DNA of 43,270 nucleotides from Phycisphaerae bacterium. GTDB lineage: Bacteria; Planctomycetota; Phycisphaerae; Sedimentisphaerales; Anaerobacaceae. Position 1 is the stretch's first letter; each line of letters starts with the position of its first letter. A program made the position numbers and the translations under genes. Location of the stretch: assembly GCA_012744475.1 (NCBI GenBank), contig JAAYBV010000046.1, positions 1 through 43,270 of the forward strand. The letters are read 5' to 3'. The notes under the pieces are model-generated. The model did no database searches, was not told the origin of the DNA, and saw only the letters and a list, made by a program, of their open reading frames with translations. Shown here piece by piece: positions 1-43,270 of the stretch.

Positions 1-324
1 AACGTCTCTGGCCAGATGCTTCGACTTCGCTCAGCATGACAAGAGAGGGAAGGAGCGCTCAGGGTGAAAAAAGGGGGGCGATGCACTCCGCACAGGGTGA
101 CAACGAAGGAAGAGCTTGCGAGGCCCTGCCGCAATACGCAATACGTGATACGCGCGACGCACGACGCACGACGAACGCGCGGGTGGCAGCCTCAGGCGAA
201 GCGCCCCTCCTGAGCTTGCCGAAGGCTTGGGGATGGCGAGCGACGAGCCCTCGCGCACGACGCAACACGCACGACGCATGACGAGCAGGCTTTTTGCTGT
301 CGAAAACGGGCTTTGAGGCTTAGA
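1..324. repeat. Gene-free spacer of degenerate quasi-repeats
   Basis: No convincing gene is seen before the thiamine gene. The spacer is made of short degenerate repeats: a GCTCAG-(C/G)-(A/G)TGA type around 30-105, runs of (A/C)ACG and TACG units around 130-180 and 247-283, and a REP-like hairpin unit at 183-237. Open frames here on both strands have low-complexity Arg/Ala/Ser-rich translations and look like chance. The 3' part (300-324) leads directly into the next gene. Confidence 0.6.
183..237 (+). repeat. REP-like palindromic unit, single copy A
   Basis: It begins with GTGGCAGCCTC (183-193) and ends with CTTGGGGATGGC (226-237), the same borders as the units at 8732, 8810 (inverted) and 43172. 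The inner part is longer than in the other copies and holds its own inverted repeat, CTCAGG against CCTGAG. No inverted partner unit is seen within the following 100 bases, so this looks like a solitary or decayed copy. Confidence 0.6.
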
Positions 325-1389
325 ATGGCGGCCATGATGGACAGAGCGGTTTACCGGATTATCGATGCGAATTTCAACCGGGCCCGCGAGGCGCTGCGGG
401 TGATGGAGGAATACTGCCGGTTCGCGGTCAACAACGGCACGCTGAGCGGCCGGGCCAAGCAACTGCGGCACGAGCTTTGTGCGGCGATCGGACAACTGGA
501 GCAGGGCAAGCTGCTGGCCGGACGCGACACGCTGGGCGACGTCGGCGTCGGACAGCAGGTGGAGAACCAGCTCCAGCGCGCCACGGCGGCCGAGGCGTTC
601 ACCGCGGGCGCCCGGCGTCTGACCGAGGCGCTGCGGGCGCTGGCCGAGATGGCGCAGGCCGAGAGCAAGCCGGTCGCGGCGGCCATCGAGCGGCTTCGCT
701 ACCAAGCGTACACGCTGGAGAAGGACGTGGTGCTGTTCGCGCAGCCGGTGGAGAAGTTCAATCGGGTGCGGCTGTATGTGATCGTCACGAGCGACCTGCC
801 GACCAAGATCCTCTCGCTGGCCAGCCGCTGCGCCGCCGGCGGGGCCGACTGCATCCAGTTGCGGGCCAAGGACATGCCCGACGAGCGGCTGTTCGCGGTG
901 GCGGTCGAGTTCGTGGACATCTGCCGGGACTTCGGGGCGTTGAGCATCATCAACGACCGCGTCGACATCGCCTGCGCCGCGGGCGCCGACGGCGTACACC
1001 TGGGCCAGGGCGATCTGCCGGTGGAGCAGGCCCGGCGGCTGCAACTGAGCCCGCTGATCATCGGCAAGAGCACGCACGACCAGAACGAGCTCGAACGGGC
1101 AGTCGACTCGCTGCCCAGCTATGTGAGTCTGGGTCCGGCCTTCCCGACGACGACGAAACCGAAGATCGAGATCGCGGGGCTGGACTACATCCAACACGGG
1201 CTGGAACGGCTCGCCGAGACGGGCGTCAGCCACGTCGCGATCGGCGGGATCACGCACGAGAACGTCGAGCAGGTGCTCCGAGCCGGGGCGCAGCGCGTTG
1301 CCGTCGGCGCCGACGTGACCGAGGCGCCGAACCCGGGCGATGCGTGCCGCCGGCTCAAGGACAAGATCGCTGAGTCTCTGGCAGAGTGA
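325..1389 (+). CDS. thiE: ThiD2-ThiE fusion: thiamine phosphate synthase with N-terminal HMP-P kinase-like domain
   Basis: The C-terminal domain (about residues 149-350) is thiamine phosphate synthase, which joins HMP pyrophosphate and thiazole phosphate to make thiamine phosphate. Its signatures are QLRAKD near 178, INDR near 209, GVHLGQ near 223, GKSTH near 247, GPAFPTTTK near 270 and a late IGGIT phosphate-binding loop. The N-terminal 140 residues (RIIDANFNRAREALRV and following helices) match the ThiD2 domain, reported as a monofunctional HMP-phosphate kinase often fused to ThiE. A cytoplasmic bifunctional enzyme is inferred. ATG 325 is chosen because GAG lies about 7 nt upstream; ATG 334 or 337 are equally possible, and the longer TTG start at 313 is less likely. 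The secreted protein gene follows after 28 nt, so co-transcription is possible without an obvious functional link. Confidence 0.88.
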   Translation: MAAMMDRAVYRIIDANFNRAREALRVMEEYCRFAVNNGTLSGRAKQLRHELCAAIGQLEQGKLLAGRDTLGDVGVGQQVENQLQRATAAEAFTAGARRLTEALRALAEMAQAESKPVAAAIERLRYQAYTLEKDVVLFAQPVEKFNRVRLYVIVTSDLPTKILSLASRCAAGGADCIQLRAKDMPDERLFAVAVEFVDICRDFGALSIINDRVDIACAAGADGVHLGQGDLPVEQARRLQLSPLIIGKSTHDQNELERAVDSLPSYVSLGPAFPTTTKPKIEIAGLDYIQHGLERLAETGVSHVAIGGITHENVEQVLRAGAQRVAVGADVTEAPNPGDACRRLKDKIAESLAE

Positions 1390-1417
1390 TTTCCAACAGC
1401 GAAGGTGAGGTGAGCAA

Positions 1418-3025
1418 ATGATTGAAGCGAGATCCATCCGATGTCTCATCGCGGCGGCTCTTCTGATCGGCGGCTGGTCTGTCGTCGCAAGCGCCGAGGA
1501 CCTCTGGGAACTGGCCAACCGGAACAAGGACGTGCTGCGGATCGCGACGCTGTTCACCGCGCAGGACGTGCGCGACCGGCTCGCGACGGACGAGGGGCTC
1601 GACAGCGCGATGGACTGGTGCCGCAAGACGGGCGTGACGCACGCGTTCATCGAGTCGTTCCGCGACGGCTACACCGCCGAACGCAAGGCCCTCGAACACG
1701 CGCGGGACCGGTTCGTCGAGAGCGGGTTCGACGTTTCCGGCTGCGTCACGCCCACCGGCTTCGGCAAAACCTCCACGGGCTGGCGCGTCGTCTCGTGCTA
1801 CACGAACGCGGACACGCAGCAGCGGATTCACGAGATCTTCGAGTACGCCGCGTCGATCTTCGATGAGATCATGATCGATGACTTTCTCTTCACCGACTGC
1901 GAGTGCGAAGAGTGCCAGCAGGCGCGAGGCACGCAGGCGTGGGACGAGTACCGCTGCGACCTGATGGTCCGCGTCAGCCGCGACCGCATCCTCGCCCCCG
2001 CCCGCGCCGTCAACCCCAACGTTAAAGTCATCCTCAAATATCCACAATGGTACAGCGCGCTCCATGAGCGGGGGTATGAGGTGGTGCGGCAGACGGCAGA
2101 TTACGACCGGATCTGGGTGGGGACGGAGACGCGGGACTACGACGACCCGCAGTGGGGCGGCAAGGTCCAATACGAGGCGTACTTCATCATGCGGTGGCTC
2201 GGCGAGATCGGCGGGGCCAAGTGCGGCGGCGGCTGGTTCGACCCCTACGGCACGCACGAGGACACCTACGTCGAGCAGGCCCGCCAGACCGTGCTGGCCG
2301 ACGCGAAGGAGATGCTGCTGTTCTGCTACGGCTCGCTGCTGGGCGGCACCGGCCCGGCCAACGTCGCACGGCTGCGCACCGAAATCCCGCACCTGTTCGA
2401 GCTGGCCTCGCTCGTGCGCGGCCAGCCCCTGCGAGGGATCGCGGCGCCCAAGCCGCCGAACAGCAAGCCGCGAGGCGAAGCCTACGTCTACGACTTCGTC
2501 GGCATGCTCGGCCTGCCCCTGGTGCCCACCGCGACGATCCGTGACGACGCGAAGGCCGCCTTCCTGCCCATCCAGGCGATGAAGGACCCGCAGCTCTGGC
2601 CCAAGCTGCGCCGCATGCTCGATTCCGGCGCGCCCGTGCTCGTCACCGACGGCCTGGCCGAGCGATTCACCACGAGCCAGTCCTACGACAATCTCCTCAC
2701 GCTCAAGGTCGGCGGTGACCCCAAAAGCCTGCTGCAACTGTCGCGCGAGGACCTGGCGCCGATCCGCGACAAGATGCTGGCGCCGTTCGGGATCAGGTTC
2801 GACGCGCCCAACAAGGTGGCTCTGTACTTGATCGGCGACCGCTGCGTCGTGATCGAGAACTTCAACGACCAGCCAATCGACGCGACGCTGCAATTCGATA
2901 AGCCCATCGACGCCAAGGCCGCAGTGGTGCTGCCGGTCGACGCCGACGTGAACTTCTCGTGCGACGCGGGCAAGATCGTGTTCACCACGATCGACCCGCG
3001 CACCCTGGTCGCGCTGACCTATTAG
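1418..3025 (+). CDS. Secreted TIM-barrel glycoside-hydrolase-like protein
   Basis: A 535-residue protein with a clear Sec signal peptide: basic start, hydrophobic run about residues 10-25, and cleavage after ASA near 28. The mature part alternates strand/helix elements typical of glycosidase-like TIM barrels, for example a block near residue 148 reading IMIDDFLFTDC followed by ECEECQQARG. Acidic clusters at strand ends and a CxCxxC pattern are notable; the cysteines may bind metal or form disulfides. The C-terminal 80 residues look like a beta-sandwich of the kind that closes many glycosidases. I do not recognise a numbered family or the substrate. The start ATG has GGTGAGG upstream. A periplasmic or extracellular sugar-related role is inferred from fold-like features and from the other glycan enzymes in the window. 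Confidence 0.7.
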   Translation: MIEARSIRCLIAAALLIGGWSVVASAEDLWELANRNKDVLRIATLFTAQDVRDRLATDEGLDSAMDWCRKTGVTHAFIESFRDGYTAERKALEHARDRFVESGFDVSGCVTPTGFGKTSTGWRVVSCYTNADTQQRIHEIFEYAASIFDEIMIDDFLFTDCECEECQQARGTQAWDEYRCDLMVRVSRDRILAPARAVNPNVKVILKYPQWYSALHERGYEVVRQTADYDRIWVGTETRDYDDPQWGGKVQYEAYFIMRWLGEIGGAKCGGGWFDPYGTHEDTYVEQARQTVLADAKEMLLFCYGSLLGGTGPANVARLRTEIPHLFELASLVRGQPLRGIAAPKPPNSKPRGEAYVYDFVGMLGLPLVPTATIRDDAKAAFLPIQAMKDPQLWPKLRRMLDSGAPVLVTDGLAERFTTSQSYDNLLTLKVGGDPKSLLQLSREDLAPIRDKMLAPFGIRFDAPNKVALYLIGDRCVVIENFNDQPIDATLQFDKPIDAKAAVVLPVDADVNFSCDAGKIVFTTIDPRTLVALTY

Positions 3026-3143
3026 AAGGACCGAACCCGGGACTTCCGGCCGCAGTACCTTCTCGACGTGGGCCGCAGGCCTTTGTGTTCCGCTCGGGCG
3101 GGCCGTGCGGCGATGGACGTGTTCACTGCACAAGGGAGAAATC

Positions 3144-3407
3144 ATGAACGTAAGGCAGATCTTCTTCTTCGACTCGACGCTGACCCCGAAGATCATCACC
3201 TTCGTGTACTGGCTGGCATTGCTCGGCATCGTGGTCTCCGCCCTGACCTCCATGTTCGCCGGCTTCGGCGGCCTGACCTTCGGCAAGTTCCTGATGGGCC
3301 TGTTCATCATCGTTGGCGGCGCCGTCGCCGCCCGAATCGGGTGCGAGCTGCTCATCGTCCTGTTCAAGATCCACGAGAACATCCACAAGCTCGCCGAGAA
3401 GGCCTGA
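3144..3407 (+). CDS. DUF4282 domain membrane protein
   Basis: An 87-residue protein with two transmembrane segments (about 17-41 and 49-72). The pattern F-D-S-T-L-T-P-K-I-I near residue 9, the YWLALLGI helix, and the closing RIGCELLIVLFKIHENI are hallmarks of DUF4282, a small widespread family of unknown function. The start at ATG 3144 is supported by GGGAG a few bases upstream; an in-frame start at 3105 would add unrelated residues. It stands alone between a secreted hydrolase and the duplicated membrane proteins. The family match is from memory of its signature; the function is unknown. Confidence 0.85.
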   Translation: MNVRQIFFFDSTLTPKIITFVYWLALLGIVVSALTSMFAGFGGLTFGKFLMGLFIIVGGAVAARIGCELLIVLFKIHENIHKLAEKA

Positions 3408-3536
3408 TACGGATATTGATGGCAGGGTAGTCTTTGCGCATGGCGAGCGGGACACCTGGCCAAGCGAGTCTGGCGGTGTCGCGACGTCGTCTTCTGCGAG
3501 GGTGGTGCTGTTGCCGGACATCGGGAGAGACAAAAC

Positions 3537-4208
3537 ATGAAACACAGGAGTATCATCTGCGGTGTGGTTTACGTGCTCTGCCTTCTGGCAGACCCCGTCA
3601 TCCGATATGCCGGCGGTCGCGCGTGTGTGCCCTTGTGGGTGCCACCTCTCTTGCCGGCCCAGGTTGTGCCTGACGTGATCGGGTTAGTGGCTGCGGTCTT
3701 CCTCTGGGTCGCGGTTGTCCGGTCGCTCATCGCGCGCAGAGACCGACGCTGGACCCTTGGCGTACTGGCGGCCGTCGTCGCAGCGACAGGAGCTTTGTGG
3801 TTCAGCGTTCCGCGTTGGCCCGTATTCCTTTACGGCCTCCGGGACCGTTTCGTCAGCAAGGTCGGGTACGCCCGGATGAGACACTTCGCCGAGGAGATAT
3901 CTCAGAACCACCCTCTGGTGAACACCGAGGGAATCCTGATCCGGCCCGACAGGCTCAAGGCCGTGTCCCCCGAGCAGACCGAGCAATGGAACGATCTGGT
4001 CGCGCGGTATCCCTTCCTCGCGTGGAACGACGGACCAGGGCATGTCATCGCACGCGGGGGCCTGGTCGAGCTGACGTGGGGCTCGCCCCTGGTGGGCCAT
4101 TGGGGATTCCAGGTAGCACCCGGCGGCGAAGTCACCGACCTCGATCCGGAACGCGCCTGGTTCCTGCGAGTCGCCAAGGACCTCCAGTTCGTCAACTACT
4201 TCGACTGA
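3537..4208 (+). CDS. Unknown three-helix membrane protein, paralog 1
   Basis: A 223-residue protein. Three hydrophobic segments lie at about 5-25, 44-64 and 73-95, and a polar C-terminal domain of about 125 residues follows, starting near the stretch LRDRFVSKVGY. The C-terminal domain is rich in aromatic and acidic residues, including QTEQWNDLV and WGSPLVGHWGFQV. It is closely similar in protein and DNA to the product of 5328-5999, including silent sites, which points to a recent duplication. The start ATG has GGGAGA upstream, and the two paralogs align from their first residue. I do not recognise a named family. Membrane location is inferred from the sequence; function is unknown. Confidence 0.75.
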   Translation: MKHRSIICGVVYVLCLLADPVIRYAGGRACVPLWVPPLLPAQVVPDVIGLVAAVFLWVAVVRSLIARRDRRWTLGVLAAVVAATGALWFSVPRWPVFLYGLRDRFVSKVGYARMRHFAEEISQNHPLVNTEGILIRPDRLKAVSPEQTEQWNDLVARYPFLAWNDGPGHVIARGGLVELTWGSPLVGHWGFQVAPGGEVTDLDPERAWFLRVAKDLQFVNYFD

Positions 4209-4533
4209 ACCGCCCGCACGACCAGTCCACCTGCGATTCGCACGTAAGGGTCGCGGCACGTGACGGCTCCAGGTTCGCTCGACAAGTCGCACGGGATAGG
4301 TCCATAGCCGGAACGTCGTCCCAGCAGCGGAAGGCAGAGGGCTCCCGAAACGCAAGAATGCGTCGAAACACACGAATCTTGACGGAACAGAATGAGCGCC
4401 CTGCGCATCTGGCCGGTTGTGACAGCGGGTGGGTGCGGCCGGGTCACTCGTTCGATCCTGAAAGACGTCGGGACGGAAGCGATCCGGGCGCCGGGCGAAT
4501 GAGACGAGACGGACACTGGAGCGGAGATCGAAG
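4209..4533. other. Gene-free spacer between paralog 1 and the one-helix protein
   Basis: About 325 bases with no supported gene. Long frames crossing it are shadows of paralog 1 with Arg-rich translations. No convincing hairpin/T-run terminator or promoter was found. GCGGAGATCGAAG at the end supplies the ribosome binding site of the next gene. Confidence 0.5.
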
Positions 4534-5058
4534 ATGAAAGACGACAAGGGCGGGACACAACAGAGCGCCAAATCGCCGAGACGAAGGAAGAAATGGCCCG
4601 TTGTGCTGGCGGTGGCATTTCTCGCCGTGCTGGTATTCCTCGTGGCCTTGCCCTTTCCGCTATGTCGGGATATGGGCTACGTTTGCGAGCACACCGCGTC
4701 GCGCAAGGGCTACCGAAAGTGGTTCATGGGTCTGCGGACCAGCCAATGGTACAGCGCCAGTCAACTGGAACGATTCATGCTTGAGAAGCACCCGCAGGAT
4801 CTGACGCACCGCTGGGTCAGTTTCATGGGGACCGGAAGGAACCTTGTCGGTCAGGCCGGTTCCTTCTCGCACGGACGGCCCAACCGTACGTTGCTCCTGT
4901 TGCGACAACAGTTCGACGACCACGTGGACAGCCTCGACGACGCGGGCAAGCTGGAGCTTTTCCGCGTCCTCGCTTCAGGCCAGAAGGACCGGATCGAAGC
5001 CCAACTGGCCCCGGTCCGCGAAAGACCTTTCGAACCGTTCCGAGACCCGCAGCCATAG
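4534..5058 (+). CDS. Unknown one-helix membrane protein
   Basis: A 174-residue protein with a short basic N-terminus (SPRRRKKW near 14), one strong transmembrane helix (about residues 22-43) and a polar C-terminal domain of about 125 residues. The topology predicted by the positive-inside rule puts the C-terminal domain outside the cytoplasm. The domain has Cys residues near 45 and 51, a basic RKGYRKWF stretch, a HRWVSFMGTG stretch and a helical acidic end. The start has GGAG about 9 nt upstream. It lies between two near-identical three-helix proteins, which suggests, but does not show, a shared function. I do not recognise a family. Confidence 0.65.
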   Translation: MKDDKGGTQQSAKSPRRRKKWPVVLAVAFLAVLVFLVALPFPLCRDMGYVCEHTASRKGYRKWFMGLRTSQWYSASQLERFMLEKHPQDLTHRWVSFMGTGRNLVGQAGSFSHGRPNRTLLLLRQQFDDHVDSLDDAGKLELFRVLASGQKDRIEAQLAPVRERPFEPFRDPQP

Positions 5059-5327
5059 GAAGAACCGCGACCGATGTCGCCCGTGCCGGCTCGACACCCG
5101 CCTTCCGCCACAAGTAGATGCACGGTAACATGTTATGCGTGTCACCTGGCAAATGGACGCCGGCGTGACGCAGGACGCGGAATGCTCACGGCGCGAAATC
5201 GCGCAGAATACCTGGCCTTCATCGTAACGGGATGCGCTCCTGCACGTCCAATTGATTGCAGAGCGGTCGTTGCGGCAGCCCGACCGGGGAAGTAGACGGC
5301 GTCACGGAACGTCGGGAGGTATGGAGA

Positions 5328-5999
5328 ATGAGAGCAACCAGCATCGTGTGTGGCGTGGTTTACGTGCTCTGCCTTCTGGCAGACCCCGCCATCGACTATG
5401 CCGGCGGTCGCGCGTGCACGCCCTTGTGGGTGCCACCCGGTTGGCCGCCCCATGTTACGCTCTTGGGGATCAGGTTCGTCGCAGGCGTCTTCCTATTGGG
5501 GGCGGTTGTCCGGTCGCTCATCGCGCGCAGAAACAGACGCTGGACCATCGGCATCCTGGCCGTCCTCGTCGTGGCGACGGGTGCCCTCCGGCTTGCTGCT
5601 CCACATCTGCCCGGATACCTCCATGGCCTCCGGGACCGTTTCGTCAGCAAGGTCGGCTACACCCGAATGCGACAGTTCGCCGAGGAGGTATCTCAGAACC
5701 ACCCTCTGGTAGACTTTAACGGAATCCTGATCAGGCCCGACAGGCTCAAGGCTGCATCCCGCGAGCAGACCGAGCAATGGAACGATCTGGTCTCGCGGTA
5801 TCCCTTCCTCAACTGGAACTATGGGGCGGGTTCCGTCATCGCACGCGGGGGCTTGGTTGAGCTGACGTGGGGCTCGCCCCTGGTTGGCCATTGGGGATTC
5901 CAGGTGGCGCCCGGCGGCGAAGTCACCGACCTCGATCCTGATGAGGGCTGGTTTCTGCGAGTCGCCCAAGACCTCCAGTTCGTCTACTACTACAACTGA
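5328..5999 (+). CDS. Unknown three-helix membrane protein, paralog 2
   Basis: A 223-residue protein of the same length and layout as the product of 3537-4208: three membrane segments then a soluble C-terminal domain. Most residues are shared, including LRDRFVSKVGY, ISQ/VSQNHPLV, GILIRPDRLKA and LVGHWGFQVAPGGEVTDLD. The differences concentrate in the loop after the first helix and in the second and third helices. ATG 5328 is chosen because GGAGG lies 8 nt upstream and because it aligns with the start of the paralog; an open frame extends further upstream but gives unrelated residues. Function is unknown. Confidence 0.75.
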   Translation: MRATSIVCGVVYVLCLLADPAIDYAGGRACTPLWVPPGWPPHVTLLGIRFVAGVFLLGAVVRSLIARRNRRWTIGILAVLVVATGALRLAAPHLPGYLHGLRDRFVSKVGYTRMRQFAEEVSQNHPLVDFNGILIRPDRLKAASREQTEQWNDLVSRYPFLNWNYGAGSVIARGGLVELTWGSPLVGHWGFQVAPGGEVTDLDPDEGWFLRVAQDLQFVYYYN

Positions 6000-6088
6000 A
6001 CCGCATTTGCCGCCAACCCTCGCGCGATCCGCATTTGCAGGGAGCGCGGATGAACGAGCCTTCTCGTCACTTCGAACGCAGCAACCAG

Positions 6089-6117
6089 TGGTCGATCGCG
6101 TGCGGATGCAGTATACT
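6089..6117 (+). promoter_or_regulatory. Possible promoter, good -10 with weak -35
   Basis: TATACT at 6112-6117 differs from the consensus -10 at one position. A weak TGGTCG (6089-6094) lies 17 nt upstream. It would start transcription about 50 nt before the gene at 6175. The weak -35 keeps confidence low. Confidence 0.35.
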
Positions 6118-6174
6118 CATTCGTCAGCCTGAACGCCGCCCAATTTGAAAGGCGATGAGACAGGGGCAATGCAG

Positions 6175-7122
6175 ATGACCACCAGAGCGCTGAGACCTTG
6201 CTGGCTGAACTGCTACGGGGCTGAGGATCGGAGTTTCCTCTCTGATGGTGAGCTTCTGGCCATCGACGCCATGGAAGATGCGATCGCGCCGCTGGACGAA
6301 CAAACGACTCGGATCAGACAAGTGATCACGGGCTTCGAGGCGTGCTATCACGAGGCGGACAAAGAAGCCCAGTTTATCATCGGTGCGATCTGTGCAGGAC
6401 ATTGCCCCCAGCGGTCGAACGAGCGGCCGGCGCAGCGCAGGCGGGACCTGGAGAACGCCCGAGACATACTGGCCGCGTGGTGCGTGGACCCGAGCGGCAA
6501 GAGCGCGGATCGGGAGATTGGCGGCGTTCGGGCCAATGAGCTGCTCGGCTTCTTAGGAGAGCCGAATCCTCTGAAGCTGTGGCAGGTGGCGCGGATTGTG
6601 GATAAGGTCCGCAGTGCTCTCGAACCAGATCGCCCCTATCGGAATCTGGTGCTGGGCGTTGGAGAATATGGCGAGCCCGGCGAATGTACGGCGGAGGCGC
6701 ACTACCGAGGCGACCTGCCCCTCCTGCGCCGGACGAGAGAGACGATGATCCACGATACAGCCGATGGCAAGCCGTCCAAGGTCAGCCTGGCGTATGCCAT
6801 CGATCTGCTGATGCCTTGTGTTTGGGACTTCGGTGGGAGTCTTGTGACCATTCTCAAAGCCATCGGCGGCGACCTTCACCCGGTCAGGCCGCTGGCGTGC
6901 TGTGCCCGAAACATCCGGCTGAGCCCTCTCTATGACCGCCTGACGACGATCTCGAATGCGCTGAACGACTTCTGGAAGGGCCGGACGGCGGGCAGGGACA
7001 CCGACCCTCATATCCTGGCATCTCTGGGCACACCCACGCCGGCCAAGCGATGGCTTGCCGCCTCGCTCGACAAGACGATCCGATTGCACTTGACCCTGCC
7101 GTTCAACATGAACCTGTTCTGA
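6175..7122 (+). CDS. Unknown soluble protein
   Basis: About 315 residues, mostly helical and with no signal peptide or membrane segment. It holds scattered cysteines (CWLNCYG near the start, ICAGHC near 75, CCARNI near 240) and acidic and basic helices. I do not recognise any domain. The in-frame TTG at 6145 and ATG 6169 are alternative starts; ATG 6175 is preferred because the GGGG run sits 8 nt before it but only 2 nt before 6169. The DUF5010-like gene follows after 13 nt on the same strand, so the two are probably co-transcribed. Confidence 0.65.
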   Translation: MTTRALRPCWLNCYGAEDRSFLSDGELLAIDAMEDAIAPLDEQTTRIRQVITGFEACYHEADKEAQFIIGAICAGHCPQRSNERPAQRRRDLENARDILAAWCVDPSGKSADREIGGVRANELLGFLGEPNPLKLWQVARIVDKVRSALEPDRPYRNLVLGVGEYGEPGECTAEAHYRGDLPLLRRTRETMIHDTADGKPSKVSLAYAIDLLMPCVWDFGGSLVTILKAIGGDLHPVRPLACCARNIRLSPLYDRLTTISNALNDFWKGRTAGRDTDPHILASLGTPTPAKRWLAASLDKTIRLHLTLPFNMNLF

Positions 7123-7135
7123 TTCGGAGGACCGC

Positions 7136-8701
7136 ATGCATACCGTGACCGTTGCGCTGCTATCGATGTTGTGTTGGGGGGCAGTCGGGCAAGTGAGGGA
7201 ACTGCCGGCTGATGCGCCGGGAGCATTCTTTCCGCTGCGGGCGCGGGACCATCGGGATGCGGGGTCGTTCCAGCGCGGCCGGCCGGTGGTCGGGACGACG
7301 TACTTTTACTGGTACGACATCGACAGCAACGCCCACATCTTCGACGGCGACGGCTCCGACGCGATGACGACGCATCCGGCCGACATGACCGACCTGAGCT
7401 ACAAGCGGGCCTCCTGGCACCAGAGCCAATTGCTCGACGTGATGGACGCGGGGATCGACTTCGTCATGCCGGTCTACTGGGGCGTGCCCGGCGACTATGA
7501 CGGCTGGAGCTTCGCGGGACTGCCTCCCCTGGTCGAGGCGCACAGCGAGCTGGAGAAGGCGGGCCTGAACCCGCCGGCCATCGGCCTGTTCTACGACACC
7601 TCGATCCTCCAATGGAACCGCTTCAACGCCGACGGCAGCAGCTACCATGTGGATCTGACCACGGATTTCGGCAAGCGCTGGTTCTACACGGCCATTCGCG
7701 ATTTCTTCAGTCTGATCCCGCCGGCCAAGTGGGCCCGCGTCGACGGCAAGCCGATCATCTTCTTCTACGAAGCGGCGTTCGCCGCGAAGCAGGACCCCGA
7801 GCGGCAGTTCGCGTTCGTCAAGGAACGCTTCGCGGCCGACTTCGGCGTCGAGCCGTTCCTCGTAAAATCCGCCGGATGGCAGGGCCAAGCCGACGCGGTT
7901 TATTCCTGGGGCGGCGCGGTCAATGGGCCGATCCTCTTCGAGGACGTGGCCGCACTGGGTCCGGGCTACGACCATAGCGCGGTCCCCGGCCGCCAGCCGC
8001 TGATCGTCGAACGCTGCGATGGGCAGACCTACATCGAGCGCTGGACGAAGCTGCTGCAACTGCCGCCGGGGCAGAGGCCCTGGATGGTGCACGTCGAGAC
8101 GTGGAACGAGTGGCACGAGGGGACCGACGTCGCCCGCTCGCGCGAATACGGGCGAGGTTATATCGTGCTGACCAAGCTGTTCGCCGACATGTGGCACACC
8201 GATACGCAGCTTCGGTTCGGCTCACCCTACACAGACGCCGAGCGGATCGTCTGGGAAGCGGAAGCGCCCAAGGGCCTGACGCTGCGCCCCAGCGGCGGCG
8301 ACGGCAACTGGCAGATTATCGAGCACGATGGGAGCGAGGCGGTTGTCACGCTGCCCAACCCTCATTCGCAAACGACTCGCTATCTGTACTTCGACGTCGA
8401 CGATGCCTTCGCGTTCGGCGTGCGCGGCAAGTCCGTGGCCCTTGCGGTGACGCACCGCGACGCAGGCTGCACCTCGTTCGGCGTCGACTACGACAGCACG
8501 GTCAGCGAGGGTCCGCTGGAAGGCTCGTTCCGGCCAGCCGGCAGCGTCGCGGTGGCGGGCAGCGGCCAATGGAAAACGGCACACTTCGCGCTGCCCGAGT
8601 GCCGGTTCGCAGGCCGCTGCAATGGCGTGGACCTTCGCCTGGTCGCTACCGGCGGCAACATGGAACTGGCCGTCCGCCGCGTCGAGATCGCCAAACCGTA
8701 G
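7136..8701 (+). CDS. Secreted DUF5010-like glycosidase-fold protein
   Basis: A 521-residue protein with an N-terminal signal-like hydrophobic segment (about residues 3-19). The N-terminal 350 residues form a GH99/GH71-like TIM-barrel type: TTYFYWYD near 55, DFVMPVYWG near 112, GKPIIFFYEA near 210 and the strand-end motif ETWNEWHEGTD near 323. WNEWHEG is typical of this barrel group. The C-terminal part (about 375-521) is a beta-sandwich of the type that accompanies DUF5010 catalytic domains. The substrate cannot be read from sequence. The start has GGAGG 6 nt upstream. It probably shares a transcript with the preceding unknown gene. Family assignment is from motif memory; activity is inferred. 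Confidence 0.75.
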   Translation: MHTVTVALLSMLCWGAVGQVRELPADAPGAFFPLRARDHRDAGSFQRGRPVVGTTYFYWYDIDSNAHIFDGDGSDAMTTHPADMTDLSYKRASWHQSQLLDVMDAGIDFVMPVYWGVPGDYDGWSFAGLPPLVEAHSELEKAGLNPPAIGLFYDTSILQWNRFNADGSSYHVDLTTDFGKRWFYTAIRDFFSLIPPAKWARVDGKPIIFFYEAAFAAKQDPERQFAFVKERFAADFGVEPFLVKSAGWQGQADAVYSWGGAVNGPILFEDVAALGPGYDHSAVPGRQPLIVERCDGQTYIERWTKLLQLPPGQRPWMVHVETWNEWHEGTDVARSREYGRGYIVLTKLFADMWHTDTQLRFGSPYTDAERIVWEAEAPKGLTLRPSGGDGNWQIIEHDGSEAVVTLPNPHSQTTRYLYFDVDDAFAFGVRGKSVALAVTHRDAGCTSFGVDYDSTVSEGPLEGSFRPAGSVAVAGSGQWKTAHFALPECRFAGRCNGVDLRLVATGGNMELAVRRVEIAKP

Positions 8702-8731
8702 GACGAGCGTTCCTGCTCCCTCAGACTTCGT

Positions 8732-8843
8732 GTGGCAGCCTCAAGCGCCAGCTTGGGGATGGCGGACTTGACCGCGGAAGCGACAGCAGAAGGACGCCCA
8801 TGCTCAGAACCATCCCCAAGCTCTTCGAGCTGGAGGCTGCCAC
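8732..8843. repeat. BIME-like inverted pair of REP-like units (B and C)
   Basis: Unit B (8732-8763) starts GTGGCAGCCTC and ends GGGGATGGC, with the stem CCTCAAGC / GCTTGGGG around a GCCA loop. Unit C (8810-8843) is on the opposite strand with the same borders and a different but still pairing stem, CCTCCAGCTC / GAGCTTGGGG (one mismatch). The two are separated by 46 nt. A matching arrangement with a 45-nt centre begins at 43172. The element lies in a spacer just after a stop codon, as REP elements often do. Confidence 0.7.
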
Positions 8844-8856
8844 CGGGGTTTTGGTG

Positions 8857-8885
8857 TTGACTTCGGCATCCGAAAGGAGTAGGTT
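8857..8885 (+). promoter_or_regulatory. Candidate sigma-70-type promoter TTGACT-N17-TAGGTT
   Basis: TTGACT (8857-8862) and TAGGTT (8880-8885) are separated by 17 nt. The same two hexamers at the same spacing occur before gyrA (24588-24616). It would read into the regulator relic and the esterase about 375 nt downstream. Confidence 0.4.
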
Positions 8886-8950
8886 CGGTGCGGTCATATC
8901 TTACGTACACGTACCAGTTGCGGGGGTCGCGATGGCGACCGGTCACGAAA

Positions 8951-9106
8951 CGTGAAACTCGAAGCACAAAACACGAACTTCGAAACAAACTCGAATGACG
9001 CAAGTTCGAATGTCCCAAACTCCCGGCCGCAGGCCGCTTTCGAATTTCGGGTTTTGGGCTTTCGTGCTTGTCTCGGATTTCGAGATACGGATTTCGGATT
9101 TGGCCT
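8951..9106. repeat. Low-complexity quasi-repeat tract (TTCGAA / GGATTTCGG type)
   Basis: The tract runs in two halves: a left half of CGAA/ACAAAC units and a right half rich in TTCGGGTTTTGGG and GGATTTCGGATTTGG units. The halves are roughly complementary, so the tract can fold on itself. It differs sharply from the GC-rich coding DNA around it and abuts the regulator relic without a gap. Confidence 0.55.
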
Positions 9107-9265
9107 GCTTCGCCGGTGCGGCAGCGCCTGCTCGCCCTGTTCACTCCCGAGGAAGCCGACCTTCTGATCGATTTTCTTGCGCGCATTTCCGAAGCTATGT
9201 CCCAGGAAAACGGCTCTACGCCGACCACCGAGACAAGACAAGTGCTGAAAGGAGAAAGACGATGA
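9107..9265 (+). pseudogene. Possible C-terminal relic of a MarR-like regulator
   Basis: The frame reads RQRLLALFTPEEADLLIDFL and a further 20-odd residues, ending in LKGERR and a stop that overlaps the esterase start as ATGA. The L-(F/L)-x-P-E-E-x-x-L-L-x-x-L-L-x-x-(I/L) helix pattern is what closes many MarR-family regulators. Nothing upstream supplies the winged-helix part, because a quasi-repeat tract takes its place. It could be a chance frame. The ATGA overlap and natural residue usage favour a real remnant. Confidence 0.35.
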
Positions 9266-10434
9266 ACCGACTGAAAACCACCGTCGTCGCAACCGTCGCC
9301 GTAACATTGGCCGTGTGCGTATTGACCTTCACGCCGTCCGCCCAGGCGCAGCCCGGGCGGGGCGGACAGCGCGGTCCGCGCGTGACGTCGCCCGAGGTCG
9401 CCGCCGACCGGCACGTGACGTTCCGCATCCTGGCGCCAAAGGCCGAGGCGGTGCGGCTGTCCGGCGGCGACATCCCCGGCGTCGGGCAGGGAGCGGAGAT
9501 GACGAAGGACCCGAACGGCATCTGGGAAGTGACGCTCGGCCCGATCGGCGCGGGCGCGTACCGCTACAACTTCAACGTGGACGGCGTCTCGGTGATCGAC
9601 CCGCGCAACCCGGCCACCAGCGAATCCAACGCGAACACGTGGAGCCTCGTGTGCGTTCCGGGCTCGGAGTTCATGGACACCCGGCAGGTGCCGCACGGCG
9701 CCGTCGCGGAGGTCACGTACTGGTCGGCGTCGCTCGGGCGGTTTCGTCGTATGCACGTGTACACCCCGCCGGGTTATGAGTCGGGCCAGGCCAAGTACCC
9801 GGTCTTCTACCTGCTGCATGGGGCCTCCGACAGCGACGACTCTTGGACATCGGTGGGCCGGGCGGGCTTCATCCTCGACAATCTGATCGCGGCCGGCAAG
9901 GCCAGGCCGATGGTGGTGGTCATGCCCGCCGGACATACCGGACCCTTCACGTTCGGCCGGCGGTCCGGCGTCGACGAATTCACGAAGGACTTCATCGGCG
10001 ACATCATGCCGCACGTGGAGAAGAACTATCGCGTCTACACCGACAAGGCCCACCGCGCCATCGCGGGCCTGTCGATGGGCGGCGCGCAGACGCTCAATCT
10101 CGCGATCCCCTACCCCGATAAGTTCGCGTACGTGGGCGTGTTCAGCTCGGGCATCTTCGGCATCGCCGGCGGCGGGCCCGGCGGCGCGCCCCAGGGACCA
10201 TCGTGGGAAGAGCAGCACAAGGACAAACTCGACGGCACTGCGCTGAAAGACGGGCTCAAGCTCGTCTGGTTCGCCACGGGCAAGGACGACTTCCTCGTCC
10301 AGACGTCGCGGGCCAGCGTCGAGATGCTCAAGAAGCACGGACTGGACGTCGTCTACAAGGAGACCGACGGCGCGCACACGTGGATCAACTGGCGCGACTA
10401 CCTCAACGAGTTCGCGCCGCAGTTGTTCCAGTAG
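9262..10434 (+). CDS. Secreted CE1-like carbohydrate esterase (feruloyl esterase / esterase D type)
   Basis: A 390-residue protein with a signal peptide (basic start, hydrophobic 8-25, cleavage after AQA near 30). An immunoglobulin-like sugar-binding (CBM48/E-set) domain spans about 45-130, seen as VTFRILAPKAEAVRLSG and the YRYNFNVDGV strand. An alpha/beta hydrolase of the esterase D/CE1 group follows: YLLHGASD near 180, the nucleophile elbow GLSMGG with Ser about 271, Asp about 342-343 in GKDDF, and His about 372 in GAHTW. Family members remove acyl or feruloyl groups from polysaccharides outside the cell. ATG 9262 is chosen because GGAG lies about 8 nt upstream and the signal peptide starts there; the upstream in-frame extension is spacer. 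It is convergent with the gene at 10465, only 30 nt away. Confidence 0.87.
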   Translation: MNRLKTTVVATVAVTLAVCVLTFTPSAQAQPGRGGQRGPRVTSPEVAADRHVTFRILAPKAEAVRLSGGDIPGVGQGAEMTKDPNGIWEVTLGPIGAGAYRYNFNVDGVSVIDPRNPATSESNANTWSLVCVPGSEFMDTRQVPHGAVAEVTYWSASLGRFRRMHVYTPPGYESGQAKYPVFYLLHGASDSDDSWTSVGRAGFILDNLIAAGKARPMVVVMPAGHTGPFTFGRRSGVDEFTKDFIGDIMPHVEKNYRVYTDKAHRAIAGLSMGGAQTLNLAIPYPDKFAYVGVFSSGIFGIAGGGPGGAPQGPSWEEQHKDKLDGTALKDGLKLVWFATGKDDFLVQTSRASVEMLKKHGLDVVYKETDGAHTWINWRDYLNEFAPQLFQ

Positions 10435-10464
10435 GTCGTCCGGGGGGAACGCCGGAGGGCAATG

Positions 10465-12279
10465 TCATCTGGCGCCGCAGGTGTTGAACAGGCTGTAGAA
10501 GGTGTAGGTGTCGCCGTACTTCGGGGCGAGCCGGTCGAAGACGGCCTGGTTGTTGCCCTGCGCACCCCTGACGACGGTGGTGATCTCGCGGAACTGATTG
10601 TACACGTCGGGCTCGATGGTCCAGCCTTGCGCATCCGGGGTGGTCTTAGTCTCCAGCGCATGCACCAGCACCGCCTCGGCCCAGTGGCGAGGAAGCCGCG
10701 TGTAGCCCAGCGGCCCCAGCAGAGGCAGACAGCGCACCAACTCGGCCCGCTGATGCGTCAGGAGAAAATGCGCCATGAGATATTCAAACGCCAAGCGATG
10801 ATCGGGGTGGTCCTGCAACAGCCTCTTGAGCAGGGGTTCGAAGGAAATCCCTCCGACCGCATGGTTCGTCGTCGCCTGCGTCCGGCGCCAGGCGCCGATC
10901 AGCGGATCGCTGTCGGCCCTGGCGGGATCGGCGATCGCATCTTCCCATCGGCGCGCCATCGCGCGACCGCCGGCGTACTTCTTGAGCGCCGCGAAGACGA
11001 TCCGGGCGGACTGGCGCTGTACCTTGGCCAGATGGATGCGGACCAGCGCCTCCAGCACGTGCGGTGACGGGCCTTCGTTATCCAACAATTCGTAGGCGTT
11101 CTTCTCGGCGGCGTTCGGGCAACCCAGGTCGAGGTACAGCTCGAGCAGCTTGGCGTGCTGAAAACGCCCGGTCATGTCGTCAAAGCTCAGGAACAGCGTC
11201 TTGGTCTCGTCCTGGGGATAGGCGCACAACTCGTCGCCCGAGCGGCCCAGGTGCGCCAGAGCGCGGTTGACATCGAAGACGCCGGAACGCGTGAAGGCAC
11301 GTTTGCCGCGCATGCGATGCGCCAGAGCGATGACGCGATCCCACTGTCTCTGCTGTGCGTAGGAGTGCAGCGATCGCTCGTCGCGGAGATGGTTCCGTGA
11401 AAGCGCCAGGCACAGGGCCGCCAGTAGAATCACCGCGAGCATACGCACGACGATCCACGGGCGATGCGATACGCGTTCTCGCACGACAAGGCCTTGCCCA
11501 CAAGATGTGACCAGAATCAGAACCGGGACAAAGGCATACAGAACAAGCGTCAGGGAACGGGAGAGGAAGACCAATTCAAGACTGCGGCCGGAATCCCAGA
11601 GTGTGCCAATCGTGAAGATCTCACGGAGTCCGAGGCCGAAGATGAATCGACCCAGGACGAAGGAGACACCGGCGGCCAGAAGAGCTGCAACAACTGCGAC
11701 GACGATTCGCCGATGCAGCAGGGCCTCGATCAGGCAGATGACGCCGGCAAAGACGAAGGCCGATGCGCCGGCCAGGTAATATGCCATCGCAAACAGGACC
11801 GCAAACACGCCCGCCCGCGCCGGCAGGGTCTTCGTCGGAATCGACTCGTACAGGACCGCCATCCAGACCGACAGCAGAATCGCAAGCAGCGCCGCGAGTG
11901 GATCGTCGTAGCGGCTGTAGATCATCAGAGCGACGATCACCGGGACCCAGGCCAGGTCCCTCGCCCAACTCGCCCGCATCGCGCGCAGCAGGCGCTGCAC
12001 GCCGACAAACAGCAGGACCAGCACCGCGATGATGACAAGGGCTCCCAACCAGGGGCTACGATACGTCTGCGCCAGCAGTGCGGCCAGCGCGTTGAGCGGA
12101 CCGCCGGGCGCGCCAAACGCGGTTCGCAGAAACGGGGCTTCCCAGGAGAAGACCGGATAAGCCGCAAACACGCCGAAGCCGTGATACAGCAGTTGAGGTT
12201 GAACCCCCCTCCACACATATACGAACAGGCCCAGGAACAGACCTCCCTGCCACCAGAGCTCCAGCCTTCTACGGTCCAT
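10465..12279 (-). CDS. DUF6057-like polytopic membrane protein
   Basis: A protein of about 604 residues. The N-terminal 330 residues contain many hydrophobic helices (GLFLGLFVYVW, LGALVIIAVLVLLFVG, VFAVLFAMAYYLAGASAFVF and others), probably 9-11 spans. The C-terminal 260 residues are soluble and helical, with TPR-like pairs (QWDRVIALAHRM, HAKLLELYLDLG, LKRLLQDHPDHRLAFEYLMA). This layout and the ending fit DUF6057, a family of unknown function. ATG 12279 is preferred because AAGG precedes it by about 5 nt; an in-frame ATG at 12297 and a much longer frame to 12894 would run into the divergent gene. It is transcribed away from the TolB-like haem-motif lipoprotein at 12475, with which it probably shares control. 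The family name is given with moderate confidence. Confidence 0.68.
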   Translation of the reverse strand: MDRRRLELWWQGGLFLGLFVYVWRGVQPQLLYHGFGVFAAYPVFSWEAPFLRTAFGAPGGPLNALAALLAQTYRSPWLGALVIIAVLVLLFVGVQRLLRAMRASWARDLAWVPVIVALMIYSRYDDPLAALLAILLSVWMAVLYESIPTKTLPARAGVFAVLFAMAYYLAGASAFVFAGVICLIEALLHRRIVVAVVAALLAAGVSFVLGRFIFGLGLREIFTIGTLWDSGRSLELVFLSRSLTLVLYAFVPVLILVTSCGQGLVVRERVSHRPWIVVRMLAVILLAALCLALSRNHLRDERSLHSYAQQRQWDRVIALAHRMRGKRAFTRSGVFDVNRALAHLGRSGDELCAYPQDETKTLFLSFDDMTGRFQHAKLLELYLDLGCPNAAEKNAYELLDNEGPSPHVLEALVRIHLAKVQRQSARIVFAALKKYAGGRAMARRWEDAIADPARADSDPLIGAWRRTQATTNHAVGGISFEPLLKRLLQDHPDHRLAFEYLMAHFLLTHQRAELVRCLPLLGPLGYTRLPRHWAEAVLVHALETKTTPDAQGWTIEPDVYNQFREITTVVRGAQGNNQAVFDRLAPKYGDTYTFYSLFNTCGAR

Positions 12280-12474
12280 TCCGCCCTTATAGTGCATCGG
12301 GGCCGAAGCCGACAAGAAAAACGTTGGTTCCTGTGGCGACGGCAGTAAGATGGGCACGTGTATCTGAGCATCCCGACAACAATGTCGCCGATCGGGCAGG
12401 CACGCCGCTGGCATGACGCAAGAACGTGCAGAACCAGAGGATTCCATCCGCAGGCGGGTCCGGGAGGCCCTGCG

Positions 12475-14019
12475 ATGAGATCGCGCAGACTCCCGGCGGC
12501 GCCTCTTGTCTTGTGCGCGATGGCAGCGGTCTTCTTCGTCGGCTCGTGCGAAGACGAGCGACCGCAATCGCCCGCGGTCGTGGGCAAGACGCCGCGGGTC
12601 ACGCCGGATTATGCGGGGATCGTCCTTCCGCCCAACATCGCCCCGTTGAACTTCCGGATCGCCGAGCCGGGCCGCCGATACGCCGCCAGGATCCATTCGG
12701 ACGCGGGAGAAGAGATCGAGATTCTCAGCCGAACGGGCGAGATTCTCCTTCCGCAGGCAAAATGGATGGCCCTGCTCAGCGCGAATGTCGGCAAGGAAAT
12801 CGCCGTCGACGTGTACGTGCAGACCGAGGACGGCAGGTGGAATCAGTACGAGCCCATCCGCAACAGAATCGCACCAGAGCCGATCGACTCGCATCTGGTC
12901 TACCGTTTCATGATGCCCTCGTCATATTTCCCCAAGCCGATGCAAATCTGTCAGCGGAATCTGGAGACGTTCGACGAAGAGGTCCTGCTCGACACCCGTA
13001 ACTTCGGGAACGGCTGCGCCAACTGTCACAGCTTCGTGGGCACCAATCCCGACAAGATGCTCCTGGGGATTCGCAGCACGTCCTTTCCCAGCGCGACCCT
13101 CTACGCTCGCGAAGGCCGCATCGAAAGGATCGGCGCCAAGTTCGGATACACCTCGTGGCATCCGAGCGGCAGGATCGTGACGTATTCGATCAACGACGTG
13201 CGGCAGTTCTTCCACACGGCGCAGCAGGAAATCCACGACGTGGTCGACCTCGATTCGATCATCGTCTACTACGACGTCGAAAGAAAGGAGATCCGCACGG
13301 CGCCGGCCCTGTCCGACAAGACGCGTCTGGAGACCTATCCCGCCTGGACGCCTGACGGCAAGTACCTGTACTTTTGCAGCGCCCCGCTGCTGTGGACGGA
13401 CATGCAGACGGTGCCGCCCAGGCGATATGCCGAAGTCCAGTACGATCTGATGCGAATCCCTTACGACCTCGCAACGGACGCCTGGGGCGCGGCGGAGACG
13501 GTGCTGAGCGCCAAGGACACCGGCCGCAGCATCTTGTTGCCTCGCGTCTCGCCCGACGGCCGCTTCCTGCTGTTCTGCATGAGCCGATACGGGTGTTTCC
13601 CCGTCTACCAGCCGACCAGCGACCTGTACATGATGGACCTGACGACCGGCGCGTACCGCGAGGTCGCGATCAACAGCGAACACAGCGAGTCATGGCACAG
13701 TTGGTCGAGCAACAGCCGTTGGATCATATTCAGCAGCAAGAGACAGGGAGGCCTGTACACCCGACCGTACATCAGCTACGTGGACGCCGAGGGCCGGACG
13801 CACAAGCCGTTCGTGCTGCCGCAACGGCGGCCGTCCTTCTATGATTCCTGCTATCGTCTCTACAGCGTGCCGGAACTGGTCGACGCAGCCGTGACTGTGA
13901 ACGGCCGGTCGCTGGTCGATGCGATCTCGGGTCCCGCCCAGATCAGCGTCAATTCGATCACCGGCGCGACCCCCAGCAGCACCGAGGCCTATCCCAAGGG
14001 CCGCCCCCGTGTGCAGTGA
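12475..14019 (+). CDS. TolB-like beta-propeller lipoprotein with one CxxCH haem motif
   Basis: A protein of 514 residues with a lipoprotein signal (cysteine at 25 in FVGSC). A region of about 150 residues is followed by GNGCANCHSF, with C181, C184 and H185 forming a c-type haem attachment motif. The rest is a WD40/TolB-like propeller with repeats such as YPAWTPDGKYLYF, PRVSPDGRFLLF and HSWSSNSRWIIFSSKR. The combination suggests a periplasmic or surface protein that binds haem, but a single CxxCH can also be chance. ATG 12475 has GGGAGG 7 nt upstream and begins the signal peptide; the frame extends 39 codons further without signal features. It is divergent from the DUF6057-like gene. Its 3' end overlaps the convergent lipoprotein gene by 31 nt. 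Confidence 0.78.
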   Translation: MRSRRLPAAPLVLCAMAAVFFVGSCEDERPQSPAVVGKTPRVTPDYAGIVLPPNIAPLNFRIAEPGRRYAARIHSDAGEEIEILSRTGEILLPQAKWMALLSANVGKEIAVDVYVQTEDGRWNQYEPIRNRIAPEPIDSHLVYRFMMPSSYFPKPMQICQRNLETFDEEVLLDTRNFGNGCANCHSFVGTNPDKMLLGIRSTSFPSATLYAREGRIERIGAKFGYTSWHPSGRIVTYSINDVRQFFHTAQQEIHDVVDLDSIIVYYDVERKEIRTAPALSDKTRLETYPAWTPDGKYLYFCSAPLLWTDMQTVPPRRYAEVQYDLMRIPYDLATDAWGAAETVLSAKDTGRSILLPRVSPDGRFLLFCMSRYGCFPVYQPTSDLYMMDLTTGAYREVAINSEHSESWHSWSSNSRWIIFSSKRQGGLYTRPYISYVDAEGRTHKPFVLPQRRPSFYDSCYRLYSVPELVDAAVTVNGRSLVDAISGPAQISVNSITGATPSSTEAYPKGRPRVQ

Positions 14020-14546
14020 CCGGAAGAAGCCGATGAACCGGCGGGCGCTGCGGCCACTTCGATCTCCACGGGGTTGCTCACCACGGTGATATCCTCCAGA
14101 TCGAACGCCACCTGGATCGTATGCCGGCCGGGTCCCAGCGGCAGCCCCATTTCCGTGGGCACAGTCAACATCAGGTCGGCCAATTCCCCACCGGGAGCCA
14201 GCGGATACATCTTCGCCCGGGCCGCCTCGTCCCGGCGCCGCTGGTACCACCGCCCGTCCAGCCAAACGCGATCGGGACAGATGGGTTCATGGACATCGAA
14301 GGCGAACAACCGCCGGCTCTGATTGCGGAGGTCGAGTCTGAAGGTCGGTGTCTCGGCGCTCTGCCAGAGGCGTTTCGTCGGGCGCAATCGGCACTGCAAC
14401 CCTTCGGCTTGTGGTCCCCAGTCGGACGTCGTCCGCACGATACCATCTGTCCGCCCTGCAAGCACCCTGTCCTCTCGCGAGCAACCCCCGGACAGGAGAC
14501 TGCCAAGCAGCATAATGACCACGGCTCGCATTGCTGTCTTCGCCAT
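13989..14546 (-). CDS. Small lipoprotein of unknown function
   Basis: About 185 residues. A lipobox (LLSGGC, cysteine 22) follows a hydrophobic run, so the protein is probably anchored in a membrane. The mature part looks like a beta-sandwich: FRLDLRNQSRRLFAFDV near 85, RVWLDGRWYQ, and a closing strand pattern HTIQVAFDLEDITVVSNPVE. No domain is named with confidence. ATG 14546 is used; ATG 14564 and longer starts upstream add basic residues. The last 31 nt overlap the end of the opposite gene, an unusual but not rare convergent overlap. Confidence 0.62.
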   Translation of the reverse strand: MAKTAMRAVVIMLLGSLLSGGCSREDRVLAGRTDGIVRTTSDWGPQAEGLQCRLRPTKRLWQSAETPTFRLDLRNQSRRLFAFDVHEPICPDRVWLDGRWYQRRRDEAARAKMYPLAPGGELADLMLTVPTEMGLPLGPGRHTIQVAFDLEDITVVSNPVEIEVAAAPAGSSASSGHCTRGRPLG

Positions 14547-14707
14547 AGGTTCTCTCTGCCACATCACGGTTTCGCCGGATCGACGCTGGACCATTATACG
14601 CGCGTCCGGCCGTGATGCCAGAGAACCCTTGCCACGAAGTGCCGGTGTGCACTGCCCGAGGCCTTTTTCGAACTGGAAAAGCCGCTCTCGGGAGACTTTT
14701 CTACGGT

Positions 14708-14986
14708 TTATCCACCTTAAGGCGCGCCGGTCGGACAAACTCTCCAGGTCCGAGAAATAGCCAACAAGCTTGGGGCTTTGGGTAAGAGAAAGTATCCCCG
14801 ACTTCGCGAGGGGGAAATCATCAACTCATAAGCTACTGAAAACACAAGCGTTATGCGATATCAAAACGCCAGCCTCTTCACTGCGACCTCAAATGCCTTC
14901 CAGGCGGGCACGCCGGTTGCAGCATTCCGCCGGATGTAGACAGGCTATGACCTACTCGTCGCCAACTTGTCCACACGTTATCCACA
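14708..14986 (+). other. Cluster of three DnaA-box-like sites; possible replication origin or DnaA-regulated site
   Basis: TTATCCACA at 14978-14986 is a perfect consensus DnaA box. TTGTCCACA at 14967-14975 differs at one position, and TTATCCACC at 14708-14716 differs at one. All three point the same way, and the two neighbouring boxes start 11 bp apart, about one helical turn. A moderately AT-rich segment (about 14810-14870) lies between. Neither dnaA nor dnaN is in the window, so an origin call is only a possibility. Confidence 0.35.
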
Positions 14987-15047
14987 ATTGCGCCAACCCA
15001 GGGACGCGACCGCGACATACACGACCATCGGCCGTCTCCAAGCTTTC

Positions 15048-15120
15048 CGGTTGACGATTGCAGATCTCGGATTCGGATTGGCCTCGGCGCGCAGATCCGC
15101 AATCCGCAACCCCAATCCAC
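15048..15120. repeat. Quasi-repeat tract of the GATTGCAGAT / ATCCGCAATC type
   Basis: The left half contains GATTGCAGATCTCGGATTCGG and the right half CAGATCCGCAATCCGCAAC, which are imperfect reverse complements, so the tract can fold into a hairpin. It is a second class of degenerate spacer repeat, distinct from those at 1-312 and 8951-9106. Confidence 0.45.
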
Positions 15121-15238
15121 CAGCGTGTGGGGTCTTGGGAAAATCCGGCGGTCGCCCGATAACTGCCGGCCCATTCGTGCTGCGCACGGGCATCTGTTCT
15201 CAAAGTGGACCCCGGCGGCCCGATTCGGCCTAATTCTC

Positions 15239-15267
15239 TTGACATTGGGTCGGAAATTGGGTAGACT
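15239..15267 (+). promoter_or_regulatory. Strong sigma-70-type promoter TTGACA-N17-TAGACT
   Basis: A perfect -35 (TTGACA, 15239-15244) and a TAGACT -10 (15262-15267) are 17 nt apart. No gene starts nearby: the next is the first PEP-CTERM gene at 15648. This implies a leader of about 370 nt, or a separate small RNA. Confidence 0.55.
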
Positions 15268-15541
15268 GATCCTCGTAGATCGTTCCACGGAGCGATCCAC
15301 TCGAAATGGGGGGTGCTCATCGCTTACCTTCATGGGCACTCAGTAAGGCAGGTTTGGCAGTTTCGTTCGATGGCCTGGATTCATCCTTGCGGTGATTCCA
15401 CAGGCTGTCTGCGGCCGGGGGGTTGCAGGACTCATGCGACAGACGCAAGTCCAACACGCAATGTCGATGCTGTGGGTCTATTCAGACCGCAACCGAAGGG
15501 GCGTCTGTGGCGCCCAGGCATCCATCGTTTCGGTCGTTTTA

Positions 15542-15580
15542 GTCCTTTCGGTCCCTTAGGACCAAGAGGACCGGAAGGAC
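15542..15580. repeat. Inverted repeat, 13-nt arms, in the leader of the first PEP-CTERM gene
   Basis: GTCCTTTCGGTCC (15542-15554) pairs with GGACCGGAAGGAC (15568-15580) with one mismatch, around a 13-nt loop. No T-run follows, so it is not a typical terminator. The surrounding bases are CGGT/CCTTTCGG quasi-repeats, so it may also be slippage-derived. Confidence 0.5.
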
Positions 15581-15647
15581 GGAAGGGATCCACTCGTGAC
15601 GGCCATCGCAGGCCGCCGACCGTGCCGGCACTTGGGAGTGTGGTGAC

Positions 15648-16445
15648 ATGATACGGGCAAACACATCACGACAGCTTTGGGCGATCCTTGGATTCGCCCT
15701 GCTGCTCTCTGCCGTGCCGTCGCTTCAGGCCGACACCGTGGACGCTGTGCACGATGGCTTCGGGGCCTACGACAGCATCACCTTCTGGAGCGCAGGATAC
15801 GCCGGAGACATCGTGGGGGCCGGCGTCTACATGCTCGACAAGACCAACAGCACTGGAATCGGCGACACGTGGTCGAACGGCCTAGTCCCCGGATTCTGCA
15901 TCGAGCTGCACGAACCAGCGCCCGACGTCACTGTGACATACGACGTGCAAATGCCCGACGACGTCTACAACAGCTACACGGGCGAGGTGCTCGGCACCAC
16001 GAAGGCCAACTACCTCCGCGAGCTGTGGGCCACGCATTACGACTCGGCCTGGGCCAGCGGCGGCTCCTATACCGACCAGCAGAACAGCATGGCAACGGTT
16101 TTCGCGGCGGCGATCTGGGAAATCATCTACGAGAAGCTCCCGGCAACGCCGGCCGGCTGGGATGTCACCGTCGACGGGACGCCCGGCTACGGCGGCTTCC
16201 GCGCGACCAACCTCGATATCGAGACCGCCAACAAATGGCTGCACGAGCTGACCGGCGGCGGCGCCAAGGCGGACCTGCTCGTCATCTCGCACAACGGCAT
16301 GCAGGACTACCTCGTGGCGGTCCCCGAGCCGGCGACCCTGATGCTGCTCGGACTGGGCGGGGCGCTCGGTCTTCTTGGACGCAGACGAAGAGCGATGGTG
16401 CGACAACGCTTCGATATCAGGAGCGAACGGTGCATCGGCGCCTGA
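15648..16445 (+). CDS. PEP-CTERM surface protein
   Basis: A 265-residue exported protein. A signal peptide (hydrophobic 11-25, cleavage near LQA) is followed by a beta-rich domain. The region FCIELHEP near 84 and ATVFAAAIWEIIYE near 150 resemble the TQXA/Cys-Gln thioester domains of surface proteins, but the glutamine expected in the second block is not seen. Near residue 224 the sorting signal VPEPATLMLLGLGGALGLLG and an Arg cluster mark it for exosortase processing and surface or matrix export. An extra tail of about 20 residues follows the Arg cluster, which is unusual. The gene follows a long leader from the promoter at 15239. The second PEP-CTERM gene starts 25 nt later, so they are probably one operon. 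Confidence 0.8.
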   Translation: MIRANTSRQLWAILGFALLLSAVPSLQADTVDAVHDGFGAYDSITFWSAGYAGDIVGAGVYMLDKTNSTGIGDTWSNGLVPGFCIELHEPAPDVTVTYDVQMPDDVYNSYTGEVLGTTKANYLRELWATHYDSAWASGGSYTDQQNSMATVFAAAIWEIIYEKLPATPAGWDVTVDGTPGYGGFRATNLDIETANKWLHELTGGGAKADLLVISHNGMQDYLVAVPEPATLMLLGLGGALGLLGRRRRAMVRQRFDIRSERCIGA

Positions 16446-16470
16446 GCGCGACGACACTCAAGGAAAACGG

Positions 16471-17148
16471 ATGAAAGCCTCGTTGACAGCAATTGCGATA
16501 GTCGTGACAGTCGTATCCGCCGGCGCATCTGCCGAGACGGTCCCGCCGCAACAGGTGCTGGAATTCAGCCCGGCGCCGGCCGCTGCCGGCGACTGGTCGT
16601 ACAACGGCGCAGGCGTCCTGAGCTTCGATCAGGACATCATCATCAGTTCCGGCCTGGGCAGCAACTATGACGCCCTGGTCGGCGCGCACGTCTATCTGCC
16701 GACGTTTCAGGTCGCAGGCATTCCCGATGCTCCGTACGTACTGACTCCGTTGGGCAGCGCGCAGATCGTCATCAAGAGCGCCGACAATAGCGCTACGTAT
16801 CTGACCGGCGCGCTGGGCAGCGGCGATCTGTCCACCATCGGAACGGTGGCCGGCGGGTTCACGCAGTTCCAGATGGACATCACCGACCTGTTCATCACGC
16901 ACGAAGGCTCAGCGCTCGGATCGGCGGCACTGGCCCTCCTCGAAAACCTCAGACTACCCTCGCTCGATTTTGAGCTTTCTCTTCAAGGTGGAAGCGGCCC
17001 GGGCTACTACAGCTTCGCCCAGATGCTCGACGGCGGCTACAGCGGCAGCGGCGGGTTCAGTGGGGCCATGTCGGTCCCCGAACCGACGACCATCGCCCTG
17101 CTCGCTCTCGGCAGCCTGGCCTTGGCGCGAAAGCGCCGTAACGAATAA
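16471..17148 (+). CDS. PEP-CTERM surface protein
   Basis: A 225-residue exported protein. The signal peptide ends near ASAE (about residue 19). A beta-strand-rich, glycine- and serine-rich passenger follows, and the end is SVPEPTTIALLALGSLALAR followed by KRRNE, a complete PEP-CTERM signal: PEP motif, one membrane span and a basic end. The substrate-side exosortase is not in this window. ATG 16471 is chosen because AGGA lies about 6 nt upstream and the signal peptide begins there; the in-frame extension upstream overlaps the first PEP-CTERM gene. A strong terminator follows 26 nt after the stop. Confidence 0.85.
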   Translation: MKASLTAIAIVVTVVSAGASAETVPPQQVLEFSPAPAAAGDWSYNGAGVLSFDQDIIISSGLGSNYDALVGAHVYLPTFQVAGIPDAPYVLTPLGSAQIVIKSADNSATYLTGALGSGDLSTIGTVAGGFTQFQMDITDLFITHEGSALGSAALALLENLRLPSLDFELSLQGGSGPGYYSFAQMLDGGYSGSGGFSGAMSVPEPTTIALLALGSLALARKRRNE

Positions 17149-17174
17149 AGTGACCCCCCCTACCTTGGAAGGAC

Positions 17175-17217
17175 GGGCCGTGGCCCCGGCACACCGGGAC
17201 CGCGGCCCGCGATTTTT
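17175..17217 (+). terminator. Strong intrinsic terminator after the PEP-CTERM pair
   Basis: A 15-nt arm starting GGGCCGTGG (17175-17189) pairs with a 15-nt arm ending CGCGGCCC (17194-17208), with two weak positions and a CACA loop, followed by GCGATTTTT. Size, loop and T-run fit a Rho-independent terminator. Confidence 0.85.
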
Positions 17218-17345
17218 CCGCCCACTTGTATCTCGTCGACAGGCCGCCGCTACGCCAAGGAGCTTCTCGCGTCATTGTCCTCTCGATAGAATCACGAGGC
17301 AGGATACTAGAGGTCGTCTCCCCTCAAAATACGTAGTCACCACAA

Positions 17346-17374
17346 TTGACCGCGCCTCGCGGCAAGCATCAAAT
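17346..17374 (+). promoter_or_regulatory. Possible promoter TTGACC-N17-TCAAAT
   Basis: TTGACC (17346-17351) and TCAAAT (17369-17374) are 17 nt apart. It lies after the terminator and about 215 nt before the next start codon. The -10 matches consensus at four of six positions. The rest of the 443-base gap (17149-17591) shows no gene. Confidence 0.35.
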
Positions 17375-17591
17375 ACAAACTGCCCGTGAAGTAGGCGCGC
17401 ACCGCGATAAGTCCGTCTATGAAGCCTTGTTTGCCCCGCAAGACGCGAGACCGACATGAGTGCCAACAGAATGGGCGGTCTGACCAATCGTCGTGGAACG
17501 AAGCTACCGAGGCCGCAGGTCATGTGTTCGGCGCGATGGACTTGCGCTGTATCGGGTCTACCATTCATCCCTTCTTGTAGGAGGCAACACC

Positions 17592-18389
17592 ATGAAACCA
17601 AGACAGAAAACAGCAGGCGTGGCCATTGTCTTGCTTGCAATCGGATTGGTGGGAACACTGGCGTCTTCCCCCGCAGGCGATCTGGGTCACTCTTCCTCAT
17701 TTGCATCGACGGTGATGTTGCCCAGCGCGCTGCCTATGGGCGTGCCGATGGATAGGCGAATCGACGAGAACGGACCAGGTGAGCCAGGTGCTCAGAGTTC
17801 TCAACACGACGTCTGGATATCTGTGTTCTCGGCCTTGAACGACATGAGAGGCAAACTGATGAGTCAGCTCGACGCGGCCGGAGAACAATACCCTGAGCTG
17901 CTCTTGACGTTTCGATTGCTGGCGACCTATTCCAACTTTCTGGAGGTCCGCATTCGGGACCTGTCGAGAAGTCAGGTGCGCGCCACAGGCGAGGAACTGC
18001 CACCAGTGATGGACCTGGACCGCCGGTTTCGGACAGGTTTGTTTCCCCCTGACATCTGTCCTCCCTATCCCGATGGCTCACTCACGGCGAGATTCGGTCT
18101 GACGATGAAAGACATCCGCGACATTACGATGGAGGAGAAGATCGAGGAGCTGAACAGGCGGCTCTCCCTTCTGAGATCATGCGATGATATCAAGACGGAG
18201 CGTCAGGAGAAGCTGGATCGGCTGAATGAGCTGTCTGCATACGACTATCTGACGTCCGAGCAACTGGAGGAAATGTACGAATGCGTCGAGCGGATCAAGA
18301 CCCTGACCGATGCACTTCTTGAGAACGGGTGCATCACGGTCTTGTACCTAATCGTCGAACCGAATCTACCGGTGTTACAGGGGACGTGA
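17592..18389 (+). CDS. Unknown secreted protein with a helical C-terminal half
   Basis: A 265-residue protein with an N-terminal signal (hydrophobic about 8-24, SSPAGD following). The middle contains helices such as WISVFSALNDMRGKLMSQL and LTFRLLATYSNFLEVRI. The second half is charged and helical (TMEEKIEELNRRLSLLRS, ERQEKLDRLNELSAYDYLT, EQLEEMYECVERIKTLTDA), compatible with a coiled coil. No domain is recognised. The start has GGAGG about 7 nt upstream. It stands alone behind a terminator and its own possible promoter. Codon and base use are slightly less GC-rich than in the neighbours. Confidence 0.7.
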   Translation: MKPRQKTAGVAIVLLAIGLVGTLASSPAGDLGHSSSFASTVMLPSALPMGVPMDRRIDENGPGEPGAQSSQHDVWISVFSALNDMRGKLMSQLDAAGEQYPELLLTFRLLATYSNFLEVRIRDLSRSQVRATGEELPPVMDLDRRFRTGLFPPDICPPYPDGSLTARFGLTMKDIRDITMEEKIEELNRRLSLLRSCDDIKTERQEKLDRLNELSAYDYLTSEQLEEMYECVERIKTLTDALLENGCITVLYLIVEPNLPVLQGT

Positions 18390-18531
18390 GGAGTCCATCT
18401 CTGGCGCTCACGCGTCTGGCAATACTGCCTCTGTCTGGATGGTCTGGGACCCGGTGCATCGAATTCTCTGGTAACGAGTGACGGTCCTTCCGGAGGATTC
18501 GATGGTGCCTGGCAGCGACGTCTCTGGCTGG

Positions 18532-18568
18532 TTGCCCATTTTCGAGAACGTGGTATAGTTGGTTCTCG
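18532..18568 (+). promoter_or_regulatory. Promoter with a palindrome flanking the -10 (likely operator)
   Basis: TTGCCC (18532-18537) and TATAGT (18554-18559) are 16 nt apart. CGAGAAC (18543-18549) and GTTCTCG (18562-18568) are exact inverted repeats that bracket the -10. A bound protein would block RNA polymerase. The next start codon is only about 17 nt from the expected start point, so this is very probably the fucosidase promoter. Confidence 0.6.
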
Positions 18569-18583
18569 GGTGGGCCGAGGTGG

Positions 18584-20089
18584 ATGGTGGACCGGCTGTT
18601 GGGGTGTCGGGCTATGGCGATGGTGCGATGGGCTGCACTTGGCTTGTTTGTGGTTGGTATGCTGGCGCCGTTGGCTGTGAGTGCGTCATCGGCCGAGCGG
18701 TATGAACCAACGTGGGAATCGCTCGACGCCCGGCCGACGCCGCAGTGGTTCAGGGACGCGAAGTTCGGGGTCTTTGTGTGTTGGGGCCTGTATTCCGTGC
18801 CCGCGTGGACTCCGAAGGGCCACTACGCGGAATGGTACCAGTACTGGCTCCAGGAGAATGCCTTCGACGGTCAGGTGGCCGAGTTTCACGCGCGGACCTA
18901 CGGCGCCGATTTCCAGTTCCGGGATTTTGCGCCGATGTTCAAGGCCGAGCTGTGGGACCCGAACGCCTGGGCCGATTTGTTTGCGAGGGCCGGCGCCAGG
19001 TACATCGTGCTGACCACCAAGCACCACTCCGGCTACACGCTCTGGCCCAGCGCCGAGGCCGAGCGGACCTACGGAGCGAACTACAATCCCGTCAAGGTCG
19101 GGCCCAAGCGTGATCTCGTCGGCGACCTGGCAACAGCGGTGCGGAAGAGAAACATCAGGGTCGGGCTGTACTATTCGCTGTACGAGTGGTATCACCCGCT
19201 CTGGAAGAGCGACAAGGCGCAATTCGTCGAGGAGCATCTGTTTGGGCAGTTCAAGGACCTCGTGACGCGCTATCAGCCGGATGTGGTCTGGGCGGACGGG
19301 GAATGGGATCTGCCCTGGGAGCAGTGGCGAAGCCCCGAATTGCTGGCCTGGCTGTTCAACCACGCGGCGAACGCGAACGACGTCGTCGTCAACGACCGGT
19401 GGGGCAAAGGGGCCCGGCACAAACACGGCGGATTCTACACGACCGAATACGGTTCCGGCCTGGACGATGACAGCTACCCCTGGGAAGAGAACCGGGGGAT
19501 GGGACACTCGTACGGCTACAACCGCGCCGAGAACGCGGAGGACTATCGGTCCGCGCAGGAGCTGATCCTGATGATGGTCGATGTCGTAAGCCGGGGCGGC
19601 AACCTGTGCCTGGACATCGGGCCGCGAGCCGACGGCACGATCCCGGTGATCATACAGGAGCGATTGCTCCAGATCGGCGCGTGGCTCGCCACCAACGGCG
19701 AAGCCATCTACGGCACGCGCATGTGGAAAGCGCCCTGCCAATGGAGCGCGGGGGACATTCCACAACTCAAGCGGGGCGAGTACATGACACACTTCAACAT
19801 CCTGGAGCAGACGGTCGCCCCGCCGCCTGGGCAAGCGCGCAAAGAAGTGCTGTTCACCTTCAAGGACGGAAATCTATACGCGATCGCGCCCAAGTGGCCG
19901 GGCAAGGAGTTGCGACTGAGAGACGTCCAGGCCGGCAGCAACACCACGGTGACGTTCCTAGCCACGCGTGCGACGCTGCCCTGGCGAACCGAAGGCAGCG
20001 ACCTGATCGTCACACTGCCTGAGTTCGATCCGAACACATCGACGAGCCAGCGACCCTGTGCGTTCCGAGTCAGTGGTGTTACGAGATGA
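18584..20089 (+). CDS. Secreted alpha-L-fucosidase, GH29
   Basis: A 501-residue exported enzyme that releases alpha-linked L-fucose from glycans. A hydrophobic export signal lies at about 12-35. GH29 hallmarks are PQWFRDAKFGVFVCWGLYSVP near 46, ARYIVLTTKHHSGYTLWPS near 145 with the paired histidines, and PDVVWADGEWD near 233 holding the nucleophile Asp about 238. NRGMGHSYGYN and SRGGNLCLDIGPRADGTIP are the late substrate-pocket stretches. A C-terminal beta-sandwich follows. ATG 18584 is used; ATG 18614 is an alternative. It sits behind a palindrome-controlled promoter and upstream of a small membrane protein 16 nt away. The acid/base residue of GH29 is variable and was not assigned. Confidence 0.93.
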   Translation: MVDRLLGCRAMAMVRWAALGLFVVGMLAPLAVSASSAERYEPTWESLDARPTPQWFRDAKFGVFVCWGLYSVPAWTPKGHYAEWYQYWLQENAFDGQVAEFHARTYGADFQFRDFAPMFKAELWDPNAWADLFARAGARYIVLTTKHHSGYTLWPSAEAERTYGANYNPVKVGPKRDLVGDLATAVRKRNIRVGLYYSLYEWYHPLWKSDKAQFVEEHLFGQFKDLVTRYQPDVVWADGEWDLPWEQWRSPELLAWLFNHAANANDVVVNDRWGKGARHKHGGFYTTEYGSGLDDDSYPWEENRGMGHSYGYNRAENAEDYRSAQELILMMVDVVSRGGNLCLDIGPRADGTIPVIIQERLLQIGAWLATNGEAIYGTRMWKAPCQWSAGDIPQLKRGEYMTHFNILEQTVAPPPGQARKEVLFTFKDGNLYAIAPKWPGKELRLRDVQAGSNTTVTFLATRATLPWRTEGSDLIVTLPEFDPNTSTSQRPCAFRVSGVTR

Positions 20090-20105
20090 TGTGGGGAGAG
20101 CGGAA

Positions 20106-20423
20106 ATGAATGCTGGATGGGTAGGCGGTATCGGCGGAGGTCTGGTCGGGATCGCGGGCGGGGTCTTCGGGACCTATTGCGGGATCAAGAATACGCACGG
20201 ACCTCGCGAGCGGGCATTCATGGTCAAGTGTGCGATCACCTGTTGGGCCTACGTTCTCGGCTATCTTCTCCTTCTCGTTACTCTTCCGCGTCCGTACGGG
20301 TGGTTCCTGTCGATTCCCTACACACTCTTGCTGTGTATCGGGATCGTATACGCGAACCGGATCCAACATAGAATCCGTCAGGAGGAATCGGCGAACCAGC
20401 CGACGGATACGCCGCGCCCATAG
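20106..20423 (+). CDS. Small conserved-looking membrane protein
   Basis: A 105-residue protein with three hydrophobic segments (about 5-24, 41-59 and 66-84) and a basic C-terminal tail. The stretch GTYCGIKNTHGPRERAFMVK between the first and second helices is charged and sharply patterned, as in a conserved small membrane family, but I do not know its function. ATG 20106 has GGGAG about 9 nt upstream; the earlier in-frame start at 20058 overlaps the fucosidase end. Spacing of 16 nt suggests co-transcription with the fucosidase. Confidence 0.65.
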   Translation: MNAGWVGGIGGGLVGIAGGVFGTYCGIKNTHGPRERAFMVKCAITCWAYVLGYLLLLVTLPRPYGWFLSIPYTLLLCIGIVYANRIQHRIRQEESANQPTDTPRP

Positions 20424-20459
20424 CACCGCTGCACAGACCCGCACGCTGCCGGCGATGCG

Positions 20460-21563
20460 CTATTTGTACATGGGCGGCAGGTCTTCGAGGAAGAGCGTGA
20501 AGGGGTCGGCTTCGAAGGCTTTGAAATCCTCCACCGTGGCGGCCCCGGGGAACGGCGCGTAGTTCTGACGCCGGTCGGCGTTGCGCCAGACGAGGACCCA
20601 CGCCAGCTTCCGCGTCTGGGGACTCGCGTTGACCACATCGAGCAGGATATCGGTCCACCAGTTGGCGTTGCGTTCGCCCTGGCCGACGCCCGTCTCGGTG
20701 AAGGCGGCGAGTTTGTTTCGCTCTTCCGCCAGAGCCACCACGGTTTCGAGCGCCCGGCGGGCCTGCTCTTTGGTGTCGGACGATCGCAGGTCGCCATAGT
20801 TGTCGTGACCGAGGATATCGACCACGTCATCGCCGGGATAGCGTTCGAGGTATTCTTCAGCGCTCTTGAAGCGGTCGGGCGAGTAGCACGTGATGATGTT
20901 GTGAAGACCCCTGGTCTTTCGCAGATAGTCGATGGTGAATCGCCAGATCTGCTTGTACTCGTCCGGCGTACACCACTCGGCGCCCCACCAGAACCACGAG
21001 CCGTTGTGTTCGTGGAAGGGTCGGAAGATCACCGGGACCGGTTCGCCTCCCGGCCCTTTCAGGTCGGCCAGAAACACCGCCACCTCGTCGAGCTTCGTCT
21101 GCCACGTCTGGTGCAGGTCGCCGCCGGGCAACAGACGCACCACCACCTTCTTCCGTGTCCACGAGCTTTCTATCGAGCCGGGCACGCGGGCATGCCAACT
21201 GATCGTATTGACTCCGCCTCTGGCGTAGCCTCGGGCGATCCAGACCTTCATGTTCTCGAACGGAACGCCATCGATGTTGGCGGGCGTCCCGATGTGGCCC
21301 AGGTCCCAGCCGAAGACGGCCGGGAACCTGCCGCAAACGCGGTGGACGTCGCTGTCGAAATCGTTCGCCCCGGCCTTCCATCCGACGCCGTAGGCGAGCG
21401 TGTCCTGATGGGCAAGAAGAATGCCTTTCTGCGTCACCTCACATAGGTTCCGATAGAGGGCCTTCGTCTCGGCCGTCGCCAGAGGGTCGGTCGGCTCGGG
21501 TTCGGCTGGGAAGGTGACACCACAGGCCAGAAGGATGATCCAACAGGAAGCGCACGGTCTCAT
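20460..21563 (-). CDS. Secreted beta-mannanase-type glycosidase, GH26
   Basis: A 367-residue enzyme of the GH26 clan-A barrel, mostly endo-beta-1,4-mannanases. Evidence: ILLAHQDTLAYGVGW near 48, FPAVFGWDLGH near 80, VPVIFRPFHEHNGSWFWWG near 176 with the acid/base Glu about 185 after His184, and LAAFTETGVG near 285 with the nucleophile Glu about 290. A hydrophobic N-terminus with LLAC near residue 14 suggests export, perhaps as a lipoprotein. ATG 21563 has GAGGAG 7 nt upstream; the frame runs on to 21680 without export features. It is convergent with the small membrane protein, 36 nt apart. Other GH26 activities (beta-1,3-xylanase, lichenase) cannot be excluded. Confidence 0.9.
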   Translation of the reverse strand: MRPCASCWIILLACGVTFPAEPEPTDPLATAETKALYRNLCEVTQKGILLAHQDTLAYGVGWKAGANDFDSDVHRVCGRFPAVFGWDLGHIGTPANIDGVPFENMKVWIARGYARGGVNTISWHARVPGSIESSWTRKKVVVRLLPGGDLHQTWQTKLDEVAVFLADLKGPGGEPVPVIFRPFHEHNGSWFWWGAEWCTPDEYKQIWRFTIDYLRKTRGLHNIITCYSPDRFKSAEEYLERYPGDDVVDILGHDNYGDLRSSDTKEQARRALETVVALAEERNKLAAFTETGVGQGERNANWWTDILLDVVNASPQTRKLAWVLVWRNADRRQNYAPFPGAATVEDFKAFEADPFTLFLEDLPPMYK

Positions 21564-21758
21564 ACCCGGACTCCTCAATTCTCCATTCTCCTTGCGTCTT
21601 GCACAGGAGTATAGAGCATCGGCGGGCCCGGATGCGAGGACTTTCCCGATGTCGCGAGGCGCCGAGCGAGGAGCGCGCAAAAAAAGAGGGAGACAGCGAC
21701 CCCCCTTGGCATAGACACCTGGTCAGCCGCCCCCCCTGGAAAAGAAGGAAGGAGTATT

Positions 21759-21923
21759 ATGAGCGAGATCTCTGCATCTCGGGCTTTTCTACCACCCCCT
21801 TACACCCAAAGTATAGTTCAGGTTTTGACGGAAGCAAAAACAGCGAGAGGATTCTTTCGTATGTTCCCCATGAGCCCGGTCCGCCACTGGCGGAACGGCA
21901 TCCGGAACGATTCTCGCTTGTGA
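21759..21923 (+). CDS. Possible small ORF
   Basis: A 54-codon frame preceded by an unusually good ribosome binding site (AAGGAAGGAG, then TATT and ATG). The product is polar and basic with no recognised motif. An overlapping frame ending at 22000 is equally open. The remaining spacer (21564-22009) shows no promoter or terminator I would defend. It may be noise. Confidence 0.25.
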   Translation: MSEISASRAFLPPPYTQSIVQVLTEAKTARGFFRMFPMSPVRHWRNGIRNDSRL

Positions 21924-22009
21924 GACCTGTTCCGGTTCACTATGATCGCGACGACGTGAAGGCGGCTGCCGGCCGGATGGGCCGGCTCGAACTTGCATGA
22001 GGACCATGG

Positions 22010-24499
22010 ATGCTACCGTTTACCGATCCTGTACTGATCTTCGGCAGCGTCATGGCGCTGATTCTGGTCGTGCCGCTGTTCGCGAGGGGACTGCACCTGC
22101 CCGAGATCATCGGGTTGATCGCCGCCGGAATCGTCTTCGGTCCGCACGGCCTCGGGATTCTGGCCCGGGACCAGACCGTCCATCTCCTCGGCACGGTCGG
22201 TCTGCTGTACATCATGTTCCTCGCGGGGCTGGAGATCGACCTGCACCAGGTCCGAAAGAACCGCAGCCACGCGATCGTCTTCGGGCTTCTGACGTTCAGC
22301 ATTCCCCTGGCGATGGGAATCCCGATGGGCATCTGGGTGCTCGGGCTGACCGTTCCTTCGGCCATTCTCCTGGCGAGCATGTTCAGCTCTCACACGCTGC
22401 TGACCTTTCCCGTCGTGGGCAAGCTGGGCCTGGCCAAGTCCCGTTCGGTGACGACAGTTATCGGCGGAACCATCATCACCGACACGCTGGCCCTGCTGTT
22501 GCTCTCGGTGATCGCCAGCACCACGTGCGGCGAAGTGACCGCCGGCTTCTGGGTCCGGCTGTTCGTCCTGATGGTCGTGTACATTGCGGCCGTACTGACC
22601 CTCATCCCCCTGATCGGCCGCAAGTTCTTCCGCGATATCGCCGTCGACGAGAACAGCGAGTTCATCTTCGTCCTGGCGGTCGCCCTGCTCAGTTCGTATC
22701 TGGCACACGTGGCCGGACTGGAGCCGATCATCGGGGCCTTCCTGGCCGGGATTGCACTGAACTCCCTGATCCCCGAGAAGAGCCTTCTGATGACCCGGAT
22801 TCACTTCACCGGCGACATCATCTTCATCCCCTTCTTCCTGCTGTCCGTGGGCATGCTGGTCGATCTGGGTCTGCTGCTGACGGGGTCGGGCGCGTGGATC
22901 ATCTCCATCAGCATGACCGTGGTCGCCCTGCTGGCCAAATGGGCCGCTGCCCGAGCCGGCGAGACGGCGCTGCGGTACCGCCGGGACGAGGGCCGATTGA
23001 TCTTCGGGCTCAGCGTCAATCAGGCCGCCGCCACGCTCGCGGCGGTCATGGTGGGCTATGACCTCGGACTGTTCTCCGAGGCGGTCATCACCGGAACCAT
23101 CATGATGATCGCTGTGACCTGCCTGGTCGGCTCGATCGTCACCGAACGAGCCGGACGGGCGGTCGCTCTGCACGAAGAGCAGGCGGGCTTCGATGCGTCG
23201 TCGGCGCCGCACAGGATCATGATCCCCCTGGAGGAGCGAAAAGGGGCCAGAGAGCTGCTCGACGTCGCGCTGCTGCTTCGCGAGAAGGGATCTCACGAGC
23301 CGTTGTACCCGGTTCGCGTGGCCGAGGAGGGCCGCGATTCGGACCAGCAGGTAGCCGCAGCGGAGAAGATCCTCGCCCATACGGTCGTCCGCACTATGGC
23401 GGCCGGCATCCCGGTGACTCCCCTGACCAGCGTGGACATCAGCGTCACCTCGGGCATCCTGCGGACCATCCGAGACAATCGGATATCCATGGTCCTGCTG
23501 AACTGGGATGGGCAAGTCGGCTTCAAGACTCGTACGTTCGGCCGGATCATCGATGCGGTCGTCGAACAGAGTGTTCAGTTCATCCTGGTCAGCCGTTTCC
23601 GCAAGCCGGTCAGCACCACCGGCAGGATCGTGCTGGTCCTGCCGCCCCTGGCGGAGCGCCAGGGCGGCTTCGAGTCGGTCATCACCGCGGTCAAGACGTT
23701 GGCCAACCAGGCGGGAACCACCTTGCTGGTCCGTTGTTCCGTCGAGACCAAGGCCGCCGCAGAGGCGTTCGTCACGAAAACGCCGCCTTCGGTGTCTACG
23801 TCCATACGGACCTTCGGCGCGTGGAAGACCGTGCAGGGAGAGCTGGCCGACGAGATCGACCCGAACGATTGGCTCATCCTCATGAGCGTGCGAAAGGGAG
23901 AGGTCGCATGGCAGCCCATTCTGGACCGTCTGCCCGGTCATCTGGCCGGGCAATTCCCCAACACGACGTTCTCCGTCGTCATACCGCCGACCCAACGGTG
24001 GGACAGCCAGCAGGCGGCCGACAGGATCCTCGATTCCTCCTACATCTTCTCGACGTTCACCCGCGAGAGAACAAGGTTGCAGATGGACGTCACGAGCACG
24101 GAGCAGGCGATTCGAGAGCTGCTGAGCTGCCATTTCCGCGAGGGCTCCGACGAGGCGCGTGCGATCACCCGCCTGCTGCACACGATGAGCCAGCAGGAGC
24201 CCGTGGAACTGACTAAGGACGTCGTTCTGCTCCATGCCCATGTACCGCAGGTCTTCGGGTCGACCGTCTTCCTTGGAGTCTCACGAAGCCGCCTGGATGT
24301 GCCGCTTGCCTCGGGTGAACCCCACATTCTGATCATCCTGCTGGACCCGGTCGGACAGGACCCGGCCAGGCACCTGCGGGCTTTGGCGGACATCGCCCGG
24401 ATCATTCGCCTGCCCGACATGGTCCAGGTGCTTCGGACCGCGAAGGATTTCGACAGCCTGGTCTCGGACATTGCCCTGCGAACGATCGGCAAGAGGTAG
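22010..24499 (+). CDS. Cation:proton antiporter (CPA2) fused to USP-like and EIIA-like domains
   Basis: An 829-residue protein. Residues 1-390 are a CPA2 antiporter: about 12 helices, GPHGLGIL near 44, LYIMFLAGLEID near 65, and a conserved acidic site in GGTIITDTLALLL near 152. The preceding Thr gives a TD pair rather than DD or ND, which in CPA2 relatives goes with electroneutral (K+ or Na+)/H+ exchange. About 400-670 looks like two universal-stress (USP)-type repeats. The last 130 residues resemble PTS EIIA of the nitrogen/fructose type, with LLHAHVPQVFGSTVFLGVS aligning to the phosphorylated IPHAR site. This suggests transport controlled by nucleotides and/or phosphorylation, which is inference. 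The start has GAGGA close upstream. Not in an obvious operon with gyrA. Confidence 0.85.
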   Translation: MLPFTDPVLIFGSVMALILVVPLFARGLHLPEIIGLIAAGIVFGPHGLGILARDQTVHLLGTVGLLYIMFLAGLEIDLHQVRKNRSHAIVFGLLTFSIPLAMGIPMGIWVLGLTVPSAILLASMFSSHTLLTFPVVGKLGLAKSRSVTTVIGGTIITDTLALLLLSVIASTTCGEVTAGFWVRLFVLMVVYIAAVLTLIPLIGRKFFRDIAVDENSEFIFVLAVALLSSYLAHVAGLEPIIGAFLAGIALNSLIPEKSLLMTRIHFTGDIIFIPFFLLSVGMLVDLGLLLTGSGAWIISISMTVVALLAKWAAARAGETALRYRRDEGRLIFGLSVNQAAATLAAVMVGYDLGLFSEAVITGTIMMIAVTCLVGSIVTERAGRAVALHEEQAGFDASSAPHRIMIPLEERKGARELLDVALLLREKGSHEPLYPVRVAEEGRDSDQQVAAAEKILAHTVVRTMAAGIPVTPLTSVDISVTSGILRTIRDNRISMVLLNWDGQVGFKTRTFGRIIDAVVEQSVQFILVSRFRKPVSTTGRIVLVLPPLAERQGGFESVITAVKTLANQAGTTLLVRCSVETKAAAEAFVTKTPPSVSTSIRTFGAWKTVQGELADEIDPNDWLILMSVRKGEVAWQPILDRLPGHLAGQFPNTTFSVVIPPTQRWDSQQAADRILDSSYIFSTFTRERTRLQMDVTSTEQAIRELLSCHFREGSDEARAITRLLHTMSQQEPVELTKDVVLLHAHVPQVFGSTVFLGVSRSRLDVPLASGEPHILIILLDPVGQDPARHLRALADIARIIRLPDMVQVLRTAKDFDSLVSDIALRTIGKR

Positions 24500-24587
24500 A
24501 GCTGGACACGGCGGCCCCGGACTGCAGAATCCGGGCGATGGCGGCCCGGAGAGCGGAAAATCAGCGGATTCTTGCCTCCTGCGACCC

Positions 24588-24616
24588 TTGACTTACGCCG
24601 GTCTCGGTGGTAGGTT
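24588..24616 (+). promoter_or_regulatory. Candidate gyrA promoter TTGACT-N17-TAGGTT
   Basis: TTGACT (24588-24593) and TAGGTT (24611-24616) are separated by 17 nt, the same pair as at 8857-8885. It lies in the gap between the antiporter and gyrA, with the start codon about 135 nt downstream of the expected transcript start. Confidence 0.45.
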
Positions 24617-24631
24617 ATGGGTTTTTGGGAA

Positions 24632-24685
24632 CCCTGGCCAGGGACGGTGATCGGCATTTGCACGGGTGTGTCACACCTTTTTTTT
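24632..24685 (+). terminator. Palindrome plus short hairpin with T8 in the gyrA leader
   Basis: CCCTGGCCAGGG (24632-24643) is a perfect palindrome. GGTGTGTCACACC (24665-24677), a 5-bp stem with a 3-nt loop, is followed by eight T residues (24678-24685). The hairpin plus T-run is terminator-like. Its place after the promoter makes it either the terminator of the antiporter transcript or an attenuator in the gyrA leader. Confidence 0.5.
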
Positions 24686-24754
24686 GAACAGAATCCAGCG
24701 CGGCCGCCGTGCTTGGCGACTTGACCCGAATTCGGACCAATCGAGATAGAAGAC

Positions 24755-27316
24755 ATGACGAAGGACGTGGAACAGCCCCAGGAACGCTTTGAGGATATGC
24801 CGATTCTTGAGGAGCTCAAGAATTCATATCTGAACTACGCGATGAGCGTGATCGTGTCGCGGGCCCTGCCCGATGCGCGGGACGGCCTGAAGCCCTCCCA
24901 GAGGCGCATTCTCGTCGCGATGAACGATCTGAATCTGGGACCACGAAGTACCCATCGAAAGTGCGCCAAGATCGTCGGCGACACGAGCGGCAACTATCAC
25001 CCCCACGGGGACCAGGCCACTTACGGGACGCTTGTCCGCCTGGGCCAGGACTGGAACATGCGGTACACGCTGGTGGACCCGCAGGGCAACTTCGGCAGCA
25101 TCGACGCCGACCCGCCCGCGGCCATGCGATACACCGAGGCCCGCCTGGCGGCGCCCGCCATGGAGATGCTCCAGGACCTCAACTACGAGACCGTCGACTT
25201 CATTCCGAACTACGACGAGACGCGGGTGGAGCCGGTGGTGCTTCCGTCGCGGTTTCCGAACCTGCTGGTCAACGGCTCGACCGGGATCGCGGTCGGGATG
25301 GCCACGAACATCCCCCCGCACAACGTCAAAGAAATCTGCGACGCGCTGCTGCTGGTGATCAACGACCCGAAGTGCGGATTCAAGGACATCATGAAAGTCC
25401 TTCCCGGCCCGGACTTCCCCACCGGCGGCATCATCTGCGGCAAGAAGGGCATCGTCGACGCCTACACCACCGGCCGCGGCCACCTGAAACTGCGGGCCAA
25501 AACCGAGGTCGAAACCGACAAACGCGGACGGGAGCGAATCGTCGTCACCGAGATTCCGTACACCGTCATCAAGACGGCGATCGTCTCGAAGATCGCCGAG
25601 TGCGTGCACGGCGGGACCATCCCGGAGATCGCCGACGTCCGCGACGAGTCCGATCGCCACGGGCTGCGCATCGTGGTAGAGCTGAAGAAAGACTCCGATT
25701 CCGAGGTCGTGCTGAACAAGCTGTTCCGCTACACGCCGTTGCAGACCACGTTCGCCATCGCCAACATCGCGCTGGTCAACAATCAGCCCGAGACGCTCAA
25801 CATTCGCGAGATGTTGCAGTGCTTCATCGACCATCGCAAGAACGTCATTCGCCGGCGGAGCCGGTTCCTTCTGCGACGGTGCCGCAACCGGGCCCACATC
25901 CTCGAAGGTCTGATCCTGGCGGTGACGGACATCGACGAGATCATCGAGATCATCAAGAAATCGCCGGATGCGCCGACTGCCAAGCTGAACCTGATGAACA
26001 AGCCGTTGCGGCTGGCCGAGATGGCGACGCTCCACAAGCTGCTGCCCGCCGCGTTCGTCAAGGCCAAGAGCCGCGGGGACCACTTCCTCACCGGCCCGCA
26101 GGCGGACGCGATCCTGACGATGCAGTTGCAGCGGTTGACCGGCCTGGAGATCGAGAAACTGGCCAAGGAATACGCCGGACTCATCGAGCAGATCGAAGGC
26201 TATGAAGCCATCCTCTCCAACGAGAGCGTCCTGCTCGACATCATCCGCGAGGACCTGCACGAGATCAAAGAGAAGTACGGGGACCGCCGCCGCACGCAGA
26301 TCGCCGGCGCCGTCGAAACGCTCGACATCGAAGACCTCATCGCCGACGAAGACGTCATCGTCACCGTCAGTCACATCGGCTACATCAAGCGCATGCCCAC
26401 CGACACCTACCGTCGCCAGGGCCGGGGCGGTCGCGGCGTCATCGGGTCCGACACAAAAGAAGGCGATTTCATCAAGCACCTGTTCATCGCCTCGACGCAC
26501 GACTACCTGCTGGTTTTCACCAACCGGGGCAAGTGCTACTGGCTGAGGGTCTACGACGTGCCTGCCATGAGCCGCCAGAGCAAGGGACGCAGCATCGCCA
26601 ACCTGCTCAACCTCGGCAACCAGCAGATCGCCTCGATCATCGCGGTCAGCAGCTTCGAGGACGAAGAGGGCGGTCCCGAACGGCAGCTCGTGATGGCGAC
26701 CAAGAACGGCGTCGTCAAGAAGACGCGGCTGAACGCCTACGGCAACCCGCGCGCCAACGGCGTGATCGCGATCAACCTGGACCCGAACGACGCCCTGATC
26801 GGAGTGGCCCAGACCACCGGCGAGAACCACATCATCCTGGGCACGCGCGACGGGATGACCATCCGCTTTGACGAAGGGGAGGTCCGCTCAATGGGCCGCG
26901 CCTCTCGCGGCGTTCGCGGCATCCACCTGCGCGGCGGCGACGAGGTCGTCGGGATGGTTATCGTCGAAGAGAAGTCGGCGCTGTTCACGGTTTGCGAGAA
27001 CGGCTACGGCAAACGCACGGGCATCGAGAACTACAAGGCCCAGTCGCGCGGTGGTCTCGGCCTCAAGAACATCAAGACCTCGGACCGCAACGGCAAGGTC
27101 GTGGCGCTCAAGGCGGTTCAGAGCGAAGACGACCTGATGCTCATCACCGCCAACGGGATGATCATCCGCACGGGCCTCGACGAGATTCGGTCGATCGGGC
27201 GCAACACGCAGGGCGTGCGGCTGATCAACCTCAAGGAAGGCGACAAGCTGGTCGCCGCCGAGAAGATCGCCGCCGAAGACCTCGAGGACGAAGGCGAAGG
27301 TGAAGGTGAAGCATGA
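24755..27316 (+). CDS. gyrA: DNA gyrase subunit A
   Basis: An 853-residue protein, the DNA-breaking and rejoining subunit of gyrase, which introduces negative supercoils with GyrB. Seen: SYLNYAMSVIVSRALPDARDG near 24-44, the KPSQRRIL stretch, the catalytic tyrosine Y126 in AAMRYTEARL, the tower and coiled-coil region, and the GyrA-box QGRGGRG in the C-terminal propeller, which separates it from ParC. The quinolone-determining stretch reads HPHGDQATYGT: Q87 and G91 at the places of E. coli Ser83 and Asp87. An acidic tail (EDEGEGEGE) ends the protein. holA follows after 57 nt on the same strand. gyrB is not in the window. Confidence 0.97.
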   Translation: MTKDVEQPQERFEDMPILEELKNSYLNYAMSVIVSRALPDARDGLKPSQRRILVAMNDLNLGPRSTHRKCAKIVGDTSGNYHPHGDQATYGTLVRLGQDWNMRYTLVDPQGNFGSIDADPPAAMRYTEARLAAPAMEMLQDLNYETVDFIPNYDETRVEPVVLPSRFPNLLVNGSTGIAVGMATNIPPHNVKEICDALLLVINDPKCGFKDIMKVLPGPDFPTGGIICGKKGIVDAYTTGRGHLKLRAKTEVETDKRGRERIVVTEIPYTVIKTAIVSKIAECVHGGTIPEIADVRDESDRHGLRIVVELKKDSDSEVVLNKLFRYTPLQTTFAIANIALVNNQPETLNIREMLQCFIDHRKNVIRRRSRFLLRRCRNRAHILEGLILAVTDIDEIIEIIKKSPDAPTAKLNLMNKPLRLAEMATLHKLLPAAFVKAKSRGDHFLTGPQADAILTMQLQRLTGLEIEKLAKEYAGLIEQIEGYEAILSNESVLLDIIREDLHEIKEKYGDRRRTQIAGAVETLDIEDLIADEDVIVTVSHIGYIKRMPTDTYRRQGRGGRGVIGSDTKEGDFIKHLFIASTHDYLLVFTNRGKCYWLRVYDVPAMSRQSKGRSIANLLNLGNQQIASIIAVSSFEDEEGGPERQLVMATKNGVVKKTRLNAYGNPRANGVIAINLDPNDALIGVAQTTGENHIILGTRDGMTIRFDEGEVRSMGRASRGVRGIHLRGGDEVVGMVIVEEKSALFTVCENGYGKRTGIENYKAQSRGGLGLKNIKTSDRNGKVVALKAVQSEDDLMLITANGMIIRTGLDEIRSIGRNTQGVRLINLKEGDKLVAAEKIAAEDLEDEGEGEGEA

Positions 27317-27373
27317 GCCGGCCGGAATCATAGCGTCTTACGACGCCACTACAAACGAGGTCAGGACCCGTCC

Positions 27374-28327
27374 ATGGGCGAGCAGATCTACGTCATCGCA
27401 GGCAAAGAGGAATCGCTGGTCAACGCCCGGTGCCAGGAGCTGATCGATCGCCTGGTCGATCCGCAAGACCGGATGACGGGACTGCTTTCGGCTGACGGCG
27501 ATCAACTCTCCATTTCCGACGTGCTCGACGAACTGCGCACCGCGCCCTTCCTGACCGGCCGGCGCGTGGTGGTCGTCAAGGGCGCCGACGAGTTCGTCTC
27601 GAAGAACCGTTCAGCCCTGGAAAACTATTTCGACAAACCGTCTGCGACCGGCATTCTCGTGTTGACCGTCGGCAGTTGGCCCAAGCAGACGAAGCTGGCC
27701 AAGAAGCTCGCCAAGGTCGGCACGCTGATCGAGGTCATTCCACCGAAGCGCTACGAGCTGCCGAAGTATCTCGCCGAATACGCGCAGCGAACGAGCAAGA
27801 TGAAGCTTGACCGCCCGGCCGCCGAGATGCTGATCGAGCTGGTGGGAGAAGACCTCACGCTGCTCTGCAACGAGATCGACAAGCTGGCGTTGTTCGCGCG
27901 CGACGAGAAGGCGATCACCAGCAAGCACGTCGAGTCGCTGGCCGGACACAATCGCATCTTCGGCGCGTTTGAAGTGATCGAAGCGATGATCGCCGGCGAT
28001 CCGCTCCAGGCGATCCGGCGGCTGCGCAACATGTTCGAAGAGGACAAAAGCGCCGAGTACACCGTCGTCGGCGCCTTCGCCTACCACCTGCGCCGCATGT
28101 TCAGCGCCAAGGCCCTGCTCGAAAAGGGCGCCGGCCCGGGCGACGTCGCGCAGAAGCTGCGGATCTGGAACAACAAAGAGCGTTTCTTCACGCAATTGAA
28201 GCAGACGTCGCTCGAGCAGTTGGGCAAGTACATCGAGCAATTGGCCGCCATCGACTACGCCGTCAAAACCGGCCAGGCCAAAACCCAGGTCGCGATGGAG
28301 CAGCTCGTCCTCCGCCTGGCCGGGTAG
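27374..28327 (+). CDS. holA: DNA polymerase III subunit delta
   Basis: A 317-residue protein of the HolA family, the clamp-loader subunit that opens the sliding clamp. Evidence: an N-terminal P-loop-like AAA+ start without ATP motif (MGEQIYVIAGKEE), VLDELRTAPFLTGRRVVVVKGADEFV near 50, LPKYLAEYAQ near 120, DLTLLCNEIDKLALFA near 155 and a C-terminal collar domain with long helices. The length is normal for the family. The ATG follows a weak AGGACC site. Probably co-transcribed with gyrA. It faces the DUF1848 gene, with only 11 nt between their stop codons. Confidence 0.9.
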   Translation: MGEQIYVIAGKEESLVNARCQELIDRLVDPQDRMTGLLSADGDQLSISDVLDELRTAPFLTGRRVVVVKGADEFVSKNRSALENYFDKPSATGILVLTVGSWPKQTKLAKKLAKVGTLIEVIPPKRYELPKYLAEYAQRTSKMKLDRPAAEMLIELVGEDLTLLCNEIDKLALFARDEKAITSKHVESLAGHNRIFGAFEVIEAMIAGDPLQAIRRLRNMFEEDKSAEYTVVGAFAYHLRRMFSAKALLEKGAGPGDVAQKLRIWNNKERFFTQLKQTSLEQLGKYIEQLAAIDYAVKTGQAKTQVAMEQLVLRLAG

Positions 28328-28338
28328 CGCCGATTCTT

Positions 28339-29262
28339 TCAGCCCGGCAACTCCGCGATCCACGCGTCGGATTGGGCTCTGGTGTAGCCGAGGAAGGCGG
28401 AATCGGGGTCGTGGAGATCGAAGGCCCGGCGGGCGGCGGCTTTGTTCGCGTTGGCGTAGCAGTACGCGCAGCCGTGCGGGCAGGTGTTGTAGGTCCCGAT
28501 GTCGGCGCTTTCGGTACAGCCGCATTCCGGCCTCGTGCCCTTGTCCCTGTACGGCGTCTCGCCCGGGCCGAACAAACGCTCGATGAGAGCCCCATCGATG
28601 CAGTGGGCCTTCTGAATCCGCTCGCCGAGCAGGTAATCGCCGCAGCAGGAGTACATCGCGATGCCGTGCTCAGCAGCCACCTCCGCAAGTCGGTTGGCCA
28701 GATCGATCCGCACCTGCTCGTTCGGTTCGAGCACCTGCACGCCTTGGGCTTTCTCCAAATTCCGGAAGTTCCGTCGGACCTTGCCGTAGAACGCAACGAA
28801 GCTGAAATAGCATCGCTCGACGAGTCCTTCCAGTTCGCTCGCCAAAGACTCGAACGCGCGGAGATAGAACGCCTCGTCGCTGATGCTCGACAGGATGATC
28901 GGATCGAACCGCCAGTTGATATGCGCGGGCGAGTAGCGTTCGGCCAGATGCTTCAAGGTGCGCAGGGCCGCATGCTTGTCTACGTCGCTCTCGAAGACCG
29001 ACGGCAGCGCCGTCAGAGTGTAGTTGAAGTAGGATCGGTAACCGAGGCGATCGAGGACTTCGAGGGGCGCGATGAACGGCGTGAAGTCTTTCGACCAGAA
29101 GACGAAACAGTCCACATCGTCGGGTCTCAGAGGCACGTGATATCGCCGGCCGCCGAAGGGATTGATCACGCCGGCGAATCCCTCCTGAATCCGTCGCATG
29201 AACCACTCGCCGTAGAAGGCCGGAATGTCGGTGCGTCGTGAAACCGAAATGATTCGTCTCAT
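28339..29262 (-). CDS. DUF1848 family iron-sulfur protein
   Basis: A 307-residue protein. The N-terminal MRRIISVSRRTDIPAFYGEWF and the later FWSKDFTPFI and YFNYTLTALP stretches are DUF1848 hallmarks. The cysteine cluster near the end, CGCTESADIGTYNTCPHGCAYCYANAN read in parts (CGC, then CPHGCAYCYAN), fits an iron-sulfur centre of the radical-SAM-like kind proposed for this family. The function is unknown. ATG 29262 is chosen because the conserved family start is there; the frame opens upstream to 29406 but runs through a hairpin terminator. The upstream leader is structured (see 29317-29490). Confidence 0.85.
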   Translation of the reverse strand: MRRIISVSRRTDIPAFYGEWFMRRIQEGFAGVINPFGGRRYHVPLRPDDVDCFVFWSKDFTPFIAPLEVLDRLGYRSYFNYTLTALPSVFESDVDKHAALRTLKHLAERYSPAHINWRFDPIILSSISDEAFYLRAFESLASELEGLVERCYFSFVAFYGKVRRNFRNLEKAQGVQVLEPNEQVRIDLANRLAEVAAEHGIAMYSCCGDYLLGERIQKAHCIDGALIERLFGPGETPYRDKGTRPECGCTESADIGTYNTCPHGCAYCYANANKAAARRAFDLHDPDSAFLGYTRAQSDAWIAELPG

Positions 29263-29316
29263 CGTGCCTGGCGGAACCTCATCGCAGCCGTAACTGAGCC
29301 GCACGCCGGTATCCAT

Positions 29317-29490
29317 AAAAAGGAAGACGGAGTCGCCCTCCTCCGGAACGACTCCGTAGCTTCTGGGAAACCGCGATCGGCCCCGCGCTTGCTGCCTCGG
29401 GCCCAACCTCGGCTCTTGCCGTAATAAAAGGGCGGGCGGTACCTCCTCCTCGTCAGATCGGCGTCATGTCAGTTTAGGACGGCCCGCCCC
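29317..29490 (-). ncRNA. Candidate structured leader RNA upstream of the DUF1848 gene
   Basis: Read on the minus strand: GGGCGGGC pairs with GCCCGCCC (29482-29489 and 29430-29437) around a 44-nt loop, followed by TTTTATT. Then comes CGGC-AAGA-GCCG (about 29410-29421). Last is a strong terminator, ACGGAGTCG / CGACTCCGT (29349-29357 and 29327-29335), followed by CTTCCTTTTT (29317 side). The last hairpin lies about 55 nt before the DUF1848 start. The loop of the first hairpin holds an AGGAGGAGGT and a four-codon ATG-to-stop frame. It does not match a riboswitch class I know. Confidence 0.4.
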
Positions 29491-29766
29491 GGGTTTTCGG
29501 AGATCCGCGCCCACAGGGGGCTGCGGCCCTGTTCGCCGCACAACACCCTGCGACCTACTGCAAACAACGTAACCAGTCTTTCGGCCAATGACAAGCACCT
29601 ATTTATTCCAATCCAGCTATTTTTTCCAACACCCCCAGACCGCCTGCCCCTTCGAAACATAACTGCCGAGCGTATCGCAACTAAGAGCTCTCGCGGTCAT
29701 CGGGCCGATTCTCGCGCGAACCGGGGGAATGCGAACCGGAGTGGACCGACTGGTGGCGGAATCAAT
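29491..29766. other. Spacer between the sulfatase-family gene and the structured leader
   Basis: No gene is supported. The stretch has an AT-rich part (29590-29635) unlike its surroundings and a palindromic ACAGGG/CCCTGT at about 29513-29532. A weak minus-strand promoter-like TTGTCA (29589-29594) has a poor -10, so I do not call a promoter. Confidence 0.4.
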
Positions 29767-31776
29767 CTACTGGTCTGCTGCGATGTGTCTGACGTTGGAG
29801 ATGCGACCGTTCCACCGGCACGACCAGGAGCCAAAGAGCGTCATGCTCCCCGCCGGCTTCTGATCGATGCGGAAGATGGTGCCCCTTCGCCATTGGACGA
29901 TCTCCTCACTGAATCCCTTGGCGACGTACTCGGGCAGATCGAACCGTGACATCTCCAGCGGATCGGTTCTCAGGCGGAACAGCGAGACCCTGTTCTGTTC
30001 CGGTTCGTAGACGAATTTGTTGCCGTTCTGGACGAAACCGGAGGGGCCCTGCTGCATCCAGCCGGCAAAATAGACTTTGCGATCCAAAGGCAATGGCCCG
30101 AGGGCATCGTCGCCGTCGAAGTCGAGTCCGGCGACCTCGAATCCGAGCAGACTCAGGATGGTGGGCACCAGATCGACGGAACTGACGGGACTGGCGATGC
30201 GCTGTCCCGGCACAATCAGAAGGGGTGCCCGGATGCACATGGCGATCCGCAACACCTCCTCGTAGGCGACGCGTTCGTGCCCATGGATCCGGTGCTCGCC
30301 GAAGGCTTCGCCGTGGTCGCCGACGACGCAGAAGATCGTGTCGTCCGCGAGCCCGAGGCTGGCCAGCTCGACATCCAGGGCCTGGATGAACTTGTCCGTG
30401 TAGGCGATCGTCTGCCGGTAGCGGTCGGGCAGCGTCCCGGCCATCTCACCGTACCAGGACGGGACCTCGTAGGGATCGTGGGTCACCGAGCACATCACTG
30501 TCAGCAGGAACGGTTTGTCATCCGACCGGATCCAGTCGCGGATCGGTTCGAGCAGGGCGAATTCGTCGGCGCCGAGATAGCCCACGAACGCATTCGGATC
30601 CTTGAGGTCCTCGCGGGCATAGAATTTCTGATACCCGAGGTTGTGAACCAGTCCGGCGCGGGACTCGAATGTCCCGGTGGGCGACTGGAAGAAGGCTGTT
30701 CGAAAACCCATTCCCTTTTCGAGGATCGTCGCGAGGCTGGCATAGGGCTGTGCGACGGGAACGGTCTCGCCGATGTCCTGGCAGGCGCCCGGCCGCCGGC
30801 CCGTCAGCAGGCCAAACAGCGCCTTGGTGGTGTGCGTCACAACCGAGCGGGCGTTGGTGAAACAGACCCCTTGCGAGGCCACGGTCGCCAGATACGGAGT
30901 TGGATCATACCCATCGCCATCGCTTTGCAGGTGGTTTGCCGCCAGGGAAGTGCACCTGTACTGGACCCCCTCCAGGACGACGATCACGACGTTGTGGTTG
31001 ACTCTGCGCGGTTTGAACGCGACCTCAACGTCTGTGGCATACGGGATCCGGCGTGTGGCATTGCTGAAATCGTCGCGGACCAGGTGCCGATACTCCGGCA
31101 GCAGAAAAGAGAGGATTGCCCGCGCCTGGCAGTTGAACCGCAGCCCGGCCGCCGTAATCTGGGCGGAACCCAGACGAGAGGCCGCCGCTATGCCAACGAT
31201 CGCCACGACAATCGCCACGAGAGAAAAGACGATCTTGGTGCGGAAGGTGCGGGGTTCATACGCCGGGGGCAGCGGCCTGGCCAAAGCGGAGAAGAAGAAC
31301 GCCAGCGCGACGGCGCTGGGCAGCAGCAGCGCGGCGGCGGCCACGGGCATACGGATCAGATTCAGACCCACAAGCTTGGTGATGTTGATCGGGTCACGGA
31401 GCCACGGCAGCAGTTCCATCGGCAGGATCTGCGTCCCCGTGCGGATCAACCAGCCGGCGTTCATCACCGACCACGTACAGGTGATCGTAGCGACGATCAT
31501 GGCCGCCCGCCAGACCGCCTTCCGAGGCCAGCGATAGCAGGCCAGTGCCAGAACCACTTCCAGGCTCAGGAGAATGGCGATGTCGGTCAGAATCCAACTG
31601 GGGTACTCACGCAGCAGCCCATAGCGCAGCGCGTGGTACAGCTTCACAGCCAGACTGCAGAACAGCGCCGCAAAGACGATGACGCTCCATGCCCGCGGAG
31701 CCAGCAGGCCATAAACGCGCCGGATGAGCCGGAACCGCTCGCGCGGAGCACCAGGTTGTAGACTCTGCTCATTCAT
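29767..31776 (-). CDS. Membrane-bound sulfatase / LTA-synthase-like protein (alkaline phosphatase superfamily)
   Basis: A protein of about 669 residues. Five or so membrane helices occupy the first 220 residues (VIVFAALFCSLAVKLY, ILTDIAILLSLEVVLALACY, AAAALLLPSAVALAFFFSAL, IVFSLVAIVVAIVGIAAAS). An alkaline-phosphatase-superfamily domain follows. Metal/nucleophile signatures are VVIVVLEG near 280, SVVTHTTKALFGLLTG with the likely nucleophile Thr, FCVVGDHGEAFGEH and the HGHERVAYEE stretch. Such enzymes transfer or remove phosphate, phosphoglycerol, phosphoethanolamine or sulfate at the cell surface; which one cannot be told. ATG 31776 is chosen over TTG 31806. It is monocistronic or read with the DUF1848 gene, about 500 nt downstream. 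Confidence 0.82.
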   Translation of the reverse strand: MNEQSLQPGAPRERFRLIRRVYGLLAPRAWSVIVFAALFCSLAVKLYHALRYGLLREYPSWILTDIAILLSLEVVLALACYRWPRKAVWRAAMIVATITCTWSVMNAGWLIRTGTQILPMELLPWLRDPINITKLVGLNLIRMPVAAAALLLPSAVALAFFFSALARPLPPAYEPRTFRTKIVFSLVAIVVAIVGIAAASRLGSAQITAAGLRFNCQARAILSFLLPEYRHLVRDDFSNATRRIPYATDVEVAFKPRRVNHNVVIVVLEGVQYRCTSLAANHLQSDGDGYDPTPYLATVASQGVCFTNARSVVTHTTKALFGLLTGRRPGACQDIGETVPVAQPYASLATILEKGMGFRTAFFQSPTGTFESRAGLVHNLGYQKFYAREDLKDPNAFVGYLGADEFALLEPIRDWIRSDDKPFLLTVMCSVTHDPYEVPSWYGEMAGTLPDRYRQTIAYTDKFIQALDVELASLGLADDTIFCVVGDHGEAFGEHRIHGHERVAYEEVLRIAMCIRAPLLIVPGQRIASPVSSVDLVPTILSLLGFEVAGLDFDGDDALGPLPLDRKVYFAGWMQQGPSGFVQNGNKFVYEPEQNRVSLFRLRTDPLEMSRFDLPEYVAKGFSEEIVQWRRGTIFRIDQKPAGSMTLFGSWSCRWNGRISNVRHIAADQ

Positions 31777-31887
31777 GGGGCCACAATAGTAGTGTAACCG
31801 TCTCAAGACCGCAAGCGGGATTGGACCGTCGCGGGCGTTCGTGGCCGATCCGAGATCGGGCGGAGAGGCCTTGCGTCTGGGTTTCTA

Positions 31888-32718
31888 TTACGGAGCGTCC
31901 GGTGACGTTCCGTCCGCGAGCTTCTCCCATGGCTTGCCTCGCAATGCCTTATCGAGTCCATGAGTCTCCATCGTGAAGAAGGCATCGAAGCCGGGCAGGC
32001 TGTGGTTGAGCATCTGTTTGATCGTGTTCACGGTCTCCGCGGAATAGCACGACACCTCCGCAGCCATCCTCTGGATAGCCGCATCCAGCTCCGAAGGGGC
32101 GACGACCTCGGTGAGCAGGCCCCACTCGCACGCGGACTGCGCCGACATCCGGGCGGTTCGCATCACGATGTCGCCGGCCCGGCCCAGGCCGACGTAGGCC
32201 GGCAGCAGATAAAGCAGTCCGGTGCCGGGGGGCATATCCAACTCGCGTCCCTGGTTGTGGAAGACGGTGTCGGAGGTCGCGATGCGGAGGTCGCAGGCCA
32301 GTCCGATTCCGAGAAACGCCAGGGATACGTCGCCCTGAAAGACCATGATCACGGGCCTGCTGACCGACCGCAGCCAGCGAATCAGGCCGCCGAACACGTT
32401 CTCCTCGCGCGCCATGGCGAATCCGGCAAGCGGGCTGGTGAATACGCGGCGTCCTTCCAGCGGTCTCTGCATGTCGCCAAGCTGCCGGAGCAGTGCGCTG
32501 CATCGTTCCGGGGAGAAGCAGCGACTCGTGCCGCAGAAGACGAGGGCTTTGCCCGGATGATGCGCCAGTTCCCTCAGCAGACGCCGAAAGCTCTCGATCG
32601 CGCTCGGCGTCTGCGCGATGCCAAACACATCATCACGAAAGCGCACCAGGTCTGCCCATTCCAATCGTTCTACGGACAGAAAGGGCTCCAAGGTCGAGAG
32701 TTCGGTTTCGCCCAACAT
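31888..32718 (-). CDS. Crotonase-fold (enoyl-CoA hydratase/isomerase family) protein
   Basis: A 276-residue protein. The fold is shown by RPVIMVFQGDVSLAFLGIGLACDLRIATSD near 115-145 (CoA and oxyanion-hole region), PPGTGLLYLLPAYVGLGRA near 160, SAQSACEWGLLTEVV near 190 and the C-terminal helices. It aligns with hydratases and isomerases. The first catalytic Glu of rat enoyl-CoA hydratase is not at its expected place (a Gly aligns; a Glu comes two residues later), so the reaction is open. The start has AGGGGA 8 nt upstream. It is the last gene of the minus-strand run starting with the TetR/RND genes, about 140 nt after the outer-membrane protein gene. Confidence 0.8.
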   Translation of the reverse strand: MLGETELSTLEPFLSVERLEWADLVRFRDDVFGIAQTPSAIESFRRLLRELAHHPGKALVFCGTSRCFSPERCSALLRQLGDMQRPLEGRRVFTSPLAGFAMAREENVFGGLIRWLRSVSRPVIMVFQGDVSLAFLGIGLACDLRIATSDTVFHNQGRELDMPPGTGLLYLLPAYVGLGRAGDIVMRTARMSAQSACEWGLLTEVVAPSELDAAIQRMAAEVSCYSAETVNTIKQMLNHSLPGFDAFFTMETHGLDKALRGKPWEKLADGTSPDAP

Positions 32719-32859
32719 GGTCCGTTCCCCTTTTGCGCTGCAACGGTTTGTGTGCTTGCATCGGAACCAACCGCTCCAACCGGCTTTGTCGAAGCGTGCA
32801 AATAGAATACCCGATATGCTCTGTCAGCCAAACCTTTTGCCGGGAGGCGCCGGTCACGG

Positions 32860-34290
32860 TCAGGGCTCAGTCCCGTCGGGCACATCACCCCCTCCCCCCA
32901 AGGCGGCATAGAGCCTGACATGATTGGCGAGCTTCGCCAGATGCCGGTAGAGCAGTCCCTGTTGCGCCGCATAAAGGGACCGCTGCGCATCGAGGACGCC
33001 GAGGTAGCTATCCAATCCCTTCTCGTAACGGGCGCTGGACAACCGATAGGTTTCCGTGGCGGCATCGACCAGAGACTTCTGCGCGTCGATCTGCCGGTCG
33101 ACCGTGCCGCGAACCGCCAGCGCATCAGCCACTTCGCGGAAGGCGCTCTGAATGGCCTTCTCATACTCGGCAACCGCCACGTCCCTTTGCACCTGGGTGA
33201 CTTCGTACGCCGACCAGGTCCTCGCGTCGAAGATCGGCATCGCCGCCTGCGCCGCATAGCTCCAGGTGCCCGTGCCCGAATCGAACAGGCCGGAAAGCTC
33301 GTCGCTGGCGGTGCCGAACAGGCCGGTCAGGGAGATGCTCGGAAAGAAGGCCGCCCGGGCGGCGCCGATATTGGCATAGGCCCCTTGAAGCTGATGCTCG
33401 GCGGCGATGATATCCGGCCGGCTCAGCAACACTTCGGAAGACAGGCCATAAGAGATCTCTGCGAGCGGCTCGATGCCGGCCAGGTGATCCGGCAGAAGAC
33501 TCTGCGACACGCCGGAACCCGCCAGCAGAGACAAAGCGTTTTCGTCCTGCGCCACCAGTTGCGTGTAGTGGGCCATGTCCGCGCGGGCCGTGTCGACAGG
33601 CATCTGGGCCCGGCGAAGATCCAACTCGGTCGCGATGCCGATCTCGTACTGCCGCTGCACCAGGTCGTAGGCGGCTTTCTGGGTCTGAAAAGTGCTCTCC
33701 GCCAGCGCCAGGGCTTCCCGGTCGGCGGCTAAGGCCAGATAGGCGTTGGCCACCGAGCCGATCAGCATGATCTGCGTGCTGCGGCGGGCCTGGTCGGTGG
33801 CCAGGTACTCCCGCAACGCCCGGTCCTTCAGGCTGCGAAGGCGCCCGAAGAAATCGATCTCCCAGGCCAGGACGCCGAGATCGATGCTGTACCGCTCCGT
33901 GGTTCGATCCTGCCCGGGGCTGGTCAGGTCGACCGATGCGCGCTGTCTGGCGCCGCCGGCGGTGGCGTGGATCGACGGATAGAGCTCGTCGCGTTGAACG
34001 CGGTAGAGGGCGCGGGCCAGCTCGACGTTCGAGGCGGCCACGCGAAGGTCGCGGTTGTTCCGAAGGGCCATCTCAATGACCTGTTGCAGTTTCTCGTCGG
34101 TGAAGAACTCCCGCCAAGGCAGATCCACCGGGGCCGGCGCCTCCGTGACCGCCGCCGGCTCCTCGTAGGCCGGGCCCGTCGGCCATTCGGCAGGAATGGG
34201 AGCTTCCGGCCGCGTGTATTTCGGAGCCATCTTACAGCCGCTGACGCAGATGGTGATTCCACTGACTAAGAGCAAAACGTTCATCTTCAT
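32860..34290 (-). CDS. RND efflux outer-membrane lipoprotein (NodT/OprM family)
   Basis: A 476-residue protein that forms the outer-membrane channel of a tripartite pump. It has a lipoprotein signal (CVSGC, cysteine 19), then YTRPEAPIPAEWP, a family-typical start. Two homologous helical hairpin repeats follow, with LRNNRDLRVAASNVELARA near 75, QYEIGIATELDLRRAQ near 215, LLSRPDIIAAEHQLQGAYANIGAARAAFFPSISLTG near 290-325 and RYEKGLDSYLGVLDAQRSLY near 425. It is the third pump gene in the operon, 26 nt after the RND gene. Confidence 0.95.
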   Translation of the reverse strand: MKMNVLLLVSGITICVSGCKMAPKYTRPEAPIPAEWPTGPAYEEPAAVTEAPAPVDLPWREFFTDEKLQQVIEMALRNNRDLRVAASNVELARALYRVQRDELYPSIHATAGGARQRASVDLTSPGQDRTTERYSIDLGVLAWEIDFFGRLRSLKDRALREYLATDQARRSTQIMLIGSVANAYLALAADREALALAESTFQTQKAAYDLVQRQYEIGIATELDLRRAQMPVDTARADMAHYTQLVAQDENALSLLAGSGVSQSLLPDHLAGIEPLAEISYGLSSEVLLSRPDIIAAEHQLQGAYANIGAARAAFFPSISLTGLFGTASDELSGLFDSGTGTWSYAAQAAMPIFDARTWSAYEVTQVQRDVAVAEYEKAIQSAFREVADALAVRGTVDRQIDAQKSLVDAATETYRLSSARYEKGLDSYLGVLDAQRSLYAAQQGLLYRHLAKLANHVRLYAALGGGGDVPDGTEP

Positions 34291-34316
34291 TTGGATTCGT
34301 TCCCCGATGCGGTTGC

Positions 34317-37300
34317 TCAGGCGGTTGCGACCGTTGGTTGCGGCCTGCGCCTGTCAACAACTTGCGCGATCAACACATAGAACAGCGGCGCGAACAGAAG
34401 GACCAGCAGGACGCCGGTAATCATGCCTCCCAGCACCGTGGTGCCGATGGCGTTCATGGCCCCGGCGGCGGCGCCCTTGGTAAAGGCCATCGGCAGCACC
34501 GCCAGACCGGTCGTCGTGGAGGTCATGAGGATCGGACGCAGACGCAGTCTCACCGCCTGGATCGAAGCCATGGCCGGCGCCACACCTTGCGCCGCGATGC
34601 CCATGGCAAACTGCACGATCAGAATGGCGTTCTTGGTGGACAGGCCCAGCGTGTTCAGCAGGCCGATCTGAAAATACACGTCGCTCGGCAGCCCGCGCAG
34701 CGTCGAAGCGATAAAACCGCCGATGAGCCCCAGAGGCAGGACCAGCATGACCGCCAGGGGGATGCTCCATCTTCCGTACAAGGCCGCCAGAAAGAGAAAG
34801 ACAATCAAGAGACAGAAGGCATAAAGCGGACCGGTCTGAGAGGCGGCCTGCCGTTCCTGGTAGGAGATCCCGGTCCAGTCAAAGCCGATCCCCGCAGGCA
34901 GCCTGGCGGTAATCTCCTCCATGGCCGCCATGGCTTCGCCGGAGCTGCGACCCGGCGCCGGCTCGCCCCAGATGTTCAGCGAGGGAAAGCCGTTGAAACG
35001 ATCCAGAGACGGCGAGCCGCTCGTCCAGTGGCTGGAAGCGAACGATGAGAAAGGAACCATCGCGCCCGTGTTGTTCCGCACGTAGAGCCTTTCCAGATCA
35101 TCGGGCAACATGCGGTAGGGAGCATCCGCCTGGACGTAGACGCGTTTGACGCGTCCGCCCTGGATGAAGTCGTTGACGTAGGCGCTGCCGAAGGCCGCCG
35201 AGATCGTGCTGTGGACCAGGTTGATGGGCAGGGCCTGTGCCCCTACCTTGCCCCAGTCCACATCCACGCGGTATTCGGGTACATCCTCCATGCCGTTGAA
35301 GCGCACGTTGACCAACCTCGGGTCCTGCGCCGCCATGCCGAGAAGCTGGCGGCGCGCCTGCATCAAAGCCTCGTGGCCGATGCCGCCGCGGTCGACCAAC
35401 TGAAAATCGAACCCCAGGGCATTTCCCAGTTCCATCACGGCCGGCGGCGGGAAGGCGACGACCACGGCGTTGCGAAACGCCGCGAAACGCCCCATGGCCC
35501 GACCCGCAATCGCCTTGACCCGCAGATCCGACCTCTTGCGCAGGCCCCAGTCCTTCAGTTTGACGAAGACCATGCCATTGTTCTGCCCCCTGCCGGAGAA
35601 GCCGCTGCCGGTAATGGTCATGCAGGATTCCACCGCCTCCTGCTCCTGTTCCTGAAAATAGCGCTGGACTTCATCGCTAACCGCCTGGGTCTGCTCGAGA
35701 GTCGCGCCGGTGGGCATCATGACCTGGGCCAGCAGGATTCCCTGGTCTTCGTCCGGCAGGTAACCGGTCGGCATCCGCATGAACAACCACCCGAGGCCGG
35801 CGACGATCACGAGGTACACCACCACATACCGCACCTTCCGCGCCAGGGCGTGACCGAGCAGTCGCACATACCCGTCGCGGAACCGGTTGAAGCCCCGGTC
35901 GAACCAGAGGAAGAACGGGCGCAGCAGCCGCCACCCGACTTCCGCCGCCTCATGTCCTTTGGCCACGGGCCTGAGAATCGACGCGCACAGCACCGGCGTC
36001 AGGATCAGGGCCACCGCCACCGACAACACCATGGACGTGACCACGGTTACGGAGAACTGGCGGTAGATGATTCCGGTGGAGCCGCCGAAGAACGCCATGG
36101 GTCCGAACAAGGCCGAAAGTCCCAGGCAGAAGCCGATCAGAGCGCTGGTGACTTCGTCCATGCTCTTGGCGGTGGCTTCCCTGGGCGAAAGCCCTTCCTC
36201 GCTCATCAACCGCTCCACGTTCTCCACCACCACGATCGTGTCGTCCACCAGCAGCCCGATGGAGATCACCAGAGCGAACATGGTCAGCATGTTGATGGAG
36301 AAACCGAACACCCACAGCGCCGCGCAGGTGCCCAGCAGCACCACCGGCACCGAAATGGTCGGAATCAGCGTGGCCCGGATGTTGCCCATGAACAGCCACA
36401 TGACCAGAAACACCAGTAGAATGGCCTGGAACAGGGACTTGACCGCCTCGCCAATGGCCACCCGGACAAACGGAGTGGTGTCGTAGGGATACACGACCTT
36501 CATCCCCGTCGGAAAATAGCGGCTCATCTCCTCCATCTTGTTTTTGATGGCATCGGCCGTCGCCAGCGCGTTGGCGCCGGGCGCCTGACGGACGGCCAGA
36601 GCCGCCATCGGTTTACCGTTGTAACGACCCTGAATATCGTAGACCTCCGTCCCCAGTTCGGTTCTTCCGACATCCTTAACCCGCACGGTAGAGCCGTCCG
36701 GATTGGTCCGCAGAGGGATGGCGGCGAACTGGTCCGGCGTCTGGAGGAGGTTCTGGACAACGATGGAGGCATTCAGACGCTGGCCTTCCACCGCCGGAAT
36801 TCCGCCGAACTGACCGGCGGAGACTTCCACGTTGTAGCTCTGTAACGCCGCAACCACCTCCGCCATCGTCAGGTGGTACTCCGTGAGCTTGTCGGGATTC
36901 AGCCAGACGCGCATGGCGTACTGCGAGCCGAACGCTTCCACCTCGCCGACGCCGGGCACGCGGGCCAGGACCTTCTCGACGCTGGATACGGCGTAGTCCT
37001 GGAGGTCGTGGTTGGTCATGCTGCCGTCTTCGGAAACCAGCCCGACAATAATCAGATAGTTCCGAGTGGATTTGCTGACCTTGACGCCGGTGCGCTGGAC
37101 CATTTCCGGCAGACTGGTCATGGCCAGTTGGAGCTTGTTCTGGACCTTGGCCCAGGCCAGATCCGGATCGGTCCCCGGTTTGAAGGTCAATTCGACGCGC
37201 GAGGACCCGGAGGAGTCGCTGCTGCCGGACAGATAGAGCATGTCGTCGAAGCCGGTCATCTTCTGTTCGATGATCTGCGTGACACTGTTTTCCACCGTCT

Positions 37301-37466
37301 GCGCCGAGGCCCCGGGATAGAAGGCTTCAATAGCGATGGCCGGCGGAGCGATCGGGGGATACTGCGCGATCGGCAGGTTGTAGATGGCCAGCCCGCCGAG
37401 CAGCATGAAGAAAATGGCTACGACCCAGGCAAAAACGGGCCGGTCCAGAAAGAATCTCGATAGCAT
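34317..37466 (-). CDS. RND multidrug efflux transporter (HAE-1, AcrB-like)
   Basis: A 1049-residue inner-membrane proton-driven pump, the length expected of AcrB-type HAE-1 transporters. Conserved proton-relay residues are D408 and D409 in GLLVDDTIVVVENV, and the lysine in LSTKNAILIVQFAMG of TM10. The N-terminal helix (FFLDRPVFAWVVAIFFMLLGG), GASAQTVENSVTQIIEQKMTG and GTDPDLAWAKVQNKLQLA are HAE-1 typical. Twelve membrane spans with two large periplasmic loops are expected. It lies 12 nt downstream of the adaptor gene. Substrates (drugs, solvents, detergents) cannot be told from sequence. Confidence 0.96.
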   Translation of the reverse strand: MLSRFFLDRPVFAWVVAIFFMLLGGLAIYNLPIAQYPPIAPPAIAIEAFYPGASAQTVENSVTQIIEQKMTGFDDMLYLSGSSDSSGSSRVELTFKPGTDPDLAWAKVQNKLQLAMTSLPEMVQRTGVKVSKSTRNYLIIVGLVSEDGSMTNHDLQDYAVSSVEKVLARVPGVGEVEAFGSQYAMRVWLNPDKLTEYHLTMAEVVAALQSYNVEVSAGQFGGIPAVEGQRLNASIVVQNLLQTPDQFAAIPLRTNPDGSTVRVKDVGRTELGTEVYDIQGRYNGKPMAALAVRQAPGANALATADAIKNKMEEMSRYFPTGMKVVYPYDTTPFVRVAIGEAVKSLFQAILLVFLVMWLFMGNIRATLIPTISVPVVLLGTCAALWVFGFSINMLTMFALVISIGLLVDDTIVVVENVERLMSEEGLSPREATAKSMDEVTSALIGFCLGLSALFGPMAFFGGSTGIIYRQFSVTVVTSMVLSVAVALILTPVLCASILRPVAKGHEAAEVGWRLLRPFFLWFDRGFNRFRDGYVRLLGHALARKVRYVVVYLVIVAGLGWLFMRMPTGYLPDEDQGILLAQVMMPTGATLEQTQAVSDEVQRYFQEQEQEAVESCMTITGSGFSGRGQNNGMVFVKLKDWGLRKRSDLRVKAIAGRAMGRFAAFRNAVVVAFPPPAVMELGNALGFDFQLVDRGGIGHEALMQARRQLLGMAAQDPRLVNVRFNGMEDVPEYRVDVDWGKVGAQALPINLVHSTISAAFGSAYVNDFIQGGRVKRVYVQADAPYRMLPDDLERLYVRNNTGAMVPFSSFASSHWTSGSPSLDRFNGFPSLNIWGEPAPGRSSGEAMAAMEEITARLPAGIGFDWTGISYQERQAASQTGPLYAFCLLIVFLFLAALYGRWSIPLAVMLVLPLGLIGGFIASTLRGLPSDVYFQIGLLNTLGLSTKNAILIVQFAMGIAAQGVAPAMASIQAVRLRLRPILMTSTTTGLAVLPMAFTKGAAAGAMNAIGTTVLGGMITGVLLVLLFAPLFYVLIAQVVDRRRPQPTVATA

Positions 37467-37478
37467 CGTGTGTCTCCG

Positions 37479-38810
37479 TTAGTTCGACTTGGCGGCCGGT
37501 GGGACGGCATCGCTTCTCGAGGCGTTCGGACTCTGCGAGGCAACAAGGGCAGTCTCTTTGACCTGCGCGCCGGGCCGCACACGCAGCAGCCCTTCGACGA
37601 TCACCCGATCTCCGGACGCCAATCCTGCGGTGACAAGCCACTGATCGCCGATCGCGCGGTCCAGCGCGAGCATTCGTTGCTCGACCTTCTGATCGGGACC
37701 TACAATCAGCGCAAAGGGGTCCCCCTTCGCGTTTCGCGAGACCGCCTGCTGGGGGACCAGAATGGCCTGAGGGTTGACGCCCTCCTGGACCTGGGCACGG
37801 AGGAACATGCCGGGCAGAAGAACGCCTTGCGGATTCGGAACGACGATCCGCAGGATGAACGACCCGGTCGTCGGGTCCACCGTGATGTCGCGGAATTGCA
37901 GCGTGCCTTCCAGGGGATACACCTGGCCGTCTTCGAGGACGAGCTTGACCCTGTCCTGGTCCGATCCATTCGAATTGAGGTGGCCGTCCGCCGTGCGACG
38001 TTGCAGGCGCAGCAACTCGCTGGTGGACTGGGGGACATCCACATAGACCGGATCGAGCGTCTGGATCGTCGCCAGGGGAACCGCCTGATAGGCTATGACA
38101 ATCGCGCCATCGGTCACGTTGGATCGTCCGATGCGCCCGGCGATCGGAGCCGTGACTTTCGTATAGCCGAGATCGATGCGGGCCGCATTCAGGGCCGCCT
38201 CGGCCTGTTGGACGGCGGCTTCGGCCGCCGCAATCGCCGTGCGGTCGCTTTCGACCTGCGCTTCGGCCGCCAGCAGGGCTGCCTCCGCCGTCGCGGCTCC
38301 CGTCACGGCCTGGTCCCGGTCGCTGGCGGAAACGGCCTTGTCCGCGAACAGGTCTTCGAACCGCTGTCGGTTTGTGCGTGCGAAGGCCGCCATGGCCTGC
38401 CGCGTGGTAACGCCGGCAATGCTGACATTCAATGCCGCTCGCGCTCGATCCACGGCTTTCCGCGCGGCCTCAAGATTCGCCACCGCATTGTCCACCGCCG
38501 TCTGGAACGGGGCCGGATCGATCTGGTACAGCACCTGGCCGGCTTCAACATCGGACCCTTCCTTGAACAGTCGCTTCTGGATGAGCCCGCTGACCTGCGG
38601 CCGGATTTCCGCGATGAGGTAGGGAGCCGTCCGTCCGGGCAACTCCGTAGTCAACGTGATCTGTTGCGGTTGGACCGTCACAACAGCCACCTCGGGGACA
38701 GGGGCCGCTGCCACTTCTTGCCGCCGGCGGCACCCACCCGGCAACAGCCCGCTGAACAGAATGGCCGGAACTAGGACCACTCGAACCATAGCTCTTACAC
38801 GCAATTGCAT
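37479..38810 (-). CDS. RND periplasmic adaptor (membrane fusion protein, AcrA-like)
   Basis: A 443-residue lipoprotein adaptor that joins the RND pump to the outer-membrane channel. It has lipobox LLPGGC (cysteine 27), then a lipoyl-type domain (LPGRTAPYLIAEIRPQVSG near 53), the paired KRLFKEGSDVEAGQVLYQIDP block, a long alpha-hairpin coiled coil (about 100-185), IDLGYTKVTAPIAGRIGRS and a beta-barrel/MP domain to the end. ATG 38810 is chosen because GGAGG lies about 6 nt upstream and the lipoprotein signal starts there. It follows the tetR gene by 55 nt. Confidence 0.94.
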   Translation of the reverse strand: MQLRVRAMVRVVLVPAILFSGLLPGGCRRRQEVAAAPVPEVAVVTVQPQQITLTTELPGRTAPYLIAEIRPQVSGLIQKRLFKEGSDVEAGQVLYQIDPAPFQTAVDNAVANLEAARKAVDRARAALNVSIAGVTTRQAMAAFARTNRQRFEDLFADKAVSASDRDQAVTGAATAEAALLAAEAQVESDRTAIAAAEAAVQQAEAALNAARIDLGYTKVTAPIAGRIGRSNVTDGAIVIAYQAVPLATIQTLDPVYVDVPQSTSELLRLQRRTADGHLNSNGSDQDRVKLVLEDGQVYPLEGTLQFRDITVDPTTGSFILRIVVPNPQGVLLPGMFLRAQVQEGVNPQAILVPQQAVSRNAKGDPFALIVGPDQKVEQRMLALDRAIGDQWLVTAGLASGDRVIVEGLLRVRPGAQVKETALVASQSPNASRSDAVPPAAKSN

Positions 38811-38865
38811 TCGAAACCTCCAATGATGAAAAGAGACGCCCCGAACGGGCGAATGCTCCGCTTCC

Positions 38866-39546
38866 TCATCTGTCCGCAGCAGCTCTGCTACCTGCCGCCC
38901 GATTCCACGGGTCGTGCAGAATCCCTCGGAAGAACAACTCCTCGATGTCGGTGACTTTCTGCTCCAGCGCAGTTTCATCTGTATCCTCGGCCACGGAGAA
39001 TATGATCGCACGCAATGCGGCATCCAGAGCGAGCGCCACCACGCGCGGATCGAAGGCCCGAAACGTCCCTTTGCGGACGCCGGCGGCGTAGACCTGCCTG
39101 AGCCTCGCCTGCAACGTGTCATGGACCTTGATCGCCGTTTTGCTGAAACGGGTTGTGCCGATTTGGGACACCGGTCTCTGGTTGGCCCGGAGAAACAGCC
39201 GGATCGCCGCCGAATTCTCGCGGAAGACACGCACGCTGGCCCTGATGAAGCCGGCGAGCTTCTCCCGCTCATCTGCTTGCCCGTCGAGGAATGGCTGGCC
39301 GACCGACAGAACGTTATCCGCCACCTCGTTCATGATCTCCAAATACAGCGCCTCTTTGCTGTCGAAAAAGCTGTAGATCGTTCCGGTGGCGAACTCGGCC
39401 TCGGCCGCGATCTCCTGCATCGAGACGTTGTGGAAGCCCTTCTCGGAGAAGAGCCTCATCGCCGCATCCACAATCTCGTCCCTGTGCCGCTGCCGCTCAC
39501 GCTGCCTCCGGGACGGTCTCGTCGTTTCGGCCATGGTTTTACCCAT
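38866..39546 (-). CDS. TetR-family transcriptional repressor of the RND operon
   Basis: About 226 residues. The N-terminal DNA-binding domain reads RDEIVDAAMRLFSEKGFHNVSMQEIAAEAEFATGTIYSFFDSKEALYLEIM (about 22-73, seen as the full TetR helix-turn-helix). The C-terminal ligand-binding half has no recognised subfamily. It is the first gene of the run tetR-MFP-RND-OMF, all on the minus strand, so it probably represses its own operon until a pump substrate binds. ATG 39546 or 39534 is possible. An operator-like triple half-site overlaps the -10 in front of it. Confidence 0.93.
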   Translation of the reverse strand: MGKTMAETTRPSRRQRERQRHRDEIVDAAMRLFSEKGFHNVSMQEIAAEAEFATGTIYSFFDSKEALYLEIMNEVADNVLSVGQPFLDGQADEREKLAGFIRASVRVFRENSAAIRLFLRANQRPVSQIGTTRFSKTAIKVHDTLQARLRQVYAAGVRKGTFRAFDPRVVALALDAALRAIIFSVAEDTDETALEQKVTDIEELFFRGILHDPWNRAAGSRAAADR

Positions 39547-39590
39547 AGAAACCACACAAAGCGAACAGACAATCATCTACTGACCATGTT

Positions 39591-39624
39591 ATTCATATTA
39601 TGAATCCATATTCATCTCACGCAA
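39591..39624 (-). promoter_or_regulatory. Promoter and likely TetR operator of the RND operon
   Basis: Minus-strand promoter: TTGCGT (39619-39624) and CATAAT (39597-39602), spaced 16 nt. Three half-sites sit on it: ATTCAT (39591-39596), its inverse ATGAAT (39600-39605), and ATTCAT again (39610-39615). The first two form a perfect inverted repeat with a 3-nt centre across the -10, which fits repression by the TetR protein encoded next. Confidence 0.65.
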
Positions 39625-39831
39625 GACAATTTCGCAAATTGAGTCGACATAGGTTTTAAGTCTGCTATGTGAAAGTACTTATGGCATCAAAATTCCGTCG
39701 GCCCTTGCGTGGATATGCGGGCAGACTTGTCTTTTGTGCTTGCCGCAAGCCCGATGGCGGCTACAATAACACCGGTTTAGGTCTGTTCGCCGGGCGTGCC
39801 TCGCGGACAGGCTCCTGTCGGATTGTAGCAC

Positions 39832-39918
39832 GGAGAGGTGTCGGAGCGGCTGATCGAGCTGGTTTCGAAAACCAGTGTACCGCTTGCGGTACCGCGGGTT
39901 CGAATCCCGCCCTCTCCG
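39832..39918 (+). tRNA. tRNA-Ser, anticodon CGA
   Basis: Acceptor GGAGAGG pairs with CCTCTCC and is followed by the discriminator G expected for serine. The anticodon stem CTGGT/ACCAG holds the loop TTCGAAA with anticodon CGA, which reads UCG. A long variable arm (GTACCGC..GCGGTAC) is present as in class II tRNAs. The T-loop is GGTTCGAATCC. TTTTT follows. CCA is not encoded. Confidence 0.95.
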
Positions 39919-39984
39919 TTTTTCGCCCGCATGGGCGCCGCGTCCAGTCCGCGTATTCGATGACAGAGGAGTCGCCGTATTCGC

Positions 39985-41049
39985 ATGAAGGCATTCCCGT
40001 GCGCCGACGCCAAGCCACCTGATCGCCCCGCGAGAAGATTCTTCGCCAGACTGGGCCTGGCTGTCATTGCCTCACTTCTGACCGTTTGTGGCGTGGAGCT
40101 TGTCCTGCGCAGCTTCTTTCCCCTCTACACGGCAGGTGGAGTCGTGGGGCTGTATCAATACGACGCGGAGTTGGGGGACCGCCTCCGTCCCGGCATCCAC
40201 TTCACGCGAACGACCGACTATCAGGAGGAGATACATACCAACCAGCTCGGGACAGTGAATTTCCAGGAATCCTTCGAGCCATATGAACGGATCGTGTTTG
40301 CGGCGGGCGATTCGTACACGCAAGGGACCGGCCTGCCGACGGACGCGTCCTATCCGTTCCAACTTGACCTGCTGCTCAACATGCAGGATGGCGCCTATCA
40401 ACAGACCTATGGCGTCGTCAATCTGGGACTGTCCGCCTATGGTTTGGAGCAGACCCTGATCTGTCTGCGTCGCTATGCCGGCATTCTGGGCCGGCCGGAT
40501 TACATCCTCTTCCTCGGCTGCGACAACGACTATGTGGACGACGTCGAGTTCCGCGAAGGGGATCGCCACCGCCATCTGACAGAAGGGAATCCCCATTGGG
40601 GTCCCTGGCTCAAGCCGGTTCAATGGCTGACCGTCGAGAGCGAGATCGGCAAACGATTGAAGGTCGCGATCCGAAAGACGCAGAGGAGGCGCCGGCTGGA
40701 TGCGTCGAAGGCATCCATGTCCGAGCATCCGATGCCGTGTCGGGCGGCTCTTGTAGAGCCCGCGCTCGCAAGACTGCTGGAGGCCGCTTCGGAACTGGGC
40801 GCCACTCTGGTGGTCAGTTGGGCCGCCCTGCCGGACGATCCATCGCCCTCGTACCAGTGGTTCAAGGAGTGGGCCCGCTCCCACAACGTCGCATTTGCCG
40901 ATTGGCATGGGCGCGTCCAATCGGCATGCGAGGCCATCGAGGGACTTCCTATGCTGAATCCCCATTCCGGCGGCCACTACCGGACATGGGTGAACACGAT
41001 GATCGCCGCGTCGTTCGCCGAGCAGATCCGCGCCTCAGAAAGCCCCTGA
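39985..41049 (+). CDS. SGNH/GDSL-type hydrolase with N-terminal membrane anchor
   Basis: A 354-residue protein. One hydrophobic helix (about 22-46) near the N-terminus anchors it, or acts as a signal. Then FAAGDSYTQGTGLP near 104 supplies the catalytic Ser (block I), NLGLSAYGLEQT near 147 is block II, and LGCDNDYVDDV near 178 is a block III-like CDND instead of GxND. The expected final catalytic His is in PHSGGHYRTW near 330, though the usual Asp two to three residues before it is not clear. SGNH enzymes hydrolyse esters of sugars or lipids. The start has a GGAG about 13 nt upstream, so the exact start is not certain. Faces the transporter gene. Confidence 0.75.
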   Translation: MKAFPCADAKPPDRPARRFFARLGLAVIASLLTVCGVELVLRSFFPLYTAGGVVGLYQYDAELGDRLRPGIHFTRTTDYQEEIHTNQLGTVNFQESFEPYERIVFAAGDSYTQGTGLPTDASYPFQLDLLLNMQDGAYQQTYGVVNLGLSAYGLEQTLICLRRYAGILGRPDYILFLGCDNDYVDDVEFREGDRHRHLTEGNPHWGPWLKPVQWLTVESEIGKRLKVAIRKTQRRRRLDASKASMSEHPMPCRAALVEPALARLLEAASELGATLVVSWAALPDDPSPSYQWFKEWARSHNVAFADWHGRVQSACEAIEGLPMLNPHSGGHYRTWVNTMIAASFAEQIRASESP

Positions 41050-41179
41050 AATCGCGCCGGCCGCAATCGAATCATCGACCCCGAGAGTCGTCACAGGCAA
41101 CGCTCCTGGCCGGCATCTCCAACGACATGGCCCCATCGTCGCGATGCGCAGATGTCACGATGTCGGCGCCACTCCCCGT

Positions 41180-42883
41180 CTACTTGGGAAGGGACGACTT
41201 CAGCTCGATGCCGTCCCATTGCAGGCCGCCGATAACCGCCTGGGCGATATTCGTCAGATGATCGCCCACCTTCTCGACGTTATCGACCAGATCGATAAAA
41301 ACCAGCCCGGACTCCGCCGTGCACAGTCCTTCCTGCATCCGCTGAACGTGGCTGCGCCGGAACTCAATCTGCATCCGGTTGAGGTTGTGCTCGTTCGGCA
41401 GGGCGGATCTGGCCGCTTGGGCGTCATCGTTCTGGAGGGCCTCGATGACCCGGTCAAACATGATCTCAACTTCCCCACGGAGCTGGCTCATCTCCGCCAG
41501 CGCCGAGTCGGTAAACACGATCTTCTGTTCGATCTTGCGGATCGCGATCTCGACGACGTTTTCCGCGTGATCTCCGATCCGTTCCAGATCATTGACTGTG
41601 TGCAGCAGCACCGGCAGACCGCTGGCGACCTCTTCGGAAAGCTCTTTGCGGGACAGATCCGTCAGGTAACTGGTGATCTCGTACTGGAGAGTGTCGGTGA
41701 ATGCCTCCGCGACCTGAGCGGATTCGAGCTTCTTCTTGTCGTCGCCGAGCAGGCCGGCCACGGCATCAGTGATGGCGCTTCCGGCGATTCTGGCCATGTG
41801 CACGATCTCCCGCCTGGCCTGCTCCAGCGCGATGGCCGGCGTGTGAAGCAGATGACGTTCGAGGACCACGGCCTGGGCCCCTGTCTCGGACGGGCGCACC
41901 GACACGATTCGGAGCACCGCTTTCTCCAACACCGTCGCCAACGGCAGAAAGATGACCGAGTAGATCACGCTCGTCATCGTGTGCGCCACCGCAATGCACC
42001 CCGCGATCGACTTGGCCGAGAGAGGCCACGGGATCAGGAAGTCCACCAGAGCGCCATACCAGCCCAGGAGAACGAACGGAAAAACCATCGCCCCGCCAAG
42101 GACATTGAACATGGTGTGCGCCCAGGCCGCCCGCTTGGCGGTGCGATTGGCCTGAAGGGCCGCAAGCTGGGCCGTGATCGTCGTGCCGATGTGGGCGCCC
42201 AGCACAAACGGAATCGACATATCCAGCGCCGCCTGCCAGTTGGTGCCGAAGGCGCCGCCCATCGCCAGCAACTGCACGATGGCGATCGACGCGGAACTGC
42301 TCTGGATGAGCATGGTCAGTCCCAAGCCGGCAAGGACTGCGAAAAAGGGATTGCCTCCATACGCAATGAAGATCTCCTGCACCTTCGGGCTCTTCTCCAA
42401 GGGGCCGAAGGCTTCCTTCATGTACTCGATTCCGAGAAACAGCAGACCGAAACCGAGCAGGATCGTGCCCACGCTCTTCATCGACCTCGAGCGCCCGCTG
42501 ATCTGGAGCAGGAATCCCAGGCCGACCGCCGGCAGGGCGTACAATTCGACACTGATCCCTCCGAAACCCGCGATGGACACCAGCCATGCGGTGGCAGTGG
42601 TGCCCACGTTGCTGCCGATGATGACGCCGATGGATTGTTGGAGGGTGAGCAGACCGGCATTGACCAGTCCGATAACAATGACCGTCGTAGCGGAGCTCGA
42701 TTGGATGAAGGCGGTCACCAGCGCGCCGACGGCGAAGCCGATGTAGGTGTTCTTCGTCATCGTTTCCAGGACGATCTTGAGCTTGCGACCGGCAACCTTC
42801 TTCAAACCATCCGACATCAAGGCCATTCCGAACAGGAACAGCCCCAGACCCCCGACCACCCCAAGAATTATGCTGCGGATCAT
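41180..42883 (-). CDS. Na/Pi cotransporter (PNaS family) with PhoU-like C-terminal domain
   Basis: A 567-residue protein. Two repeats with the family QSSS motif are present: FIQSSSATTVIVIG (Gln about 61) and LIQSSSASIAIVQ (Gln about 193), each next to a GSNVGTT or GAHIGTT stretch. About eight to nine membrane helices run to near residue 340. A helical PhoU-like domain (about 345-560) follows, with VNDLERIGDHAENVVE and LVDNVEKVGDHLTNIAQ, the two PhoU signatures. Such proteins import phosphate with sodium or take part in phosphate balance. ATG 42883 is chosen over the upstream in-frame start because the first helix begins there. It stands alone. Confidence 0.9.
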   Translation of the reverse strand: MIRSIILGVVGGLGLFLFGMALMSDGLKKVAGRKLKIVLETMTKNTYIGFAVGALVTAFIQSSSATTVIVIGLVNAGLLTLQQSIGVIIGSNVGTTATAWLVSIAGFGGISVELYALPAVGLGFLLQISGRSRSMKSVGTILLGFGLLFLGIEYMKEAFGPLEKSPKVQEIFIAYGGNPFFAVLAGLGLTMLIQSSSASIAIVQLLAMGGAFGTNWQAALDMSIPFVLGAHIGTTITAQLAALQANRTAKRAAWAHTMFNVLGGAMVFPFVLLGWYGALVDFLIPWPLSAKSIAGCIAVAHTMTSVIYSVIFLPLATVLEKAVLRIVSVRPSETGAQAVVLERHLLHTPAIALEQARREIVHMARIAGSAITDAVAGLLGDDKKKLESAQVAEAFTDTLQYEITSYLTDLSRKELSEEVASGLPVLLHTVNDLERIGDHAENVVEIAIRKIEQKIVFTDSALAEMSQLRGEVEIMFDRVIEALQNDDAQAARSALPNEHNLNRMQIEFRRSHVQRMQEGLCTAESGLVFIDLVDNVEKVGDHLTNIAQAVIGGLQWDGIELKSSLPK

Positions 42884-42917
42884 CCTGACTCTTTCTATTG
42901 CGATACAACAATGAACC

Positions 42918-42933
42918 AGCGGTTTGTACCGCT
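42918..42933. promoter_or_regulatory. Short perfect inverted repeat in the leader of the Na/Pi gene
   Basis: AGCGGT (42918-42923) and ACCGCT (42928-42933) are exact inverted repeats around TTGT, about 35 nt upstream of the start codon. It could be an operator or a leader hairpin. I saw no clear promoter hexamers around it. Confidence 0.35.
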
Positions 42934-43171
42934 CCGCATGGCACAAACACCACCGCCGCTGGGCATTTTACCGGGCCGACCCGCGGGGTACAAGAAGCAT
43001 TTCCGTTCCTCTGGCAAGGTCGGGTGAATCTGCCCAGGAGTCCCGGCCACAGCCCATGGACACTGCTGCATGACGTGCCGAAGTCGGTCACGGCACGAGA
43101 GCAACACCACGCTCCTGGCAGGCGGTGTTCTGCACTCCCATTGGTGTGTGTGAAAATATCGTGGCATGTGG

Positions 43172-43270
43172 GTGGCAGCCTCAAAGCGTAGTGCAACGGA
43201 GCTTTGGGGATGGCGAATGGGAGTGGCGCACCCGTACGGAAAGGCCTCTGCGAGGCGATCCATCCCCAAG
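43172..43270. repeat. BIME-like inverted pair of REP-like units (D and truncated E)
   Basis: Unit D (43172-43214) has the borders GTGGCAGCCTC and GGGGATGGC and the stem CCTCAAAGC / GCTTTGGGG. After 45 nt an inverted unit begins (CCATCCCCAAG, 43260-43270) and is cut by the window end. The layout repeats that at 8732-8843. The rest of this terminal spacer (42947-43171) shows no supported gene. Confidence 0.65.

Follow-up and report, generated by a model that had tools for sequence, protein, structure and literature searches.

The closest described counterparts of the RNA reported here are CsrB/CsrC and RsmX/Y/Z of the Gammaproteobacteria, which are free-standing, display GGA in hairpin loops, and end in an intrinsic terminator. 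To our knowledge, titration of CsrA by such GGA-loop sRNAs is so far mainly known from relatives of E. coli. Other small RNAs, among them GlmY, Qrr, and CrcZ, are sigma-54 dependent and work by other routes. The sites recognized by CsrA are described, in excerpts of one report, as GGA in hairpin loops, preferably ANGGAN hexaloops on short stems (PMC7652899). Classical Csr sRNAs carry 9 to 25 GGA motifs according to sections of a second report, and sRNAs with one or two such motifs are stated there to bind CsrA much more weakly (PMC11882849). For the leader of the Campylobacter flaA mRNA, part of a third report describes probable binding of a single CsrA dimer and the capacity to titrate CsrA (PMC4894983). 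Antagonist sRNAs and FliW are regarded as alternative CsrA antagonists in portions of a 2015 survey, which suggests that Planctomycetes may use FliW and proposes that BarA-UvrY rarely or never transcribes CsrA-antagonist sRNAs outside the gamma-Proteobacteria (PMC4682653).

The window, that is, the whole stretch of 43,270 nt that was analyzed (contig G000:C19), carries a gene for a structured RNA on its minus strand between a gene encoding a sulfatase upstream (29767-31806, minus strand; Pfam PF00884) and a gene encoding a DUF1848 protein downstream (28339-29262, minus strand; Pfam PF08902, E = 9.8e-87). The gene body extends from 29317 to 29495 as delimited by a covariance-model match (29316-29495 in model R1), with the 3′ end at a T-run and an approximate 5′ end. 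The window copy is a divergent representative of a structured RNA that is missing from the reference catalogue, and it is atypical in its promoter. It matches R1, a covariance model made from ten loci, over the full length of the model at 119.6 bits (cmsearch), and it matches R2, a wider model made from 57 diverse copies, with an E value of 6.2e-20. Because the window copy was used in building both models, the independent evidence comes from the relatives.

An earlier note on this DNA had described a long-loop hairpin, and this is present as hairpin 1 (GGGGCGGGC...GCCCGCCC, 29490-29430, minus strand), which has a GC-rich outer stem, is followed by TTTT, and corresponds to helix 1 of the alignment described below. 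Its long loop carries TCCTAAA (29479-29473, minus strand) and GGAGGAGG (29449-29442, minus strand), the latter within the Shine-Dalgarno-like AGGAGGAGGT that the note had placed there (29450-29441, minus strand). The four-codon frame ATGACGCCGATCTGA that it had also read in this loop does exist in the window (29467-29453, minus strand), and no equivalent was seen by eye in the other loci that were read. The terminator hairpin was likewise correctly recognized: the stem of hairpin 3 (ACGGAGTCG...CGACTCCGT, 29357-29327, minus strand), which is supported by the terminator scan, the predicted fold, and helix 2 of the alignment, is followed by the T-rich tail CTTCCTTTTT (29326-29317, minus strand). 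GGAGGA stands at the tip of this hairpin (29344-29339, minus strand) and is partly paired in the predicted fold of the window copy. The terminator scan returned two overlapping sites, both of them hairpin 3, where 0.4 was expected. The second hairpin of the note, CGGC-AAGA-GCCG (29421-29410, minus strand), fared less well, as it is not kept in loci L009 to L011, which read GGCAAGAACCG there; a better candidate for hairpin 2 is a larger hairpin in the predicted fold (29415-29367, minus strand), the sequence of which is variable and the position kept, and a similar hairpin can be read by eye in the same three loci. Folding of 29317-29495 gave a z score of -1.96 relative to shuffled sequences (6 of 200 as good), and folding of the longer stretch 29310-29530 gave -1.35 (19 of 200 as good). 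Since folding only moderately beats the shuffles, the argument rests on conservation.

Conservation in relatives, on which the note had staked its claim, reaches from the genus through the whole family level into part of the order, as judged by BLASTN and by the covariance models. When 40 relatives were compared by BLASTN, conservation of the terminator hairpin was seen to go past the window's genus. At E ≤ 0.1, R1 detects the RNA in 79 of the 89 genomes of the window's family and in 42 of 45 genera, usually as one copy. At E ≤ 0.05, and with weak matches counted, R2 detects it in 101 of the 161 genomes of the order; by family, these matches, some of them weak, comprise 79 of the 89 genomes of the window's family, 12 of f2, 1 of f3, and 9 of f7, and none from f4 or f6 is among the matches listed. 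R1 matches 59 of 397 genomes in a draw from the class and 15 of 246 in a draw from the phylum, with the window's family included in both. Outside the family, 8 of the 13 R1 loci that were read were judged false by eye (L055 to L059 and L064 to L066), and dropping these from the 97 R1 hits leaves 89 copies judged real. Among 20 R2 loci that were read, most of those in f2 show sigma-54 sites as well as the GGAGG hairpins, and in f7 several copies retain the promoter and hairpin 3 only; L251 and L253 were unconvincing, and L247 and L252 were doubtful. The reading of R1 and R2 loci left out G436, G677, and other weak rows. A pattern for hairpin 1 had 68 matches in named genomes, 40 of which also match R1 and are titled Sedimentisphaerales, Phycisphaerae, Phycisphaerales, Planctomycetes, Planctomycetota, or plain bacterium; the remaining 28 are probably chance matches.

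The earlier note had recognized no known class in this RNA, and Rfam 15 contains no match. A cmscan of the whole window at the gathering threshold gave no match in the RNA region, and a scan at E ≤ 10 of 12 relative loci and of window positions 29200-29700 gave low-scoring matches only, none of them to Csr or Rsm RNAs. A literature search yielded, among the matches listed, no described sRNA of such a type from planctomycetes or Phycisphaerae. The RNA is best described as a new family which may act as the Csr sRNAs do and is not homologous to them. The sole match in the window at the Rfam gathering threshold, and the sole ARAGORN match, is a tRNA-Ser (cga) at 39831-39919.

The loci that were read share one layout, consisting of hairpin 1 (GGGCGG...CCUAAA...GGAGGAGG...CCGCCC), a variable hairpin 2, and hairpin 3 (GGAGUCG...GGAGGAGG...CGACUCC) followed by a T-run. 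For covariation and motif counts we used A4, an alignment of 64 typical copies among the 89 judged real; the other 25 comprise paralogues, odd copies, and forms that are either reduced or degraded, and the hexamer counts are accordingly valid for typical copies. The two helices of A4 covary strongly. Both-side changes are found in 16 of 23 pairs, compared with 8.4 ± 1.5 in shuffles, and in 86 cells, compared with 24.8 ± 5.4, a total that none of 500 shuffles reached. In the two helices together, 92.7% of cells are paired in an alignment fitted to the structure of R1, which favors pairing there, and sliding the helix partners by one to three columns lowers pairing to 36 to 52%. Helix 1 (hairpin 1) is 93.9% paired and has both-side changes in 4 of its 10 pairs; helix 2 (hairpin 3) has them in 12 of 13, including loop-adjacent pairs.

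The stems of the hairpins vary in A4 while GGAGGA stays: all 64 copies have the hexamer in hairpin 3 and 61 have it in the hairpin 1 region, and for the overlapping AGGAGG the corresponding counts are 61 and 59. In 50 of the 64 copies, the predicted loop of the terminator consists of GGAGGA exactly, and in the rest it is a variant of GGAGGA; examples of the hairpin are GUCGUGCC-GGAGGA-GGCACGAC in L039 and GUUAUUUC-GGAGGA-GGAAUAGC in L100. The purine run of hairpin 1 lies on the 3′ side of its loop and is partly paired with UCCU in predicted folds. A terminator hairpin bearing the motif occurs in 79 of the 89 copies judged real and is absent in ten. GGA triplets number 7.1 per RNA in the 64 copies, versus 3.2 after shuffling. 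Three congeners of the window's genome (G001, G004, and G005) retain hairpins 2 and 3, and their hairpin 1 is degraded.

A -24/-12 element (GG-N10-GC) precedes most copies of the RNA at a near-fixed distance. In 63 of the 88 copies with enough upstream sequence, the strict sigma-54 pattern TGGYRYN5YTGC, which was chosen after inspection of the first loci, lies 25 to 60 nt ahead of the match, compared with 0.05 expected in mononucleotide shuffles. This pattern is absent from the window copy and from the other members of its genus, and a scan of the window copy for consensus promoters found none. A weak element picked out by eye from the spacing in L009 to L011, TTGTCA-N16-TTACGT (29567-29594, minus strand), could, as a guess, serve the window copy as a sigma-70-like promoter. 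Upstream of the sigma-54 element, a dyad (RYGTTK-N8-MAACR) begins at a distance of 125 to 150 nt in 52 of the 63 copies, against an expectation of 0.01 that is biased by the pattern having been drawn from the same loci. The dyad is probably the site of a putative enhancer-binding protein. GlmY, Qrr, and CrcZ likewise have a -24/-12 element directly ahead of the RNA and a dyad upstream at a near-fixed distance; unlike these, the planctomycete RNA matches no Rfam family in our scans. RpoN was found in 76 of the 89 family genomes, and the 13 without a match include G068, G074, and G082, which are 93 to 94% complete and whose copies carry the sigma-54 site. The stretch containing the dyad was also considered as coding sequence and rejected, as by eye the frame is not conserved. 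In L028, L034, L039, L049, and others, the dyad reads RYGTTG-N8-CAACRY, and about 140 nt separate it from the sigma-54 element downstream. At the 3′ end of many loci (L016, L019, and L030 are examples), a recurrent GCG(C) motif comes after the T-run of the terminator (TTTGCG).

CsrA was found in 75 of the 89 family genomes and in 30 of the 32 good genomes, that of the window included, and for most of the solved CsrA homologues found, the alignment with the CsrA of the window's genome extends from residue 1 to 53-58. In the class, CsrA is present in 377 of 397 genomes, mostly without the RNA, and co-occurrence at this level is uninformative because CsrA is nearly everywhere. Within the family, loss of the RNA goes with loss of CsrA in a test in which the genomes are phylogenetically nonindependent and assembly gaps are also possible (Fisher P = 0.047 for 89 genomes; P = 0.012, 0.011, and 0.022 at completeness cutoffs of 80, 85, and 90). 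Among the 14 family genomes that gave no CsrA match, an RNA hit is nevertheless present in ten, and three of these ten are at least 85% complete (G014, G051, and G007); in the order, G338 and G026 also bear the RNA and have no CsrA match. Missing contigs may explain such genomes. The CsrA matches in G027 and G072 are weak or partial (E = 2e-5 and 1e-10), and these csrA genes are possibly decaying.

FliW was found in none of the 42 sampled members of the family, versus 237 of the 397 class genomes, as expected if the sRNA and FliW are alternative CsrA antagonists. Counts made by hand for other families gave FliW in 0 of 46 members of f2, f3, f4, f6, and f7 and in 6 of 7 members of f5, and the contrast may reflect one or two events; f4 and f6, which lack FliW, also lack the RNA among the matches listed. 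Searches for Hfq and FliW in the window's own genome gave no match.

The combination of FliW-less, mostly CsrA-bearing hosts with GGA hairpin loops makes a Csr-like action the most plausible. Our preferred reading, to which we give slightly less than an even chance, is that the window RNA is a trans-acting sRNA of the Sedimentisphaerales that works by titration of CsrA; the binding, the titration, and the induction by a sigma-54 activator are parts that we infer. Firing of the activator would allow the RNA to accumulate, its GGA loops would occupy CsrA dimers at their RNA-binding faces, and mRNA leaders would be deprived of CsrA for as long as the RNA persists. In this FliW-less clade, the RNA would fill the role that FliW may have in other Phycisphaerae. 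The sigma-54 site is missing from the window's genus and has perhaps been replaced there by a sigma-70-like promoter. Several observations count against CsrA titration, namely, the CsrA-negative and RpoN-negative genomes that carry the RNA; the lack of a sigma-54 site in the window's genus and of hairpin 1 in three congeners; the presence of CsrA in nearly all of a class that mostly lacks the RNA; families f4 and f6, with neither FliW nor, among the matches listed, the RNA; the predicted partial pairing of the purine run in hairpin 1; and a predicted loop that is GGAGGA and not ANGGAN, on a long stem, with about seven GGA triplets in two main places. A wider proposal, somewhat less probable, is that a sigma-54-driven sRNA that antagonizes CsrA arose in the Sedimentisphaerales, outside the Proteobacteria, and took the place of FliW, with a second, Fur-adjacent copy feeding another signal into the same CsrA pool.

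The earlier note had left open whether the RNA is a riboswitch or attenuator of the DUF1848 gene or a free-standing small RNA, and the genes around the relatives bear on this choice. They were called with a simple ORF caller on the 97 hits, 8 of which were judged false, and the cluster identities were taken from the Pfam matches of one ThiE and one Fur member. The nearest upstream ORF belongs to a sulfatase cluster in 42 hits, the window included, and is the most frequent syntenic neighbor; the nearest downstream ORF belongs to a ThiE cluster in 39 hits and to a Fur-family cluster in 8, with various other clusters in the remaining hits. A cis-acting leader would fit the recurrence of ThiE and, in the window, the terminator placed between the RNA and the DUF1848 ATG (29262), with the spacing of 55 nt from terminator to start codon that the note had given. 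However, DUF1848 was found after the RNA in just three genomes of one genus (the window's, G004 as translated, and G001 by the start of the gene) and is a neighbor in some members of that genus, not a family-wide partner. Downstream genes are convergent in L034 (glycosyltransferase-28), L050 (same cluster), L094 (TrmE/MnmE-type GTPase), and L104 (phage-integrase family), which excludes a leader role there. Furthermore, the terminator stem is kept, no alternative antiterminator was seen by eye, and no riboswitch was matched in Rfam. On this synteny, we reject the riboswitch or attenuator, the least probable of the readings considered. Because the genes that follow it change from one relative to another, and in some cases converge on it, the RNA is free-standing, as the note had alternatively suggested, and in most of the relatives examined it has its own promoter sequence and its own terminator. 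Also highly improbable is a reading in which conservation mainly concerns a terminator of transcription, which might be that of the sulfatase gene, and the remainder drifts. Hairpin 3 is indeed among the best-kept parts in the window's genus, and terminators like it stand alone elsewhere (weak hits L055 to L057 and L065), but a terminator does not need an invariant tip, genera g36 and g54 keep hairpin 1 without a recognizable hairpin 3, and both the promoter at a near-fixed distance and the sequence-conserved hairpin 1 would be left unexplained.

Two further alternatives accept a free-standing RNA and assign its G-rich loops another partner. As an ordinary base-pairing sRNA, it would use these loops as seeds for C/U-rich sites in mRNAs, which agrees with its free-standing form, activator-type promoter, own terminator, and display of the same hexamer in two loops. 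Seeds of base-pairing sRNAs usually drift along with their targets, whereas this hexamer hardly varies across the families examined, and the lack of an Hfq match in the RNA's own genome also argues against this reading, which we consider unlikely. Less likely still is a ribosome decoy or ligand, whose exposed GGAGG or AGGAGG would lower or redirect translation by pairing with the 16S rRNA at its anti-Shine-Dalgarno end. The 16S rRNA is an invariant partner and would therefore explain the invariance of the motif, and all 64 A4 copies have GGAGG in hairpin 3, while 61 have it in the hairpin 1 region. However, the match to the Shine-Dalgarno complement does not extend further: AGGAGGU occurs in just 5 of the 64 hairpin 1 regions, the window's among them, and a U directly follows the hairpin 3 motif in 3 of 64 copies. 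In the terminator stem, the final GG is paired in most cases, so the hexamer displayed is GGAGGA and not AGGAGG, which speaks against a ribosome decoy.

With titration of CsrA as the preferred reading, the comparison with CsrB/CsrC and RsmX/Y/Z can be specified. The planctomycete RNA shares with them the free-standing form, GGA motifs that are predicted to lie in hairpin loops, and the intrinsic terminator; its hosts likewise mostly have CsrA and lack FliW, and some genomes have paralogues with separate promoters. It differs from these gammaproteobacterial RNAs in its planctomycete host, its sigma-54-type promoter, and its lack of an Rfam match, and it has two main GGAGGA loops where they have many ANGGA loops, with fewer GGA motifs per RNA than the classical Csr sRNAs. 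The high-affinity ANGGAN hexaloop was not found in the predicted loops of the 64 A4 copies, and since homology and the exact loop both fail, the RNA is not filed as a member of the CsrB/RsmZ-type family. The stem is long, while CsrA SELEX hairpins mostly have 4 pairs or fewer in the excerpts of PMC7652899. In having few GGA hairpins, it resembles McaS-type sRNAs and the Campylobacter flaA leader as those are described in parts of the sources; the former are base-pairing sRNAs reported to be much weaker CsrA binders (PMC11882849), the latter is an mRNA leader, and both come from other phyla. The RNA adds a strongly conserved family to a phylum with hardly any regulatory RNA work among the literature matches listed. 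A FliW-less, mostly CsrA-bearing clade that carries a GGA-loop RNA with its own promoter also raises the testable question of whether CsrA outside the Gammaproteobacteria is controlled by sRNAs where FliW is missing.

Among the atypical copies, a paralogous second RNA type was seen in L023, L060, L067, L068, L070, L071, L072, L074, and L107. It has a different promoter with no sigma-54 site, its hairpin 1 ends in GAGGA, and its terminator tip is usually GGAGGA (L074 excepted). The nearest downstream ORF is of the Fur family in eight of these loci, and a MacB/FtsX-type cluster lies upstream in four. Other copies are reduced: L109 to L114 (genus g54) and L209 and L210 (genus g36) keep hairpin 1 with no recognizable hairpin 3, and the short copies L248, L249, L250, and L254 (f7) have a sigma-54 site and a GGAGGA terminator hairpin with no clear hairpin 1. 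In the second RNA type, the palindrome ACTACTATATAGTAGT lies near the start in L070 and L071, and something similar is present in L023, L072, and L074.
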